Below, in pieces: positions 1 through 64,000 of a DNA stretch of 64,000 nt (within the stretch, counting starts at the first letter, position 1; each line of letters starts with the position of its first letter). The stretch covers positions 1,740,501-1,804,500 of the forward strand of contig NZ_CP146606.1 in assembly GCF_032842945.2 (NCBI RefSeq), in the 5' to 3' direction. The notes beneath the pieces are model-generated. The model was not told where the DNA came from. It searched no databases and worked only from the letters and a program-made list of their open reading frames with translations. Origin of the DNA: Roseovarius sp. W115 (GTDB lineage: Bacteria > Pseudomonadota > Alphaproteobacteria > Rhodobacterales > Rhodobacteraceae). The position numbers were made by a program, and so were the translations under genes.

Positions 1-441
1 TTTTTTGGGACGTTCATCGGTGCGGAATGGTACGACGCCTGATTTTGAGATCGGGTGCTGCAGTTCAAGAAGGGCGATGTCGTTGCGCACGCGCTGGGCG
101 TCGACATCTTTGGAAAACACGTAGTCGGGATGGATCACAGCGCGGCGGACCCAGCGATAGGCCGAGGCGCGGCCATTGCGCCAGCCGGCCAGGAACTCAA
201 TTTTGGATATATCGACTTCTTTTCCGGTGTGTTTGTTGTAAAGGCAATGCGCGGCGGTCAGAACCAGATCCGGCTCAATGAGCGCGCCTGTGCAAAACCC
301 CTCACCGCCAATATCCAGGCGACCCACGCCTTCCCACAGACGGGTGTCATCACCGGTATCGAGACGTTTCAGAGCACCTTCATCAGCAAACGCAACCGAC
401 GCGGCCAGGCCAAGCCAGGCCATTACCAAAAACTTCCGCAA
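1..441 (-). CDS. Trypsin-like serine protease, secreted (partial, C-terminus outside window)
   Basis: Reading the minus strand from a TTG at 441 gives 147 codons open to the window edge. The start is chosen because a perfect AGGAGGT lies 7 nt upstream (448-454) and the resulting N-terminus (MRKFLVMAWLGLAASVAFA) is a good signal peptide; an in-frame ATG at 423 would halve it. The catalytic His is visible in TAAHC (about residue 65) and the catalytic Asp in NDIALLEL (about residue 121). The Ser motif lies beyond the window. Known of the family: S1 peptidases are periplasmic or secreted; the substrate cannot be told from the sequence. It follows glcF by 59 nt on the same strand. Confidence 0.85.
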   Translation of the reverse strand, partial: MRKFLVMAWLGLAASVAFADEGALKRLDTGDDTRLWEGVGRLDIGGEGFCTGALIEPDLVLTAAHCLYNKHTGKEVDISKIEFLAGWRNGRASAYRWVRRAVIHPDYVFSKDVDAQRVRNDIALLELQHPISKSGVVPFRTDERPKK

Positions 442-500
442 ACCCTTACCTCCTGCTTCGATTTGGGCTTACGTGTGTTTTAGGGCAAAAATTTGGCGTT

Positions 501-1796
501 TCAGAGCCCTGCTTTGGCCAATGCGGGTGGTTTTGGACCACCTGTTGCCCAATCGAGCAGTTCTACGGTGTGCACCATGGGGATGTCCGTGCCTGAGCCG
601 ATTTGCATCATGCAGCCGATGTTGCCTGCCGCGATAATGTCGGGGTTCTTGGCCTCAAGTGTTTGAACCTTACGGTCTTTGAGCTGTCCTGAGATTTCGG
701 GCTGCATTAGGTTGTACGTGCCAGCCGAGCCGCAGCAGAGATGTGAATCCTTGGGTTCCACCACCTCAAACCCGGCCTTCTTGAGAAGGGTTTTGGGGTG
801 TGTCTTGATCTGTTGGCCGTGCTGCAGAGAGCAGGCGGCGTGATAGGCGATGCGCAGGCCTTTGTCGGCACCTTCGGGGATATCGATCTGCATCAGCAGT
901 TCTGAGATATCCATCGCGATGCCAGAGACGCGCGCGGCATCTTCGGCGAGGGGTTCGTTGCGGAACATATGGCCATAGTCTTTGACCGTGGTGCCGCAGC
1001 CCGAGGTGTTGATGACAATCGCATCCAGCCCGACGCCATCCATCTCGCGCGCCCAGGCCGCGATGTTTTTGCCAGCAGTGCCATGGCTCTCGGTGGTTTT
1101 GCCCATGTGATGGGTCAGCGCGCCGCAGCACCCTGCGCCCTCGGCCACGACCACCTCACAGCCTAACCGTGTCAGAAGTCGGATTGTAGCATCGTTGATA
1201 TCCGTGTTGAGTGCCTTTTGCGCACAGCCGGTCATCAGAGCCACGCGTTTGAGTCTCTGTGTCTTGGGCGCAAAGGTTTGCGGGTCGTCATTGCGGCTGA
1301 CGGGCGGAATTTCCTTGGGGGCCATGGCGAGCATGGCGCGAATGCGCGCGTCAGGTATCAGACGGGCAAAGGGTTTGGCCATCTTGGCCCCCAGCATCGC
1401 CACGCGAAAGCGCATCGGGTAGGGGAGGATACGCGCCAGCGTCCAACGCAGAATGCGCTCGAAGACCGGGCGATCGTAGCGCTCTTCGATGTATTCGCGC
1501 GCATGGTCCACGAGATGCATGTAGTGCACGCCCGAGGGGCAAGTGGTCATGCAGGCCAGACAGCTGAGGCAGCGGTCGATGTGCTTGACCGTCTTGGGGT
1601 CCGGATCCCGGTCGTTTTCCAGCATGTCTTTGATGAGGTAGATACGGCCGCGGGGGCTGTCGAGTTCGTCGCCCAGCACTTGGTAGGTGGGGCATGTGGC
1701 GGTACAGAACCCGCAATGCACGCAGGTGCGCAGGATCTCATTCGAGCGCTCTATGGCCGGGTCGCGCAGGCGTTCGGGGGCGAATTCTGTTTTCAT
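501..1796 (-). CDS. glcF: Glycolate oxidase iron-sulfur subunit GlcF
   Basis: 431 residues, the usual GlcF length. Two ferredoxin-like 4Fe-4S motifs are clear: Cys25/28/31/35 (CVHCGFCTATC) and Cys76/79/82/86 (CLSCLACMTTC). Two CCG domains follow, with GAGCCGALTHH near residue 230 and HLCCGSAGTYNL near residue 355. The protein passes electrons from the FAD subunits of glycolate oxidase to the respiratory chain at the inner membrane. It is the last gene of a glcD-glcE-glcF operon on the minus strand, 32 nt after glcE. The product is glyoxylate from glycolate, an abundant phytoplankton exudate that marine Roseobacters commonly use. Confidence 0.95.
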   Translation of the reverse strand: MKTEFAPERLRDPAIERSNEILRTCVHCGFCTATCPTYQVLGDELDSPRGRIYLIKDMLENDRDPDPKTVKHIDRCLSCLACMTTCPSGVHYMHLVDHAREYIEERYDRPVFERILRWTLARILPYPMRFRVAMLGAKMAKPFARLIPDARIRAMLAMAPKEIPPVSRNDDPQTFAPKTQRLKRVALMTGCAQKALNTDINDATIRLLTRLGCEVVVAEGAGCCGALTHHMGKTTESHGTAGKNIAAWAREMDGVGLDAIVINTSGCGTTVKDYGHMFRNEPLAEDAARVSGIAMDISELLMQIDIPEGADKGLRIAYHAACSLQHGQQIKTHPKTLLKKAGFEVVEPKDSHLCCGSAGTYNLMQPEISGQLKDRKVQTLEAKNPDIIAAGNIGCMMQIGSGTDIPMVHTVELLDWATGGPKPPALAKAGL

Positions 1797-1828
1797 GTCA
1801 GATGCTTATCATTCTATGTGTAAAAGGA

Positions 1829-2971
1829 TCAGGCCGCCTGGCCCATGAGACCGGGATTGAGAACACCCTTGGGGTCAAACCGGGCGCGCAGTCCGTTTTG
1901 CAGCGCCGCGACAGGTGCGGAGAGGGGTTGGAACGCACCGGCCGCGCGATTGCCCCGGATCAAAGTGGCGTGGCCGCCTTTATCTGCCACTGCCGAGCGG
2001 ATGACCTCTGCTCCGGTATCTTGCGGCATCAGGAGCCAGATCAATCCGCCGCCCCAGTCGTAGACCACGTCTTCGGGCCCAACTTGCGCAACAATGTCGG
2101 GGGCGTCGGACGGTTTGACCGACAAGCGCCAGACATCGCCGTCGCGCCCGTGAAATGCGTCAACGTCGCGGATGTTCTGCCAGAGTGTCGCGTTTGCTTG
2201 CTGATCCAGTTCAAACTTGACCTCGCCAAGATGCCCGAGCATTTTGAATAGCTCACCAGAGCGATACTTGACGGAGTTTTCGAACCCTTCAATGCGGATG
2301 AACGTTTGCGGCGTGCTGTCATTTCCCTTCGGAAGATGCGCGGCGCCGGTGACTTCGTAGGGGGACCCAAGCGCGGCAGAGAGAGCAGAAATCGCCTGAA
2401 CGTCGGTCAATCCGGCCAGCTTCAGGGTGCCGGTGACATTGCTGCGCGGCAGAACCTTGAGCGCGACTTCGGTTAAAACGCCTAGGGTGCCGTAGCTTCC
2501 TGCCATGAGTTTGACGATGTCGTACCCTGTGACATTTTTCATCACGCGGCCGCCGTTGCGGGTAATTTGCCCCTGACCATCGACGAAGCGCACGCCCAGC
2601 AGGAAATCGCGCGCGGCTCCGCATTGGATGCGCCGGGGTCCAGAGACATTGGCGGCAAAGACCCCGCCAATCGTCGGTTCCCCCTTGGTGCCTAGCAGGC
2701 CGCGATGATCCATGGGTTCAAAGGCCAGACGCTGGTTTTCCTTTGCCAAAGCCTTTTCTATTTCCGCGACGGTCGTTCCCGCCTTGGCGACAAGGGTCAG
2801 TGCGCCGGGTTCATAAAGCGCGATGCCACTGATTTTTTGCGTGGTCAAAGGCTGCGCGTTGACCGGGACACCAATAGGTCGCGTACCACCGCCCATCACG
2901 CGCAAAGGTTCGGACGTGCTTGAGACGAGTTCGGCCAGCTCGGCCTCGGATGAGGGAGAAAGAGGTTTCAT
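1829..2971 (-). CDS. glcE: Glycolate oxidase FAD-binding subunit GlcE
   Basis: 380 residues from the ATG at 2971 (MKPLSPSSEAELAELV). A longer open frame exists back to 3103 but overlaps the end of glcD and does not resemble the family. The N-terminal half is an FAD_binding_4 domain (vanillyl-alcohol oxidase type) with GGGTRPIG near residue 30 and TIGGVFAANVSGPRR near residue 100. The C-terminus, ending in DPKGVLNPG, is typical of the GlcD/GlcE family. GlcE is the smaller flavin subunit that pairs with GlcD and GlcF. It sits between glcD (62 nt gap) and glcF (32 nt gap) on the same strand. Confidence 0.92.
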   Translation of the reverse strand: MKPLSPSSEAELAELVSSTSEPLRVMGGGTRPIGVPVNAQPLTTQKISGIALYEPGALTLVAKAGTTVAEIEKALAKENQRLAFEPMDHRGLLGTKGEPTIGGVFAANVSGPRRIQCGAARDFLLGVRFVDGQGQITRNGGRVMKNVTGYDIVKLMAGSYGTLGVLTEVALKVLPRSNVTGTLKLAGLTDVQAISALSAALGSPYEVTGAAHLPKGNDSTPQTFIRIEGFENSVKYRSGELFKMLGHLGEVKFELDQQANATLWQNIRDVDAFHGRDGDVWRLSVKPSDAPDIVAQVGPEDVVYDWGGGLIWLLMPQDTGAEVIRSAVADKGGHATLIRGNRAAGAFQPLSAPVAALQNGLRARFDPKGVLNPGLMGQAA

Positions 2972-3033
2972 CGTTCCAAAAATACTCCGGAGGTGAGGCC
3001 AAAGGCCTCGCAAGACAGGTTGTGGGGCAGCCC

Positions 3034-4473
3034 CTATTCGGCAGCGATGCGGCGCGCGTCGCTTGACGCAAGCGGGAAGACCTTGGCCGGGTTCAACAGC
3101 CATTTGGGATCAAAGACATCTTTGATGGCCATTTGAATTTCGAGATCCGCCGGGTCGTATTGATGCAGCATCAGATCGCGCTTCTCGATGCCCACCCCAT
3201 GTTCGCCGGTCAGACAGCCATCGACCTCGACGCAGAGCTTGAGGATCTCTGCCCCAAACTCTTCGCAGGTTTCCAGATCGCCGGGTTTGTTGGCATCAAA
3301 CAGGATGAGCGGGTGCATGTTGCCGTCGCCTGCGTGAAAGACGTTGGCCACGTCGAGGCCAAATTCCTTGGACATTTCACCGATGCGCTTCAGAACGTAT
3401 GGCAGTTGGCTGATGGGGATCGTGCCGTCGAGACACATGTAGTCATTGATCTTGCCCATTGCCCCGAATGCCGATTTGCGACCCAGCCAGATCTTGGCGC
3501 TTTCCTCGGGAGAAGAGCTTTCGCGGAGGTCCACAGGATTGTGGCCTCGCGCTATTTTCATGATGGTTTCAAGCTGTTCGTCAATCTCGGCGTCCGAGCC
3601 TTCGACCTCAACGATCAGGAGCGCCTCGCAATCGGGATAGCCTGCGCCGGCAAAATCCTCGGTCGCGCGGATGCAGGGGCGGTCCATGTATTCGATGGCC
3701 ACGGGCAGGACGCCCGCCTTGATGATGTCTGAGACGCATTGACCGGCAACTTCGGCCGAGTCAAAGCCCATGAGAACGGGCCGTGCACCTTCGGGTTTGT
3801 GCAGGATGCGCAGTGTGGCCTCCGTGACGACGCCAAGCTGCCCTTCAGAGCCGCAGATAAGACCCAGGAGGTCATAGCCTTCGGCATCGAGATGTGCCCC
3901 GCCGATATCCATGATGGTGCCGTCCATCTGAACCATTTTGACACCCATCAGGTTGTTGGTGGTCACGCCGTATTTTAGGCAATGTGCGCCGCCAGAGTTC
4001 ATTGCGATGTTGCCTGCAATGGCACAGGCGAGTTGGCTGGATGGGTCAGGGGCGTAGAAGAATCCGTCTTCTTCGACAGCGCCGGTGACAGAGAGGTTGG
4101 TTCGCCCGGTTTGCACGCGGATGAAACGATTGTCATAATCTGTCTCCAGCACGTCGTTCAGTTTGGCGACGCCAAGGATCACACTGTCTTCGGTTGGCAA
4201 CGCCCCTCCGGCCAGGGACGTGCCCGAGCCGCGCGGGACGACCGGGACGTTCATGTCGTGGCAGATGCGCAATGTGGCGGAGACTTCCTCGGTTGAGGAT
4301 GGCAGCACGACGGCAAGTGGCGGACATTTGTAAGCGGTCAGACCATCACATTCATACGCGCGCGTTTCAGATGGATCGTGGATCACCGACGCCTTCGGAA
4401 GCACCTGTTCCAAACGTTCGATCAGCTCTGCTTTCCTGGACAGGACTTTTGGGTCCGGGCTTGGCATTTCCAT
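3034..4473 (-). CDS. glcD: Glycolate oxidase FAD-linked subunit GlcD
   Basis: 479 residues from the ATG at 4473, chosen because AGGGAG lies about 8 nt upstream; the frame extends upstream only through AT-rich non-coding sequence. The FAD-binding PCMH domain shows VVPRGSGTSLAGGALP near residue 80. The C-terminal FAD-oxidase domain has HAGDGNMHPL near residue 365 and GEHGVGIEKRD near residue 412, residues that hold flavin and substrate carboxylate in D-lactate/glycolate dehydrogenases. It is the catalytic subunit oxidising glycolate to glyoxylate and the first gene of glcDEF. A promoter and operator-like palindrome probably lie in 4474-4620. Confidence 0.95.
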   Translation of the reverse strand: MEMPSPDPKVLSRKAELIERLEQVLPKASVIHDPSETRAYECDGLTAYKCPPLAVVLPSSTEEVSATLRICHDMNVPVVPRGSGTSLAGGALPTEDSVILGVAKLNDVLETDYDNRFIRVQTGRTNLSVTGAVEEDGFFYAPDPSSQLACAIAGNIAMNSGGAHCLKYGVTTNNLMGVKMVQMDGTIMDIGGAHLDAEGYDLLGLICGSEGQLGVVTEATLRILHKPEGARPVLMGFDSAEVAGQCVSDIIKAGVLPVAIEYMDRPCIRATEDFAGAGYPDCEALLIVEVEGSDAEIDEQLETIMKIARGHNPVDLRESSSPEESAKIWLGRKSAFGAMGKINDYMCLDGTIPISQLPYVLKRIGEMSKEFGLDVANVFHAGDGNMHPLILFDANKPGDLETCEEFGAEILKLCVEVDGCLTGEHGVGIEKRDLMLHQYDPADLEIQMAIKDVFDPKWLLNPAKVFPLASSDARRIAAE

Positions 4474-4487
4474 TGGCGTTCTCCCTG

Positions 4488-4512
4488 AATTGGTAAGATA
4501 ATATAACCAATT
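4488..4512. promoter_or_regulatory. Inverted repeat upstream of glcD (candidate operator)
   Basis: Arms AATTGGT (4488-4494) and ACCAATT (4506-4512) are exact reverse complements around an 11-nt AT-rich spacer, starting 15 nt before the glcD ATG. TTGGT/ACCAA half-sites are known from FadR-type GntR regulators such as PdhR and LldR, but those use a 3-nt spacer. The regulator is therefore unknown; no glc regulator gene is in the window. Confidence 0.4.
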
Positions 4513-4620
4513 TAAAAAATAGCAAGAATTATTCAGAAAATCCTGCTGGTCGCGGTTTGTTGAAGCCGCGACAGTGGGTCGTGACTGCACAATTGCATAG
4601 TTTGGAGTATAGTCCGATTC

Positions 4621-4980
4621 ATGAAAAAACGACTGGCTGTTCTCATGTTCTCTCTGGCAATGACCCCGGTCTTCGCGGATGAGCCGGTGATCACTGATGT
4701 CGCGGCCAAGAAAGTAGGGATGGTTTGGACTTTCAAAGTCACTGTTGAGCATCCTGACACAGGGTGGGATCACTATGCAGATGGCTGGGAAATTCTGGAC
4801 AGTAACGGAAAGCAGATCGGGTATCGCAAGCTGTTGCATCCGCATGTTGAGGAACAGCCCTTTACGCGGTCGCTGACCGGGGTAGTGATTCCGGATGGCA
4901 CGCGAGAGGTGTTTGTGCGGGCGAAGTGTTCGGTGGACGGATGGTCCAGCGAAAAAATCCGGGTTGAGCTTTCGCCCTGA
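4621..4980 (+). CDS. Small exported protein of unknown function
   Basis: 119 residues with a signal peptide of about 19 residues (MKKRLAVLMFSLAMTPVFA, cleavage after AFA-like VFA before DEP). The mature part is rich in Trp and beta-strand-like stretches (VGMVWTFKVTVEH, GWDHYADGWEIL). It ends in an Ig-like or FN3-like sheet pattern, and one Cys sits near residue 100. I do not recognise a named family, although proteins of this kind are common beside glc genes in Roseobacters. It is divergent from glcD across a 147-nt region and convergent with the membrane protein ending at 4984. A TATAGT hexamer ends only 7 nt before the ATG, so the transcript may have little or no leader. Confidence 0.7.
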   Translation: MKKRLAVLMFSLAMTPVFADEPVITDVAAKKVGMVWTFKVTVEHPDTGWDHYADGWEILDSNGKQIGYRKLLHPHVEEQPFTRSLTGVVIPDGTREVFVRAKCSVDGWSSEKIRVELSP

Positions 4981-4983
4981 GGT

Positions 4984-7032
4984 TTATCGGCGGCCTTCGC
5001 GCAGCCATCCGCCGACGACAAATCCGGACATAAGCAACAAGACCAGCCAAGGCGGCAGCAAATCTGTTTGCCGGACCGAGCGTGTTTCGTAAGCGCCACG
5101 TGGCGTTATGCCGATCCAGCCGCGACCGACCGCTGCGCGCCCTTCGCGAACGGCGCGCAAACGTGGGGTCCCATCGGACAGCGCGACAACGCCGCCGCCG
5201 GTGGCGTCAACGATGGGTTCCAGAGTCGTGGTGTCGGCAATGGTGTTCACAAACTCTACCGGGGCAGCGGGGCCAAGGCCAATCACGGCGGTGTGGTCTT
5301 GGTTCTCAAGCCTGTAGAGGCCGATATCGGGGCCGTCATAGAGCGTCTCAAACCGGCCTGGCGCGACTTCTTCAAGCGACATTTCAATTTGTTCGCCACT
5401 CGGGGTGGTGATGATGACCGGTCCGACGGTGTCCTCAAGAGACCGACGGATGATGCGCATTTGCTGGCCGGTGGCTTCGGCCCAGAGCGCCTCTTCCTCC
5501 AACTCGGGTTCTTTCATCATCCAGTGTGCAAGGCGACGCAGCAGTTCCAGTTGCGGCCCGCCACCTTCGTAGCCACGGTTCCAAAGCCAGGCGTGATCCG
5601 AGGCCAGAAGCGCCACGCGCCCTTCGCCAACGCGGTCAAGCACCAGCAGAGGACGATCATCGACTCCTGTCATGACGGCATCGCCAGAGGCTTGTTCCAC
5701 TTCGATCTGGCGCATCCAGCGGCCCCATTCGGCACCAAAATCCTGTTCCAGACCGGACGTCACCGGGTGACGTTGGCCTAAATCGGTGATGGCCGGTCGG
5801 AAGCGTTCTTCAAGCACGCGGGCGGTCGGACGCGCTGGCAAAATGGCCTCCAGAGGGGTGCGAAAGAGGCTATCGGCGGAGGCGAAATCAGGGCCAGCGG
5901 CGATGAGCACAGCACCGCCGCCTTCAACATAGTTGCGCACGTTCTCCAAATAGACTGATGGCAGGATGCCGCGGCGCTTGTAGCGGTCAAAGATTATGAG
6001 GTCGAAATCGTCAATCTTCTCCAAAAAGAGCTGCCGGGTAGGGAAGGCGATGAGGGACAGTTCCCGGACAGGCACGCCGTCTTGTTTTTCCGGCGGACGC
6101 AGAATGGTGAAATGGACCAGATCCACCGAGCTGTCAGATTTCAGAAGGTTGCGCCAGGTGCGGCCACCGGCGTGAGGTTCCCCTGACACCAACAAAACCG
6201 AAAGCCGGTCGCGTACCCCGTTGATCTGCACCAGCACAGTGTTGTTGCGATCCGTGAGTTCACCATCGACCGTGGGTGTCGAGAATTGCAGCACATTGCG
6301 ACCACCATGGGGTAGCCGCACCGGCAGGTCGATGTCTTCGTTCAGTGGTACCTGAAACCGTTGCGGGGCTTCTCCGTCGATGGACACATCGACCGAAACA
6401 GTAGTCGCATCGGCAGGCGCCGCGCCCAGATCAGAGACGCGCAAGGTCATTGAAATATCCTCGCCCAGAATACCGAAGGCGGGGGCGTTGTTGACCTCGA
6501 TCTTACGGTCCCAATCTTGTTCCTGGCCGGTGTGCAGAAGATGCAAAGGGGCCGGCATGTCTGGTGTTCGATCGAGATCGTGCAGGCGGCCATCTGAGAT
6601 CAGGATCCCCCCGGCAATGCGGCCCCGAGGTTCTTCGGCCAGTGCCTCAGAAAGGGCCGTCATGAGGCGCGTGCCGGTGTTGTCCGGTCCATCGCGCAGG
6701 GTGATGCGGCGCAATTCGGTGTTGGGGCGAGCCTCTATGGCGGTGGCGAGGGCATCGGCGGTCTTAGATGTGGTTGTGCCGCGATCTGCCAAAGTCTGGC
6801 TGGCGGTCTCGTCCTCAACCATGATGACGATGTCACTGAGCGGTTCGCGCTCTTCGAGCTGGTAGACCGGACCAAGAAGCGCACCGAGGATCACCAACCC
6901 ACCCAAGGCGCGGAGCGGCCAGCCGGACAGGCCACGCCAGTAGGCAAAGGCGATGCCAACGACAAGCAAGACGGCCAGTGCTGCAATCAGCCAAACATTG
7001 AGCAGTGGATCAAAGAGGATATTTCCTGTCAT
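4984..7032 (-). CDS. Large membrane protein, last gene of the MoxR/DUF58/DUF4159 operon
   Basis: 682 residues from the ATG at 7032, which overlaps the TGA of the DUF4159 gene by 4 nt; open frame upstream of that belongs to the previous gene. Two membrane helices lie at residues 8-50 and one at the extreme C-terminus (LLPPWLVLLLMSGFVVGG) before a basic tail. The central part looks like a glutamine-amidotransferase/BatA-type extracytoplasmic domain, with VLLVSGEPHAGGRTWRNLL near residue 270 and LLASDHAWLWNRG near residue 490. No catalytic Cys is evident. By family context it belongs to a membrane complex whose assembly or activity depends on the MoxR ATPase; its exact role is unknown. Confidence 0.8.
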   Translation of the reverse strand: MTGNILFDPLLNVWLIAALAVLLVVGIAFAYWRGLSGWPLRALGGLVILGALLGPVYQLEEREPLSDIVIMVEDETASQTLADRGTTTSKTADALATAIEARPNTELRRITLRDGPDNTGTRLMTALSEALAEEPRGRIAGGILISDGRLHDLDRTPDMPAPLHLLHTGQEQDWDRKIEVNNAPAFGILGEDISMTLRVSDLGAAPADATTVSVDVSIDGEAPQRFQVPLNEDIDLPVRLPHGGRNVLQFSTPTVDGELTDRNNTVLVQINGVRDRLSVLLVSGEPHAGGRTWRNLLKSDSSVDLVHFTILRPPEKQDGVPVRELSLIAFPTRQLFLEKIDDFDLIIFDRYKRRGILPSVYLENVRNYVEGGGAVLIAAGPDFASADSLFRTPLEAILPARPTARVLEERFRPAITDLGQRHPVTSGLEQDFGAEWGRWMRQIEVEQASGDAVMTGVDDRPLLVLDRVGEGRVALLASDHAWLWNRGYEGGGPQLELLRRLAHWMMKEPELEEEALWAEATGQQMRIIRRSLEDTVGPVIITTPSGEQIEMSLEEVAPGRFETLYDGPDIGLYRLENQDHTAVIGLGPAAPVEFVNTIADTTTLEPIVDATGGGVVALSDGTPRLRAVREGRAAVGRGWIGITPRGAYETRSVRQTDLLPPWLVLLLMSGFVVGGWLREGRR

Positions 7033-9794
7033 TGGCCCAACCTGTCCAGAAGGGCCGGTACGTGGACCTGATCGGATTTGTAGTTGCCCGTCAGAACATG
7101 CATCACCAGGTTCACGCCAAAGCGATAGGCCAGTTCCCGTTGCCGTTCGCCCGCAAAGCCGCGCCCGACCGGGAACAGGGAGTTGCCCCTTGTATCCGTC
7201 GCCCAGGCCGAGGCCCAATCGTTGCCACCGATGACCACCGGCGTGACGTTGTCGTTGAGGTTGCGGAACGGCATGCCTTCGACCTGTTCCGCATCGGGGG
7301 TGCTGCTTCAACCCAAACGCCGCGGCCCGTATGGCGGCCCGGGAAGTCCTGTAGCAGGTAGAAGGTGCGTGTCAGCACGTGGTCCTGCGGGATGGGTTCC
7401 AATGGGGGCACGTCGAGTGAAGCGGCGAGGCGTTGCAGTTTTTGTCCATTGGGCGAGGAGGCCCCGAAACTGGCGATATTGGCGTCGCGGGTGTCAAACA
7501 AGATCATGCCGCCGGTGCGCAGGTAGGTGTTGAGCTTAGCATAGGCTTCGGCAGAAGGGATCGGCTGGTTTGGCGTTATGGGCCAGTAAAGCAGCGCATA
7601 GACCGAGAGCTCATCGGTTTCCAGATCAATGCCGACGGGCGTGTCCGGTTCCACCGAGGTGCGGAAAAAGAGCGTCTCGCCCAACCCGCGCAGCCCGGCC
7701 TGAGCGGTTTGATCAAGCTGTGGATCGCCGGTCAGGATGTGGCCCAGCACAACCTCTGAAGCCGCCAGGAGTGTTTTTTCCTCGGCTGTCAGGTCGCTTT
7801 GTGCTTCGGCGGTTTGTGGGATGAGGATTATTGTCAGAAGGAACGCGGAAAGTGTGGCGCGTGCTGGGACCAATCGGCCTGAGAGGGCCAAAGAGGCCAT
7901 GATATCGGCCATCAAGAGCGCCAGTGCCGCAGCCAGCAGCCATCCGCCAAGCGGCGTTTCGGGCGCGCGTTCCAGGCCCAGAACCGGAACGTTTGCAGGC
8001 CATGTTGCAGGCTGCAGAACGGATTCCGTGTCGAGCACATTGAGCGCAAGGCGCCGGTCGGGGCCTTCATAGATGCCGGGGCGCAAATCTGGCCCGAGTG
8101 GGTCTTGCAGGAAATTTTCTCCATCGACACCCGGTAGGGTTCCGGCGTCGGTGAGTGCGCCAAAGCCATTGAGCACCTGAACGGGCTGCCACGTCGTGCC
8201 CTGCAGTTCGCTCAGGTCCGGAAGGGCCAGAGTCGAGGATACGGCGAGCCGTTCGAGCATCTGCACAAACACGCCGGAGAGTGGCAGAGTGGACCATTCG
8301 GCATTGGCGGTGATGTGGAAGAGCACAACTTGTCCCGCGCCGATGCGCTTGCGGGTGACAAGCGGTGTGCCGTCAGAAAGCTGTGCGATGACGCGCTCTG
8401 CCAGGGTCGGGTCAGGTTGCGCCATGACCTGTGCCGAGACGGTGATGTCTGGCGACGCCGTGAGGTCAAAGAAGGGACTGTTCTCTGAGAATGGGGCCAG
8501 TTGCTTGGGTTCCCCCAGCTCATGGCACCACCAACCGTCCGCCCCCCGCGCGCAGGCGCACCGGGAGCAGTGGACTTTCGGAACTGCGCGAGACGTCAGA
8601 TGCGGCGAGACGAGGTCCAGCAAAGCGCAAGAGCATGCCGCCTTCGTTCGCCCAGTCGAGAAGGGCTTCTTCTTCCGCTATGGACAGGGTGGCGACATCG
8701 GCCAGCACGACGACGTCGGGGTTGGCAGGCAGGATATCGAGAAGGCTACCTTCCAGAAGGTCTGCGGTGGGTTCCAGCGCCTGTTCAAGATAGTGTAGCG
8801 GCGAGAGGAGTTCGAGACCTTCGCGGTCTTCGCGCCCGGCGATCAAGGCCACTTCGCGACGTTTTAGGCTGTCATCGGTCAAGGTCACGGCGCCTGCATG
8901 ACGCTGGCCGGCAATCTCGAAACGGGTGAGACGCGCGCGCAGCTCGGAGGGCAGCGAGAGCAGACCAGTGGCTTCAAGGTCATCGGGTTGGAATTGCAGA
9001 GTCAGGTCTGCCAAGACGCGCGAAATACCGGAGGGATCGCGCCCATGGGCCTCGACCTGCACCGCGCGCGGGGTGCCCGCAACAGCACGCAGGCCTGTGA
9101 TGCGGATATCACCATCTTCGACAATAGCTTGCTTGAGGGCGATGATGGGGACAGGGCTTTCATAAACAGTGACGGGGCCGCGATCTTCGAGTGCTTGCAA
9201 AAGCGTGTCGCGACCTGAGCGGTCAAGGCCGTCAGACATCCAGCGGGTTTCGAAGTTCTCGTCTCCTAGCATACTGGCGGCGTCCGTCATCGTGGTTTCA
9301 GAGGCAGTCCACGGAGAGGGGGCCATACCAGACAACCGGCTGCGCCAAGCTTCTGCTGCCTGAAAGACAGGTGGCTCTGCATCCGAGAGGCGCATCATAC
9401 CAACCGGACGCGCATCGCGGCCTGCCTCAGCGAGCATGGCATCGAGCAGGTCGGATTTCGCGGGCCAGTCGCGGGCGCTGGCCCAGCTTGCGTCCAGCAC
9501 AATAAGAAGTGGGCCAGAGTTCTGCGTTTCCGCGGTTTGACGCGGGTTCAGAATGGGGCCCGCAAGCGCCACGATGGCGGCAGCCACGGCCAGCATGCGC
9601 AACAAGAGCAACCACCAGGGTGTGCGGTCCGAAACGGTGTCGTCGTCTTTGAGACCCAACAGAAGCGCGACACCGGGAAAGCGCCGCCGGATTGGCGCAG
9701 GCGGTACCGCGCGCAGGATGATCCACAGAATGGGCAAGACCAGAAGTGCGGTCAGAAGCCAGGGTGTGGTGAAGCCAATTGCGCCGAGCGTCAT
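7029..9794 (-). CDS. DUF4159 / BatA-N membrane protein, interrupted by three 1-nt frameshifts
   Basis: The intact product would be about 922 residues. It has an N-terminal BatA-type double membrane segment (GFTTPWLLTALLVLPILWI and a second helix near residue 65), a VWA-like region, a second TM pair near residue 620, and a C-terminal DUF4159 domain ending in LLDRLGQ at 7029. The reading frame breaks at three homopolymers: plus-strand C6 at 8542-8547, C5 at 8512-8516 and G5 at 7296-7300. Adding one base to each restores continuous family-like sequence (for example SWGEPKQLAP, then EAAPPDAEQVEGMPF). The three breaks probably reflect sequencing error; a genuine pseudogene is the alternative. ATGA overlaps join it to its neighbours on both sides. 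Confidence 0.82.
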
Positions 9795-10669
9795 CTGTGA
9801 TGCTCCCCGTCAATGGCGTTGTATAGCCACAGAACTGCGGACTGCGCGCTTTGGGACGTGTGGTGCAAGCCGTATTGCCAGCCGGTTGCTGTGCAGAGGG
9901 CCTGCAACTCATCTTTACGGGTGGCGAGGCGTGCCAGATAACGATCTCGTAATTCAGACGCTTTGAGCGTTTCATGCGCAAGGGTTCCGCCGACACTTTC
10001 AAAGATCGTGCGGCCGCGGTACGGGAAGCTTTCTTCGGCTGGATCAAGAATTTGGTAAAGCGCGCCGCGCACGCCTCGATCAGCGGCGCTGGTCAGGGCT
10101 TCTTTGACCGGGTCCAGTTCGCCCAGGAAGTCCGACAGAAAGACACCGCGCCCGTGGGAGAGCATTCCGGTGGTTTCGGGGGCGCCGTAGTCGGCGCTGT
10201 CTTCGTGCATGAGCGCCATTGAGATGCGTTCGACTTGTGCTTCGCCGCGCCGCGGCGGCAAGTTCGCCCCGGACAGGCCGACACGTTCTCCACCACGATT
10301 GAGAAGGATGGCCATGGCGAGGGCGAGAAGCCGCGCGCGATCGGATTTTTCGGGCAAAGCATCATCTGACGAAAACCGCATGGAGGCGGCACCGTCGACC
10401 CAAAGTGTGACGCTTTGCGCAATCTGCCATTCGCGTTGGCGCAGGAATTGACCGTCCGATTTGGCCGAGCGCCGCCAATCGATATGGCGCAACTCATCCC
10501 CGGCTTGCACGGGGCGGTATTGCCAGAAATCATCACCCATGCCCGACCGTCTGCGCCCGTGTTCGCCCAAGAGAACCGTGCCTGCCAGATGTTCGGCCCT
10601 CGCGAGCAGCGCGGGGAATCTGGCGGCTTCGGCCTCGGCCTGAGCGCGGAGGGGCGCGATTGGACTCAC
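9791..10669 (-). CDS. DUF58 domain protein
   Basis: 292 residues starting with GTG at 10669; this GTG overlaps the moxR stop (GTGA), which fixes the start. The DUF58 signature is clear: [20 protein letters not shown] near residue 50, followed by a VWA-like segment ([16 protein letters not shown]) near residue 88. DUF58 proteins work with MoxR AAA+ ATPases in putative metal-insertion or chaperone roles in the cell envelope. It is second in the operon moxR - DUF58 - DUF4159 - membrane protein, with a 4-nt overlap on both sides that implies translational coupling. Confidence 0.9.
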
Positions 10670-11672
10670 GCAGCAGCCTCGGACCGTGTAAAGTTGGTGA
10701 CGGTTTCAGCGATGATGGTGTTCAGTTCCTCGCCACGTGCGCGAGCCGCGAAGTTCAGCGCCATGCGGTGGGTGAGGACCGGTTGCGACATCGCGGCCAC
10801 GTCGTCGGCATCAGGCGCGAGGCGACCATGCAACATCGCACGCGCCCTAACAGTGAGCATCATCGCCTGAGCAGCACGAGGACCAGGACCCCAGGCCACA
10901 GTCTCGCGGATTTTCTCTGAGGCTGAGGGGTCTTCGGGCCGGAAGGCGCGGACGAGATCAATGATCTGTTCCATCACAGCTTCACCGACAGGCATCCGGC
11001 GTAACAGGTTTTGCGCGTCGATTAGTTCCTGTGGTGTGAACACCTCGTGCGATTCATCTTCTGTCAAGCCAGTGGTGGCGAGGATGATGTCACGTTCTGT
11101 GTCACGGTCCGGGTATGGGACGTCGATTTGCACCAGGAATCGGTCAAGCTGCGCCTCAGGGAGCGGATATGTGCCTTCTTGCTCGATCGGGTTTTGCGTG
11201 GCCAGCACGTGGAAAGGGGTGAAAGCGGGCGATCTTCGCCTGCGACAGACACTTTACGTTCCTGCATGGCTTGCAGTAGGGCGGATTGAGTTCGAGGGCT
11301 GGCGCGGTTGATCTCGTCCGCCATCAGCAACTGGCAAAAGATCGGGCCGGGTATGAATTTGAAAGCCCGTGTGCCGTCGGCACCGGTTTCGAGCACTTCT
11401 GAGCCAAGAATATCGGCTGGCATCAGGTCTGGGGTGAACTGAATGCGGTTGGAGTTTAGACCCATGACCGTGCTCAGTGTCTCGACGAGGCGCGTTTTAC
11501 CCAGACCTGGCAGACCTACCAATAATCCATGACCACCACATAGAAGTGCGGAAAGCGCGAGATCCACGACGCTTTCTTGCCCGATGAAGCGGCGGGTAAT
11601 TGAGGCGCGCGCCTGGGCGAGCTTGTCTTCCAGGGCTTCGATTCCCTTCAGAAGGTCCGCGTCGTCGGTCAT
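10666..11672 (-). CDS. MoxR-family AAA+ ATPase, one frameshift
   Basis: Reassembled, the protein is about 335 residues. It has Walker [15 protein letters not shown] near residue 52, Walker [21 protein letters not shown] near residue 115, and the sensor region [18 protein letters not shown] after the break. The frame is lost at the plus-strand G4 run at 11216-11219; one extra base gives the normal family sequence [15 protein letters not shown]. The start at 11672 has GGAG 7 nt upstream. MoxR ATPases remodel partner VWA/DUF58 proteins. This is the first gene of the operon and is divergent from the DUF1285 gene (57-nt gap). Confidence 0.88.
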
Positions 11673-11729
11673 GGAAAGTCTCCGTTTGGGTCTATATCAC
11701 TCTGGTAGAATGTATCGTGTGTATTCAAA

Positions 11730-12323
11730 ATGGCAAAAGCAATGAGCAAAGATTCCATCACGACACCGTCAGCAGAGCGTTTGGCGGATGCTGCACGTGC
11801 AGTTGTGGGCAAAGGTCTTCCGCCTGTGCATCTTTGGAACCCGCCATTTTGCGGTGATCTTGATATGCGCATTGCGCGGGATGGCACGTGGTTTTACCTC
11901 GGTTCACCGATTACGCGTCCTGGTCTCGTGCGCTTGTTTTCCACCATTTTGCGGCGTGAAGATGGCAAGTATTTTCTTGTCACACCCGTAGAGAAGGTTG
12001 GCATCACAGTGGATGATGCGCCCTTTGTGGCGGTGGATTTTGAAGTTGCCGGTGAAGATGAGGCTCAGGTTTTGGTGTTTGAAACCAATGTCGGGGACAA
12101 GGTTTTGGCGTGCTTGGATGCACCAATACGCTGTGAAACAGACCCGGCCACAGGAGAACCGTCGCCTTATGTTCATGTAAGAGCAGGTCTTGAAGCTCTC
12201 ATTGACCGTAAGTCATTTTATCGGCTGATCGACATTGGAACTCATCACGAGGGGGCGTTTGGATTGTGGTCGGACGGGGTGTTTTTTCCAATCGCAGATT
12301 CAAATGAGGTGATGGTCGACTGA
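11730..12323 (+). CDS. DUF1285 family protein
   Basis: About 197 residues; an alternative ATG at 11742 would remove the first four. The sequence has the DUF1285 core: PPVHLWNPPFCGDLDMRIARD near residue 30, then WFYLGSPITRPGLVRLFSTILRREDGKYFLVTPVEK in successive pieces, with VDFEVAG and VRAGLEALIDRKSFYRL later. Family members are soluble, have a PH-like fold and unknown function. In Roseobacters the gene regularly sits next to the MoxR operon, which suggests but does not prove a link. It is transcribed away from moxR. Confidence 0.88.
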   Translation: MAKAMSKDSITTPSAERLADAARAVVGKGLPPVHLWNPPFCGDLDMRIARDGTWFYLGSPITRPGLVRLFSTILRREDGKYFLVTPVEKVGITVDDAPFVAVDFEVAGEDEAQVLVFETNVGDKVLACLDAPIRCETDPATGEPSPYVHVRAGLEALIDRKSFYRLIDIGTHHEGAFGLWSDGVFFPIADSNEVMVD

Positions 12324-12682
12324 GTCTTTTAGGGTTTTTACGCTGATCTCGAAGTGGACCGACGCAGAAGCTGAGCTTGTCACAGCCTATCGAACGTGTT
12401 TCGACTTTAACTGGAATCATCAAAAAAGGCGAAGCACGCGCAACATCCAAAGGTCACGCCGAGTCTCGCAAAAAGCCGTGACGCAGGTTTTTCTTGGGAC
12501 GCTTTGGCGTTCGAAATCCGCGTTCGAAATTTTGAAGCAAAAAATGTGATCTGCGTTCATATGAACGCGTCTCTGCAAACCCTACATCAGTGGATGCAAG
12601 GGCCAAAAAATTTTCGGGACGAGGGCATATGGCGAACCCGCCATAGCTCCCGTCCCGAAGAATTCTGAAACGCGTTAACGTT
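12324..12682. other. Non-coding stretch with repeats and a palindrome
   Basis: No convincing gene. It holds two direct copies of GCGTTCGAAAT (12507-12517 and 12520-12530, 13 nt start to start) and a perfect 16-nt palindrome GCGTTCATATGAACGC (12553-12568) built on the same GCGTTC core. It also holds the terminator of the neighbouring lipoprotein gene. Confidence 0.5.
12605..12659 (-). terminator. Rho-independent terminator of the small lipoprotein gene
   Basis: Outer arms TTCGGGACG (12613-12621) and CGTCCCGAA (12651-12659), and inner arms TATGGC/GCCATA, form a long hairpin. It is followed on the minus strand by a T6 run, just downstream of the stop at 12683. Confidence 0.8.
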
Positions 12683-12805
12683 TTAGAGTTTTGTTGAAAC
12701 AGGCTCGGGCTCAATCGGCGCCGGTGCTGGTTCTTCTTGTTGCGCGCAAGCTGCTACGCCTACGGTTGCGACGAGTGCTGCAATCAGTGCAAGTTTATTT
12801 GTCAT
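12683..12805 (-). CDS. Small lipoprotein, 40 residues
   Basis: Begins at the ATG at 12805 with GGAGGG about 10 nt upstream and stops with TAA at 12683. The protein is MTNKLALIAALV, then a lipobox VGVAAC with Cys20, followed by a short tail of Pro, Ala and Glu (QQEEPAPAPIEPEPVSTKL). It is a predicted lipidated small envelope protein of unknown function, with its own promoter-like elements and a strong terminator, so it is probably monocistronic and well expressed. It lies downstream of polA on the same strand but separated by 178 nt. Confidence 0.8.
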   Translation of the reverse strand: MTNKLALIAALVATVGVAACAQQEEPAPAPIEPEPVSTKL

Positions 12806-12835
12806 GTGAACAGTTTCCCTCCAAGTGACATTCCA

Positions 12836-12864
12836 TACATTCCGTTAAAGGGAATCGTTGTCAA
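12836..12864 (-). promoter_or_regulatory. Candidate sigma-70 promoter for the small lipoprotein
   Basis: A perfect TTGACA lies at 12864-12859 on the minus strand. A weak -10 (AATGTA or ATGTAT) follows 17-18 nt downstream, ending about 30 nt before the lipoprotein ATG. Confidence 0.45.
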
Positions 12865-12983
12865 CACTAAGGCGTTGCGATTAGGCGGATTCCCGTTGAC
12901 GCGCGGCATTTTTGACAACGTTTGGGGGAAATGTCACTGGTTTGTTTCCAAAATAGGTAACAACCTGTTGCAAATAAACAATT

Positions 12984-15787
12984 TCAGTGAGCTTCTGCCC
13001 AGTTTTTCCCTGTCCGGCGTCCACTACAAGCGGGACATCAATATGTAACGCAGGCTTTGCCGCATCTTGCATGACATTTTTTGCTGTGGCGATCACGCGG
13101 TCTTCCTGTCCTTTTTCGACCTCAAAGAGCAATTCATCATGCACTTGCAGCAACATTTTGCAGGGAAGGGCGGAAATCGCGCCTGGCATCCGAATCATGG
13201 CTCTGCGGATGATGTCCGCCGCTGTGCCCTGAATCGGGGCATTGATCGCCGCGCGCCGTGCGAACCCCGCGCGTGGGCCTTTGGCAGCAATCTCGGGCGT
13301 ATGGATTTTGCGGCCAAACAGGGTCTGGACATAGCCATGTTCCTTGGCGAACTCGATGGTGCTGTCCATATAGCCGCGAATGCCGGGGAATCTTTCGAAA
13401 TACCGGTCGATGAAGGCTTGAGCCTCAGATCTGGGGATACGTAGGTTGCGGGCCAGACCAAAGCCGGAAATCCCGTAGATCACACCGAAATTGATCGCCT
13501 TGGCGCGTCGGCGCACCTCGGGTGTCATCTCATCAAGCGGAACGTCGAACATTTCCGAAGCCGTCATCGCGTGAATGTCGAGCCCGTCGGAGAAGGCCTT
13601 CTTGAGTGCCTCGATATCGGCCATATGCGCCAGAATGCGCAGCTCGATCTGGCTGTAGTCCAACGACACAAGCGTATTGCCCGGCTCTGCGACAAAGGCC
13701 TCTCTGATACGGCGGCCTTCCTCGGTACGGACAGGTATGTTCTGCAAATTGGGGTCGGTGGATGCGAGCCGTCCGGTGGAGGCGCCGGTCTGAACATATG
13801 ACGTATGCACTCTGCCCGTATCAGGATCGATGTGATCCTGCAGAGCGTCAGTGTATGTGCTTTTAAGTTTGCTCAACTGCCGCCAGTCGAGCACGCGCGC
13901 AGGCAGCTCATGTTCGGTGGCGAGGTCTTCAAGCACGTCCGCGCCTGTGGCATAGGCGCCGGTTTTGCCCTTTTTGCCTCCTTCAAGCCCCATCTTGTCG
14001 AACAAGATTTCGCCGAGTTGCTTGGGCGAGCCAACATTAAAGCTTTGCCCGGCCAGTTCATGAATCTCTGCTTCAAGCCCGGCCATTTTCTGAGCAAAGG
14101 CATTGGACATGCGGCTCAGGGTTTCGCGATCGATCTTGATTCCATGACGCTCCATTTGCGCCAGCACAGGGACAAGTGGGCGTTCAAGGCGTTCGTAAAC
14201 AGTTGTGACATGTGATTTGTGAAGTTGATGCTTGAATGTGTGCCAAAGCCGAAGTGTGATGTCAGCATCTTCGGCGGCGTATTTGACGGCCTCGTCAATG
14301 GGGACACGATCAAAGGTTATGGCGGATTTGCCTGTGCCCAAAAGTTCCTTGATTGGGATGGGAGTATGGGTCAGATAGCGCTCGCTGAGTGTGTCCATGC
14401 TGTGGTTGTGGATGCCGGAATTGAGTGCGTAGGACATCAGCATCGTGTCGTCGATGGGATGGATCGATATGTTGTATCGAGCCAGCACCTTGGCGTCGTA
14501 TTTCATATTCTGCCCGATCTTGAGGATCGCCGGGTCTTCAAGGATGGGTTTGAGTGCGGCAAGTGTGTCTTCTAGGGGCAGTTGACCATCGAGAATTGCA
14601 TCTGACCCGAAAAGGTCATCAGCATTTCCATCCTTGTGCTGAAGCGGGATGTAGCAGGCCTCACCAGGGACGACGGACAAGCAGATACCTACCAGATTCG
14701 CCTGCATTTCGTTGAGCGACGTTGTTTCCGTATCAAAGGCCACGTAGCCGCGGGTGATAATCTGGTCGATCCAGCGTTGCAGAGCATTGGTATCGGAGAC
14801 GCGCTCGTATTTTTCCGAATCGATAGCGGGCCATTCTGGGGCGGTGTCTTCGGACGTGCTTGGCGCAGGTGCATCTGGTATCACCGGAGGCTCGACATCC
14901 AAAGCTTGGGAAATGCGTTTGGTCAGAGTGCGGAATTCCATTTCGGCCAGGAAAGCCAGCAGCCTGTCGGCGTCAGGGTCTCGCACCTCAAGATCATCGA
15001 GCGTGAAATCAAGCGGCGTGGCGCAGTCGAGTTGCACGAGGCGTTTGGACAGTTCGATCTGATCACGTTTCTCGATCAGGGTTTCCCGGCGCTTGGGCTG
15101 TTTGATCTCTTCGGCGCGATCGAGCAAGTCTTCGAGCGTGCCATACTCGTTGATGAGCAAGGCGGCGGTTTTCACGCCAATGCCGGGCGCGCCGGGCACG
15201 TTGTCCACGCTATCACCGGCGAGCGCCTGTACGTCCACGACGCGCTCCGGGCCAACACCGAACTTTTCCATGACGCCGTCGCGGTCGATGCGGCGGTTTT
15301 TCATAGCGTCGAACATCTCGACGCCACCGCCCACGAGTTGCATCAGATCCTTGTCAGAACTGATGATTGTGACGCGACCGCCGGCGTCTCGCGCTTGCAC
15401 AGACAGGGTTGCGATGATGTCGTCGGCCTCAAAGCCTTCCAACTCTTTGCATGCGATGTTGAAAGCCTCTGTCGCCTGTCGCGTCAGCGGGATCTGTGGG
15501 CGCAAGTCCTCTGGCATGGCTTCGCGGTTGGCTTTGTATTCGGGGAACATGTCATTGCGAAACGTGTGACTGCCCTTGTCAAAGATCACAGCGACATGGG
15601 TGGGGGCATCGGGGCCTGTATTGTCCGAGATGTAGCGCTGCAACATGTTGCAGAAGCCCGAGACTGCGCCGATTGGAAGACCGTCGGATTTGCGGGTGAG
15701 CGGCGGCAAAGCGTGATAGGCACGAAAGATAAAGGCGGAGCCATCAATCAGGTGCAGATGATGCCCTTTGCCGAAATGTGTGCTCAT
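12984..15787 (-). CDS. polA: DNA polymerase I, frameshift near the last codons
   Basis: About 934 residues from the ATG at 15787; a TTG at 15808 is less likely. It has a 5'-3' exonuclease domain (HLIDGSAFIFRAYHALPPL near residue 15), a 3'-5' exonuclease domain (YVAFDTETTSLNEMQ near residue 345) and the polymerase domain. In the polymerase domain, motif A is VSLDYSQIELRILAH, the O-helix is RRRAKAINFGVIYG and motif C is LLQVHDELLFEV. As sequenced, the frame runs past the normal end to 12881. Adding one base to the plus-strand T5 run at 13003-13007 gives the usual Roseobacter C-terminus (DAGQGKNWAEAH, stop at 12984), so the extra tail is almost certainly an artefact. Essential for Okazaki-fragment processing and repair. 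Confidence 0.93.
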
Positions 15788-15873
15788 CCTGGCCCCCGCC
15801 GTTTGCAAACTGGTGTTGCAAAACTATTGCCACGAAGCGGCGCGGGCTTCCACCCGGATTGCATCGAAAGCTG

Positions 15874-16737
15874 TCAGGCAGTTTCAGCTTGTTGATCGAA
15901 GAAAGAGGTAGAGGTGGGCTTTTCCGGGATCTCCATCTCGTAGGAGGAGCAGCGCACGCGCCCGGTTTCGACACCGCGCACAAGCTCATGCGTATGGCGG
16001 CTGGGTAGGTGATTGGCGCTGAGTTCAATCGCGTCTTCGGCGTAATAGGTGGCGATATAAAGCGTGCGCGGTTGATCCGAGAGGTTGGGGGCGGAGCCGT
16101 GCAGAAGGCTGGAATGCATCAAGCAGACAGACCCGGCTTTGCCGGTGCACTGTACGATGTCGTCCTTGTGCGTGTTCAGAACGTCATCTGAGACAGCGCC
16201 GGTGAACTGCCCGTTATGCCAATGCGAATAAAGCGGGCCTTTATGTGTACCGGGAACGACTTCAAGCGGGCCGTTTTCGAGTGTGACATCATCGACAAAG
16301 AGAAGGGCCGTGATCAGGTCATCGTTGGTCATCGGTTGAAACGAAAAGTCCTGATGAAACTTGATTTCCGTTGCGGCGCCCGGCTGCTTGGAATTTACCT
16401 TGCCATGGTGAAAGCGCAGGTTGGGGCCGATCAAGTCAGCAACCATATCGACGGTTTGGGCCGTGCGCATGGTGTTGAGAAAGACATCCGAGACTTCTTC
16501 CGGGGATTGCACCCGGCGCAAGGCAGGAGTTTCGGCGCTGTGGCCCGGTTCAACGGAGAACCGCGCGCGGCCATCCATGGTCTCGCCATAGTCGTTCTGG
16601 TGAGCACGGCTTTCTTCGATCCAGCCCTCGAACTCTTCGCGCATGGCGGCAAGTTGATCTGGACTGACGGCGTTCTCAACAGTGAGCACACCATCGCGCC
16701 AAAACGCATCGATCTGTGTTTGGGTCAGCACGGTCAT
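15874..16737 (-). CDS. Phytanoyl-CoA dioxygenase (PhyH) family protein
   Basis: 287 residues. Fe(II)/2-oxoglutarate oxygenase of the PhyH family: the iron facial triad is seen in FHQDFSF (HxD, about residue 152) and the distal His in LLHGSAPN (about residue 219), with an Arg for 2-oxoglutarate in DQPRTLYIATYY. The substrate cannot be assigned; family members hydroxylate acyl-CoAs, ectoine or small metabolites. It is monocistronic or loosely linked with polA downstream. A second, only distantly similar PhyH gene is at 33925-34755. Confidence 0.88.
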   Translation of the reverse strand: MTVLTQTQIDAFWRDGVLTVENAVSPDQLAAMREEFEGWIEESRAHQNDYGETMDGRARFSVEPGHSAETPALRRVQSPEEVSDVFLNTMRTAQTVDMVADLIGPNLRFHHGKVNSKQPGAATEIKFHQDFSFQPMTNDDLITALLFVDDVTLENGPLEVVPGTHKGPLYSHWHNGQFTGAVSDDVLNTHKDDIVQCTGKAGSVCLMHSSLLHGSAPNLSDQPRTLYIATYYAEDAIELSANHLPSRHTHELVRGVETGRVRCSSYEMEIPEKPTSTSFFDQQAETA

Positions 16738-16833
16738 TGGCGTTTCTCCGCATACTCCAACTCGAATGGAACATGGGGGACAAGGCGTATGTCAATGCTG
16801 TTTCAGCGCCATGAGGCAGGAAGGATGTCGGTT

Positions 16834-17013
16834 TCAGACTTTGCCTTCAAAATCCTTGTGAACCAGCTTGGCGTCACAATAGGGGCATTCCACAAAGCCG
16901 GTGTCATGGGGAATGGAAAGCCACACACGCGGGTGGCCCAACGCGCCTTCACCTCCGTCACAGGCCACACGGTAGCTGTCGACAATACGTGTTTCGGGGG
17001 CTTCGGTCACCAT
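16834..17013 (-). CDS. CHCC zinc-finger protein
   Basis: 59 residues from the ATG at 17013, preferred over the ATG at 17037 because AAAGGA lies about 9 nt before it. The zf-CHCC pattern is plain: [20 protein letters not shown], then [12 protein letters not shown]. Related to the C-terminal zinc domain of mitochondrial complex I subunit NDUFS6. In alphaproteobacteria the free-standing form is a small conserved protein that may associate with complex I. It is transcribed away from the ABC ATPase at 17089. Confidence 0.85.
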
Positions 17014-17088
17014 TGATGGATTTCCTTTTGGCTTCATGTTCCCTAAACCGCGACTATATCCAAGCGCGGGCCGGGGACAAGGGTTGCA

Positions 17089-18018
17089 ATGCCATCACAT
17101 GCGATAGAATTACGAGGGTTGCAAAAGACCTATCCGGGTGGACGGCAGGGACCTGCCAAAGAGGCATTGAAAGGTGTTGATCTTGATATTCCGGCAGGGT
17201 CCATTTTTGGGCTGCTGGGGCCAAATGGTGCGGGCAAGTCGACGCTCATCAATATTTTGGCCGGTCTCGTCGTCAAATCTGCGGGCAGCGTGCGCATTTG
17301 GGGGTTTGATCAGGATGTGAACCCTCGCCAAAGCCGGGCGGCGATTGGAGTGATGCCGCAGGAATTGAACCTAGATCCTTTCTTCACACCGCGCGCCGCA
17401 TTGGAAGTGCAGGCCGGACTTTATGGGGTGCCGAAGGCACGGCGACAGAGCGACGAGATCCTCGCCATGGTGGGATTGTCCGATAAAGCCGAGGCTTATG
17501 CGCGGACACTTTCCGGGGGTATGCGTCGGCGGCTGTTGCTGGCCAAGGCTTTGGTACATCAGCCGCATGTTCTGGTTCTGGATGAGCCGACGGCAGGCGT
17601 GGATATCGAGCTGCGGCAAATGCTTTGGCAGAACATTCGCAAGCTCAATGAAGAGGGGATGACGATCATCCTGACGACGCATTACCTCGAAGAAGCGGAG
17701 GAGATGTGTGACGAGATCGCAATTATCGATCAGGGCAGTCTTGTGGCACGCGACAGCACGGCGAACCTTTTGGGGCAGCTTGATGCGCGATGTCTGGTGG
17801 TCGTGCCAGAGCAAACGCCTGGCCTTATGCCAAATCTGCCGGGTCTGGATGTGTCTGAAAGAGACACGGGCGAACTTGCCCTGTCTTACAGAGGGTCTGT
17901 TTTAACCGCGGATGCCGTTTTGGAAGCTGTGCGCGCAGCCGGTATCGTGATCCGGGATGTGCGTACTGAGCAGGCCAATCTAGAAGATGTCTTCTTGTCG
18001 TTGACCGGGTCGCACTAG
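17089..18018 (+). CDS. ABC transporter ATP-binding protein (ABC-2 / CcmA-like type)
   Basis: 309 residues with AAGGG 5 nt before the ATG. Walker [15 protein letters not shown] (about residue 45), Q-loop [11 protein letters not shown], signature [15 protein letters not shown] (about residue 140), Walker [13 protein letters not shown] and switch His in [10 protein letters not shown] are all intact, so it should hydrolyse ATP. The C-terminal 75 residues match the extension typical of drug- and polysaccharide-exporter ATPases. No ABC-2 permease lies beside it; the next gene is a convergent ion channel overlapping by 4 nt. The permease partner is therefore encoded elsewhere, or the subunit is shared. 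Confidence 0.9.
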
Positions 18019-18854
18019 GGTTTGCCGGTCCCGTTCAGGCGCTCTTCGATGGATTGCAGGCGCTTGAGAACCTCATCACGGTACTCATCCGTGCGTTCGG
18101 CATCTTCGACACCATGTGCTTCCTGCATAGAGTTTACGATCAGACCCACCACGAGGTTCACAGTGGCAAAGGTTGTCACAAGGATGAAGGGCACGAAAAA
18201 CGCCCACGCATACGGATAGACCACCATGACAGGCCGCACGATACCCATGGACCAGCTTTCGAGCGTCATGATCTGAAAGAGTGAATAGGCCGAGCTTCCT
18301 ATGGTGCCGAACCAGTCCTGAAAGTTTGCCGCTTGTTCGGGTGTGCAAGCGCTACAATCGCCGCCAAAGAGCTTGGTCGCCATGACCGAGCCAATGTAGA
18401 AAATGATGCCCATCAAAAGAAATACTGAGCCCATCCCAGGTAAAGCGCTCATCAATCCTTCGACCACTCGGCGCAGGGATGGCATGACTGAGACAACGCG
18501 CAAAAGGCGCAAGATACGCAGCGCGCGTAGAACGCTTAGTCCCTGTGCGGATGGAACCAAAGAAATGCCGACAATGATGAAATCGAAAATGTTCCAGCCA
18601 TCGCGGAAAAACGTGAGGCGATAGACGTAAAGCTTGAGCAAAAGCTCCATCACAAAAATGCCAAGGCAAATCGTATCAAGCGCCTCAATGACCGGCCCCG
18701 CGGCGTTCATCGCAGTTTTTGAAGTCTCAAGCCCCAGAATGACAGCGTTGAAGAGGATCACACCGAGGATGAAGTTCCTGAATGTGAAGGATTCCACCAA
18801 TTTCTTGATGCGAGACTGCTCTGATGCGTCATTCATTGGTGTGCTTTGGCTCAT
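18015..18854 (-). CDS. Bacterial voltage-gated sodium channel (BacNav)
   Basis: 279 residues with six membrane segments. S4 carries regularly spaced arginines (R110, R113, R116, R119 in VLRALRILRLLRVV). The pore has the selectivity filter TLESWSM at 197-203, identical to NaChBac/NavMs-type sodium channels. The C-terminus ends in a charged helix (DEYRDEVLKRLQSIEERL) suited to the tetrameric coiled coil of the family. The extracellular pore turret holds an extra stretch with two cysteines (GGDCSACTPEQ, C167 and C170) not present in the NavMs/NavAb sequences I recall. Likely role: sodium influx linked to pH homeostasis or motility in a marine cell. No N-terminal SD is obvious. Confidence 0.92.
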   Translation of the reverse strand: MSQSTPMNDASEQSRIKKLVESFTFRNFILGVILFNAVILGLETSKTAMNAAGPVIEALDTICLGIFVMELLLKLYVYRLTFFRDGWNIFDFIIVGISLVPSAQGLSVLRALRILRLLRVVSVMPSLRRVVEGLMSALPGMGSVFLLMGIIFYIGSVMATKLFGGDCSACTPEQAANFQDWFGTIGSSAYSLFQIMTLESWSMGIVRPVMVVYPYAWAFFVPFILVTTFATVNLVVGLIVNSMQEAHGVEDAERTDEYRDEVLKRLQSIEERLNGTGKP

Positions 18855-18933
18855 GGGGGTGGATATGTATCACCCGAACCATGCCTTCAAGATGGCGAAA
18901 AATTGACGCATGGGTGAGTGTGGCATCTGCCAC

Positions 18934-19317
18934 TCACTGTGGTTTGGAGATCATACGACCCAGGCCACGGCCTCCAAGGATGTGCAGGTGGTAATGTGGC
19001 ACATCCTGCACCCCGGCCTCTCCGGCGTTTGAGATCGTGCGGTACCCGCTTTGACCATCTCCCGGTGAGACACCCGTCATCTCGCAGACTTTGGCCGTGG
19101 CTCTGATGAAATCAATGATTTCCGCCTCGCTGGCCTCGGCCGCGAAATGGTCGTGGCACACATAGGCCCCTTTGGGGATGACCAACACATGCACGGGCGC
19201 CTGCGGCTGAATGTCGTTGAAAGCCAGCGTATGCTCTGTTTCCAGCACGGTGTTGTTGGGAATCTCGCCGCGCAGGATTTTAGCAAAGATGTTCTGGTCG
19301 TCATAAGAGTAAGGCAT
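18934..19317 (-). CDS. HIT family protein
   Basis: 127 residues. The histidine-triad signature HYHLHIL lies near residue 108, with the N-terminal IFAKILRGEIPNNTVLETE typical of HINT-type nucleoside phosphoramidases (purine nucleotide hydrolases or transferases). It begins 8 nt after the end of the GT14 gene on the same strand, so it is probably cotranscribed, but a functional link is not implied: HIT genes in Roseobacters often occur in mixed operons. Confidence 0.9.
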   Translation of the reverse strand: MPYSYDDQNIFAKILRGEIPNNTVLETEHTLAFNDIQPQAPVHVLVIPKGAYVCHDHFAAEASEAEIIDFIRATAKVCEMTGVSPGDGQSGYRTISNAGEAGVQDVPHYHLHILGGRGLGRMISKPQ

Positions 19318-19325
19318 GGCGTCTC

Positions 19326-20903
19326 TCAGTCAGCGAAAAGATGATCTGTTTGGGCGATTTCAAGCGCCTTGTCGGGCGCGATCTTTAGGAAGTTTTCAAT
19401 TTGTTCGGCGTTTGCGTCGGGTGGGTTTGACTGCTTCAAAATCAAGTGGTTCTCAAATTCCGCGTCACGGATGCGGTCGGATTCGAAGTTTATGTCACCC
19501 CGGATCGTGGGCAAGAGACGCTCTAGAGTTTCGCGCGGCGTGCGTTCCCCAGCAAGACCCACACGCTTGGCGTGGCCGATCAAGTAGTCGTCGGTGAAGT
19601 CACATTGGATTTCCAACATCCGAGTTGTGGATCGGTCGCTGTTGAAATCTTCCAAAAGCTCAATGTTGCCGGGGTCCATGCAGACGATCAAGCGGTCGGT
19701 TTCGAAATAGTCAAACAGCATCCGCATCAACGCGCGACGATGGCGTGTACGTTTGCCTAACGACCTTTGGATGCCGCCCAGATCAGGCAGGGGCGTGTCA
19801 TCTTCGTTAAAGAGATACTCAACAGCGGGCACATTTGTGACCTGACGGATGCGAGCCAACAGGCGCTTGGCCACGTGCCATTTCTTGCACACCAGGATCA
19901 TCAGCTCGCGTTCGCGACCCAGGGTGCTTTCGGTTTCCCAAAATCGCAGGGCAAAACGACGACCAATCCGCCCTCGTCCGGAAAGGAACTTAAAGAGACT
20001 GCGCCCTTCGTCGGAGATTTTGAATTCCGCATCCTCATCGGCATAAAGCGCGCCAAGTCGTTTTTTGAGTTCGGTCGCTTCAGCACTGATTTTGCGGGCA
20101 AAGAGCGCATCCTGGCTCAGCAACAGGTCGTAATGATCATTGTAGAAGGTGACCGGCATTCCGTAGTCGGTGAACATCAAGAAGGTCAGAGTTCGTGTGC
20201 GGATTTCATTTTCCGGGACGAGGTGGCGGACAATGGTTTGAAAAAACGTCTCGTCTGGGATCCATGTGGTGCGGAAAAATCGCATCACGTCCGGACGTTT
20301 GCGCGTGAAATCCAAAATCCATTCAATGGTCCGGCGGCGCAGGCACCACCACTGGCTTCCGATCATGATTTGAATATCAGAGGGAATCTTTCGGGTTAAT
20401 CCAAGCTTTCTTTGCAAATTGAAGGAAGTGTAGAACAGTTTCTTGTTGTTGCGCTCATTGAAGACGTGCCGATAGATCAGCCTTTCTTCCTTCATCCCCG
20501 TTTTGATCCAGTCGCTGGCGAAGAAATCGAAGCTTTCGATATAATCGTTGTCTTCACGATCCAGAAAGTCATGCGCAAAGCGCGCTGATTTTATGGCCGC
20601 GCAGTCGCCTGACAACATATAAAAATGCGTAGCGCGCGGAAATTTTTCCACTGCCGCCTCTATGGCGTTGAGCGTTGCCTGGACCAGTGACCATTCCCCC
20701 CAGCCGCATTTGATGCGTTTTTTCGCAAAGGTCACATTGGGATTGTCGGCCAGGGCGGCGCGAATCTTCTGATAGGCTTTCGCATCTGCGCGCGCATCAA
20801 AATGAATCGCCATGTAATCACCGGCGGCCGTGAGCATATTGGCTTGCCCAATGATGGCATTCGGGTCTTTGTGACACAGAAGAATAAAGGCGATTTTAGC
20901 CAT
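19326..20903 (-). CDS. GT14 (core-2/I-branching) family glycosyltransferase
   Basis: 525 residues. The N-terminal 270 residues match the Branch family of beta-1,6-N-acetylglucosaminyltransferases: start KIAFILLCHKDPNAI, then HFDARAD, CGWGEWSLVQATLNAIEAA, HFYMLSGDCAAIKS and GSQWWCLRRRTIEW, with the acceptor-site WIPDETFFQTIV. The C-terminal 230 residues are the DUF5928-like extension seen in Roseobacters. No membrane segment is visible; a cytoplasmic role adding a sugar to a surface polysaccharide or lipid-linked glycan is inferred. It is divergent from a sulfotransferase gene (145-nt gap) and upstream of the HIT gene. Confidence 0.85.
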   Translation of the reverse strand: MAKIAFILLCHKDPNAIIGQANMLTAAGDYMAIHFDARADAKAYQKIRAALADNPNVTFAKKRIKCGWGEWSLVQATLNAIEAAVEKFPRATHFYMLSGDCAAIKSARFAHDFLDREDNDYIESFDFFASDWIKTGMKEERLIYRHVFNERNNKKLFYTSFNLQRKLGLTRKIPSDIQIMIGSQWWCLRRRTIEWILDFTRKRPDVMRFFRTTWIPDETFFQTIVRHLVPENEIRTRTLTFLMFTDYGMPVTFYNDHYDLLLSQDALFARKISAEATELKKRLGALYADEDAEFKISDEGRSLFKFLSGRGRIGRRFALRFWETESTLGRERELMILVCKKWHVAKRLLARIRQVTNVPAVEYLFNEDDTPLPDLGGIQRSLGKRTRHRRALMRMLFDYFETDRLIVCMDPGNIELLEDFNSDRSTTRMLEIQCDFTDDYLIGHAKRVGLAGERTPRETLERLLPTIRGDINFESDRIRDAEFENHLILKQSNPPDANAEQIENFLKIAPDKALEIAQTDHLFAD

Positions 20904-21048
20904 ATCTCAGCGAAGGTCTGCTCTTTTTGCGTTTGCCTATAGTGATAGTCGTGAACAGGCGTTGAATAAACAGCCTTTCTTTGGTTTTTTGTTGGATATA
21001 GTTTGGTAAGACCCGACAAAGGCAAAAGAACGGGTTTGGAGGCAGGGA

Positions 21049-21867
21049 ATGGGCTTTCCCGGAACATGGATGACGGAAAGCGAGAGCGTGGTTTACCGCG
21101 TTGTGCCGAAATGCGCCTGCTCGACCATCGGTCAGATCATGTACTACTCCGACCATGGTGCCTTTTTTGATGGCGACATTCACGATGCTGTGGATGGGTT
21201 GCACAAATGGGCGCGTGAAGACAGCCAGCCCTTGATCAAGGCCAATGTGCGCACGCACACGTCTTATGCTTTTACCTGTGTGCGGAACCCCTACACCCGC
21301 ATCCTGAGTTCGTTTTTCGACAAGATTTGCGGCATTCAGCGCAATGGAAAACGCTATCGCGGCAAGCTGGTGCCGCTGCTCATTCAAAAATACGGCATTG
21401 ATGTTGGCGGTGAGGATGGCAAGCGGGAGTTTGACCAGATCAAGAGCTTCCGGCGTTTCCTGCTCTTTGCGCGGGATACCATTCGGTGGAAGCGTCCGAT
21501 GGATCCAGACATCCATTGGTCGTCAATGTCAGGACATGTCTCGACCTTCATTGTGAATGGCGGGACCTATGACAAGATCTTCTGGACCGAGCAATTCAAT
21601 GATGGGATGGGCGAGGTTCTCAAAGAAATCAAAACGCCAAAGAAAATTGATCTGAAGAAAATTCCGCGTTTCAATGAAAGCGAAGGGCATGGTCCCAAGC
21701 GCGCGCATCCGGTGGAAGATTATTTCGATGATTTGTCGATGCACCTGATCAAGGAAATCTATCACCGGGACTTTGAACTCTTCAAATATGACTTCGACAA
21801 TCCGGGCAACAAGATGCCGATTGGCGAAATTGATTTGGCCGAGGTTCACGCGAAACTGGGGGAGTAG
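21049..21867 (+). CDS. Sulfotransferase family 2 protein
   Basis: 272 residues with GGAGG upstream of the ATG. The PAPS-binding motifs are present: 5'-phosphosulfate loop VPKCACSTIGQIMYY near residue 19 and the 3'-phosphate loop FTCVRNPYTRILSSF near residue 75. This is the Sulfotransfer_2 family that sulfates carbohydrates. With the divergent GT14 gene it suggests synthesis of a sulfated surface glycan; acceptor not known. Roseobacter genomes often pair these two families. Confidence 0.85.
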   Translation: MGFPGTWMTESESVVYRVVPKCACSTIGQIMYYSDHGAFFDGDIHDAVDGLHKWAREDSQPLIKANVRTHTSYAFTCVRNPYTRILSSFFDKICGIQRNGKRYRGKLVPLLIQKYGIDVGGEDGKREFDQIKSFRRFLLFARDTIRWKRPMDPDIHWSSMSGHVSTFIVNGGTYDKIFWTEQFNDGMGEVLKEIKTPKKIDLKKIPRFNESEGHGPKRAHPVEDYFDDLSMHLIKEIYHRDFELFKYDFDNPGNKMPIGEIDLAEVHAKLGE

Positions 21868-21957
21868 GCAGGGAGCACTCAATTCTTTTTAGTTGTTTTC
21901 GGTACTTGATTGGTGCTGAGTAAACGAAGGATGAATTGAGCCTTCGGACCAACAGAA

Positions 21958-22665
21958 TTGAACCCAGACCAAGCCAGATTTGATTCTTTGATCAAAGAAG
22001 CAGAGTTGCTGCGCACTGAAGCGTTGCAATGCATCGGTAATGTGCGACGGTTGACTGGGTTTGTTACATCCGTCGCGGGAGCCGGTATTCCCTTGCTGGC
22101 AGCTCTATTGAACATAGGACCAACATCAGACGTCAAAATTTCCACGCTTTCTGAACTGAACACTCAGATCATAGAGAACGCCATTATCGTTCAGATGGTG
22201 ATGGTGAGTATTTCTATAACCTGTGTGTGTTTTCTGATGATTTATACAGGAGTTTTCACCCAAATCTTTGTGATTGCAAAATACTTCCGAGAGTATCTGA
22301 GCATCGAGATCAATAAGATCGTCACACAACCCGATGACGGGATTACGCCCGTTTTTCATTGGGAAGATTGGTTGCAAAAGTCTCGCAAACATTCCGGTTT
22401 CAAAGTTGGTGACATTGAGCTTGCTATTGAACCGCTGATGATGACCGCCTTTAGTGTTATTTATGCGGGGCTGGCGTGCTATGTGTCCTACATCAGCACA
22501 AACGCTTGGATTACGTATTCCATCAGCGGAGTGGTTGGCTTTTTGTGCCTCGCGTCATTGGTAAAATTCTTTAGAACGCTATCTGGATCTTTGGTCGTTT
22601 CAGAAGCTGTTGCAGATCCGGAAACTGAAAAAGAAACAGTCGAGGAAAAATCAGAAGAAACTTAG
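21958..22665 (+). CDS. Membrane protein of unknown function
   Basis: 235 residues beginning with TTG at 21958; an in-frame stop lies just upstream at 21937, so no earlier start is possible in this frame. The N-terminal 35 residues are amphipathic and charged (RFDSLIKEAELLRTEALQ). Membrane segments follow near residues 40-55, 80-105, 158-178 and 183-205, and the tail is acidic (EKETVEEKSEET). I do not recognise the family. Its composition is AT-richer than the surroundings. It converges with the FkbM gene (4-nt overlap) and lies in the glycan patch. Confidence 0.65.
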   Translation: MNPDQARFDSLIKEAELLRTEALQCIGNVRRLTGFVTSVAGAGIPLLAALLNIGPTSDVKISTLSELNTQIIENAIIVQMVMVSISITCVCFLMIYTGVFTQIFVIAKYFREYLSIEINKIVTQPDDGITPVFHWEDWLQKSRKHSGFKVGDIELAIEPLMMTAFSVIYAGLACYVSYISTNAWITYSISGVVGFLCLASLVKFFRTLSGSLVVSEAVADPETEKETVEEKSEET

Positions 22666-23501
22666 GCTTGGTTTTTCGTGAAGTGAAGAATTCCTGTCCC
22701 TGTCCACATTAGAAAGGACGGGTTTGAAATTCGAAGGTCGAAGCCGGCATCCGCCATATCCAAGAGAAGTTTGCGTACTTTGTCGGGTGTGGCGTAGTTG
22801 CAATGAATCTCCATTGAAATCGAACTAACTCTGGAAAGATACGGCAGGTTGGCGCCCGAAAAGACGTCGAATTCTCCGCCTTCAATATCACATTTTACGA
22901 AGTTGAGCCTTTCAATTTGATGGGCTTCGAACAGCGTCTTGAATGTAATGTTCTCCACGGTTTCTGATGTCTTGCTCGGGCCTTTGAACAGCGTCGACGA
23001 CATGCCGTTGTTCACGTCGTGAAAGTTAAGCGTGCTTTTACCATCCTGAGATGCCGCGCATGCATGTATGGTTGACATATTGTCCAACGCGTTGAGCTTG
23101 ATGTTCTTTTGTAAGCGCTGAAAATTCTGCGTTGAAGCCTCGATGGCGATCACGTGTTCTGCCGTTTGCGCCGCATAGATTGAAAACGCGCCGATGTTTG
23201 CTCCGATATCGAGGACGACGCCAGTGTGGTTTTCGCCGTACTCGTGATTTTGCCAGACTTCATCTATAACAAAGCTGTCGGATGTTCCGCGGCGCACCTC
23301 AAAGCGTGAGCCTTTTTTCGCAATTTGATAGAGTTCTGGTTTTTTGCGGTCCTGTTTGACGAATTGCTTGTGCAGGAAGTAAAGCAAGATGCGAAAGCAC
23401 ATCCACCTGAGCTGCCAAAAACCGGGGAAACCGAACCCGTTCAGCTGTCGAACAAGAGCTTTCAAGCCATCTTTATCAGACTGAGAGTATTGCGTTTGCA
23501 A
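22662..23501 (-). CDS. FkbM family methyltransferase
   Basis: 279 residues from a TTG at 23501 with AGG about 8 nt upstream; no ATG fits better. The SAM-binding motif I is VVLDIGANIGAFSIYAA near residue 95. Motif II is VIAIEASTQNFQRL, and the acidic LNFVKCDIEGGEFDVF near residue 200 is typical of FkbM. FkbM enzymes O-methylate sugars, polyketides and glycan residues, which fits the neighbouring GT14 and sulfotransferase genes. The start could be wrong by a few residues. Confidence 0.85.
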   Translation of the reverse strand: MQTQYSQSDKDGLKALVRQLNGFGFPGFWQLRWMCFRILLYFLHKQFVKQDRKKPELYQIAKKGSRFEVRRGTSDSFVIDEVWQNHEYGENHTGVVLDIGANIGAFSIYAAQTAEHVIAIEASTQNFQRLQKNIKLNALDNMSTIHACAASQDGKSTLNFHDVNNGMSSTLFKGPSKTSETVENITFKTLFEAHQIERLNFVKCDIEGGEFDVFSGANLPYLSRVSSISMEIHCNYATPDKVRKLLLDMADAGFDLRISNPSFLMWTGTGILHFTKNQA

Positions 23502-23599
23502 TTGGAGACCTGAGACAGAGGTTCACGATGCGAGTGTTTATACAGTCAGTCCTTTGAAACTGAAACAATATCAGCAAGAGTTCGCGTGTACGATCCGCG

Positions 23600-24586
23600 C
23601 TACACCAAGCCGTGATCTTTGAAAGCTTGCATTACATCCGATTCCGGTCGCGCGCCGTAGTGGCCTATGACCTCTGCTGCTGCTACACAACCCATGCGGC
23701 CTGCAATCTCCAGTGAAACACCTGTTGCCAGGCCGTAGATGAAACCCGCTGCGAACTGATCGCCTGCACCGGTTGTATCTATCGGGGGCACTTCATGCAC
23801 AGGAACAGTGATTGTGTCGTCGCCTTCGACAATCACAACATCATGGCCTGAGCGGGTGCAGACGATGAGTTTACTTTCCGAGGCTGCCGCCTCCAGTGCC
23901 GCGCCCAGATCGTCTGTCTCATAAAGCGACCGCCATTCGTGTTCGTTGCCGATGACGACATCAAGTTCTCGGGCGATTTTGCGGAAATCGGCGCGATGGC
24001 GGTCAACGCAGAATGGATCGGAAAGGGTGATCCCGGCCTTGCCGCCAGCTTTCCGACAGGTCCGTGCAGCGCTGAGCAGGGCTTCTTTGCCTTTGTCCTT
24101 GTCGTAGAGGTAGCCTTCGAGAAAGAGCAGCTGCGTAGCTGCAGCTACGGCATGGTCCACGTCATCGGTGCTGAGTTCTGTAGAGATGCCCAGGTAAGTG
24201 TTCATCGACCGTTCGCCGTCTGGTGAGACGAAGATCATTGAGCGTGAGGTTGGTAACTCGCCATTGGTTACGGGGTCGTTGATAAATGCCGTGCCGCTCT
24301 CTTTCATTCCTGCGATATAGTCTCGCCCAGCCTCATCATCGCTAACGCGTCCGATAAAGGCAGTATCAAGACCCAAAGCTCCGATTCCCGCGATGGTATT
24401 GGCGACAGACCCGCCTGCCATTTGCGTGCGGTTTTCCATGTTGTCATAGAGAAACGCGCAGCGATCTTCATCAATGAGCTGCATCACGCCCTTTTCGATG
24501 TCCATGCGGCTTAGGAAACTATCGTCAGCTTGGCTAATGATATCGACGACGGCATTGCCGATGCCAACAACGTGGTACTTTGTCAT
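23600..24586 (-). CDS. PfkB family sugar/adenosine kinase
   Basis: 328 residues from the ATG at 24586, which overlaps the stop of nth by 4 nt (ATGA). The N-terminal glycine-rich MAGGSVANTIAGIGALGL and the C-terminal catalytic DTTGAGDQFAAGFIYGL (Asp base near residue 265) are the two PfkB signatures. Roseobacter and other alphaproteobacterial members with this sequence style are usually annotated as adenosine kinase, so ATP + adenosine to AMP is the best guess, but ribokinase-type specificity cannot be excluded. Translationally coupled to nth. Confidence 0.85.
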   Translation of the reverse strand: MTKYHVVGIGNAVVDIISQADDSFLSRMDIEKGVMQLIDEDRCAFLYDNMENRTQMAGGSVANTIAGIGALGLDTAFIGRVSDDEAGRDYIAGMKESGTAFINDPVTNGELPTSRSMIFVSPDGERSMNTYLGISTELSTDDVDHAVAAATQLLFLEGYLYDKDKGKEALLSAARTCRKAGGKAGITLSDPFCVDRHRADFRKIARELDVVIGNEHEWRSLYETDDLGAALEAAASESKLIVCTRSGHDVVIVEGDDTITVPVHEVPPIDTTGAGDQFAAGFIYGLATGVSLEIAGRMGCVAAAEVIGHYGARPESDVMQAFKDHGLV

Positions 24587-25227
24587 AGAGTTTTGTCCTC
24601 GAATGGGCAGAGATCGCGAATAAGGCACGCACCGCATTTGGGCTTGCGCGCAACACAGATGTAGCGGCCATGCAGGATAAGCCAGTGATGGGCGTGCAGT
24701 TGGAAATCAGCGGGGATGTGGTCTTCGATTGCGCGTTCAACGGCATCGACATCTTTGCCGGGGGCGATGCCGGTTCGATTGCCAACGCGGAATATATGCG
24801 TGTCGACGGCCTGAGCCGGATGGCGCCACCACATGTTGAGCACCACATTTGCGGTCTTGCGCCCGACACCGGGCAAAGATTGCAGAGCGGCCCGGGAATT
24901 GGGCACCTCGCCGCCATATTCCTCGACCAAAATGCGCGAGAGTTTCATCACGTTTTTGGCCTTATTGCGGTAAAGGCCAATGGTCTTGATATGCTCGATC
25001 AATTGCTCTTCGCCAAGATCGAGCATTTTTTGCGGGGTGTCGGCTTTTTTAAAGAGCGCCTTGGTGGCTTTGTTCACTCCTGCATCCGTTGCTTGCGCCG
25101 AAAGGGCGACCGCCACGACAAGCGTGTAGGCGTTGACATGGTGCAGCTCGCCTTTGGGCGCATCCTCGGCGTCGCGAAAGCGGGTGAAGATTTCGCGGAT
25201 GGTGTGGTAGTCGAGTTGCTTGGCCAT
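24583..25227 (-). CDS. nth: Endonuclease III
   Basis: 214 residues. The HhH motif LPGVGRKTANVVL contains catalytic Lys124; catalytic Asp142 is in VDTHIFRVGNR. The C-terminal 4Fe-4S cluster cysteines are Cys191, Cys198, Cys201 and Cys207 (C-X6-C-X2-C-X5-C). It is a bifunctional glycosylase/AP lyase removing oxidised pyrimidines in base excision repair. Followed by the PfkB kinase with a 4-nt overlap. Confidence 0.95.
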   Translation of the reverse strand: MAKQLDYHTIREIFTRFRDAEDAPKGELHHVNAYTLVVAVALSAQATDAGVNKATKALFKKADTPQKMLDLGEEQLIEHIKTIGLYRNKAKNVMKLSRILVEEYGGEVPNSRAALQSLPGVGRKTANVVLNMWWRHPAQAVDTHIFRVGNRTGIAPGKDVDAVERAIEDHIPADFQLHAHHWLILHGRYICVARKPKCGACLIRDLCPFEDKTL

Positions 25228-25327
25228 AACCGCCTTTTGCCGGAAGGCCGAGGAGGGAGCAAGAGTGCGTCAACACTATTGAAACCGGAGCCTGTCATTG
25301 TGCGCCAGGTTTTAAGTGGTGTGAGTT

Positions 25328-26365
25328 ATGGCGACGTACGAGTTCTACATCTACAACACCAGTGCGGTGGGATATAATTCCGGCACTGGACGTTTTGATT
25401 TTAGTTCCAGCTATACCGCGGATAGTGGTCGTTATCGTGTTGTTGTGACCGATGATGATGCCACAGCGCATGCAACTGGAGATTCGAACCAAACGGCCGA
25501 TGTTTATGACACCGCCGGAAACATAGTCACCAGTGGGGCAATGGAACTGCCTGGCTACGCCGAGCTTTCTGGACCGGGTGGATACATCTATTTGGATCGG
25601 CTTGAGGTGGGCGGCATGCATGTGGGGTATGCCTCAAGCGAGCACCTTACACCGGGCGGTAGCTATCCGGTCACAGACTCATATCAAGTTGATATTGCGT
25701 ATTCCTATTTCGAAGGAAACTCGATCCCTTGTTTCACCCAAGGAGTAAAAATCGAAACTGAACTGGGCGCTCTGGACGTTGCCGACATTGCCGCTGGAAC
25801 CCGGGTGCAAACGCTTGACCATGGATTGCAAGAGGTCCTTTGCCATTTTATAACGCCGGTTTCTTTGGCGCGTCTGGTGACGTCTCCCAAGCTGTGGCCA
25901 GTAGTGGTTTCCGATAAAACAACAGGTTGCAAGGATTTGTGGGTATCGAGAGACCACCGGATTCTTGTGCGTGATCCCCTGATTGGCTTGTGCTTTGGAT
26001 ATGAAGAAATGCTTGCTCCGGCGGCCGAATTTGGGCGCTCCAGACTAAACCCGGAGCGATGGCCGGGTGGAATTCAGTACCACCATCTTCTGTTTGAAAC
26101 ACATCAGATTATACGAGCTAACGGTCAATGGGTTGAGAGCTTTTTCCCCGGTAGAGAAGCGATCCAACGTTTGTCGTACAAGGACCTCATGCAGGCGGAA
26201 GAAGCTTTGGGCGATGCGCTCTACAAAATGAAAACGGCCCGTCCCTGCCTAAGTGTGAGAGAGGTGCGCGCGTATCTGAAAATCAGAAAATCGCTTCGCA
26301 TGAAACGCAAATCACCACCACAGTTGCGCAATATTCGGGTCGCAGGGGACATGCGCATAGCCTAA
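25328..26365 (+). CDS. Hint-domain (Hint_2) protein with unusual N-terminal domain
   Basis: 345 residues. The N-terminal 130 residues are a Gly/Ser/Thr/Asp-rich, beta-structured module (FSSSYTADSGRYRVVVTDDD) without a match I recognise. From residue 134 a Hint_2 domain follows: catalytic-type Cys135 in IPCFTQGVKIETELG, the VADIAAGTRVQTLDHG core, WVSRDHRILV (conserved His) and HHLLFETHQIIRANG. The last 60 residues are basic and helical. Hint domains cleave peptide bonds autocatalytically. In Roseobacters they are attached to secreted RTX or adhesin-like proteins; here no signal peptide is seen, so type I export or none is possible. SD is weak. Confidence 0.82.
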   Translation: MATYEFYIYNTSAVGYNSGTGRFDFSSSYTADSGRYRVVVTDDDATAHATGDSNQTADVYDTAGNIVTSGAMELPGYAELSGPGGYIYLDRLEVGGMHVGYASSEHLTPGGSYPVTDSYQVDIAYSYFEGNSIPCFTQGVKIETELGALDVADIAAGTRVQTLDHGLQEVLCHFITPVSLARLVTSPKLWPVVVSDKTTGCKDLWVSRDHRILVRDPLIGLCFGYEEMLAPAAEFGRSRLNPERWPGGIQYHHLLFETHQIIRANGQWVESFFPGREAIQRLSYKDLMQAEEALGDALYKMKTARPCLSVREVRAYLKIRKSLRMKRKSPPQLRNIRVAGDMRIA

Positions 26366-26395
26366 ATTCGGATCATCTAGCCTACGAGGTCCGCT

Positions 26396-27244
26396 ATGAA
26401 TGTTCCTGCACACGATGGATATCATTTTAACGTCATGCGCCGCGCCATTGACCTTATCGATGACGCAGATCCAAAGCTTTCGCTGAATGAGCTGGCTGAA
26501 AAAATGAACATGAGCCCGGCGCATTTTCAGAGGCTTTTCACTCAATGGGTGGGTGTTTCTCCGAAGCGATATCAGCAGTATCTTGCGCTGGGACAGGCAA
26601 AAGACATGTTGGCTGAGCGGTTCACCACACTCGATACGGCGCATGAATTGGGCCTTTCCGGCACTGGTCGGCTATATGATCTTTTCCTGCGTTGGGAAGC
26701 GATGAGCCCAGGTGAATTCGCGCGCAAGGGTGAGGGGCTCACGATCTATTGGGGGTGGTTCGACAGCCCCTTTGGTTTGTCGCTTGTGATGGGGACTGAG
26801 AAAGGCATCTGCGGGATTGGCTTTGCCAGTGAATCTGGTGAGGACGCTGCCATGGAAGATCTTTTATCCCGCTGGCCCAAAGCAAACTTTGTGGAAGATC
26901 CGATGATGCTTCGACCTTGGGTTCTGACCGCCTATGGTGCAGGGGACCAGGCGGTGGAAAAGACACCTCTCTACATGATCGGTGCGCCGTTTCAGATCAA
27001 GGTTTGGGAAGCTCTGCTGCAGATTCCATCAGGGCACGTCACCACTTACTCGGAGATTGCAGAGGCGATCGGTCATCCCAAAGCCGTGCGTGCCGTTGGC
27101 ACTGCGGTTGGTCGTAACCCTGTGAGTTTTCTCATCCCATGCCATCGCGCGCTTCGTAAGTCCGGTGGTTTGGGTGGGTATCACTGGGGCCTTCCGGTCA
27201 AACGCGCCATCCTGGCTTGGGAAAGTGCACGGGCCGACGCCTGA
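26396..27244 (+). CDS. AraC-type HTH / methylated-DNA-cysteine methyltransferase fusion (Ada-like)
   Basis: 282 residues. An AraC-type DNA-binding domain occupies residues 10-110 (SLNELAEKMNMSPAHFQRLF). An MGMT ribonuclease-like part and then the MGMT DNA-binding domain follow at 195-282, with the active-site Cys249 in FLIPCHRAL. The protein lacks the N-terminal phosphotriester-accepting Cys domain of E. coli Ada. It can therefore probably repair O6-methylguanine, but self-activation by methyl-phosphotriester transfer is not expected. It follows the Hint gene by 30 nt and converges with lysE. Confidence 0.9.
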   Translation: MNVPAHDGYHFNVMRRAIDLIDDADPKLSLNELAEKMNMSPAHFQRLFTQWVGVSPKRYQQYLALGQAKDMLAERFTTLDTAHELGLSGTGRLYDLFLRWEAMSPGEFARKGEGLTIYWGWFDSPFGLSLVMGTEKGICGIGFASESGEDAAMEDLLSRWPKANFVEDPMMLRPWVLTAYGAGDQAVEKTPLYMIGAPFQIKVWEALLQIPSGHVTTYSEIAEAIGHPKAVRAVGTAVGRNPVSFLIPCHRALRKSGGLGGYHWGLPVKRAILAWESARADA

Positions 27245-27246
27245 TC

Positions 27247-27849
27247 CTAGATTTGAGCAGGCCACAATACGGGAATCAATGTGGCGACCAGAAGAGTGGC
27301 CATTACGATGTTGAACACCCGAAGGCGTGTCGGGCTATTGAGGAACCGGCGCATTTGTTGACCGAGGGTGGTCCAGCTTGTTGTACTTACAGTGGACATT
27401 GCAACATAGGCGCCCGACACCCACAAGATCGCCTGTAGATCCCGGCTTGTCGCGTAGAGAGTGATGGCGGACAACGCCATGCTCCATGCCTTGGGATTGA
27501 CCCACTGAAACGCTGCAGCTTGTAAAAAGGTGAGCGGGCTGCCCTTGGATTGCGCGTTTTCGGGTGGGGCTGCATTGGCAATCTTCCATGCCAAATAGAG
27601 CAGATATATGACACTGAGGCCCTTAAGGATCGTGTAGCTTGGCTCCCACATGTCAAAAATTTGCATGATGCCAAGGCCCACAAGAAAAATCATTGATGGA
27701 AAGCCAAGGCCGATACCCAACATATGTGGTACCGTCCGGCGGAAGCCAAAGTTTGCACCTGAAGCCATCAGCATCAGGTTGTTTGGGCCCGGTGTGATGA
27801 CCGTAATGAAGGCAAAGCCGACCAGCGCAAGGAAGAGTTCCGGTGTCAT
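27247..27849 (-). CDS. LysE/RhtB family amino-acid exporter
   Basis: 200 residues from the ATG at 27849. Six hydrophobic segments and the LysE signature FITVITPGPNNLMLMASG near residue 15 are visible, plus FQWVNPKAWSMAL near residue 115. Members export amino acids such as lysine, homoserine or threonine. It is divergent from an Lrp-type regulator whose start lies 81 nt away, the classical arrangement in which the regulator controls the exporter. Palindromes fill the shared region. Confidence 0.9.
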   Translation of the reverse strand: MTPELFLALVGFAFITVITPGPNNLMLMASGANFGFRRTVPHMLGIGLGFPSMIFLVGLGIMQIFDMWEPSYTILKGLSVIYLLYLAWKIANAAPPENAQSKGSPLTFLQAAAFQWVNPKAWSMALSAITLYATSRDLQAILWVSGAYVAMSTVSTTSWTTLGQQMRRFLNSPTRLRVFNIVMATLLVATLIPVLWPAQI

Positions 27850-27878
27850 TGCGCAATGATATGCACGCCAGAGTGCAT
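27847..27878. promoter_or_regulatory. Palindromes in the lysE/lrp intergenic region (candidate Lrp sites)
   Basis: A perfect 12-nt palindrome CATTGCGCAATG (27847-27858) covers the lysE start. A second repeat has arms ATGCAC (27861-27866) and GTGCAT (27873-27878). More TTGC/GCAA and TGCA half-sites occur up to the lrp start. The pattern fits binding by the divergent Lrp/AsnC regulator. Confidence 0.5.
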
Positions 27879-27930
27879 AAAGATTGCTTTGTATCGTGCA
27901 TTTTAAAATTTTTTGCAATATTAAGTGACT

Positions 27931-28374
27931 ATGGATCAGATAAATGAACAAATATTGCACGAACTTCAAAAGGACGGCCGTCTCACCAATCTGGAGCTTG
28001 CCGATCGTGTTGGGCTATCGCCGTCGGCTTGCTTGCGGCGGGTCCAGGATCTGGAGAAAAGGGACGTTATTGTAGGGTATCGTGCCAAGCTTGATCGCGC
28101 CAAAACCGGGATTGGGTTTGTGGCCTACACAACAGTTGGCCTGAATTCACACACCAAGGACAGTCAGCAGGCGTTTGAACGTGCCATGTCCATCGCGCCG
28201 GAAGTTGTCGAGTGTCACAATATCACCGGATCTGTTGAATACTTGTTGCGAATCGAGGTGGCAGACCTGCCTGCCTACAAGGCGTTTCATACCGATGTGA
28301 TCGGGACCTTGCCGCAGGTGAATGCAATTACGTCTTATGTGGTGATGGGATCGCCCAAGGACATGCGAGCCTGA
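27931..28374 (+). CDS. Lrp/AsnC family transcriptional regulator
   Basis: 147 residues from the ATG at 27931; a GTG two codons earlier is possible. N-terminal HTH: LTNLELADRVGLSPSACLRRVQDLE (residues about 18-42). The C-terminal RAM/ligand domain contains VVECHNITGSVEYLLRIEV. Such proteins sense amino acids and usually control a divergent exporter, here lysE. A hairpin downstream can stop transcription. Confidence 0.92.
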   Translation: MDQINEQILHELQKDGRLTNLELADRVGLSPSACLRRVQDLEKRDVIVGYRAKLDRAKTGIGFVAYTTVGLNSHTKDSQQAFERAMSIAPEVVECHNITGSVEYLLRIEVADLPAYKAFHTDVIGTLPQVNAITSYVVMGSPKDMRA

Positions 28375-28385
28375 GCCGATTGATA

Positions 28386-28418
28386 CAAAAGAAAACACCC
28401 GATCCTGAGATCGGGCGT
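28386..28418 (-). terminator. Terminator between lrp and tauC (possibly bidirectional)
   Basis: Stem CCCGATC (28398-28404) and GATCGGG (28409-28415) with loop CTGA. On the minus strand it is followed by TGTTTTCTTTTG, so it ends the tau operon. On the plus side the T-run is poor, but the stem could also serve lrp. Confidence 0.75.
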
Positions 28419-28434
28419 TTGGGATTGGTTTCGA

Positions 28435-29745
28435 CTAGACCCGGCCTTTCCAGGGCACGAGCCAGTTTTCGAGGGCGCGTACGCCGACGTCGATCAGGAA
28501 CCCGATGATGCCAATCAGGATGATCCCCACGAGCACGATGTCGGTCAGCTGAAACTTGGATGCGACCACGATCATCTTGCCAAGCCCAACTTCGGCAGCC
28601 ACGAGTTCAGCGGCCACAACCGTGCCCCAGCAGACCCCCATGGCAACCCGCGCCCCAGTGAAGATTTCCGGTAGCGAGTTTGGTACGATGACCCGACTGA
28701 GAATTTGCCACTTGGACGCGCCAAGGGAATAAGCCGCGTGAACCTTCGAAATGGCGACACCGGACACACCGGACCTTGCGGCGATGATCATGATCCACAA
28801 GGCGGCCAGGAAGAGCAGGATGACCTTGGACAGCTCTCCAATCCCGAACCAGATGATCATCAGCGGGATCAAGGCCAGAGGTGGCACGGGGCGCATGAAT
28901 TCAACGATCGGGTCAAACCAGCCGCGCGACCAATTGGTCAGGCCCATGGCATAACCGATGGGAATGCCAATCAGTGCACCGAACAGAAAGCCCAAAAGCA
29001 CGCGTTGCAGAGAGTACCGTGTGTGTTCCCAGAGTGTGAACCCCTGATACCCCTCTTGGTTCAGGCGGATGAACCGTTCCAGCACAACTTCGGGCGCCGG
29101 CAAGTAGAGCCGGGCCATGCGCAGGCCTGTTTTGGGCTCGAAGGTTGGCGTGCCCTTGTCGGTCAGACCAATCGTGCCTTCTGCAATGGTGATCTTTTGT
29201 CCCGGTTCGACAGGTTGTCCATTCAGATGTGTGATCTTTGATCCATCGCTTTTCGACACGTCGTCATTGTTCCAGACTGGAATCACCTTGAACCCGTAGC
29301 GCGCCACAGTGAGCGAGTCGTTCTTGGCAAAACCATCCCCTGGTTCAACTTCGGGAGCGGGCGGTTCTCGTCCGGGATTGCCATCTTCGTCGAGCGTTTG
29401 CTGTATATCCTCACGGAACACACGTATCGTGACTTCGGCGTCGTCAGTTGCGCCGTCAGGTAGTGTGGCTGTGTAGGTGAAGGTCACGTCTCCATCGAAC
29501 GGTCCGGGCAGCTTCGGCAGCGGAATTGCGGAGTTCGTGAAGGCGACCCACAGGAAGAAGACAGTTATGACCGAAAGGAACGAGGCTATTCGGTTGGCTT
29601 TCACAGCACTTTCGTCGCCGAAGGTTACAGTCTTGAGTTTGTTGAACCCTTCGCGGGCAAAGTAACGTTGAAGCAGTCTGGACAGGATCAGGTAACTGCC
29701 AAAGAAGGCGCCCACATAGAGCGCAAGTACGAGAATACCGGTCAT
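28435..29745 (-). CDS. tauC: Taurine ABC transporter permease with large periplasmic insertion
   Basis: 436 residues, versus about 275 in E. coli TauC. Residues 1-25 and 52-70 are membrane helices. Residues 75-225 form an extra hydrophilic, Pro/Asp/Thr-rich region (TYTATLPDGATDDAEVTIRV, then EDGNPGREPPAPEVEPGDG). From about 235 onward the normal BPD_transp_1 permease runs (LQRVLLGFLFGALIGIPIGY), with the EAA loop AAYSLGASKWQILSRVIVPNSLP. The insertion should face the periplasm. Overlaps tauB by 4 nt (ATGA). Imports taurine together with TauA and TauB. Confidence 0.85.
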   Translation of the reverse strand: MTGILVLALYVGAFFGSYLILSRLLQRYFAREGFNKLKTVTFGDESAVKANRIASFLSVITVFFLWVAFTNSAIPLPKLPGPFDGDVTFTYTATLPDGATDDAEVTIRVFREDIQQTLDEDGNPGREPPAPEVEPGDGFAKNDSLTVARYGFKVIPVWNNDDVSKSDGSKITHLNGQPVEPGQKITIAEGTIGLTDKGTPTFEPKTGLRMARLYLPAPEVVLERFIRLNQEGYQGFTLWEHTRYSLQRVLLGFLFGALIGIPIGYAMGLTNWSRGWFDPIVEFMRPVPPLALIPLMIIWFGIGELSKVILLFLAALWIMIIAARSGVSGVAISKVHAAYSLGASKWQILSRVIVPNSLPEIFTGARVAMGVCWGTVVAAELVAAEVGLGKMIVVASKFQLTDIVLVGIILIGIIGFLIDVGVRALENWLVPWKGRV

Positions 29746-30548
29746 GCGCTTTCCTCCGCCCGGCCCATGATCTCTTCTTCCATGTTCCAGATCATTTCGA
29801 GAATTTCTTCACGGGTTGTGTTGTAGTCTTTGTGTTTCTTAACATCCCGAAGGTCGTTGCCTACGCCGAGATCGGCAAAGGGCAGACGGTATTCTTTGTG
29901 AACACGCCCTGGACGTGGCGCCATGACAAGCAGGCGCTCCCCGAGAAGAAGGGCTTCTTCCACGGAGTGCGTTATCAGGATGATGGTCTTGCCCGTGTCC
30001 TTCCAAAGATCGAGCACGAGGCTTTGCATTTTTTCGCGCGTCAGAGCGTCAAGCGCGCCAAGCGGTTCGTCCATCAGGATCACGTCGGGATCGTTTGCCA
30101 GACAGCGGGCGAGCGCCACACGCTGTTGCATGCCCCCGGAAAGTTCGTAGACGGCCTTTTCCTTAAAGTCCTGAAGTCCCACGATATCGAGCAGATGCTC
30201 AACGTTTTCGGCACTCTCCTTGCGGCTCATGCCTTTCATGTCCGGACCGAAACTCACGTTGTCACGAACGTTCATCCATTCAAATAAGGCACCTTGCTGG
30301 AACACCATTCCGCGTTCGGGGTGTGGCCCGGTGACTTCATGACCGTTCAACATAATCTTGCCTTCGGTCGGTGCGAGAAATCCCGCCACGATGTTCAGCA
30401 GGGTTGTCTTCCCGCAACCAGATGGACCAAGAACGCTCATCAACTCGCCCGACTTAATGTCGAGCGTCACATTTTTCAGCGCCTGTACATGTCCACCATT
30501 TGGCAGGTCAAAGCGCATTGAGATGTCATCTATGAATAGACCGTCCAC
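29742..30548 (-). CDS. tauB: Taurine ABC transporter ATP-binding protein
   Basis: 268 residues taking the GTG at 30548, which has GGGGA 6 nt upstream; the frame is open to 30611 but that part does not look like TauB. Walker A VLGPSGCGKTTLLN, Q-loop MVFQQGALFEWMNV, signature LSGGMQQRVALARCL, Walker B VILMDEPLGALD and switch His in LITHSVEEALLL are all intact. A nitrate/sulfonate/taurine-type ATPase; it energises TauC. Separated from tauA by an intercistronic hairpin. Confidence 0.9.
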   Translation of the reverse strand: MDGLFIDDISMRFDLPNGGHVQALKNVTLDIKSGELMSVLGPSGCGKTTLLNIVAGFLAPTEGKIMLNGHEVTGPHPERGMVFQQGALFEWMNVRDNVSFGPDMKGMSRKESAENVEHLLDIVGLQDFKEKAVYELSGGMQQRVALARCLANDPDVILMDEPLGALDALTREKMQSLVLDLWKDTGKTIILITHSVEEALLLGERLLVMAPRPGRVHKEYRLPFADLGVGNDLRDVKKHKDYNTTREEILEMIWNMEEEIMGRAEESA

Positions 30549-30592
30549 AAGTGTCCCCTTTTTGGCAGGTCGTTTGGCGCTTGGATGCGCCG

Positions 30593-30621
30593 TAAAGAAA
30601 GACGGGCGCACAAGGCGCCCG
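30593..30621 (-). terminator. Attenuator-like hairpin between tauA and tauB
   Basis: Stem CGGGCGC (30603-30609) and GCGCCCG (30615-30621), loop ACAAG, followed on the minus strand by TCTTTCTTTA. It probably lets most transcripts end after tauA so that the binding protein is made in excess. Confidence 0.6.
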
Positions 30622-30639
30622 CCTTTTGAGCTTCGTAAG

Positions 30640-31623
30640 TTACTGACCCAGCGGGCCGGTGTTTACGTTATCGGCATAAGATGCTTTGGCCGCGTCAATA
30701 GAGCCCGCTTCCACGAAGACGTCTGCAACGCCCTTCATGAATTCCTGAGCGCCACCGCCGAGCCATTTCTCGGACATCTGATCGTCTACAGTAGGGAAGA
30801 CGAAGGTGCTGATAGTGGCCATTGTGTCTTCTTCGGACATACCCGCATCTTTTGCGATCACGGGCAGCATTTTGGCGTGGTTGGCCTCATCGGCCCACAT
30901 CGCATTTGCGTCTGCCGTCACATCAAGAAATTTGGCAACCATGTCGCTGTTCTCAGCTACAAAAGACGTTGGTGCGGATGTTACGTCGAAGACGAGAATC
31001 CCCAACTCTTCTTTTTCGGCGCCGGTCAAAAGCACGTTGCCGCTTTCTTTCATGCGACGCAGTGCGCCACCCCAGCCACATGCCATGTCAACAGCGCCTT
31101 GTGCCAGCGCTGCCTGACCTTCGGCAGGTGCCATGTCGACAACATTCAGGCTATCGAGGGCCACGCCAAAGTGGCTCATCTGCTTGAGGAAGCCATAGTG
31201 CGCAGCTGTGCCGAGCGGAACAGCGACTTTCTTGCCAGCAAGCTCTGCGGCGCTTTCCTTGTCGATTTCGAGGCCTGAGGACACAACGCAGTTGTCGTTG
31301 TTCGAGTAGGACACGGCCACGTCGATGATTTGCAGGTCCTGACCGGCTGATGTTGCGACTACGAAGGGCGGTACACCTTGGCTGACAGAGATCTGGACGT
31401 CGCCCGATGCCATGGCCGCGCTCATGGCGGTCCCTGTATCGAAGCTCACCCAGTTGACCTTGGCGCCGAGTGCTTCGTCATACATGCCTTGTTCTTTGGC
31501 AAACTGGAACGGCATTGGCCATTCTAGGAAATAGCCCACGGTGATTTCGTCCGCAGCCTGCGCTGCGCCTGCCATAACGGCCAGACCGGCCACGGCACCC
31601 ATGAGTGTTGACTTGCGTGTCAT
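30640..31623 (-). CDS. tauA: Taurine ABC transporter substrate-binding protein
   Basis: 327 residues with a signal peptide of about 23 residues (STLMGAVAGLAVMAGAAQAA). The mature protein follows the TauA/SsuA-like SBP fold: EITVGYFLEWPMPFQFAKEQG at the start of domain I, FDTGTAMSAAMASGDVQISVSQG and WGGALRRMKESG later. Closest in style to the Roseobacter TauA group. First gene of tauABC, divergent from tpa, the enzyme that deaminates taurine, which supports the substrate assignment. Confidence 0.88.
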   Translation of the reverse strand: MTRKSTLMGAVAGLAVMAGAAQAADEITVGYFLEWPMPFQFAKEQGMYDEALGAKVNWVSFDTGTAMSAAMASGDVQISVSQGVPPFVVATSAGQDLQIIDVAVSYSNNDNCVVSSGLEIDKESAAELAGKKVAVPLGTAAHYGFLKQMSHFGVALDSLNVVDMAPAEGQAALAQGAVDMACGWGGALRRMKESGNVLLTGAEKEELGILVFDVTSAPTSFVAENSDMVAKFLDVTADANAMWADEANHAKMLPVIAKDAGMSEEDTMATISTFVFPTVDDQMSEKWLGGGAQEFMKGVADVFVEAGSIDAAKASYADNVNTGPLGQ

Positions 31624-32021
31624 GTGAAGATTTCTCCCTATATTCTTCGGTCATTGTTTTGTTGTGCGCCTGCCCATGACCTTGAAGCAGACACAAAAAT
31701 CCTGCGCCACTCCTGTGGGAGTGGCAACAGACGCGCCGACATCCCATCCGAATTTACGATTCCGTTCAATGGTTTTGTGACATTTCAAACCAATGTTTTG
31801 CACATCCGAAACTGAACTTTCGAAATTCTTCCGCCAAACCTTTTGAAAATAAATGTTTTTCAAGGGCGAGTTGTAGGGGTTTCATTTGAATTGGCTGTAA
31901 TCAAAGCTCCCAACTGGCCCTATTTTAGAGGCGGGATTCAATGCTGATACTGGGCAGAGTTTTTGAAATGGCAATCACCTGTGCCCGTCCCGTTGACGGG
32001 CTTTACTTGATGGAGCTTCTC
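31624..32021. promoter_or_regulatory. Divergent promoter region of tauA and tpa
   Basis: About 400 nt without a gene. It is AT-rich, with a perfect 8-bp hairpin GCCACTCC/GGAGTGGC (31706-31725, loop TGTG) and TTTGAAA/TTTCAAA-like stretches. In Rhodobacter capsulatus taurine genes, TauR binds direct repeats of CTGGACYTAA. Here a partial match ctgaactttc occurs near 31812, too weak to call a site. No tauR gene is in the window. Confidence 0.4.
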
Positions 32022-33404
32022 ATGGATGGCAACCAGCTGAATGATATTGAAAAAATCGTCGATGCCGATCGCGCACATGTGTGGCATCACCTGATCCAGC
32101 ACAAACCGTTTGAAACCGGTGCTCCACGGATCATCGTGGAAGGTAAGGGCATGCGGGTTTGGGACCAGCATGGCAAAGAGCATCTGGATGCAGTGTCCGG
32201 TGGTGTTTGGACCGTTAACGTAGGCTATGGCCGCGAGCGGATCGCCAATGCGGTACGCGACCAGTTGATCAAGTTAAACTACTTCGCTGGTACGGCTGGC
32301 TCGATCCCGGGCGCGCAATTTTCCGAACGTTTGATTTCGAAAATGCCTGGCATGAGCCGCGTGTACTACGTGAACTCAGGGTCAGAGGCGAACGAAAAAG
32401 CGTTCAAGATGGTGCGTCAGATCTCGCACAAGCGTTACGGCGGCAAAAAGCACAAGATCCTTTATCGTGATCGCGATTACCACGGCTCGACCCTGGCGAC
32501 GATGTCAGCCGGTGGTCAAGATGAGCGCAATGCGCAGTATGGCCCCTTTGCGCCGGGCTTTGTGCGGGTTCCGCACTGCCTTGAGTATCGCGCGCAATGG
32601 GATCTGTCGGGTGAGGAATACGGCATCGCGGCGGCTAATGCGATTGAAGAAGTCATCCTGGCAGAAGGTCCGGATACTGTCGGAGCACTTTGCCTTGAGC
32701 CAGTGACAGCGGGCGGCGGGGTAATAACGCCCCCAGAAGGTTACTGGCCACGTGTGCAAGAGATCTGCCGCAAGTATGACATCCTTCTGCATATCGACGA
32801 AGTGGTTTGCGGTGTGGGACGTACGGGCACCTGGTTTGGCTACCAGCATTATGGCGTTGAGCCGGATTTCGTCACCATGGCCAAAGGTGTGGCCTCGGGT
32901 TATGCGGCTATTGCATGCTGCGTGACCAATGAGCGTGTCTTTGAGATGTTCAAAGAGAATGTTGAGGATCCGCTGGACTACTTCCGTGATATCTCGACTT
33001 TTGGTGGCTGTACTGCGGGCCCTGCAGCGGCTCTTGAAAACATGGCGATCATCGAGGAGGAGAACCTTCTGGAGAACACGGCCCAGATGGGCGATTACAT
33101 GTTTGATCAACTCAGCGCGCTTGCCGACAAACATGCTGTGATTGGCCATGTGCGTGGCAAGGGTCTATTCCTTGGCGCAGAGCTTGTGGCGGACCGTGAC
33201 AGCCGTGATCCTGTAGACGAAAAGCAGGCTCAGGCGGTGGTTGCCGACTGTATGCAGCAAGGTGTCATCATTGGGGTGACCAATCGGTCGATCCCGGGGT
33301 TCAACAATACGCTTTGCTTCTCACCTGCGTTGATCTCAACCAAGGACGATATCGACGAGATTGTCTCGGCTGTGGATAACGCGCTGGGCAAGGTCTTCGG
33401 CTAA
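32022..33404 (+). CDS. tpa: Taurine-pyruvate aminotransferase
   Basis: 460 residues from the ATG at 32022, with GGAG 7 nt upstream; a longer frame to 31941 lacks an SD. Class III aminotransferase: VYYVNSGSEANEKAFKM, YHGSTLATMSAGG, LHIDEVVCGVGRTG, and the PLP Lys in TMAKGVASGY. The N-terminal HVWHHLIQHKPFETG and VSGGVWTVNVGYGRE match known Tpa enzymes. Converts taurine and pyruvate to sulfoacetaldehyde and alanine. Xsc and Pta, needed for the next steps, are not in the window. Followed by a strong terminator. Confidence 0.9.
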   Translation: MDGNQLNDIEKIVDADRAHVWHHLIQHKPFETGAPRIIVEGKGMRVWDQHGKEHLDAVSGGVWTVNVGYGRERIANAVRDQLIKLNYFAGTAGSIPGAQFSERLISKMPGMSRVYYVNSGSEANEKAFKMVRQISHKRYGGKKHKILYRDRDYHGSTLATMSAGGQDERNAQYGPFAPGFVRVPHCLEYRAQWDLSGEEYGIAAANAIEEVILAEGPDTVGALCLEPVTAGGGVITPPEGYWPRVQEICRKYDILLHIDEVVCGVGRTGTWFGYQHYGVEPDFVTMAKGVASGYAAIACCVTNERVFEMFKENVEDPLDYFRDISTFGGCTAGPAAALENMAIIEEENLLENTAQMGDYMFDQLSALADKHAVIGHVRGKGLFLGAELVADRDSRDPVDEKQAQAVVADCMQQGVIIGVTNRSIPGFNNTLCFSPALISTKDDIDEIVSAVDNALGKVFG

Positions 33405-33423
33405 GCTTCAAGGTATCTAAGTC

Positions 33424-33460
33424 AAAAGGGCCCTTCGGTTGCGCACCGAAGGGCCTTTTT
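33424..33460. terminator. Bidirectional terminator between tpa and the DoxX-like gene
   Basis: 11-bp stem GGCCCTTCGGT (33429-33439) / ACCGAAGGGCC (33445-33455), loop TGCGC. It is flanked by AAAA on one side and TTTTT on the other, so it works in both directions. The last bases overlap the DoxX-like stop. Confidence 0.9.
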
Positions 33461-33932
33461 AGTGCCACCACGCGGTCCGGTGATGCCGGTTAAGCCAGCC
33501 GCCCAGGCTCAGGTGATCTCGACGGATCAAGAGCACCAGCGCGATCAAGGCGCCGAGAACGGCAAGATCAATTACCGGGTTTCGGTTGATGGGAAACCCA
33601 CGATCATTGAGGGCGAAGGGATCAAAAAACCGCTCCCAACGACGTGCCACCGTGAAAAAATGCATAACCAGAAGCGTCGAATAGGAAGCGTATCGGAAGA
33701 TGCCAATGGCCACGCATAGGCAGATTGCAATTTGTAGCCCGCCTGCAGAGTAGACCTGCCAGAGGCTTAGCTCGACCTCATCAAAATGGCGGGCCAATTG
33801 TTGATACTGGCCTGGCGTGATGATCTTGTGTGCGGCCCACAGGAACATAAACCACGCCAAACCCAGACGCAGGATCAAAAGTGCTGTGCCATCCAGCCAG
33901 TCGTTTTTGGTCAGGCGAAACTGATCATCCAT
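33459..33932 (-). CDS. DoxX-like small membrane protein
   Basis: 157 residues with four hydrophobic stretches (LLILRLGLAWFMFLWAAHKI, a second near 65, one near 85, and LAVLGALIALVLLI near 125). The length and helix pattern fit a DoxX/DoxD-like membrane protein; function unknown. It starts inside the end of the PhyH gene (8-nt overlap), so the two are cotranscribed, which may mean a shared process. Confidence 0.7.
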   Translation of the reverse strand: MDDQFRLTKNDWLDGTALLILRLGLAWFMFLWAAHKIITPGQYQQLARHFDEVELSLWQVYSAGGLQIAICLCVAIGIFRYASYSTLLVMHFFTVARRWERFFDPFALNDRGFPINRNPVIDLAVLGALIALVLLIRRDHLSLGGWLNRHHRTAWWH

Positions 33933-34755
33933 CCCTTAGCTGTCCTTTTGTGCCGGGGTTTGGCCATACGATCGGAAACCAATCTTCGCGCAGCCTGTCA
34001 CCCGGTTGCATTTCATGACCGGGAAAAGGTGGTGATGTCCGCCCTTGCCGTTCGACATAGCGCGCGTCATCGCCAACCAACCGAAGCGAAAAGGCCCGTC
34101 GGCGTCGGGTGGTTTCATTCCCGCGTGCGCCGTGCAGGGTGCCAAAGTTGAAGGCTACGGCATCGCCTGGTTGCATCGGCCATTCCGCAATGTCCATTTG
34201 TCCGGCATCTGGGTCCGGTACGGGCATAAATTCGTTTGGGTCAGGATAGAAGTTCTCTTCGCTGAGCCATCTTGTGGGCAAGACTTGTTTCTCCCAAAGG
34301 TGCGAGCCTTTGACACAACGCAGGCTGGCCTCATCCACCGGATCTACTGGACACCAAAAGCTGATGCTCTGTTGACCTCCAACAAAATAGTAAGGCGCGT
34401 CCTGATGCCAGGGCGTGGGTTTCGAGGTCCCGGGCTCTTTGACCAGAACATGGTCGTGAAAAACTTGAACAGTCCCGGACTGCATCAGGTCTGCAGCGAC
34501 TTCACCCACGGCGGATTTCTCGATCACTTCAGCAAATTCTGGGACATCTTGCCAGTTGCAGTAATCATCGAAGAAACGTCCGTTTTCGCCTTCTTTGAGG
34601 TTTTCCGCTGCATATGGCCCAGGGTTTTGCATGTTACGTTCTATGCCGTCCCGCAATGTGTCGACCCAGCCAGCAAAAAGACCGGGGATCATCACGACGC
34701 CATCGCGTTGAAATGTTTCAATGTCAATTTGGCGGATGCGTGGATGTGGCATCAT
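33925..34755 (-). CDS. Phytanoyl-CoA dioxygenase (PhyH) family protein
   Basis: 276 residues from the first of two adjacent ATGs at 34755, behind AGGGAG; a GTG at 34770 precedes the SD and is unlikely. PhyH fold: iron ligands in PTPWHQDAPYYFVGG (HxD) and FGTLHGARGN (distal His); Arg in RRRRAFSLRLVGDD for 2-oxoglutarate. The last residues (HEMQPGDRLREDWFPIVWPN) resemble a subgroup acting on small polar substrates. Substrate unknown. Operon with the DoxX-like gene. Confidence 0.85.
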   Translation of the reverse strand: MMPHPRIRQIDIETFQRDGVVMIPGLFAGWVDTLRDGIERNMQNPGPYAAENLKEGENGRFFDDYCNWQDVPEFAEVIEKSAVGEVAADLMQSGTVQVFHDHVLVKEPGTSKPTPWHQDAPYYFVGGQQSISFWCPVDPVDEASLRCVKGSHLWEKQVLPTRWLSEENFYPDPNEFMPVPDPDAGQMDIAEWPMQPGDAVAFNFGTLHGARGNETTRRRRAFSLRLVGDDARYVERQGRTSPPFPGHEMQPGDRLREDWFPIVWPNPGTKGQLRDG

Positions 34756-34808
34756 GCGTCTCCCTGTCACGAGTACAACTTACTGATGCGGTGTAGAACG
34801 TCTACGGC

Positions 34809-34840
34809 AAAAAAAACCGGACGTGTTTGCCGCCCGGTTT
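34809..34840 (-). terminator. Terminator of the OmpA-like gene
   Basis: Stem AACCGG (34815-34820) / CCGGTT (34834-34839), followed on the minus strand by a T8 run, 22 nt after the stop codon at 34862. Confidence 0.8.
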
Positions 34841-34861
34841 CAAAATGGTCTTTGAAATTGG

Positions 34862-35527
34862 TTAAGCTGCGTTTGGCAGGATCACGATCTCAACGCGCCG
34901 GTTTTGTGCTTTGCCTTCGGCGGTCAGGTTCGACGCAATTGGCTGGTCCTCGCCACGCCCGAAGGTCTGGATGCGACTGAAATCAACGCCGCCATCCATG
35001 AGGACGTCAGCCACTGAGTTGGCGCGCCGTTCCGAGAGTGCTTGGTTATATGCCGCACCACCGGAATTATCGGTATGGCCAATGACCTGAACAGTTGTGT
35101 CCGGATAGTTTTGCATGCTTTCCGCCACTTTAAGGAGGTCCGTCCTCAGAGCTGGGAAGACTGCGGCACTGTCGACATCAAAGAGAATGTCTTGGGGTAA
35201 GGACACAATCAGACGGTCGCCGGTGTTTGTGATCGTCACGTCCTCATTGCCAAGCGACTGCCGCAACTCGGCTTCTTGTTCGTCCAGCAGGCTACCGGCC
35301 ACAACGCCGCCGGCCGCGCCAACGACACCACCGATGACGGCACCTTTGCCCTTGTCATCGCTCACAAGTGCGCCGACGCCCGCGCCGAGAATGCCGCCCA
35401 AAAGTGCGCCCGACTTGGCGTTCTTGTTAGGGTCGTTTTCGTTCAAATGTGCCGGGCTGGTGCACGCGGCCATAACGCCAAGTGAAAGCCCTGCCATCAT
35501 AAGAGGAAATTTCTTTGAAATGCTCAT
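34862..35527 (-). CDS. OmpA-family lipoprotein with glycine zipper
   Basis: 221 residues. Lipobox MAAC with Cys22, a glycine-zipper stretch (residues about 40-82, GALLGGILGAGVGALV and GGVVGAAGGVVAGSLL), then an OmpA C-terminal domain with DILFDVDSAAVFP, VIGHTDNSGGAAYNQALSERRANSVADVL and the closing NRRVEIVIL. The OmpA domain binds peptidoglycan non-covalently. Likely an outer-membrane lipoprotein linking membrane and wall, like YiaD. Own terminator downstream. Confidence 0.92.
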   Translation of the reverse strand: MSISKKFPLMMAGLSLGVMAACTSPAHLNENDPNKNAKSGALLGGILGAGVGALVSDDKGKGAVIGGVVGAAGGVVAGSLLDEQEAELRQSLGNEDVTITNTGDRLIVSLPQDILFDVDSAAVFPALRTDLLKVAESMQNYPDTTVQVIGHTDNSGGAAYNQALSERRANSVADVLMDGGVDFSRIQTFGRGEDQPIASNLTAEGKAQNRRVEIVILPNAA

Positions 35528-35726
35528 GTCCTGAAGCCTCGTAAGTTACGCCCGTTGGTCCGGGTCTGAATTTTATATTAAGCAATCAAAACCCATTCCC
35601 CAAGCCATATCTGGGGGGAAATTGGCGTCTTGGGGTGCAAATCATGGGGAAATGGGGGATTTTTCGGAGAATGCGCAGATCTGATCACCGCTGGCCGGGC
35701 CTCGGGGTGCATGCTAGGGACAAAAG

Positions 35727-36359
35727 ATGAGTGTGCATCTTGTTCATACCGCCCGAGTTCATTGTGCAACCTTTGATCGCTTGCGTGACTTGATTGCGCC
35801 GGGTGTCGAGGTTTCTCACCATGTCCATGAGTCCTGGTTGGATCGTGCGCGCAGGGCGGAAGATAACAGCCTCAAGGTCGAAATCGCGGACTATTTGAGC
35901 CAACTTCATGGTCCGGTTCTTTGCACTTGTACGACCATTGGGCCTATGGCCGAGGCTGCGGGTGCTTTGCGTATCGATTGGCCCATGATGCAGGCCGCAG
36001 CGCAGACAAAAGGTTCTGTTCTGTTGGTGTATTGTCTTGAAAGCACGCGGGAGCCAAGCCGTGTGCTATTGCAGCGGGCACTGGATGACGTGGGTTCCGA
36101 ACACTCCGTAATTGATCTACCACTTTTGCATCTTTGGCCGCTCTTTGAGGCGGGTAAGGCAGATGAATTTTCAACCGCGATTGCGAAGGGAATTCGGCAA
36201 ACTCTGAATATTCAGCAAGGCGTGAAAACTGTCATCCTCGCACAGGCGTCTATGGCTGCTGCGGCTGACAGATTAGAGGATGTCGAGATCCCAGTTCTGA
36301 GCTCTCCCAGGCTTGCTCTTGAGGTGCTGCTTGGACTGGGCGGCGTTAAAGCCGGTTGA
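35727..36359 (+). CDS. Asp/Glu racemase-superfamily-like protein
   Basis: 210 residues with AGGGA 6 nt before the ATG. Two candidate catalytic regions of the racemase fold occur: [17 protein letters not shown] (Cys near residue 67-69) and [18 protein letters not shown] followed by [19 protein letters not shown] at the end. The second catalytic Cys found in true racemases is replaced by Ser/Ala (AQAS), so racemase activity is doubtful. Function unknown. 61 nt before accA on the same strand. Confidence 0.7.
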
Positions 36360-36420
36360 AAGGCCCCTTGTATTCAATATATCCATCCTGCCAGAACGAA
36401 GACTGGCGTGGAGACCAGCC

Positions 36421-37383
36421 ATGACGAATTATCTCGACTTCGAAAAGCCTTTGGCGGAGATCGAAGGCAAGGCAGAAGAGCTTCGTGCTATGGCCCGGAC
36501 GAATGAGGAAATGGATGTTGAGGCCGAGGCCGCAGCACTGGATCGCAAAGCGTCTGATATGCTGGTCGACCTCTACAAGTCTTTGACACCCTGGAGAAAA
36601 TGTCAGGTTGCGCGTCACCCTGATCGGCCGCATTGCCAGGATTATATCAAGGCACTTTTTTCTGAATACACGCCATTGGCCGGGGATCGTAACTTTGCCG
36701 ATGATCAGGCTGTCATGGGTGGGTTGGCGCGGTTCAATGACACGCCGGTTGTTGTGATTGGCCATGAGAAAGGCACGGACACCAAGAGCCGGATTGAACG
36801 CAATTTTGGGATGGCGCGCCCCGAAGGATATCGAAAAGCTATTCGTTTGATGGATCTGGCGGATCGTTTTGGGTTGCCGGTGATCACGCTTGTAGACACG
36901 CCCGGGGCCTACCCCGGAAAAGGTGCTGAGGAGCGAGGTCAGAGCGAGGCGATTGCGCGGGCCACAGAGATGTGTCTCCGCATCGGTGTGCCATTGATCA
37001 GCGTGATTATTGGCGAAGGAGGTTCAGGTGGTGCCGTGGCCTTTGCCAGTGCGAACCGCGTGGCTATGCTGGAACACTCGATTTATTCGGTGATCAGTCC
37101 CGAAGGATGTGCGTCCATCCTGTGGAAAGACGCCGAGAAAATGCGCGAGGCGGCAGAGGCGCTGCGTTTGACGGCTCAGGACCTGACCAAGCTTGGCGTG
37201 GCCGACAAGGTCATTACTGAGCCGTTGGGTGGGGCGCACCGCGATCCGCAGGCGGCGATCGAGTCAGTAGGGCGAGCGATTGAGCAGATGCTCAAACAGC
37301 TTTCTGACAAGAGCCCGGAAGCATTGGTTGAAGACCGCCGCACAAAATTTCTGTCGATGGGGTCGCAAGGTTTGGCGGCGTGA
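36421..37383 (+). CDS. accA: Acetyl-CoA carboxylase carboxyltransferase subunit alpha
   Basis: 320 residues from the ATG at 36421, with GGAG 8 nt upstream; the upstream frame continues from the preceding gene's sequence and is not used. Family-typical N-terminus ([19 protein letters not shown]), the carboxyltransferase core [23 protein letters not shown] in pieces, [19 protein letters not shown] and [21 protein letters not shown]. Forms the alpha2beta2 carboxyltransferase with AccD, making malonyl-CoA for fatty acid synthesis in the cytoplasm. Confidence 0.96.
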
Positions 37384-37411
37384 GAAGAGAGTGACCTCCC
37401 TTCCGCACTGA

Positions 37412-37909
37412 TCAGTCTTTGAAATTCATAACGAAAAGCGAGTACGTGAAAACGCTGTCCTCGTCTTTGATAGCCGCGTCTGCAACTGCTGCTGCGACCA
37501 TAACACCAATGACGCCAAAGAACTCTGATCCCTGTGTCTTTTCAAGCTCTGTAAGGTTGATTGGTTTCTGAACTCTGGATTTGGTTTCGTCATTGTAGAC
37601 ACAGGTGAACGTGGCGTCGGGTGTCTTGTCGGCAAAACTCGGGACGTTCGCAAAAGCAGGTGTCACAACGTCTATGGTGTATAATGAAGTCGAAATTTTG
37701 CAGGGCACGCCGACGAGTTCGGTGCGACCGCCCGAGCCGTTTTTGAATGTGCGTATCTCGTTTTTGATCAACTTATTCGGCGTCAGGGCCTTACCAGCGC
37801 TATTGTAAACTGGGTTGACCGGTGGGGACGTGATTGCCGAAGTCTGGGGTGCCGAGCAACCGGACAAAACCGCCAAGCCAAGTCCAAAAGCCGCGAATTT
37901 CTTGATCAT
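37412..37909 (-). CDS. Hypothetical lipoprotein
   Basis: 165 residues. N-terminal lipobox LSGC with Cys18 (FAAFGLGLAVLSGC). Two further cysteines (near 70 and 103) could form a disulfide in the periplasm. A late hydrophobic stretch (FFGVIGVMVAAAVADAA, about 130-146) precedes the C-terminus. No family recognised. Convergent with accA, 28 nt away. Confidence 0.75.
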   Translation of the reverse strand: MIKKFAAFGLGLAVLSGCSAPQTSAITSPPVNPVYNSAGKALTPNKLIKNEIRTFKNGSGGRTELVGVPCKISTSLYTIDVVTPAFANVPSFADKTPDATFTCVYNDETKSRVQKPINLTELEKTQGSEFFGVIGVMVAAAVADAAIKDEDSVFTYSLFVMNFKD

Positions 37910-38038
37910 TTTTGCATCTTTCTACTTAATGTGGAATTCAATAATAATCACTCACTCTTAGGAGGCAATTTCCGACAACCAAGAAACTACGGATGTCTTT
38001 GAAACTGTTGCAAAAAGGCTATTTTTGGCGCGGAAAAC

Positions 38039-38710
38039 TTATCCCAGCAACATCTTCAACCCTTGCGTGACGTCCGAGCGTACAGCGAGGCGCAGTCCCG
38101 GTTCGTCCCCTGCCTTGAGTGCCGCGATCATAAGACGATGGTAGCGCGGGGGTTCTTTGTGTCGCAAACGCCCATACAGCGCGCGCATCGTGGGACCAAG
38201 TTGCAGCCAGACGGTTTCCGCCATGGCAAGCATCGCAGGTGCCTGCGCACGCAGGTAAAGCGTTCTGTGGAACTCCAGATTGGCACGGATATAGCCAACA
38301 GCGTCCTGCTGCGAGATCATGTCGGCCACGCGGGCGTTGATGCTGTTGAGACGATCAATAAGGGCGATATGGGCGCGTGGTAGAGCGCGGCTGGCCAGCT
38401 CGACTTCGATCAGTGCACGTAAGGCGGCCAGTTCTTCGATACGTTCGTTGGCCAGATCGGGGGCCGTGACCCTGCCGGAGCTTGATACGCTCAACGCACC
38501 TTCTGCCGAGAGACGCCTCACAGCTTCACGCGCTGGCGTCATAGAGACATTATACTCCGCACCAATGCCTCGCAGAGTCAAAGGCTGTGCTGGCTTGAGC
38601 TCGCCATGCATAATGCGCGCGCGCAATCCGCGATAGACGCGATCATGGGCTGAACCCGACTGCGCCGCGCCCGGTGGCGCAAAAACTTCTGAGCGTTGAG
38701 CAGAAACCAT
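38039..38710 (-). CDS. GntR family (FadR/FCD type) transcriptional regulator
   Basis: 223 residues from the ATG at 38710 (a GTG two codons before is possible). N-terminal winged helix: DRVYRGLRARIMHGELKPAQ, TLRGIGAEYNVSMTPAREAVRRL. The C-terminal all-helical FCD domain has the metal/ligand His pattern (NLEFHRTLYLRA). The target is not evident; 30 nt downstream of the SprT-like gene and probably cotranscribed with it. Confidence 0.9.
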   Translation of the reverse strand: MVSAQRSEVFAPPGAAQSGSAHDRVYRGLRARIMHGELKPAQPLTLRGIGAEYNVSMTPAREAVRRLSAEGALSVSSSGRVTAPDLANERIEELAALRALIEVELASRALPRAHIALIDRLNSINARVADMISQQDAVGYIRANLEFHRTLYLRAQAPAMLAMAETVWLQLGPTMRALYGRLRHKEPPRYHRLMIAALKAGDEPGLRLAVRSDVTQGLKMLLG

Positions 38711-38740
38711 AGCCACTTGTGATCACAAAACGGGCTCTGG

Positions 38741-39445
38741 TCAATCGTGTGGCGTGGTTTCAAACCGAAACCTGTGCAGGGCGGCGCCGTTTTCTCGCAG
38801 CCAACGCCGAGGCTCGTCGTAGTCGGGAAATATATTCTCAACAGTGGACCAGAACCGCGCTGAGTGATTCATCTCGACCAGATGCGCCACTTCGTGGGCA
38901 GCCACATATTCCAACACTTGAGGTGGGGCCAGGATCAGACGCCAAGAATACATCAGTCCACCCTGATGCGTGCAAGACCCCCATCTGGATCTTGTGTCGC
39001 GCAATGTGATGCGCGTGTAGTTGCGCCCAAGCAGAGCGGCATAGTGATCCGAAGCCCGAACCAGTCTTTCACGTGCCTGCACCTTGAGCCAACCTTGCAG
39101 GCGTGCAGCGACTGTGTTCTCTGGGCCGGGGACGTAGATCCCCTCGTTGTCTCTGATTATGCGTTTGCCGCGTCCTTTGAGAACTCTCAGAGTTTGCCCT
39201 TCGATGGGCAGATCCGCCCCCAATCCTACAGTCTCTATATCCGGGTGCCGATCAAGTTGCTTACGCAGCCAGCCCGACTTTTCTTCCACAAAGGCCAGAC
39301 CTTCTTGATCGGGCACATTTTTCGGCAAAGTGAGAGTCACACGGCCGTCGACCCCCGAGACTCGCAGCGAAATTCGGCGCGCCCGGCCAGACCGGCGGAG
39401 GGTTATTGCAACAGGGGGGTTGCCCGGCAGGACATGTTGGCCCAT
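38741..39445 (-). CDS. YgjP/SprT-like (DUF45) metallopeptidase family protein
   Basis: 234 residues. The zinc motif HEVAHLVEMNHSARFW (HExxH plus a third His) lies near residue 188; RITLRDTRSRWGSC precedes it, which is the DUF45 hallmark. N-terminal beta-rich domain (RRISLRVSGVDGRVTLTLP). Members are cytoplasmic, in some bacteria linked to restriction systems, but no such genes are near. Divergent from the TIGR02300 gene. Confidence 0.9.
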   Translation of the reverse strand: MGQHVLPGNPPVAITLRRSGRARRISLRVSGVDGRVTLTLPKNVPDQEGLAFVEEKSGWLRKQLDRHPDIETVGLGADLPIEGQTLRVLKGRGKRIIRDNEGIYVPGPENTVAARLQGWLKVQARERLVRASDHYAALLGRNYTRITLRDTRSRWGSCTHQGGLMYSWRLILAPPQVLEYVAAHEVAHLVEMNHSARFWSTVENIFPDYDEPRRWLRENGAALHRFRFETTPHD

Positions 39446-39560
39446 ATGACCTCGCAGTTTATGACATAGCCGCCCGCGTCAAAGCCTTTGACACCTCTTT
39501 CGTCTTATGGCAGGGGACGCGGATCGTCTGCAAGACAAAGAGATGCCAAAGGGGATCAAA

Positions 39561-39890
39561 ATGCCCAAGGAAGAATGGGGCGTTAAGCGTATTTGCCCAA
39601 CGACAGGTAAACGCTTTTACGACTTGAACAAGGATCCGATCGTTAGCCCCTACACGGGTGAGGTCGTAGAGATGCATGCTGGCAAAAGCCGGTCCATCAC
39701 GGCGGATGCGGAAGATGCTGAAACCAAGAAGCTGAAGACCGCGGAAGTCGAAGACGAAATCCTCGAAGATGATGAAGACGTCGATGTAGATGTTGATCTT
39801 GGTGATGACGTTTTGGATGATGACGACGAAGAGGACAATGTCTCGCTCGATGACATTGCCGATGTCGCGCAGGAAGACGACGACAGCTGA
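39561..39890 (+). CDS. TIGR02300 family protein with acidic tail
   Basis: 109 residues from the ATG at 39561 behind AGGGGA; an upstream in-frame start is poorer. The family core is EEWGVKRICPTTGKRFYDLN followed by KDPIVSPYTGEVVEM. The C-terminal half is almost only Asp and Glu (about residues 62-105). Alphaproteobacterial family of unknown function; the C-P-x-x-G-K-R-F-Y-D-L motif is characteristic. Lies 110 nt before tRNA-Ala. Confidence 0.92.
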   Translation: MPKEEWGVKRICPTTGKRFYDLNKDPIVSPYTGEVVEMHAGKSRSITADAEDAETKKLKTAEVEDEILEDDEDVDVDVDLGDDVLDDDDEEDNVSLDDIADVAQEDDDS

Positions 39891-40000
39891 GGATTGGCTG
39901 TTGACGGCAGGGGCGCGCCGCGCGGGAATTTAGACTTGATCCCGTCCGGCGCTTTCCTTAGACAGCGTCGAGCGTTTGGCCAATTGGCCGCGTTAAAAAA

Positions 40001-40076
<76 letters not shown>

Positions 40077-40124
40077 AATCTCCTAAAAATTGTAATGTTT
40101 ACTGTCATTGTCGAGATGTGACTT

Positions 40125-40283
40125 TCAGCGAAGTTCCTCTTTGAAAAGCTCGACGATTTCTTCGCGGTGTACTTTGGTTCTCTGTTTGCGATCATCTTGT
40201 GTACGGGCAAACAAAGGTTCGCTTTGACCGGTGGTCAACAGCGCGCCGAAAGTCGGCACATAGTGTTTTAGCAGTTCGCTCAT
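40125..40283 (-). CDS. Small basic/acidic protein, 52 residues, unknown function
   Basis: ATG at 40283 with a perfect AGGAGG 5 nt upstream, stop TGA at 40125. The sequence starts MSELLKHYVPTFGALLTTG and ends with a charged helix (RKQRTKVHREEIVELFKEEL). No signal peptide or Cys. Not recognised. The strong SD and codon choice argue that it is real. It converges with the tRNA-Ala gene on the opposite strand. Confidence 0.7.
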   Translation of the reverse strand: MSELLKHYVPTFGALLTTGQSEPLFARTQDDRKQRTKVHREEIVELFKEELR

Positions 40284-40591
40284 GTCTTCCTCCTGTTGCT
40301 CTGCTTCGGGTCAAAGGCAGCAACCCGAGAGCACGAGGATGAGATCGCCTGTGACGATTACAGAAATCAGTGGGAATGGACTGCTCACGTTACCCGGAAA
40401 CTGAAATTATCTTTAAAATTCAAAGCTAAAGAACAAGGCTGTTGTTTTGTGACGTAGCGTCATCAAGTCAGCGCGCAAACCTCATGTTTTTCGCGCTGTT
40501 CAACAATGTGTGGCCTTTGGAAAGTATTGTTCACGACTCTGGGGCTATCTAGTTTCGATGATTCTTCGAAGAAACAATGGCAGACAGGTCG
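40284..40591. other. Non-coding region between the 52-residue gene and glpR
   Basis: About 308 nt with no gene I can support. It contains a palindrome TGACG-tag-CGTCA (40450-40462) and a perfect 12-nt palindrome TTCTTCGAAGAA (40562-40573), the latter just after the glpR stop. Either may be a regulator site; neither has a clear T-run to be a terminator. Confidence 0.4.
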
Positions 40592-41353
40592 TTATCCAGT
40601 TACTTCAATTTCTGTCCCGTGCGTATTGCAGAATTGTGTGCAGCGGGTTGATGGGTGCTTGTCTGTAAAGAACACATCAATCTCAGAAAGGTCTGCAATT
40701 TTTGCTGGCGCACGCCGCTCAAACTTTGAGGCATCTGCGGCGAGAAACACCGCCTGGCTTTGGCGGATTATGGCCTTGCTCACGCCAACTTCCTGAATAT
40801 CAAAGTCCAGGATATCGCCTTCTTCGCTGAGTGCTGAGCATCCGATCACGGCGAGATCAAAACGAAACTGTTTAATTGTCTGTTTGGCCAACTCGCCAAC
40901 CAAGCCGCCATCAGAGCGCCTCAAGTTGCCTCCTGTAACGACGACTTCAATGTTAGGATTTGCCGAGAGAATGAGCGCGATATTGGTGTTGTTGGTGACA
41001 ACCAAAAGCCCCTGGTGATGCAGCAATTCTGTTGCGATGGCCTCGGTCGTCGTGCCGATGTTGAGAAACACAGAACAGTCATGCGGAATATGCTGTGCGC
41101 AAAGTCGCGCGATATCGACTTTCGCAGATTGATTGAGCCCGCGTCTTTCGTTGTAGCCAATGTTTACTGTGGTAGATGGCAAGACGGCACCACCATGAAC
41201 GCGCTCTAGTTGACCTGAGTTTGCGAGTTCAGTGAGATCGCGGCGGATGGTTTGCGGGGTCACGCCAAAGTGCTCTACCAGCATATCCACCGTGACTTTC
41301 CCTTCGCGCCGGGCAATGCCAATAATCTCTGGTTTTCGCAGTGTTTGGCCCAT
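40592..41353 (-). CDS. glpR: DeoR-family repressor of glycerol genes
   Basis: 253 residues from the ATG at 41353; longer frame to 41485 lies in the operator region. N-terminal HTH: REGKVTVDMLVEHFGVTPQTIRRDLTEL split by the turn, then RVHGGAVLPS. The C-terminal sugar-phosphate sensor domain has FLNIGTTTEAIATELL and SDGGLVGELAKQTIKQFRFD with GCSALSEEGDILDFD. Assigned GlpR by divergence from glpD and the glycerol transporter; the ligand is expected to be glycerol-3-phosphate. Confidence 0.88.
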   Translation of the reverse strand: MGQTLRKPEIIGIARREGKVTVDMLVEHFGVTPQTIRRDLTELANSGQLERVHGGAVLPSTTVNIGYNERRGLNQSAKVDIARLCAQHIPHDCSVFLNIGTTTEAIATELLHHQGLLVVTNNTNIALILSANPNIEVVVTGGNLRRSDGGLVGELAKQTIKQFRFDLAVIGCSALSEEGDILDFDIQEVGVSKAIIRQSQAVFLAADASKFERRAPAKIADLSEIDVFFTDKHPSTRCTQFCNTHGTEIEVTG

Positions 41354-41505
41354 GATTCCTCTAGGTGCTTTTGTGCGTGAGTCGCGCGATTTTTCCATAA
41401 GAAGCAACCAAATGCGCGCGAAATTTTTCGTTTTGAGCAAATCGCACTGATTATGAACATGTGTATGTGAGAGTTTGGGTGGCAAAAGTGAAATGAATTC
41501 ATATG

Positions 41506-41529
41506 TTTATGCGTAAACGCGCATAAACG
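41506..41529. promoter_or_regulatory. Palindromic operator candidate between glpR and glpD
   Basis: Arms GTTTATGCG (41506-41514) and CGCATAAAC (41521-41529) with a 6-nt spacer; a nested palindrome GTTTA-tgcg-TAAAC overlaps it. It lies about 80 nt before the glpD ATG. The best candidate GlpR site; a second AT-rich repeat GCGAAA..TTTCG is at about 41417-41430. Confidence 0.55.
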
Positions 41530-41609
41530 AACATTTTTTTCTTCCATTTGATATCGAATTTTGTCAGCGATTGTATGTGTGGCGCGCTAAGCCACATGGG
41601 AGGATTTCG

Positions 41610-43195
41610 ATGACGCCGGACTTTGACCTGCTGATTATTGGCGGGGGGATCAATGGATGTGGCATCGCCCGTGACGCAGCGGGTCGTGGCCTCTCTGTGT
41701 GTCTGGTGGAAATGAATGACTTGGGTTCTGCGACTTCCGGAGCGTCAACGAAACTCTTTCATGGCGGGTTGCGCTATCTGGAGTATTTCGAATTTCGGCT
41801 TGTGCGTGAGGCGTTGATGGAGCGCGAGGTTCTCTTGCGCGCTATGCCGCATATCTCCTGGCCGATGCGCTTTGTTCTCCCTTACCACCACGAAATGCGG
41901 TTTGATTCCGAAACGCCCACATCGAAATTGCTCAGCTATGTTATGCCGTGGATGAAAGGCCGTAGACCGGCTTGGCTCATCCGGTTGGGTCTTTTTATCT
42001 ACGACAACCTTGGTGGTCGCGATCTTTTGCCAGCCACAACATCCATGCGTCTTCAGGGTCGTTCAGAGGGCGCCCCCTGAAGCCAGAGTTTCAAAAAGCT
42101 TACGAGTACTCTGATTGCTGGGTTGAGGATTCGCGCCTTGTTGTTCTGAATGCCCGGGATGCGGAAGCAAAAGGCGCTTCTATTCGTCCGCGCACGAAAG
42201 TCACTTCAGCAACGGTCGAGGACGGCATTTGGCGGGTGTCCGTGAATGACAGGGTGGCGAATGAAACCTACGACGTAACTGCCAAGATGGTGGTGAATGC
42301 GGCTGGCCCCTGGGTGGGCGATGTGCTTCGCGGGACACTCAAGAGCAATCAGCAAGGCGGTGTCAGGCTTGTACGCGGCAGCCATATTGTGACGAGAAAG
42401 CTATTTGATCACGACAAAAGCTACTTTTTTCAAGGAATTGATGGGCGGATCATCTTTGCCATTCCGTATGAAACGGATTTTACCTTGATCGGGACAACGG
42501 ATTCAGATCACGCGGATGCGGATGAACGTCCGCAGATTACAGAAGCGGAACAAAGCTATTTGATCGAATTCATCAATCAGTATCTGGCCAAGCCGATCTC
42601 GAATACAGATGTCGTCTGGACGTATTCTGGCGTGCGGCCGCTCTATGATGATGGCGCCAAATCAGCGACGGCAACCACGCGTGAGTATGTTCTCAACCTG
42701 GACAAAAGCAGAGGTGCTGCGGCGCTTCACATTTTTGGTGGGAAAATCACGACATATCGAAAACTAGCTGAAGCCGCGCTTGAGAAGGTGGCCGGTGTTT
42801 TTCCGCAAATCGATGAGGCCTGGACTGCTGGTGTTGCGCTCCCGGGCGGAGACTTTCCGGTCGACGGTTTCGACGCATTGGTCGATGCCTTGCAGGCCGA
42901 GTTCATGTACTTGAATGAGCGTTGGGCCAAGCGTCTTGTAAGAGCGTATGGCACTGAGGCACGCGACATTCTCGGGGACGCGGTTACCAGAGATGATCTT
43001 GGTGCTGACTTTGGAAGTGACTTGACGCAGCGCGAAGTTGAGTGGCTCATTCACAAGGAATACGCACGTGCTGCTGATGATGTGCTCTGGCGTCGGTCCA
43101 AGCTTGGTCTGCGCTTGAGCGAGGCGCAGATTCAAAAGCTTGACAATTGGATGGCGGACTACCTGCGTAAAAGCTTTCCAGCGGCGGCAGAATAG
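41610..43195 (+). CDS. glpD: Glycerol-3-phosphate dehydrogenase, one frameshift
   Basis: About 528 residues once repaired. Starts at the ATG at 41610 with GGGAGG upstream. FAD site DLLIIGGGINGCGIARDAAG, then SGASTKLFHGGLRYLEYFEF (substrate region). The frame is lost at the plus-strand C5 run (42073-42077); one more C gives the expected EGAPLKPEFQKAYEYSDCWV. The C-terminal domain (GKITTYRKLAEAALEKV, RAYGTEARDIL) is intact. Membrane-associated, oxidises glycerol-3-P to dihydroxyacetone phosphate with electrons to quinone. First gene of the glp operon. Confidence 0.92.
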
Positions 43196-43205
43196 GGGGG
43201 ATGAG

Positions 43206-44294
43206 ATGACATTGGAGCTCAGGAACATCTCAAAAGTGGTGAACGGCGTGACGCATATTCGCCCCACTGACCTTGTTCTTGAAAAAGGCACGATGAACAT
43301 CCTATTGGGACCTACACTATCCGGGAAAACCAGTCTGATGCGCCTGATGGCGGGGCTGGATATGCCGACCGGTGGGCAGGTGTTTTGGGAAGGACAAGAC
43401 GTCACTGGCGTGCGCGTGCAGGACCGGGGCGTCGCCATGGTGTACCAGCAGTTCATCAACTACCCCTCTATGAGTGTTTACGACAACATCGCCTCGCCGC
43501 TCAGGATTTCTGGCATGTCCGGGGCCGAGTTGGACAAGGCGGTCAAGAAGGCGGCGGATTTGATGAAACTGACGCCGATGTTGGACCGTAAGCCTTTGGA
43601 GCTTTCAGGTGGTCAGCAGCAGCGCTGCGCACTGGCGCGGGCGTTGGTCAAGGATGCTGGACTCGTCTTGCTGGATGAGCCTCTGGCAAATCTTGACTAC
43701 AAGCTACGCGAGGAATTGCGCGCTGAGATCCCGAAGATCTTTGAAGAGTCAGGCGCGGTTTTCGTCTATGCCACAACCGAGCCGGAAGAAGCTCTGTTGC
43801 TGGGTGGGTCTACCGCAACCCTTTGGGAAGGGCGGATCACACAGTTTGATGCGACCCCCTCTGTATACCGCCAGCCAGTTGATGCCACCACGGCGCGTGT
43901 CTTCAGTGATCCTCCGATGAATTTCCTGAAGATCAGCAAGACCGGCACCAAATTGATGTTCGGCGACGGTCAAACTGCCCCGGCAACAGGTGCGCTGGAA
44001 GGCTTGGCAGATGGTCGTTACCTCGCTGGTTTCCGGCCCAACCATGTCGAGATTAAGAGCCATACGACAAGTGCCATGGTCTTTGAGACGAGCTTGGTTG
44101 TCACTGAACTGACGGGATCTGAAACATTCGTGCATCTCGATCATCATGGGGAGCGCTGGGTGGGACTTTTGCATGGGGTGCACAATCTTGAGATAGGCGC
44201 TGCCCTGCGCGTCTATCTCGACCCAAGCCACGTTTACATTTTCAGTGAAGACGGGACGCTGGTTGCGCCTGCGTCCTACGCGTTGGCGGCATAG
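43206..44294 (+). CDS. glpS: Glycerol ABC transporter ATP-binding protein GlpS
   Basis: 362 residues from the ATG at 43206. Walker A is LGPTLSGKTSLMRL, a less common form that still keeps GxxxxGKT/S. Q-loop VYQQFINYPSMSV, signature LSGGQQQRCALARAL, Walker B LVLLDEPLANLD, switch region YATTEPEEAL (His replaced by Thr-Thr-Glu). The C-terminal MalK-type regulatory domain is present. Member of the GlpS subfamily of rhizobial/Roseobacter glycerol transporters; pairs with GlpT. Confidence 0.9.
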   Translation: MTLELRNISKVVNGVTHIRPTDLVLEKGTMNILLGPTLSGKTSLMRLMAGLDMPTGGQVFWEGQDVTGVRVQDRGVAMVYQQFINYPSMSVYDNIASPLRISGMSGAELDKAVKKAADLMKLTPMLDRKPLELSGGQQQRCALARALVKDAGLVLLDEPLANLDYKLREELRAEIPKIFEESGAVFVYATTEPEEALLLGGSTATLWEGRITQFDATPSVYRQPVDATTARVFSDPPMNFLKISKTGTKLMFGDGQTAPATGALEGLADGRYLAGFRPNHVEIKSHTTSAMVFETSLVVTELTGSETFVHLDHHGERWVGLLHGVHNLEIGAALRVYLDPSHVYIFSEDGTLVAPASYALAA

Positions 44295-44303
44295 GGGGCG
44301 ACG

Positions 44304-45380
44304 ATGGCGAAGATAACCCTGGACAATCTGGCGCATTCATACTTTCCCAACCCAACCGGAGAGGCGGATTTCGCGCTCAAGGAGTTGAACCACGATTGGA
44401 CGGATGGTGAGGCCTATGCGCTTTTGGGGGCCTCAGGCTGCGGCAAGACCACGTTGCTTAATATCATTTCGGGACTTTTGATACCAAGTCAGGGTCGCAT
44501 TCTGTTCAACGATGTGGATGTGACGGCGTCTTCGACTACGGATCGCAATATCGCGCAGGTGTTCCAGTTTCCAGTCGTTTACGACACGATGACGGTGCGC
44601 GATAACCTTGCCTTTCCATTGCGCAATCGTGGGGCGGATGCGGGGTATATTGCTGCACGTGTGCAAGAGATTGCTGCGATGATCGGGCTAGAGGAGACGC
44701 TGGACCGCAAGGCGCGGGGCCTGACGGCAGATGCCAAGCAAAAGATCAGCCTTGGGCGTGGCATGGTGCGTGAAGACGTCAATGCCCTTCTCTTTGATGA
44801 GCCGCTGACGGTGATTGATCCCCATATGAAATGGGAATTGCGCACACAGCTCAAGCAATTACACCAGAAATTTGGGCACACGATGATCTATGTGACCCAT
44901 GACCAGACCGAAGCGCTCACATTCGCCAACAAAGTGGTCGTGATGCATGACGGGCGCGTGGTTCAGATCGGCACGCCACAAGAGCTGTTTGAGCGACCTG
45001 AACATACGTTTGTTGGCTATTTCATCGGCTCTCCGGGCATGAACCTTATCCCGGCGGACGTCGATGGGAAGACGGCTAAGGTGCATGGGGCATCGCTTTC
45101 GCTGGCGCGCGCCTATGGGGCGTTATCGGGCAAGGTAGAGCTTGGCGTGCGGCCTGAGTTCGTGTCGCTGACCGAGGATGAAGGCCTGCCGGTCAAGGTG
45201 CGCCGAGTTGAGGATGTGGGACGGCACAAGATCGTGCGCGCGGATCTCTTTGGAAGTGAGATCAACATCGTGGCGGGTGAAGACCAATCCATCTCGCCAG
45301 ATATGACCCGTGTGGCGTTCGATCCGGCTCGCGTGAATGTCTATGTCGATGACTGGCTGACCGAGGGGGAGGCCGCATGA
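44304..45380 (+). CDS. glpT: Glycerol ABC transporter ATP-binding protein GlpT with degenerate signature
   Basis: 358 residues. Walker A LLGASGCGKTTLLNI and Walker B ALLFDEPLTVID are canonical and the switch His is present (YVTHDQTEAL). The ABC signature is LTADAKQKISLGRG instead of LSGGQ. In a GlpS-GlpT heterodimer this leaves one normal composite ATP site (GlpT Walker A with GlpS LSGGQ) and one likely impaired site. Starts 9 nt after glpS and overlaps glpP (ATGATG). Confidence 0.9.
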   Translation: MAKITLDNLAHSYFPNPTGEADFALKELNHDWTDGEAYALLGASGCGKTTLLNIISGLLIPSQGRILFNDVDVTASSTTDRNIAQVFQFPVVYDTMTVRDNLAFPLRNRGADAGYIAARVQEIAAMIGLEETLDRKARGLTADAKQKISLGRGMVREDVNALLFDEPLTVIDPHMKWELRTQLKQLHQKFGHTMIYVTHDQTEALTFANKVVVMHDGRVVQIGTPQELFERPEHTFVGYFIGSPGMNLIPADVDGKTAKVHGASLSLARAYGALSGKVELGVRPEFVSLTEDEGLPVKVRRVEDVGRHKIVRADLFGSEINIVAGEDQSISPDMTRVAFDPARVNVYVDDWLTEGEAA

Positions 45381-46249
45381 TGGAGAAAACCCCAAATCAA
45401 AAGGCCTGGTTCCTCGTTCTACCGGTTCTGATCCTTGTGGCGTTCTCGGCAGTGATCCCGCTGATGACGGTGGTCAATTACTCCGTGCAGGACACGTTTG
45501 GAAATAATCAGTTTTTCTGGGCCGGTCTGGAATGGTTTGAAGAACTTCTGGCCTCGGACCGCATGTGGGATGCGCTGGGTCGGCAATTGATGTTCTCGGC
45601 GATCATTCTCGCGATTGAGATTCCTTTGGGCATCTTCGTGGCACTCAACATGCCCAAGAAAGGCGTATGGGTGTCGGTCTGTCTTGTGCTGATGTCCTTG
45701 CCCCTGCTTATCCCGTGGAACGTAGTTGGCACAATCTGGCAGATTTTTGGTCGCGTGGATATTGGCCTTTTAGGCTATACGCTGTCAGCTTTGGGGATCG
45801 ATTACAACTACACGCAAGACACGTTTGACGCGTGGGTGACTGTCATTGTCATGGATGTCTGGCACTGGACCTCGCTTGTGGCTTTGCTGGCCTATGCCGG
45901 GCTGCAGTCTATTCCAGATGCCTATTATCAGGCGGCCAAGATTGACCAGGCCTCGCGTTGGAAGGTGTTCCGCTACATCGAGCTTCCCAAGATGGCAGGT
46001 GTTTTGATGATCGCGATCCTGTTGCGGTTCATGGACAGTTTCATGATCTACACAGAGCCTTTCGTGGTGACGGGCGGTGGTCCCGGCAGTGCGACGACCT
46101 TCCTTAGTATTGATTTGGTGAAGATGGCGCTGGGGCAGTTTGACCTAGGACCGGCGGCGGCGTTCTCGATCATGTATTTCCTCGTGATCCTGCTCATCTC
46201 CTGGGTGTTCTACACCGTGATGACCAATCTTGACCGGCGGGAGGGATAA
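45377..46249 (+). CDS. glpP: Glycerol ABC transporter permease GlpP
   Basis: 290 residues, six membrane helices beginning WFLVLPVLILVAFSAVIPLM. The EAA loop is YYQAAKIDQASRWKVFRYIELP. MalF-type sugar permease; in rhizobial glpSTPQUV the same gene is required for glycerol uptake. Start overlaps the glpT stop. Works with GlpQ in the inner membrane. Confidence 0.9.
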   Translation: MMEKTPNQKAWFLVLPVLILVAFSAVIPLMTVVNYSVQDTFGNNQFFWAGLEWFEELLASDRMWDALGRQLMFSAIILAIEIPLGIFVALNMPKKGVWVSVCLVLMSLPLLIPWNVVGTIWQIFGRVDIGLLGYTLSALGIDYNYTQDTFDAWVTVIVMDVWHWTSLVALLAYAGLQSIPDAYYQAAKIDQASRWKVFRYIELPKMAGVLMIAILLRFMDSFMIYTEPFVVTGGGPGSATTFLSIDLVKMALGQFDLGPAAAFSIMYFLVILLISWVFYTVMTNLDRREG

Positions 46250-46252
46250 GCG

Positions 46253-47098
46253 ATGTCTGACGCAACAGCACCTCAAACACGGTCTTCTTCGATCCCGGCC
46301 ATCAATTCGCGGGCCGTGGTGATGGGGCTTTACCTGATCTTCCTCATGCTGCCGATCTATTGGCTGCTTAATATGAGCCTGAAGACCAATACGGAGATCC
46401 TGAACACCTTCACGCTTTGGCCGGACAATCCAACGCTCGACAATTACAAGACGATCCTGACCGATCCGGCGTGGTACTCCGGCTATATCAATTCGTTGAT
46501 CTACGTGGTGATCAACACGGTGATTTCCATCGCTGTGGCCTTGCCTGCCGCCTATGCGTTCTCGCGCTATAGCTTTATGGGTGACAAGCATCTCTTCTTC
46601 TGGCTTTTGACGAACCGTATGGCGCCGCCGGCGGTGTTTGCGCTGCCGTTCTTTCAGCTCTATTCAAGCGTGGGTCTCTTCGACACCCACATCGCTGTGG
46701 CGCTGGCGCATTGCCTCTTCAACGTGCCTCTCGCGGTCTGGATTCTTGAGGGCTTCATGCGCGGTGTGCCCAAGGAGATTGACGAGACGGCCTATATCGA
46801 CGGGTATTCCTTCCCGCGTTTCTTTGTGAAGATATTCATGCCGCTGATTGCCTCGGGCATCGGTGTGGCTGCGTTCTTCTGCTTTATGTTTAGTTGGGTT
46901 GAGCTGCTGCTCAGCCGGACACTGACAACCGTGGACGCCAAGCCCATCGCCGCCATCATGACCCGCACTCAGGGTGCTGCTGGCATTGACTGGGGTGTGC
47001 TTGCGGCGGCCGGGGTTCTGACCATCGTGCCGGGGGCTTTGGTGATCTACTTTGTTCGAAACTACATCGCCAAGGGCTTTGCCCTGGGGAGGGTGTGA
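46253..47098 (+). CDS. glpQ: Glycerol ABC transporter permease GlpQ
   Basis: 281 residues, MalG-type permease with six membrane helices (VVMGLYLIFLMLPIYWLLNM first). The EAA loop is EIDETAYIDGYSFPRFFVKIFMP. Starts 3 nt after the glpP stop. Note: not the glycerophosphodiesterase also named GlpQ; here the symbol follows the rhizobial transporter nomenclature. Confidence 0.9.
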   Translation: MSDATAPQTRSSSIPAINSRAVVMGLYLIFLMLPIYWLLNMSLKTNTEILNTFTLWPDNPTLDNYKTILTDPAWYSGYINSLIYVVINTVISIAVALPAAYAFSRYSFMGDKHLFFWLLTNRMAPPAVFALPFFQLYSSVGLFDTHIAVALAHCLFNVPLAVWILEGFMRGVPKEIDETAYIDGYSFPRFFVKIFMPLIASGIGVAAFFCFMFSWVELLLSRTLTTVDAKPIAAIMTRTQGAAGIDWGVLAAAGVLTIVPGALVIYFVRNYIAKGFALGRV

Positions 47099-47100
47099 AA

Positions 47101-47373
47101 ATGGCCTGGATGGCATGGACATGGCCCACCGCCGCTTTCTTTGGTGTTATCGCGGCCCTTCTGATCACTTTCACGATCCTTGCGATCAAGTATCCCGAAA
47201 CCCCACGGGTGGGTATCCTTCGGATCGAAACCACACGGGGCGACCGGCTTTTCATCACGCTTCTGGGCTCGGCCTTTATCAACCTGGCCTGGCTGGGCCT
47301 TGTGGGGCTGTCTCAGCCTTATGCTTTAGTCGTCTGTGCGATCTATGCCTTTGCGGTGTTCCGATGGGTTTGA
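47101..47373 (+). CDS. glpU: DUF2160 small membrane protein (GlpU)
   Basis: 90 residues from the ATG at 47101, behind GGAGGG. Three hydrophobic stretches (WMAWTWPTAAFFGVIAALL, FITLLGSAFINLAWLGLVGL, YALVVCAIYAFAVFRWV). DUF2160 members sit in glycerol ABC operons between glpQ and glpV; in rhizobial glpSTPQUV the U product is a small membrane component of unclear role. Placed just like that here. Confidence 0.88.
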   Translation: MAWMAWTWPTAAFFGVIAALLITFTILAIKYPETPRVGILRIETTRGDRLFITLLGSAFINLAWLGLVGLSQPYALVVCAIYAFAVFRWV

Positions 47374-47452
47374 TCGACAAAACGCCGGTGGCCTTCCCCT
47401 AAATAGGGTCGCCTTACATAACCAAAGTTCGAATAACCAATGGGAGGAAACA

Positions 47453-49174
47453 ATGAACTTTAGATTGAAATCAACCACCGCGCTGGCGGCCGGTCTTGCC
47501 CTTCTGGGCAGCACGGCCTGGGCCGGGATGGAAGAGGCGATGGAGTTTCTCGACAACGAAATCGCCGGTCTTTCGGTGCTTGACCGCGCAGGGCAAGAGG
47601 CAGAGATGCAGTTCTTTGTCGATGCGGCCAAGCCGTTTGAAGGCATGGAGATCAAGGTCGTCTCGGAGACCATCACGACGCATGAATATGAAAGTCAGGT
47701 TCTGGCGCCTGCGTTCACAGCCATTACCGGCATCAAGGTTACTCATGACCTGATTGGTGAAGGTGATGTGGTCGAGAAGCTGCAAACGCAGATGCAGTCG
47801 GGCGAGAATATCTACGACGCCTACATCAACGACTCGGACCTCATCGGCACGCACTGGCGCTATCAGCAGGTGCGCAACCTGACCGACTGGATGGCGGGCG
47901 AAGGTGCTGATGTGACCCTGCCGACGCTGGATGTGGATGACTTTATTGGCACGTCCTTTACCACCGGACCGGATGGTAAACTTTATCAGCTGCCAGACCA
48001 GCAATTCGCGAACCTCTACTGGTTCCGCTATGACTGGTTCAATGATGAGAAGAACAAGGCCGACTTCAAAGAGGCCTATGGCTATGACCTCGGCGTGCCT
48101 GTCAACTGGACGGCTTATGAGGACATTGCTGAATTCTTCACCGGGCGTGACCTGAGCCATCTGGGTGTCGAAGGCGAAGTCTTTGGAAACATGGACTACG
48201 GCAAGAAAGACCCAAGCCTTGGCTGGCGTTACACCGATGCGTGGATGTCCATGGCCGGTATGGGCGACGTGGGTGAACCCAATGGCCTTCCGGTTGATGA
48301 ATGGGGCATTCGTGTCAATGAGAACAGTCAGCCAACAGGTTCCTGTGTGGCGCGTGGTGGGGCGACCAACGGACCGGCAGCGGTTTATGCGGTGACCAAA
48401 GCGATTGAATGGCTGCAGAAATACTCGCCACCTGCGGCGGCTGGCATGACTTTCTCTGAGGCGGGTCCAATCCCGGCGCAGGGCAATGTTGCGCAGCAGA
48501 TGTTCTGGTACACGGCCTTTACCGCTGCAACTGTTGAGCCCGATCTTCCTGTGATGAATGAAGACGGGACACCCAAGTGGCGCATGGCCCCCTCACCGCA
48601 TGGCGTTTACTGGAAAGACGGTCAGAAGATCGGCTATCAGGACGCAGGGTCCTGGACGCTGATGCAGTCTACTCCGGTGGATCGTGCAAAGGCCGCGTGG
48701 CTCTATGCGCAGTTCGTTGTGTCCAAGACAGTGGACCTCAAGAAAGCGGATGTGGGCCTGACGTTCATTCGTGAGAGTACCATCAACTCCGATCACTTCA
48801 CGCAACGCGCCGACAAGCTCGGTGGTCTGATCGAGTTCTACCGCTCACCTGCGCGGGTGCAGTGGTCGCCGACAGGCACCAACGTTCCTGACTATCCGAA
48901 GCTGGCGCAGCTGTGGTGGCAGAACATTGGCGACGCCATGTCCGGTGCCAAGACACCTCAAGAGGCTTTGGACTCACTTTGTGCAGACCAGGAACGTGTG
49001 CTTGAACGCCTGGAGCGCGCTGGGGTTCAAGGCGATCTCGGTCCGGTCATGAACGAGCCGCAGGATGCGCAGTATTGGTTTGATCAGCCAGGTGCGCCTT
49101 ATGCGAAGCTCGAGAATGAGGACGAAGAGCCCAAGACCGTTTCTTATGACGAGTTGATCAAGTCCTGGCAGTAA
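47453..49174 (+). CDS. glpV: Glycerol ABC transporter substrate-binding protein GlpV
   Basis: 573 residues from the ATG at 47453, with GGGAGG upstream and a signal peptide ending AWA-GME. Large extracellular-solute-binding family 1 protein: KVVSETITTHEYESQVLAPAF, YDAYINDSDLIGTHWRY, YQLPDQQFANLYWFRYDWF, FIRESTINSDHFTQRADKLGG. Last gene of the glp operon; two hairpins follow. Binds glycerol in the periplasm and delivers it to GlpPQ. No glpK (kinase) or glpF is in the window, so phosphorylation must be encoded elsewhere. Confidence 0.9.
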   Translation: MNFRLKSTTALAAGLALLGSTAWAGMEEAMEFLDNEIAGLSVLDRAGQEAEMQFFVDAAKPFEGMEIKVVSETITTHEYESQVLAPAFTAITGIKVTHDLIGEGDVVEKLQTQMQSGENIYDAYINDSDLIGTHWRYQQVRNLTDWMAGEGADVTLPTLDVDDFIGTSFTTGPDGKLYQLPDQQFANLYWFRYDWFNDEKNKADFKEAYGYDLGVPVNWTAYEDIAEFFTGRDLSHLGVEGEVFGNMDYGKKDPSLGWRYTDAWMSMAGMGDVGEPNGLPVDEWGIRVNENSQPTGSCVARGGATNGPAAVYAVTKAIEWLQKYSPPAAAGMTFSEAGPIPAQGNVAQQMFWYTAFTAATVEPDLPVMNEDGTPKWRMAPSPHGVYWKDGQKIGYQDAGSWTLMQSTPVDRAKAAWLYAQFVVSKTVDLKKADVGLTFIRESTINSDHFTQRADKLGGLIEFYRSPARVQWSPTGTNVPDYPKLAQLWWQNIGDAMSGAKTPQEALDSLCADQERVLERLERAGVQGDLGPVMNEPQDAQYWFDQPGAPYAKLENEDEEPKTVSYDELIKSWQ

Positions 49175-49194
49175 GTCCAGGCTTCTCCCAAGTG

Positions 49195-49286
49195 CGGGGC
49201 GCGTGTGTTGTTGCGCGCCCCGTGCGCCTATCTTCCTGACGACTTCTTAGTGTCAACCTGAGCGGTTCAGAGGCCGCTCATTTTTT
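49195..49286 (+). terminator. Hairpins ending the glp operon
   Basis: First hairpin: CGGGGCGCG (49195-49203) / CGCGCCCCG (49214-49222), no T-run. Second: TGAGCGG (49259-49265) / CCGCTCA (49274-49280), followed by T6 (49281-49286), a typical rho-independent terminator. Together they separate the convergent histidine kinase gene. Confidence 0.75.
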
Positions 49287-49303
49287 GATCACAGCAGTAG
49301 ACC

Positions 49304-50770
49304 TCAGCGCGCCAAAGGCAACTCAAACACAAAAGCCGCTCCTTGGGCCTTGTCGTTCTCTAGATGAATCTGCCCTTTGTGCGCCGTGATGATCCGATGG
49401 CAATAGGCCAAGCCCACGCCGGTGCCTTTGCCCGCCTGTTTGGTTGTGAACAGCGGGTCGAAGATGCGACTTTTGAGGTCATCTGGGACGCCGGGACCAT
49501 TGTCTGCGACGCGAAGGCATAGCGTATTGCCATTACATGTCCAGCCGATGGAAACCTGATCGCCAACACCCGAGTCACGGACCGCATGGACGCCATTGGT
49601 CAATAGATTGATGAGAACCTGTGTGAGTTGCACCTCGTCGGCTATGACCTCTGAGCACGGCTGTGAGCCATCTACTTCCAAGATGACGTTGGCTCTTTCG
49701 GCTTCTTGCGTCGCCGCCTCAACAGCATTTGAGACAAGTTCAGAAATCCGGAGTGGCTTGAGGTCAAGAGGCTCCTCGCGTGCAAGCGACAAGAACGACC
49801 GAACGATCCGAATGCACCTTTGTGCCGCCTGCGAGAGCTTTTCCACGCGTCGTTCCTGTGGCGAGTTTTCCAGCTCTTCGTGCAGGATCTCTGCATTCCC
49901 TGCGATAATAGAGAGCGGGTTGTTCAGCTCATGCGCAATGCCCGCCAGAAGCTCGCCTAAGGCGGAAAGCTTCTCAGCCTGGAACAACTGATCTCTTTGG
50001 CGGTCAAGTTCGGCCTGGACAGCCAGTTCCTTGGTCAAGTCTTCGATGTTGCTGACGATCACGTCCTCGCCGCGATAGTCTATAAGTCGCGCTGAGAGAT
50101 CTGCGGGGAAATGCTCTCCACTTGCCCGGATACCGGTTACACGCATGTTGTCCACGCGCGCATCCGGCAAAAGAGCCGTGACGAAATCGGCGCGCTCTTC
50201 GGGCTGTGCAAAATGTGAGAAGCTGCTTTTGGCAGAGCCCAATAGCTCTGTTGCGGCAGGGGAGCGGTAAATCACTTGCCCATCTGTGACCCGTGACATG
50301 GTAAGACTGGTGGGGCATGCCTCGAGAACTTTGCGCAAAAGGGTTTCGGCCTCACGCGCGGCATCGATTTCCTTGGATTGATCCCGGATGTTGGATTGGG
50401 TGAGCGAAAATCCCCCATCGGAGGTCGCTGCCATGGTCAAAGCATAGGAAAGACCTCCCGCTGAAGGCATCAGAACAGGATCGGCGGATGGTCTATTGTA
50501 GTCGAGCGAAGATTCAATTTCGTCCAGTCGTTTCGCCACTGGAACAGGCATTGCCCCGTTGCTAAGCGCTTCGCGCAGAAAGATGGTCCAAGGCAATTCA
50601 GGTCGCAGCAAATCAGCGAGGTCAGGGTACATTTTTCGAAAGCTGCTATTGGCCAGAGTTAGAGTGCCATCGGCGTCGAACACCGCAATGCCCTGATCAA
50701 GTTTCTCTAGGATTTCATAAAGCGCTTTTGCAGTGACTTTTGCTGGTGTGTTTTGAGGGTCAAATGCCAT
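49304..50770 (-). CDS. PAS-domain sensor histidine kinase of the globin/cyclase operon
   Basis: 488 residues, no membrane helix, so cytoplasmic. Two PAS domains (about 15-130, starting [21 protein letters not shown], and about 145-245), HisKA with phospho-acceptor His280 in [17 protein letters not shown], and HATPase_c with N box [13 protein letters not shown]1 DNGPGVP and G2 [11 protein letters not shown]. No receiver domain. Strongly related in sequence and layout to the hybrid kinase at 55807-58047 ([10 protein letters not shown] versus LLRKVLETSP; same ELNNPLS box). Starts 12 nt after the cyclase stop; the third gene of globin-cyclase-kinase. Its response regulator is not in the operon. 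Confidence 0.9.
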
Positions 50771-50782
50771 AAAGCACGCCCT

Positions 50783-51799
50783 CTAGGCGTTTTCCGCCAG
50801 GTCGCGCATCAGAACATGCGTACCGTCTTTGGATGCTTCAGCTCCAAATTTTTCGGTAACACTGTCAGCGAAGGCCGTGTCTGTCGCGATGGTCATGTCA
50901 TCCGCGATTGACCGATGATGCAGCGCGGCGCCGACTGTCGGACCAAAGACGTCGTAGATGTAGTTCTGACTGCCGACAACCGATCCAATCACCGAACCGG
51001 AGGCCACTCCGATGCGCGCGGTCCACTGGATCGGATGAGACTCGTTGCGCCGCACGAGGTAGCGCAGGAAGCGCACACAAGAATTGGCGACGGCCATGGC
51101 ATGATCCTGGTTCGGGTCGGGTACGCCCGATACAGCAACATAGCTGTCTCCGTTTGTCCGGATACGTTGGCAGGAAAACTGTGCGCCTATGCGGTCAAAT
51201 GCGCTGTAGATGTCGTTGAGTTCGCTGACGATCACACCGGGTTCGTGCTGCGCAAGCTGTTCATCGAAGCCAATGAAATCAAGCGCAAGAACAGAGACGG
51301 GATCGAACAATCGTGGTGAGACAACACCGAAGGTTTTGTATTCCTCATAAGCAGCTCGTGGCATCATATTGAGCAGGAGTTTTTCGACCTGCTCTTTCTC
51401 ACGTTTGATCTCGTGTGTGTTGCGTTCCACCATCATGGAATAGGAATCAATCATGGACTCCAGTTCCTTGATCCGCGTGATGTTCTGACAGACAAGCACC
51501 GCGATATTTTCGCTGGCATTTTGCGCCAGATTGAATTCCAGCGCGACCGTCATGGTGCGCCGGCGCAACTTAAACGACGCTTCGGTCGTCATCCGACCGC
51601 CGCTGTGCATGTCTGCCCTAAGCGTTTGAGCGTCAAGATCAGGAAACAAATCGCTCAGTTTTGTAGACGGGTCTGGTTCGCCGAACCACTCATTGAAAGT
51701 GTCGTTGCGGAACGGAAACGACAGGTTTTCAAGGTCGACCAAAGCCACACCAACGCCAATGGCACGCAGAAGCTGCTCGTTGATGGCCTCAATTGACAT
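50783..51799 (-). CDS. Class III nucleotidyl cyclase-like protein with PAS domain (degenerate catalytic site)
   Basis: 338 residues. N-terminal PAS-like domain (1-110), a signalling helix (ESMIDSYSMMVERN, then EKEQVEKLLLNMMPR, about 113-148), then a class III cyclase domain (165-330). Both metal-binding Asp are kept: D174 in LALDFIGFDE and D218 in RTNGDSYVAVSGVP. The base-contacting and transition-state part reads YDVFGPTVGAALHHR: Asp to Pro at 287, the catalytic Asn to Gly at 290, and the Arg position to His at 294. It may be a pseudo-cyclase or nucleotide sensor. Its start overlaps the globin stop by 11 nt. Confidence 0.85.
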   Translation of the reverse strand: MSIEAINEQLLRAIGVGVALVDLENLSFPFRNDTFNEWFGEPDPSTKLSDLFPDLDAQTLRADMHSGGRMTTEASFKLRRRTMTVALEFNLAQNASENIAVLVCQNITRIKELESMIDSYSMMVERNTHEIKREKEQVEKLLLNMMPRAAYEEYKTFGVVSPRLFDPVSVLALDFIGFDEQLAQHEPGVIVSELNDIYSAFDRIGAQFSCQRIRTNGDSYVAVSGVPDPNQDHAMAVANSCVRFLRYLVRRNESHPIQWTARIGVASGSVIGSVVGSQNYIYDVFGPTVGAALHHRSIADDMTIATDTAFADSVTEKFGAEASKDGTHVLMRDLAENA

Positions 51800-52160
51800 C
51801 TGGTTTCTCGATCAGGATGTTGCGCCGTGCCTCAAACGCACCAACAATCGTCGCAATATCAGGACCTTCAACGTCAAAATCGGTGAGAACTTCCGCGACG
51901 ATTTCCTTCAGTCGGTCAAACTGATGATCCTCTATCTGCATGCCGCGATGGGCGCGTTCGATATGATCATCACTAAAGGATGCAGGACCGCCCATTAGGG
52001 AAGACACGAATTTTGTTTGGTGATCAATCAGACGTGAGAGATCGACGTCATCGAAAAACGGCCCGACATCATCGTCTTCCAGCAAACGATCATAGAGTGT
52101 CAGGACAATTTTGCTGACGGTAGAAAAGCCGCCATATTTGTCAAAAAGAGATTTTTCCAT
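51789..52160 (-). CDS. Truncated hemoglobin (group 1-like globin)
   Basis: 123 residues, 2/2 globin size. Tyr23 in VLTLYDRLLED (B10), Phe35-Phe36 with GPFFDDVDLSRL, HQTKF with Gln48 in the E helix, GGPASF loop, AHRGMQIEDHQFDRL with proximal His79. Tyr B10 with E-helix Gln is the usual set for tight O2 binding or NO chemistry. First gene of globin-cyclase-kinase; overlapping genes imply one transcript. Inference: the globin senses O2 or NO and feeds the other two proteins; a plain NO-detoxifying role is the alternative. Confidence 0.9.
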   Translation of the reverse strand: MEKSLFDKYGGFSTVSKIVLTLYDRLLEDDDVGPFFDDVDLSRLIDHQTKFVSSLMGGPASFSDDHIERAHRGMQIEDHQFDRLKEIVAEVLTDFDVEGPDIATIVGAFEARRNILIEKPDVN

Positions 52161-52266
52161 AAATCTTCCAAGTCCTATCTGACGAAGTGAAGTTTGGGGT
52201 CAGACGTGGTGGATTAATGCAGGATTGTTCGCACCGGTCAATATCGACCCTCTGGGAATGATGAGG

Positions 52267-52307
52267 CTCTTTGTCTGAAAGCGATTGACCCACTCTCAGA
52301 CAAAGAG
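52267..52307. repeat. 12-bp perfect inverted repeat upstream of the globin operon
   Basis: CTCTTTGTCTGA (52267-52278) and TCAGACAAAGAG (52296-52307), 17-nt spacer. It sits 34 nt after the stop of the 46-residue gene and 107 nt before the globin start on the same strand. Either a 3' hairpin of the small-gene transcript (no T-run follows) or an operator for the globin operon. Confidence 0.6.
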
Positions 52308-52340
52308 GTTGTGTCGGTTTTTCATATCCGTGCCACGCGT

Positions 52341-52481
52341 TCAGATCATTGCGTGATCGTACCCAAGTTTTGCAAACAAGCTTGTCTCGACCAAAGGTGT
52401 TCTGCGGTGACGCGTGTCGGTGGAATGAACGTATGCCATCTCATGGGCAGCGTGGCGGTTAGAGTTGCGAAAGCGGGCCAT
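52341..52481 (-). CDS. Small basic protein, 46 residues
   Basis: ATG at 52481 with AAGGA 7 nt upstream, stop at 52341. Sequence starts MARFRNSNRHAAHEMAYVHS and is rich in His, Arg and Thr; ends GYDHAMI. 21 nt after the stop of the 60-residue gene, so probably one transcript. No known family. Could be a nucleic-acid-binding or stress-related small protein; that is inference from charge only. Confidence 0.6.
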   Translation of the reverse strand: MARFRNSNRHAAHEMAYVHSTDTRHRRTPLVETSLFAKLGYDHAMI

Positions 52482-52502
52482 TATGGTTTCCTTTCAAGTT
52501 GT

Positions 52503-52685
52503 CTACACGATCCAGCCATCGCGGTTGGAGGGCTGGATTTTGGGCAGGCTGACCATGCGTGTGACCTTTTCTCGACCTCTCTTGTGTGTGGCCTTGGCCG
52601 CGGATTTGATCCGGGTGACGAGTGAGACAAGGTTGCGCTGATCCATCGACATGGGCAGGGTTGTGTGTTCTGCGAAGGTATGCAT
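52503..52685 (-). CDS. Small basic protein, 60 residues
   Basis: Start taken at the ATG at 52685 because AAGGA lies 8 nt upstream; an ATG at 52691 is too close to it. Middle part MSMDQRNLVSLVTRIKSAAK, then a basic helix (ATHKRGREKVTRMVSL) and end RDGWIV. No signal peptide, no Cys. Unknown. First of two small genes upstream of the globin operon. Confidence 0.62.
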   Translation of the reverse strand: MHTFAEHTTLPMSMDQRNLVSLVTRIKSAAKATHKRGREKVTRMVSLPKIQPSNRDGWIV

Positions 52686-52898
52686 TGTCATGTTCCTTAT
52701 TGGTCTTAAGATGCGGCCCTCACGGGCGTTTGCGGTTGGGGTGATGCGAGCTCGCCGAAGGGAGGGTCGACGTCCCTGCATCGGGAATATCCTTGTTCTA
52801 AGCTTTTGATGTTTCAGCTTTTGGTCACGCGATGGCCTTTGGTGTTTCAAGTGTTTCAAAACGGGTATGATTTGGGTTTGGAAGCCTCTCAAAAGACC

Positions 52899-52929
52899 AA
52901 AAAACCCGCCAGGCAAGGCCCGACGGGTT
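52899..52929 (-). terminator. Terminator of the PLP decarboxylase gene
   Basis: Stem AACCCG (52903-52908) / CGGGTT (52924-52929) with an inner short stem, followed on the minus strand by T6, about 30 nt after the stop at 52960. Confidence 0.78.
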
Positions 52930-52959
52930 CAGGAGCGGCACGCGTGAGTGGTGGCCGCT

Positions 52960-54375
52960 CTAGGCTCTGATATCACTCCAGAGCTTTTCAATCTTTTGGG
53001 CCAGAGCAGAGATGTGGCGGGGGCCTGTTTGCTGATTGATGATTGAAATGCGCAACACACGTTGCCCGCGCCACTGCGCCGTTTGAAAGAAATGTTGCCC
53101 ATCTTCGTTGAGCGCATTTTCCATTTGCTTGGTGGCCCGGTCGGCGGCCTCCTGACCTTGCCCCGGATCAAACACCGCAACGAGCTGGTTCAAAACCACA
53201 TCGTTGAGAATGCGGATGCCGGGGACTCGCCGCAGCTTATGCGCAAGAAGGCTGGCGCAGGCGCAATGATTGTGAACCATGTCGGCGATCCCGTCACGGC
53301 CAAGCGACTTGAACGTGGCCCAGGCAGAAAACCCGCGTGCGCGGCGAGACAGCTCGGGATTGAATTGCGTTGCATCGCGTCCGCCGTCCGGCGCCTCGGA
53401 GAGATAACTGGCGGTGATGTCCATAGCGCGGCGATGAGCATCGCGATCACGGACAATGGCAAAGCCTGCATCAAAGGGCATTTGCAGCCATTTGTGCCCA
53501 TCCGTTGACCAACTGTCCGCGCGTTCGATGCCGCGGGTCATGAAGCGGGTTGTGACATTTGCGCGTGCCCACAATCCAAACGCCGCGTCCACATGCAACC
53601 ATGCGCCATGCAGCTTTGCCAAATCCGCAAGCGCGGGAAAGTCATCGAACGCGCCGGAGTTAATATGTCCAGCGGTCGCCAGAATGATTTTTGGTGCCCG
53701 GCTGTTTGCCAGTTTGTGGCCAAGTACAGTGACATCCATACGACCTTGATCGTCGGCTGGAACTTCAACAATGTTGCGTTGTCCAAAACCAAGGAACCGC
53801 AGGGCGGCCCGGTTTGACACATGTGTGTCTGCGGACAGGAACACCTGAACAGGCGGGGCGTATTGAAGTCCTGTCTCAGCCAGGTCGTAACCCGCCCGGC
53901 GCAATACCTCATCACGCGCAGCGGCCAACCCAATGAAACCCGCCATGGTGGCCCCTGTAGTCAAGCCAACAGAGGCGTCGCGTGGCAAGTCCAAGACATC
54001 CAAAAGCCAATTGCAGGCAACTTCTTCGGCTGTGGCAGCCGCTGGGGAGCATTTATATATGCCTGCATTTTGCCCCCAGATTGACGTCAGCCAATCTGCC
54101 GCAACGCCAGTGATGTTCGCCCCACCCATAACCCAGGCGTGAAACCCAGCTTGCGTGTTGCCAACAAGACCGGGCTCGGTGGCTTGGATCAGCTCGGCGA
54201 TGACATCTTCGCCGGGTTGCCCTTTGGCAGGAAGGTCTCCACCAAAGGATTTGCGCAATTCGGCCAAAGTGGCCGTGGGATGCAGGTTTGTTTTGGTCTC
54301 GCGATAGCCATTGGCATAGGCTGATGCGGTGGCCAGAGGGCCTGAGAGTGTGGGAAAGGCATGAACCTGTTGCAT
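52960..54375 (-). CDS. PLP-dependent group II decarboxylase family protein
   Basis: 471 residues from the ATG at 54375, preferred because AAAGGAA precedes it by 7 nt; an ATG at 54411 adds 12 residues. PLP features: GLTTGATMAGFIGLAAARDEV split, HVDAAFGLWA (Asp pairing with the pyridine N), and the Schiff-base Lys in SWSTDGHKWLQMPFDAG. Family includes aromatic-amino-acid, glutamate and diaminobutyrate decarboxylases; substrate open. 74 nt after cysK on the same strand. Confidence 0.88.
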   Translation of the reverse strand: MQQVHAFPTLSGPLATASAYANGYRETKTNLHPTATLAELRKSFGGDLPAKGQPGEDVIAELIQATEPGLVGNTQAGFHAWVMGGANITGVAADWLTSIWGQNAGIYKCSPAAATAEEVACNWLLDVLDLPRDASVGLTTGATMAGFIGLAAARDEVLRRAGYDLAETGLQYAPPVQVFLSADTHVSNRAALRFLGFGQRNIVEVPADDQGRMDVTVLGHKLANSRAPKIILATAGHINSGAFDDFPALADLAKLHGAWLHVDAAFGLWARANVTTRFMTRGIERADSWSTDGHKWLQMPFDAGFAIVRDRDAHRRAMDITASYLSEAPDGGRDATQFNPELSRRARGFSAWATFKSLGRDGIADMVHNHCACASLLAHKLRRVPGIRILNDVVLNQLVAVFDPGQGQEAADRATKQMENALNEDGQHFFQTAQWRGQRVLRISIINQQTGPRHISALAQKIEKLWSDIRA

Positions 54376-54449
54376 GGCTTGGTTCCTTTGAGATTCTGTG
54401 TTTTCGGGCATGGTTTGACCGGAGGAAAATCTGCCTTCGGCCAGGTGTT

Positions 54450-55544
54450 TTAGTTGCCTGCAAGAGCAGCGACGGGTGATGGTTTTGCTGGTGCGGGCAC
54501 GTCAAAACGGACGCTGGGTGTCGATTCTGAAAGCGCGAGTTCCTCATCCGTCATCTCAATTGCGACATCGTCGAAAAGCGGGGTTGAGAGGTAGCGTTCG
54601 CCGGTGTCCGGCAACATTGCGAGGATCTTGGAACCTTGCGGCGCTGTCTTGGCGACATGCAAGGCGGCCGCGAAGGTCGCTCCCCCACTGATGCCGCAGA
54701 AGATGCCTTCTTTACGGGCCAGGTCCTTGGCAATGGAAATTGCATCGGGTCCGGCAACAGACACCATCTGATCGATGAAGCCGTTCTGCATCGATTGGTG
54801 TGCGATGTCCGAAATAAAGTCTGGCGACCAGCCTTGCATCGGATGTGGGTTAAAGGCGGGATGGCTTTCCGCGGCACTTCCATCAGGGTTGAATGGCTGC
54901 ACCTCTCCGCTTTGCATCAGCGCAGCTGTGGCAGGTTCTGCCGTTACAATCTTCGTCTCGGGGCTTTCGTTGCGCAGTACGCGGGCCACACCCGTTAAGG
55001 TACCGCCAGTGCCAAAGCCCGTGACCCAAAAATCCAAACCGTCATTCCCGAAATCCCTTAGGATCTCCCGCGCTGTGGTGCGGCTATGGATCTCGACATT
55101 GGCCGGGTTTTCGAATTGCCGGGACATGAACCAGCCATGCTTTGCAGCCAGCTCTCGCGCCTTGGCCACCATGCCGCTGCCCTTTTGCGCAGCGGGGGTC
55201 AGGACGACTTTGGCACCAAGAAACCGCATGAGTTTGCGGCGTTCGACGCTGAAGCTCTCTGCCATAGTGACTACCAGCGGATAGCCCTTTTGGGCACAGA
55301 CCATTGCCAGGCCAATACCGGTGTTACCGCTGGTGGCCTCGACGATGGTTTGCCCCGGACGCAGCGATCCATCGCGCTCGGCGGCTTCGATGACGCCAAG
55401 GGCCAATCGGTCTTTCACCGATCCCATGGGATTGAACGCTTCGAGCTTCACGAAAAGCTCCACGCCCTTGGGGCCGAGTTTGTTGATTTTGACGATCGGC
55501 GTATTGCCAATCGTTTCGAGGATGGAAGATTTGATCTGTGACAT
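54450..55544 (-). CDS. cysK: Cysteine synthase A with C-terminal extension
   Basis: 364 residues. PLP Lys in NPMGSVKDRLAL (near 44), TSGNTGIGLAMVCA, TGFGTGGTLTGVARVL, CGISGGATFAAAL, and MLPDTGERYLSTPLF where E. coli CysK ends. About 40 further residues (Asp/Glu-rich, then Pro-rich ending PAKPSPVAALAGN) follow, as in other Roseobacters. Makes cysteine from O-acetylserine and sulfide. Divergent from the hybrid kinase. Confidence 0.92.
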   Translation of the reverse strand: MSQIKSSILETIGNTPIVKINKLGPKGVELFVKLEAFNPMGSVKDRLALGVIEAAERDGSLRPGQTIVEATSGNTGIGLAMVCAQKGYPLVVTMAESFSVERRKLMRFLGAKVVLTPAAQKGSGMVAKARELAAKHGWFMSRQFENPANVEIHSRTTAREILRDFGNDGLDFWVTGFGTGGTLTGVARVLRNESPETKIVTAEPATAALMQSGEVQPFNPDGSAAESHPAFNPHPMQGWSPDFISDIAHQSMQNGFIDQMVSVAGPDAISIAKDLARKEGIFCGISGGATFAAALHVAKTAPQGSKILAMLPDTGERYLSTPLFDDVAIEMTDEELALSESTPSVRFDVPAPAKPSPVAALAGN

Positions 55545-55718
55545 CTGACGGTCCTTTGGGGATAGATTGCTGAGTTGATGTCACAGGTTTTGGGCGTGCG
55601 ATGTTGCAGTCTGATGTCCGTGAAAGCGGTTTTGTGTTTCAGTTGGGAAACAACTTAGAGGCAGCTTGAAAAACAGATTATGCAAATAATTTCAGCCGCT
55701 TGAGGGAGGCTCACTTCC

Positions 55719-55745
55719 TTGACTGTATTTGCTCGCTGTTACAAT
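55719..55745 (+). promoter_or_regulatory. Candidate sigma-70 promoter of the hybrid kinase
   Basis: TTGACT (55719-55724) and TACAAT (55740-55745) with a 15-nt spacer, about 60 nt before the likely ATG. The spacing is shorter than the usual 17. Confidence 0.4.
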
Positions 55746-55806
55746 TGAAACAAAACAGAGGCGAATTGAAAACGAGCTGAAACATTCGCTGGATAGGTTT
55801 GTGTAC

Positions 55807-58047
55807 ATGACACCAGAGACTCAAACGGGCGCAACGGACCACTTACCAACCGCAGATCTTCTTTGGGATGCGATTCAATCCCTTTCCGAAGGGATAGCCG
55901 TTTATGATGCAGACCATCGGCTCGTGACCTTCAATCAGCAGTATCGCAACATGTTTCCAATGATTGCGGACCTGATCGTACAAGGTGTGCGTTGGGATGA
56001 TCTGTTGCGGGCGGGTGCGGATAGAGGACAGTACAAAGATGCCTTGGGCCGTGCGGAAGATTGGTTAGAAGACCGGCTGGGCCAAGGTGTTCCGATTGGC
56101 CAGGCTTTGGAAGTATCTCTGACGGATGGAACGTTCTACAAAGCCCAATTCAGCGCCACGAAACGTGGTGGTTTTGTGGTTGCCAATACGGACATCACCG
56201 AACGCAAAAAAGCCGAACTTGCGGCGCAGGAACAGGCGCAGTTGCTGCGTAAGGTTTTGGAGACAAGTCCGGTTGCCGTGGTCATGGCGCAAATGTCGGA
56301 CGGTAAGATACTCTATCGGTCGCCCAGAGCAATTCAGATGTACGGCGATACAGAATGTGCGCTGAAGCATTATGCTGATCCGAAGGATCGCGACACATAT
56401 ATCGCCGCGTTGACAAAATCAGGGGCGTTGGATGACTACCGCCTCACGATCAGGCTTTCAGACGGTGCCACGGTTCCTGCCACTTGCTGGGGTCGCGTTA
56501 TTGAGTTTGAAGGCGAGACCTGTGTTGTCTCAGCAGTTGTCGATTTGAGTGAACGCCAGGCGCAGGAAGAGATGATCCGTCATGTGCTGGAGGCGTGTCC
56601 GGCACCCATTCAAATGACCAAAGCTGAAACAGGCGAAGTGCTGTTTAGCAGCCCAGAAACCATCTCACTCTTTGGAACTGATCGCAATGCGCGGACCTTT
56701 TACGCAAATACAAAAACGCGTGACGCCTATCTTCAGAAGTTGAAACAGGACAGAGCAATTCGCGATTTCAAAGCCGAATATGTCAGAGCTGATGGCTCAA
56801 CGTTCTCGGGTTCGGTGTCGGCACGACTTATCCGTTACAACGAGCAAGATGTGATCGTCTCGCATACGCGTGACTTGACAGACCAGCTTCGGATCGAGGC
56901 GGAATTGGCACAACAGCAAAATCAACTTTATCAGAATGAAAAAATGTCCGCGATGGGCGAGCTTTTGGCAGGGGTTGCGCACGAGTTGAACAATCCATTG
57001 TCCGTCGTGGTCGGACATTCGCTTATGCTGCAAGAGGATTGCACCGATCCAGAAACGCTTCGCCAAGTTGATAAAATCAGCCATGCGGCGGAACGGTGCG
57101 CAAAAATTGTGAAAACCTTCCTGACCATGGCGCGGCAGGAGCCCGCGAAACAGCAGAGCACAAATATAAATGAGATTGTGCAAACCGCAGTTGATGTTGT
57201 GCGTTATGGGGATGGAGGCGGTGGTCCAGACATTACCTGTGACTTGGCAAAGGACCTGCCGTTGGTTGCGGTTGATCCCGACCAGATGACACAAGTTTTC
57301 ATTAACCTCATTCTAAATGCCGAACAGGCCATAAGTAAAAGCGGCAAGGGCACAAAAATTGTGGTTAGAAGTGGCCTAAGCACGGCCAAGGACGGCGTTG
57401 AGGTTTGGGTGGAAGACGATGGACCGGGCATACCTGTAAGCATACGTAGCCGTATTTTTGAACCGTTCTTCACGACCAAGGATGTGGGCGAGGGTACGGG
57501 CATTGGCCTTGCTTTGTGTCACCGCATCGTAAAAACGCATGATGGAGGGATAGTTCTTGGGGAAACACCTGAAGGTGGTGCGAGTTTCCAGATATACTTG
57601 CCTCAGGACATCCCCACTCAGCGTCACTCAGGCAAGAAAGACCCATCGGATACGCGACCTTCCGAAATACGCGTTCTGATCGTCGATGACGAAGAAGATG
57701 TCGCAGAGCTGAACGCGGAAATTCTGATACGTGGCGGATACACTGTTGATATGTTCAATGTGGCGGATCAAGCGCTCGAAAGCTTGCGCAACCAGACATA
57801 TGATATCATTCTCAGTGACCTGAACATGCCGGATACTGATGGACGTGGATTCTTTGAAGCCATATCCCAGGATTTTCCGGAAATGGTGCGGCGTATCGGA
57901 TTCGTGACAGGAGACACTATGGGACGGTACTCGCAGACATTTCTCGTTGAGGCGCAGCGACCTTATATTGAAAAGCCTGTTTCGCCAAAAGAACTTCGCG
58001 GGTTCGTATCGGACATTCTGAACAAGTTGGAGCAGGGTAACGCATGA
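55807..58047 (+). CDS. Hybrid sensor histidine kinase with three PAS domains and a receiver
   Basis: 746 residues from the ATG at 55807; upstream in-frame codons lack an SD. PAS1 (20-130, IQSLSEGIAVYDADHRLVTFN), PAS2 (145-255), PAS3 (265-370), HisKA with His392 in [17 protein letters not shown], HATPase_c (DDGPGIPVS, GEGTGIGLALC), then a receiver domain with Asp671 in ILSDLNMPDTDG. No membrane helix: cytoplasmic sensor. PAS layout and sequence closely match the kinase at 49304, so they are paralogs. Overlaps the response regulator by 4 nt. Confidence 0.92.
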   Translation: MTPETQTGATDHLPTADLLWDAIQSLSEGIAVYDADHRLVTFNQQYRNMFPMIADLIVQGVRWDDLLRAGADRGQYKDALGRAEDWLEDRLGQGVPIGQALEVSLTDGTFYKAQFSATKRGGFVVANTDITERKKAELAAQEQAQLLRKVLETSPVAVVMAQMSDGKILYRSPRAIQMYGDTECALKHYADPKDRDTYIAALTKSGALDDYRLTIRLSDGATVPATCWGRVIEFEGETCVVSAVVDLSERQAQEEMIRHVLEACPAPIQMTKAETGEVLFSSPETISLFGTDRNARTFYANTKTRDAYLQKLKQDRAIRDFKAEYVRADGSTFSGSVSARLIRYNEQDVIVSHTRDLTDQLRIEAELAQQQNQLYQNEKMSAMGELLAGVAHELNNPLSVVVGHSLMLQEDCTDPETLRQVDKISHAAERCAKIVKTFLTMARQEPAKQQSTNINEIVQTAVDVVRYGDGGGGPDITCDLAKDLPLVAVDPDQMTQVFINLILNAEQAISKSGKGTKIVVRSGLSTAKDGVEVWVEDDGPGIPVSIRSRIFEPFFTTKDVGEGTGIGLALCHRIVKTHDGGIVLGETPEGGASFQIYLPQDIPTQRHSGKKDPSDTRPSEIRVLIVDDEEDVAELNAEILIRGGYTVDMFNVADQALESLRNQTYDIILSDLNMPDTDGRGFFEAISQDFPEMVRRIGFVTGDTMGRYSQTFLVEAQRPYIEKPVSPKELRGFVSDILNKLEQGNA

Positions 58048-58754
58048 CGACCACCGCCAAAATTCTCGTATGTGACGATGAACCGGATGTTCGCGATATG
58101 CTGCGCGAATATCTGACCAAGCGGGGCTTTGATGTTGTTCCAGCTGGTAACAGCGATGAGTTGCGCAATGTGATCGACACAACTTCGGTGGATCTCATTC
58201 TCTTGGATATCAACATGCCGGGTGAGGATGGATTGACCACTTTGCGCAGTCTGCGCACATCCAATCAGGTGCCAGTTGTTATGCTGACCGCCGCGGGCGA
58301 AGTGATAGATAAGATCGTGGGTCTGGAGATGGGCGCCGATGATTATCTGGCCAAACCCGTTGACCTTCGTGAGCTAGAGGCGCGCATCAAGGCCGTGCTG
58401 CGGCGCAAGGTTGAGGCGGTTCAAGAACCTGCTCAAGGGGACGCGCCCAAGACGGCACCGTTTGGTGAATTCACGCTCGACCTTACTGCGGCAAAGCTGA
58501 TTGATCCCGAAGGTGCAGAGGTTGCGTTAACCGCAATGGAGTTTAACTTGCTCAGCCTGTTTGCTCGCAACAGAGGTCGCGTCTTGAATCGTGACCAGAT
58601 TTTGGAGCAGGCGCATGACCGGTCCTGGGACCCGTTTGACCGCAGCATTGATATTCGGATTTCCCGCTTGCGCCGCAAGATCGAGCCCAACCCCCAGAAA
58701 CCGCAGATCATCAAAACGGTTCGGGGGATTGGGTATATTTACAATCCCAAATAG
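58044..58754 (+). CDS. OmpR-family response regulator
   Basis: 236 residues. Receiver: DDEPDVRDML, phospho-acceptor Asp55 in ILLDINMPGEDG, Thr82 in VVMLTAAGE and Lys104 in DDYLAKPVDL. C-terminal winged helix: LTAMEFNLLSLFARNRGRVL, then DIRISRLRRKIEP and KTVRGIGYIYNP. Cognate partner of the hybrid kinase (ATGA overlap). Could also take phosphate from the regulator-less kinase at 49304. Confidence 0.94.
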   Translation: MTTTAKILVCDDEPDVRDMLREYLTKRGFDVVPAGNSDELRNVIDTTSVDLILLDINMPGEDGLTTLRSLRTSNQVPVVMLTAAGEVIDKIVGLEMGADDYLAKPVDLRELEARIKAVLRRKVEAVQEPAQGDAPKTAPFGEFTLDLTAAKLIDPEGAEVALTAMEFNLLSLFARNRGRVLNRDQILEQAHDRSWDPFDRSIDIRISRLRRKIEPNPQKPQIIKTVRGIGYIYNPK

Positions 58755-58774
58755 AAATAGCAGTGTTCTATTTC
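58754..58774. terminator. Weak AT-rich hairpin between converging genes
   Basis: GAAATAG (58754-58760) / CTATTTC (58768-58774), loop CAGTGTT, touching both stop codons. May stop transcription from either side. Confidence 0.35.
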
Positions 58775-59842
58775 ACACGTGGCTGCGCCATTTGATGCCA
58801 AGAGCAACTTGACTTGATGCCGCAACCATACGGCGTTGTATGTTTTTAAGTGAGCCGACAGCCGCGCCAAACAGTACTTGCCATGTCGTGTCACGCATCT
58901 GGCCGATGCAAACAGCGACCAGGATCAATGTGGCGCCAGGGACAAATCCAATGCCGGGGTTTTCTCCTAACAGCACCATTGCAAAGACGATACCAGCCAA
59001 GGGTGAGACAGAAGTTGCCAGAGACAAGTCGCTGGCCCGTGCGTATTTCAGCGCGAAGAACCAGGCGAGTTGTCCGATTACGATCACCGGAATTGCATAG
59101 ACCCAAATCCAACCCAGCAAAACTGGTGAGAAGAGATCCTGAAACTGCTCGGGTCCTTGCAGAATTGAGACAAGCGCAAAATACATCGCAGCACCAACAG
59201 CCGTGCGGTAGATTGAGAATATGCCCATTGGAATCCTCTTCAGGACACGGCGCGCAACGATTGCTGACGCAACGTAGGACAATGTGGCCGTAGCCGCTGC
59301 GATTTCGCCGATGTTAAACACGTTAGTGTCGCCGCCCCCCTCAAGCCGATCATCAGGGTCGCACCGATCAGGGCGACCAAACCTGCGGAAAACGCTCTGG
59401 GGTTGATGCGTTCGCGCAAGAATATCGCGGCCGCCAAAAGAAAAAGCGGTGGTTCAATCCGGCTCACCAACACAACGTTTGTCACGTTGGAGTGCTCCAA
59501 TGCAAAGAAGAACAGGCCGGGGGTCAGGGCGGAGGACAAAAAGGCGGACAGTGTCAGAAAGCCCCAGTCCTTGCGTGACAACACCCGCAAGTTCGTTCGG
59601 GTCCAGTCGCCTCGGAAAAATGCGATCATCGGAACCAGCGAAATGAGCGACCCCAGAAACAATAAGTTTGTGAACGTGATGGCATTCCGCCCACCGGCAA
59701 CTGGATTGGCCGACCCAATGTCAACCAATAGTGTCGCGATGGAATTTGACGCGGCATAGATCATCACGCCCACCCAAGCAAAGCCCATGCCGATGGTGGC
59801 AGGAGAGAGGTCATTCAATTTATTCAAGGCATTGCGAGGCAT
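58773..59842 (-). CDS. EamA-family (DMT) transporter, one frameshift
   Basis: About 356 residues once repaired, with ten hydrophobic helices in two EamA halves (first from [21 protein letters not shown], second from [21 protein letters not shown]). The frame breaks in the loop between the halves at the plus-strand C6 run (59335-59340); one more base restores [18 protein letters not shown]. Metabolite exporter of unknown substrate, possibly amino acids. Convergent with the response regulator. Confidence 0.87.
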
Positions 59843-60034
59843 CGTGCCGCTCCGGGTTTATTCGATGCCGCCTACCTAGGAGTGTCGCGTTTCTGGCTTA
59901 TGTCGCGTCAACTGTGTTGGGGTTTCATTTGTTTCGTTTTTGTAACCGAGAGCAGATGGTGGACTGCCCTTGCCCTTGCAAACAGCGGTTTTGATGCCAT
60001 TTTCCTAGTGAACAATGAGGGAAAGGGGCCTGCG

Positions 60035-60478
60035 ATGAAGTATGAAAAAAGCGACGCCGCATTGGCGAAACTCACGCAGGAGCAATTCCGTGTAACGCAG
60101 CAGAACGGTACAGAGCGCCCCTTCACCGGGGAGTATAACGACAACAAACAGCCCGGTATCTATGTCGATATCGTTTCGGGTGAGCCACTCTTTGCCTCTT
60201 CTGACAAGTTCGAATCCGGATGCGGTTGGCCCAGTTTCACGAAGCCAATCGAGACGGCGCATGTCACCGAGCACCATGATGCGACGCACGGCATGGTGCG
60301 CACCGAGGTGCGCAGTGCGCATGGCGACAGCCATCTGGGGCATGTGTTTCCGGACGGGCCGCGCGATCGCGGAGGTCTTCGCTATTGCATCAATTCAGCG
60401 TCATTGCGGTTCATTCATCGTGACGAGATGGAGGCCGAGGGTTATGGTGCCTACCTAGATCAAGTGGAGGACGTGTGA
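60035..60478 (+). CDS. msrB: Peptide-methionine (R)-S-oxide reductase
   Basis: 147 residues from the ATG at 60035 behind AGGGG. Catalytic Cys118 in [14 protein letters not shown]; a second Cys63 in [10 protein letters not shown] can act as the resolving Cys. The two CxxC zinc sites of other MsrBs are absent, so this is the zinc-free type. Repairs methionine-R-sulfoxide. The stop overlaps the msrA start (TGATG), so both forms are made together. Confidence 0.95.
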
Positions 60479-60987
60479 TGACAGAAGAACGCGCAGTATT
60501 AGCCGGCGGGTGCTTTTGGGGCATGCAAGATCTCATTCGCAAGTTGCCTGGAGTTCACAAAACGCGTGTGGGTTACACTGGCGGCGATGTACCCAATGCG
60601 ACCTATCGCAACCATGGAACGCACGCCGAAGGCATCGAGATCATATTCGATCCCGAGACGATCAGCTTTCGACAGTTGCTGGAGTTCTTTTTTCAGATTC
60701 ACGACCCAACAACGCCGAACCGACAAGGCAATGATCGTGGTATGAGCTATCGGTCGGCGATTTACTATGCGAACGATGAACAAAAAGCGGTGGCCGAAGA
60801 TACGATTGCTGATGTGAATGCCAGCGGGCTTTGGCCAGGACGCGTTGTTACGGAACTTGAGCCAGTTGGCGACTTCTGGGAAGCGGAACCAGAGCATCAA
60901 GACTATCTTGAGCGCATTCCGAATGGATACACTTGTCATTTCGTGCGCCCAAATTGGACATTGCCAAGGCGGGATGCAGCGGAATAG
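60478..60987 (+). CDS. msrA: Peptide-methionine (S)-S-oxide reductase
   Basis: 169 residues from the ATG at 60478 (GGAGG 7 nt upstream; a GTG one codon earlier is less likely). Catalytic Cys12 in [35 protein letters not shown] and [16 protein letters not shown] are all family hallmarks. A Cys in NGYTCHF could resolve. Repairs methionine-S-sulfoxide. Operon with msrB. Confidence 0.95.
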
Positions 60988-61074
60988 CCGGAAAGCTGGT
61001 CAACGAAAGAACTGATTGAATGATCCCGGTGCCGCTTCTGCGCACTGGGTTTTTCTTTGCGTTGATTAAGTTTC

Positions 61075-61093
61075 TTTACATTGCCCATGTAAA
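61075..61093. promoter_or_regulatory. Inverted repeat upstream of the TRAP operon
   Basis: TTTACAT (61075-61081) / ATGTAAA (61087-61093), spacer TGCCC, about 65 nt before the dctP ATG. Candidate operator; no adjacent regulator gene in the window. Confidence 0.4.
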
Positions 61094-61156
61094 ATCGCCT
61101 GTTGCTTGCGCGGCTCAGCCCCCTAATATCTGCCGCACAAGATAGGGAGAGAAACA

Positions 61157-62173
61157 ATGCAAAAACTATTTGGAGCCGGCGTCACCGCCGCGCTGTCATT
61201 TGCCTTTGCCGGAGAGGCCCTGGCGACGGAATGGAATGTATCCCTTTGGGGTAAACGCCGCGCCTTTACCGAGCATGTTGAAAAGCTGGCTGAATTGGTC
61301 AGCGAAAAAACCAATGGCGAGTTTACTCTGAACATCAGCTATGGCGGACTTTCGAAGAACAAGGAAAACCTTGACGGTATCTCGATTGGCGCCTTTGAAA
61401 TGGCACAGTTTTGTGCCGGGTATCACCGGGACAAGAACCGTGTGATTACTGTACTGGAACTGCCGTTCTTGGGCGTGAGCAATCTGGAAGAAGAAATGGC
61501 GGTCTCGGCGGCTGTCTATAGTCATCCTGCTGCTGCGGAAGAAATGGCGCAGTGGAATGCCAAGCTTCTGATGACGTCGCCTATGCCACAATACAACATT
61601 GTTGGCACTGGCGAACCGCGGGATGAGCTGAAAGATTTTGAAGGTATGCGCGTACGTGCAACGGGCGGGCTTGGCAAAGCTTTTGAAGCTGTTGGTGGCG
61701 TGCCAACATCCGTCACGGCGACCGAAGCCTACCAGGCGATGGAATCTGGCGTTGTCGACACAGTCGCGTTCGCGCAGCACGCCCACCTGAGCTTTGGCAC
61801 AATTAATCAGGCCGAATGGTGGACCGCCAACTTAAACCCTGGCACCGTGAATTGCCCGGTTGTGGTTAATATCGACGCCTATGAAGGCTTGTCGGATGAA
61901 CACCGCGCTGCATTGGACAGCTCGGTGTCAGAGGCGTTGGATCACTACCTGGCGAACTACGGCGAACTGCTCAAGAAGTGGGACAGCGTACTGGAAGAGA
62001 AAGGCGTTCAGAAAGTCGAAATCGCGGACGGCGAAATTGAAGCTTTCAAGGCCAAGGCTGCTGATCCAATTCGGGAAGCGTGGATTGCTGATATGGAATC
62101 CCAGGGCCTGCCAGGTCAGGAACTTTACGATCTTGTGATCAAGACACTCGAAGATCACCGCAGCGGAAGCTGA
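61157..62173 (+). CDS. TRAP transporter substrate-binding protein (DctP type)
   Basis: 338 residues with AGGGAG upstream and a signal peptide ending ALA-TEW. DctP-family pattern: WNVSLWGKRRAFTEHVEKLAE, GGLSKNKENLDGISIGAFEMA, LKDFEGMRVRATGGLGKAFE with the Arg that binds the carboxylate, and ATEAYQAMESGVVDTVAFA. Substrate unknown; most DctPs bind organic acids. First gene of dctP-dctQ-dctM; an intercistronic hairpin follows. Confidence 0.9.
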   Translation: MQKLFGAGVTAALSFAFAGEALATEWNVSLWGKRRAFTEHVEKLAELVSEKTNGEFTLNISYGGLSKNKENLDGISIGAFEMAQFCAGYHRDKNRVITVLELPFLGVSNLEEEMAVSAAVYSHPAAAEEMAQWNAKLLMTSPMPQYNIVGTGEPRDELKDFEGMRVRATGGLGKAFEAVGGVPTSVTATEAYQAMESGVVDTVAFAQHAHLSFGTINQAEWWTANLNPGTVNCPVVVNIDAYEGLSDEHRAALDSSVSEALDHYLANYGELLKKWDSVLEEKGVQKVEIADGEIEAFKAKAADPIREAWIADMESQGLPGQELYDLVIKTLEDHRSGS

Positions 62174-62200
62174 AGCTAAAAAGCCAGCAAACACAAGAAA

Positions 62201-62226
62201 TCAGGCCGGGGAGTCCCTCGGCCTGA
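62201..62226 (+). terminator. Intercistronic hairpin between dctP and dctQ
   Basis: TCAGGCCG (62201-62208) / CGGCCTGA (62219-62226) with further GGG/CCC pairing inside and no T-run. Likely stabilises the dctP part of the mRNA or attenuates, so that more binding protein is made than permease. Confidence 0.55.
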
Positions 62227-62246
62227 ACACTATACAGGAGGGGACA

Positions 62247-62876
62247 ATGGCCGGCGCATCCACTGTATTACAAGATTCCAGCCTGCTCAGTCGGCTGGAC
62301 CGGGGCTTGCTACAGCTTGAACGTGTGTTCGCGCTCTTTAGTGGTCTTGCTGCCTTTTCCTTGATGTTTCTTGCCGCCTATTCGGTCAGTGGGCGCGAGT
62401 TTTTTGGCGCACCTTTGCCCGGCTATGTCGATTGGATTGAGCTTTTGATGCCGCTTATTGCGATCATGGGGGTGTCCTATGTTCAGCGCGAAGGCGGGCA
62501 TATTCGCATGGATATTCTGATTGGTCAGCTCAACGGCCGCATTCTCTGGGCGCTGGAATTGATCGCTATCCTGTTGATCTTGCTCCTGATGGTGGCGCTG
62601 GTATGGGGGAGTTGGTCGCACTTTGATCGCAGCTTTGACATGAGCAAACCGCTGTGGAGCCGGGATAGCACGATAGATATTGGCCTGCCGATTTGGCCTG
62701 CGAAACTTCTTGTCCCAGTCGCGTTTTCTGTTCTGTGTCTGCGCTTATGTTTGCAAGCTTGGGGATACGCGCGCGCGCTGGTGCTCGGGTTGGAACGGCC
62801 CGTTGCAGTGCCTCTCAAGATGACAGTGGCAGAACAAGCTGCAGCGGAAGCAGAACAGTTGGAGGGTCGCGACTGA
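62247..62876 (+). CDS. TRAP transporter small permease (DctQ type)
   Basis: 209 residues, AGGAGGGG upstream. Four hydrophobic helices (VFALFSGLAAFSLMFLAAYSV; IELLMPLIAIMGVSYVQ; ALELIAILLILLLMVALVWG; LVPVAFSVLCLRLCLQAW) and the DctQ marker REGGHIRMDIL near residue 80. The C-terminal tail is charged. Stop overlaps the dctM start (TGATG). Confidence 0.92.
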   Translation: MAGASTVLQDSSLLSRLDRGLLQLERVFALFSGLAAFSLMFLAAYSVSGREFFGAPLPGYVDWIELLMPLIAIMGVSYVQREGGHIRMDILIGQLNGRILWALELIAILLILLLMVALVWGSWSHFDRSFDMSKPLWSRDSTIDIGLPIWPAKLLVPVAFSVLCLRLCLQAWGYARALVLGLERPVAVPLKMTVAEQAAAEAEQLEGRD

Positions 62877-64000
62877 TGGACCCAATAACAATCGGACTTT
62901 GGACCACCGCCGGCATGTTGGCCATGGTTGTTCTCGGCATGCGCGTGGCGTTTGCTGCGGGTTTGGCTGGCTTCCTTGGGCTGATTTGGCTGCGTTGGAA
63001 TGGCTTTGACTATGATCCCGCCCGGTTCTGGAAGGCGGTTGAAATAAGCGTCAAGGTGGCAGGACAAGTGCCGCATTCAAAGGTATCGGCGCATGCGCTT
63101 AGCCTGATTCCGACATTCATTCTTATTGGATATTTGGCCTACTACGCCGGGTTGACACGTGCTCTTTTCGAAGCAGCAAAACGTTGGATCGCCTGGGTGC
63201 CGGGGGGCTTGGCGGTCTCGACAGTGTTCGCCACTGCAGGATTCGCTGCGGTCTCCGGGGCCAGCGTCGCCACGGCGGCGGTTTTTGCGCGGATCGCGAT
63301 CCCAGAGATGCTCAAAGTCGGCTACAACAAGCAATTTGCAGCAGGTGTCGTGGCTGCTGGTGGTACCCTGGCTAGCCTTATTCCGCCTTCTGCAATTCTG
63401 GTGATCTATGCATTGATCGTCGAACAGGACGTGGGAAAGCTTTTGCTGGCTGGTTTCATCCCCGGTGTCTTCTCGGCGTTTGTCTATGCCATTTTGATCA
63501 TCACTATCGCCATGGTTTTCAAATCGGTTGGGCCGCCTGTCAGCGGTTTTACATGGCGAGAGCGTTTCGCCTCGCTGCCACCGGCCTTGCCGATTGTCGC
63601 TGTGGTCGTGATTATCATCTTCTTTGTCTACAACCCTTTCGGCGATGCCTGGGGCACACCAACCGAAGGCGGTGCCGTGGGCGCTTTCATCGTGTTTCTC
63701 ATGGCACTCTATCGCGGTATGGGTTGGGGAGAGCTAAAGTCTGCACTCATTGAGACAGCGAAGCTCACTGTCATGATCTTCTCGATCATCTGGGGTGTGC
63801 TGATCTACGTTCGCTTCCTCGGTTTTGCCGACTTGCCTGGCGCGTTCTCAGATTGGCTGACCGCTTTGGAAATGTCACCGTGGCTCATTCTGGTCTGCAT
63901 CCTTTTGGCTTATGCGGTTCTTGGCATGTTCATGGATGCCATTGGCATGCTCTTGCTTACGCTGCCCGTGGTTTATCCTGCGGTTATGGCGCTCAATGGT
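62876..64000 (+). CDS. TRAP transporter large permease (DctM type), partial at window end
   Basis: 375 codons open to the window end from the ATG at 62876. Hydrophobic throughout; DctM marks: GFAAVSGASVATAAVFARIA (near 120), EMLKVGYNKQFAAGVVAAGG, TLASLIPPSAILVIYALI, and GMFMDAIGMLLLTLPVVYP at the end. The first 60 residues are less typical and contain WLRWNGFDYDPARFW. About 60 residues are missing. Together with DctPQ it imports an unknown organic acid by sodium symport. Confidence 0.92.
   Translation, partial: MDPITIGLWTTAGMLAMVVLGMRVAFAAGLAGFLGLIWLRWNGFDYDPARFWKAVEISVKVAGQVPHSKVSAHALSLIPTFILIGYLAYYAGLTRALFEAAKRWIAWVPGGLAVSTVFATAGFAAVSGASVATAAVFARIAIPEMLKVGYNKQFAAGVVAAGGTLASLIPPSAILVIYALIVEQDVGKLLLAGFIPGVFSAFVYAILIITIAMVFKSVGPPVSGFTWRERFASLPPALPIVAVVVIIIFFVYNPFGDAWGTPTEGGAVGAFIVFLMALYRGMGWGELKSALIETAKLTVMIFSIIWGVLIYVRFLGFADLPGAFSDWLTALEMSPWLILVCILLAYAVLGMFMDAIGMLLLTLPVVYPAVMALNG

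Follow-up and report, generated by a model that had tools for sequence, protein, structure and literature searches.

A conserved globin-cyclase gene pair of Alphaproteobacteria and a possible split heme sensor coupled to a histidine kinase in one clade

How a truncated globin, a protein with the fold of a nucleotide cyclase and a histidine kinase might act together is the question raised by three adjacent genes of Roseovarius sp. W115, which lie in a window of 64,000 nucleotides (contig NZ_CP146606.1, positions 1,740,501 to 1,804,500 of the forward strand) to which the coordinates below refer. Class III cyclases are generally taken to be enzymes, and truncated globins have been studied mostly as scavengers of nitric oxide (NO). 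For the locus as a whole we lean slightly towards a split heme sensor, in which a dead cyclase serves as the adaptor that relays the state of the globin to the kinase. The genes follow one another in the order globin (GLB, 51789-52160, 123 amino acids), cyclase-like protein (CYC, 50783-51799, 338 amino acids) and kinase (HK, 49304-50770, 488 amino acids), all as open reading frames (ORFs) of the minus strand. An earlier note on this DNA had described three genes on one strand with an 11-nt overlap and a 12-nt gap, and the ORF coordinates agree exactly, the GLB and CYC frames sharing 51789-51799 and 50771-50782 separating CYC from HK; the absence of membrane helices that it reported is likewise borne out by the highest 19-residue hydropathy values of 0.88 (GLB), 1.36 (CYC) and 1.01 (HK). 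Around 800 bases lie between the trio and an upstream decarboxylase gene, with a terminator-like hairpin on the minus strand (52902-52930; 13 pairs, 8 of them G-C, and a T-rich tail); the scan that found it is weak evidence, having returned 9 sites of this kind where shuffled sequences gave 5.1 on average. Within the HK operon no cognate regulator was found; the next long ORF below HK runs along the plus strand (47336-49174) and looks, by eye, like the binding protein of a transporter. In the genome, of 3.7 Mb, the PF01152 model finds a single truncated globin, and there are two class III cyclase domains besides that of CYC. An anti-phage system was considered and rejected, the three proteins having no PADLOC match up to E 1e-5, as was an H-NOX or NosP system, since neither heme domain was matched by Pfam; no H-NOX (HNOB), FIST or protoglobin domain appears among the Pfam matches of the three proteins up to E 1.

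The earlier note had staked its reading on linkage in relatives, and in relatives the globin and cyclase genes are linked: each of the 117 loci examined has a GLB-type globin gene directly upstream of CYC (the loci being the window, L032-L049, L051-L136 and L139-L150). These exclude a contig-end fragment (L050), repeats of the window and of L048 (L137 and L138) and partial matches outside the class (L151-L152), while L001-L031 duplicate these places in shorter form or hold other cyclases. Chance co-location is excluded by this linkage together with the purifying selection described below. Among 248 genomes of the family, the CYC search found 20 members (E < 1e-40) in 19 genomes, besides a contig-end fragment in G240 and 15 weaker places with unrelated cyclases; the globin alignment, run separately against these 248 genomes, gave 20 strong places, every one beside CYC and in the 19 genomes already found, and two weak places elsewhere, and none of the 15 weaker cyclase places coincides with a globin place. 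At class level CYC occurs in 17 of 385 genomes, with the globin upstream in all 17 and two of the CYC genes interrupted by stops, and at phylum level a match occurs in five of 398 genomes, two of them outside the class and partial. In L142 and L148 a stop-interrupted cyclase gene adjoins the globin gene. By record titles, the pair occurs in roseobacters, Rhizobiaceae-type bacteria, Sneathiella, Kiloniellaceae and sphingomonads among the best 80 of 259 relatives, a set in which close relatives are over-represented and in which the closest named relative of CYC belongs to an uncultured Roseovarius (82%, L052); among the best 120 of 1430 listed relatives, the names given by the sources are of the kind 'adenylate/guanylate cyclase domain-containing protein'. 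GLB and CYC are the conserved core of the unit, and other neighbours vary across taxa while the pair persists, many class- and phylum-level loci spanning 1.5 kb on each side, with distant neighbours beyond that range. Two loci are unusual in their setting. L132, an IMG/VR contig catalogued as viral, carries the pair and a divergent kinase of the type found upstream in the window (HK2, below), and may represent bacterial DNA flanking a prophage, or a contig that was misassigned. Genome G125 has two copies of the pair, one degenerate and accompanied by a kinase (L033), the other very divergent (DRQDIL) and without one (L051).

GLB is a group I truncated globin, matched by Bac_globin (PF01152) at E 1.1e-14 with 55 bits against a cut-off of 21. 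Its closest solved structures are group I truncated hemoglobins (E 1.7e-13), among them HbN (E 1.9e-13), with which it aligns without gaps at an offset of 10. HbN acts as an NO dioxygenase, and its bound O2 is stabilised by the pair Tyr B10 and Gln E11. The corresponding heme-pocket residues of GLB are Tyr23 (B10), Phe36 (CD1), Gln48 (E11) and His71 (F8), the first three conserved in 110 of 110 covering rows of the alignment and the proximal position, His F8, in 111 of 111. GLB probably senses oxygen or NO through a predicted heme; the neighbouring genes of the pair name no ligand among those considered (O2, NO, CO, cyanide and sulfide). Adjacent to Gln48 stand Asp46 (110 of 110), His47 (110 of 110) and Lys50 (108 of 110), where HbN has Gly, Lys and Glu; because these positions are near-fixed and differ from HbN, they suggest a docking face. 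In a globin-coupled sensor the globin is fused to its output domain; here GLB and CYC are separate, overlapping ORFs.

CYC consists of a PAS-like domain with an N-terminal helix (residues 3-106; 51482-51793, from the secondary structure of the model), a long signalling helix (residues 107-145; 51365-51481, from model and conservation) and a cyclase homology domain (residues 148-337; 50789-51358, from model and alignments), all on the minus strand. The cyclase domain is matched by Guanylate_cyc (PF00211) at E 5.9e-27, and the PAS part stays under the Pfam cut-off by sequence (PAS_8, 14 vs 21.8 bits) and is present in the AlphaFold2 model (mean pLDDT 86). That model matches class III cyclase structures and human soluble guanylate cyclase (sGC, the NO receptor of animals), being alignable with residues 274-660 of the alpha subunit (8hbe) and 206-609 of the beta subunit (8hbh), and only in these sGC rows of the structure search is the PAS-like part aligned. 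The sGC alignment takes in 308 of the 338 residues at an rmsd of 17.1, a value probably due to differing placement of the domains. With E values up to 0.01, the HNOBA model matches 13 of 19 CYC family members; the window protein falls outside these (E 0.024, residues 99-148, mostly linker), and the resemblance of the family to HNOBA rests largely on the linker.

The class III fold of CYC is thus present, and the catalytic residues of the window protein are another matter. Its six catalytic positions, whose roles we take from the biochemistry of class III cyclases, read Asp, Arg, Asp, Asp, Gly, His: the metal ligands Asp174 and Asp218 and also Asp283 are kept, with Arg214 at the Lys position, Gly290 at the Asn position and His294 at the Arg position. 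Asn and Arg form the transition-state pair of class III cyclases, and both are missing here. GTP-type cyclases such as sGC carry a Glu/Cys pair, which is absent as well, the window having Arg214/Asp283 and intact relatives Lys/Asp. Unusual residues need not mean inactivity, since certain class III cyclases that carry them are active. From its residues, the window CYC is predicted to be a pseudo-cyclase and seems to lack the chemistry, and the ancestral unit was apparently a globin with an intact adenylyl cyclase.

The kinase has a different history from the pair. HK is a cytoplasmic protein with two PAS stretches, HisKA (Pfam E 1e-14) and HATPase_c (E 8.8e-26), and without a receiver domain. 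A same-strand kinase gene lies directly downstream of CYC in 49 of the 117 loci and was not found there in 68; 29 of these operon kinases (26 distinct loci) are receiver-less, as in the window, and 20 are hybrid kinases whose locus also contains a gene for an OmpR-type regulator. The single three-gene unit proposed in the earlier note therefore survives in part, the trio being real and linked but the kinase lying outside the ancestral unit, which it joined later than the GLB-CYC core. The histidine, asparagine and glycine (H, N and G) box residues are intact in all 49 operon kinases, HK included. The note also missed a second kinase with an OmpR-type regulator at 55729-58754. This kinase, HK2 (55729-58047, plus strand; three PAS domains, HisKA, HATPase and a receiver by ORF list and Pfam), is a hybrid relative of HK on a transcript separate from that of the trio, and is followed by RR2 (58044-58754, plus strand), a response regulator with a receiver and a winged helix, which scores below the equivalog cut-off of every listed OmpR-family model and whose counterpart in the relative L119 has detectable receiver and Trans_reg_C domains. 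In a joint kinase tree HK and HK2 fall into separate groups with weak support, the operon-kinase group having a support of 53, or 85 for 47 of its 49 rows.

HK2 is a recurrent neighbour of the pair, and of the 65 distinct rows without a downstream kinase 34 have a related hybrid kinase close by in divergent orientation. The start of RR2 is 5.9 kb upstream of that of GLB, on the opposite strand. Between them lie a cysteine synthase-like gene (54450-55544), from which HK2 and RR2 diverge, and then the PLP decarboxylase gene (52960-54411) that precedes GLB; the set of synthase, decarboxylase, HK2 and RR2 reappears in Roseovarius loci, L052, L054, L056, L058 and L059 among them. RR2 is present in the available DNA of 13 of the 29 trio loci; in eight of the other 16 the DNA ends inside HK2 (L032, L033, L036, L060, L065, L070, L077 and L109), and in the remaining eight RR2 was not seen. 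HK2 and RR2 are likely to be the downstream partner of HK. Further recurrent neighbours encode OsmC, two flavoproteins, an alpha/beta hydrolase, a methyltransferase and a transporter, and the neighbour set gives a hint of sulfur or redox stress. Some details of this neighbourhood belong to particular loci: a second globin (PF00042, flavohemoprotein-like and without a reductase) stands beside the regulator in 10 of the best 80 loci (e.g. L115:11747-12184); the synthase of L056 (3827-5356) has a C-terminal glutaredoxin domain, which the window copy (364 amino acids) seems to lack; and the flavoprotein at L070:5069-6319 resembles the MSMEG_0569 family at 357.6 bits, below the cut-off of 498.35. 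In the window, beyond RR2, two adjacent overlapping ORFs on the minus strand (58773-59842) look by eye like halves of one EamA-type transporter, possibly frameshifted.

The arrival of the kinase and the loss of catalytic residues can be placed on a tree of CYC. Leaving out the stop-interrupted L142 and L148 and the identical L060, L109, L120 and L134 reduces the 117 loci to 111 rows, and a more careful tree without the long branches L045, L051 and L149 has 108. Asn and Arg are both kept in none of the 46 rows with a downstream kinase, against 60 of the 65 without one. In the kinase-coupled rows the metal aspartates are kept in 43 and 46, the substrate aspartate in 46 (all three in 43), Lys in nine (Arg in 37), Asn in one and Arg in 17, with eight different residues at the Asn position; the corresponding counts in the 65 other rows are 65 and 64, 65, 60, 60 and 61. 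Residues are lost without a directly downstream kinase in L045, L051, L073, L076 and L117, and L045, L073 and L076 have a divergent HK2. In the 108-row tree the 46 kinase-coupled rows and L117 form one clade (support 100/100), in which a kinase adjoins CYC in 46 of 47 rows. A large ORF in L117 was examined as a possible cyclase-kinase fusion and rejected, and as tblastn found no kinase in that locus L117 is counted as a kinase-less member of the clade. The kinase was gained and the residues were lost in one event, on the stem branch of these 47 rows, and because both changes share one branch the association counts once; a Fisher p of 6e-26 for kinase against residue loss was set aside as evidence, since the tree shows a single origin, and two independent contrasts do not suffice for a test. 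Most rows outside the clade, distant ones included, are intact, so the loss is probably derived, and since the early clade branches L101, L126, L061, L062 and L064 keep Lys and Arg and lack only Asn, Asn is suggested to have gone first. A change of Lys to Arg was rejected as diagnostic of decay by itself, as L145 and L147 have it yet keep Asn and Arg.

CYC has nonetheless been maintained in this clade, where it is under purifying selection. Its dN/dS is 0.046-0.073 in six close pairs and that of the kinase core 0.067-0.168 in five computable pairs, rough values given a dS of 2.36 for the window and L052, above 1 in three other pairs and near saturation in most; a pseudogene is excluded by the CYC values. 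Mean identity in the 46 kinase-coupled rows is 0.906 for the linker, the best-conserved stretch, in which the signalling helix lies, and 0.608 for the cyclase domain, compared with 0.935 and 0.812 in 32 intact rows, which are a chosen subset and may differ in age from the first group. Selection thus seems to hold the transducing part of CYC and to be relaxed on the catalytic part. The nucleotide-binding adaptor guessed at in the earlier note fits such a selective loss of catalytic residues, but the descent of CYC from an intact cyclase and its sGC-like layout had gone unnoticed.

A mechanism consistent with these observations can be proposed. GLB would carry heme and, on it, a diatomic ligand (most likely O2, with NO as the next candidate), and would dock on the PAS domain and signalling helix of CYC, much as H-NOX does within sGC. 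Ligand on GLB would alter its contact with the PAS domain, and the helix would transmit the change. In the ancestral form this signal would open an adenylyl cyclase and lead to cAMP; in the clade of the window the cyclase domain lacks its transition-state residues, nucleotide and metal binding may persist, and CYC would act as an adaptor handing the globin state to the HK encoded 12 nt downstream. Because HK has neither a receiver nor a regulator in its operon, its probable targets are the receiver of HK2 or RR2. That an sGC-like heme-sensing adenylyl cyclase in two pieces was rewired in one alphaproteobacterial clade, a dead nucleotide-binding transducer coming to switch a histidine kinase and the output passing from second messenger to phosphorelay with the sensor unchanged, is put forward tentatively, as a possibility a little short of probable.

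Other readings divide the three proteins differently. Were CYC still a working adenylyl cyclase with unorthodox residues, the globin would control cAMP and the kinase would be a separate output on the same transcript. Such an enzyme would suit the retention of both metal aspartates and the substrate aspartate by the window protein and 43 of the 46 kinase-coupled rows, the Lys and Arg kept by the earliest clade branches, which miss only Asn, and the intact Asn and Arg of 60 of the 65 relatives without a downstream kinase; it appears unlikely in view of the missing transition-state pair, the assortment of eight residues at the Asn position, as at a site no longer needed, and a conservation that is lower in the cyclase domain but not in the linker. 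GLB, for its part, might act as a ligand buffer or work as an enzyme, be it an NO dioxygenase, a nitrite reductase or a peroxidase, and share expression with CYC while standing outside any signalling complex. We regard this as rather improbable: the pairing of Tyr B10 with Gln E11 as in HbN and the second globin beside RR2 in 10 of the best 80 loci speak for it, but the one-to-one linkage of GLB with a single cyclase subfamily, near-invariant residues that presumably lie outside the pocket, a pair in which no reductase is seen and the sGC-like layout of its partner all favour signalling.

The remaining alternative concerns HK, which could be an independent two-component sensor that landed downstream of CYC, senses through its own PAS domains and works with HK2 and RR2. 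In favour, no kinase was found directly downstream in 68 of the 117 loci, HK has two PAS stretches of its own, and it is related to HK2, the two forming separate and weakly supported groups of one tree; its position beside CYC in 46 of 47 clade rows, the short gaps or overlaps seen in the clade and the coincidence of its arrival with the decay of the cyclase nevertheless make an independent role quite improbable.

If the relay from globin through dead cyclase to kinase holds, the clade would offer an uncommon instance of a signalling enzyme on its way to becoming an adaptor, with binding aspartates kept, chemistry lost and a kinase gained, and with apparently enzymatic relatives still alive for comparison. 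Truncated globins would also acquire a role as sensors, and the pair would offer a small, soluble two-protein model of how a heme domain acts on a cyclase through a PAS domain and a helix, a communication long studied in animal sGC.

Among the matches listed in the full-text literature, none describes a cyclase with a truncated globin as its partner, and none describes the trio; several known systems share parts of the design. sGC and CYC have one order of domains in common, from PAS through a long helix to the cyclase; sGC differs in possessing an H-NOX domain, in whose place a separate truncated globin gene stands here, and in that relatives of CYC carry the adenylyl-type Lys/Asp pair, while the window protein has lost the catalytic Asn and Arg and is followed by a kinase. 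For lack of an H-NOX domain, strict membership of the sGC family is rejected. In H-NOX/HnoK and NosP/NahK a stand-alone heme protein is encoded beside the kinase that it regulates, but the heme folds are others and there is no cyclase-fold adaptor. The heme domain of HemAC-Lm, presumably a fused globin, places a globin sensor over a class III adenylyl cyclase, the difference being that globin and cyclase form one protozoan chain, whereas a separate group I truncated globin and a kinase are found here. HemAC-Lm is a heme-containing soluble adenylate cyclase of Leishmania (PMC12755159). AfGcHK, a globin-coupled histidine kinase, is also a kinase under globin control, with the globin inside the kinase chain rather than separated from it by a third protein, as here (PMC8697598). 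Globin-containing stressosome modules, behind which lie genes for kinases or receivers in Vibrio and Ruegeria among others, combine a heme globin sensor, intermediate proteins and a two-component output in one cluster, and are built, according to the sections available of the article, on RsbR/STAS machinery and a protoglobin, with no cyclase-fold adaptor mentioned there (PMC9237108). Set beside these systems, the trio is a variant of known heme signalling with a well-supported evolutionary switch.
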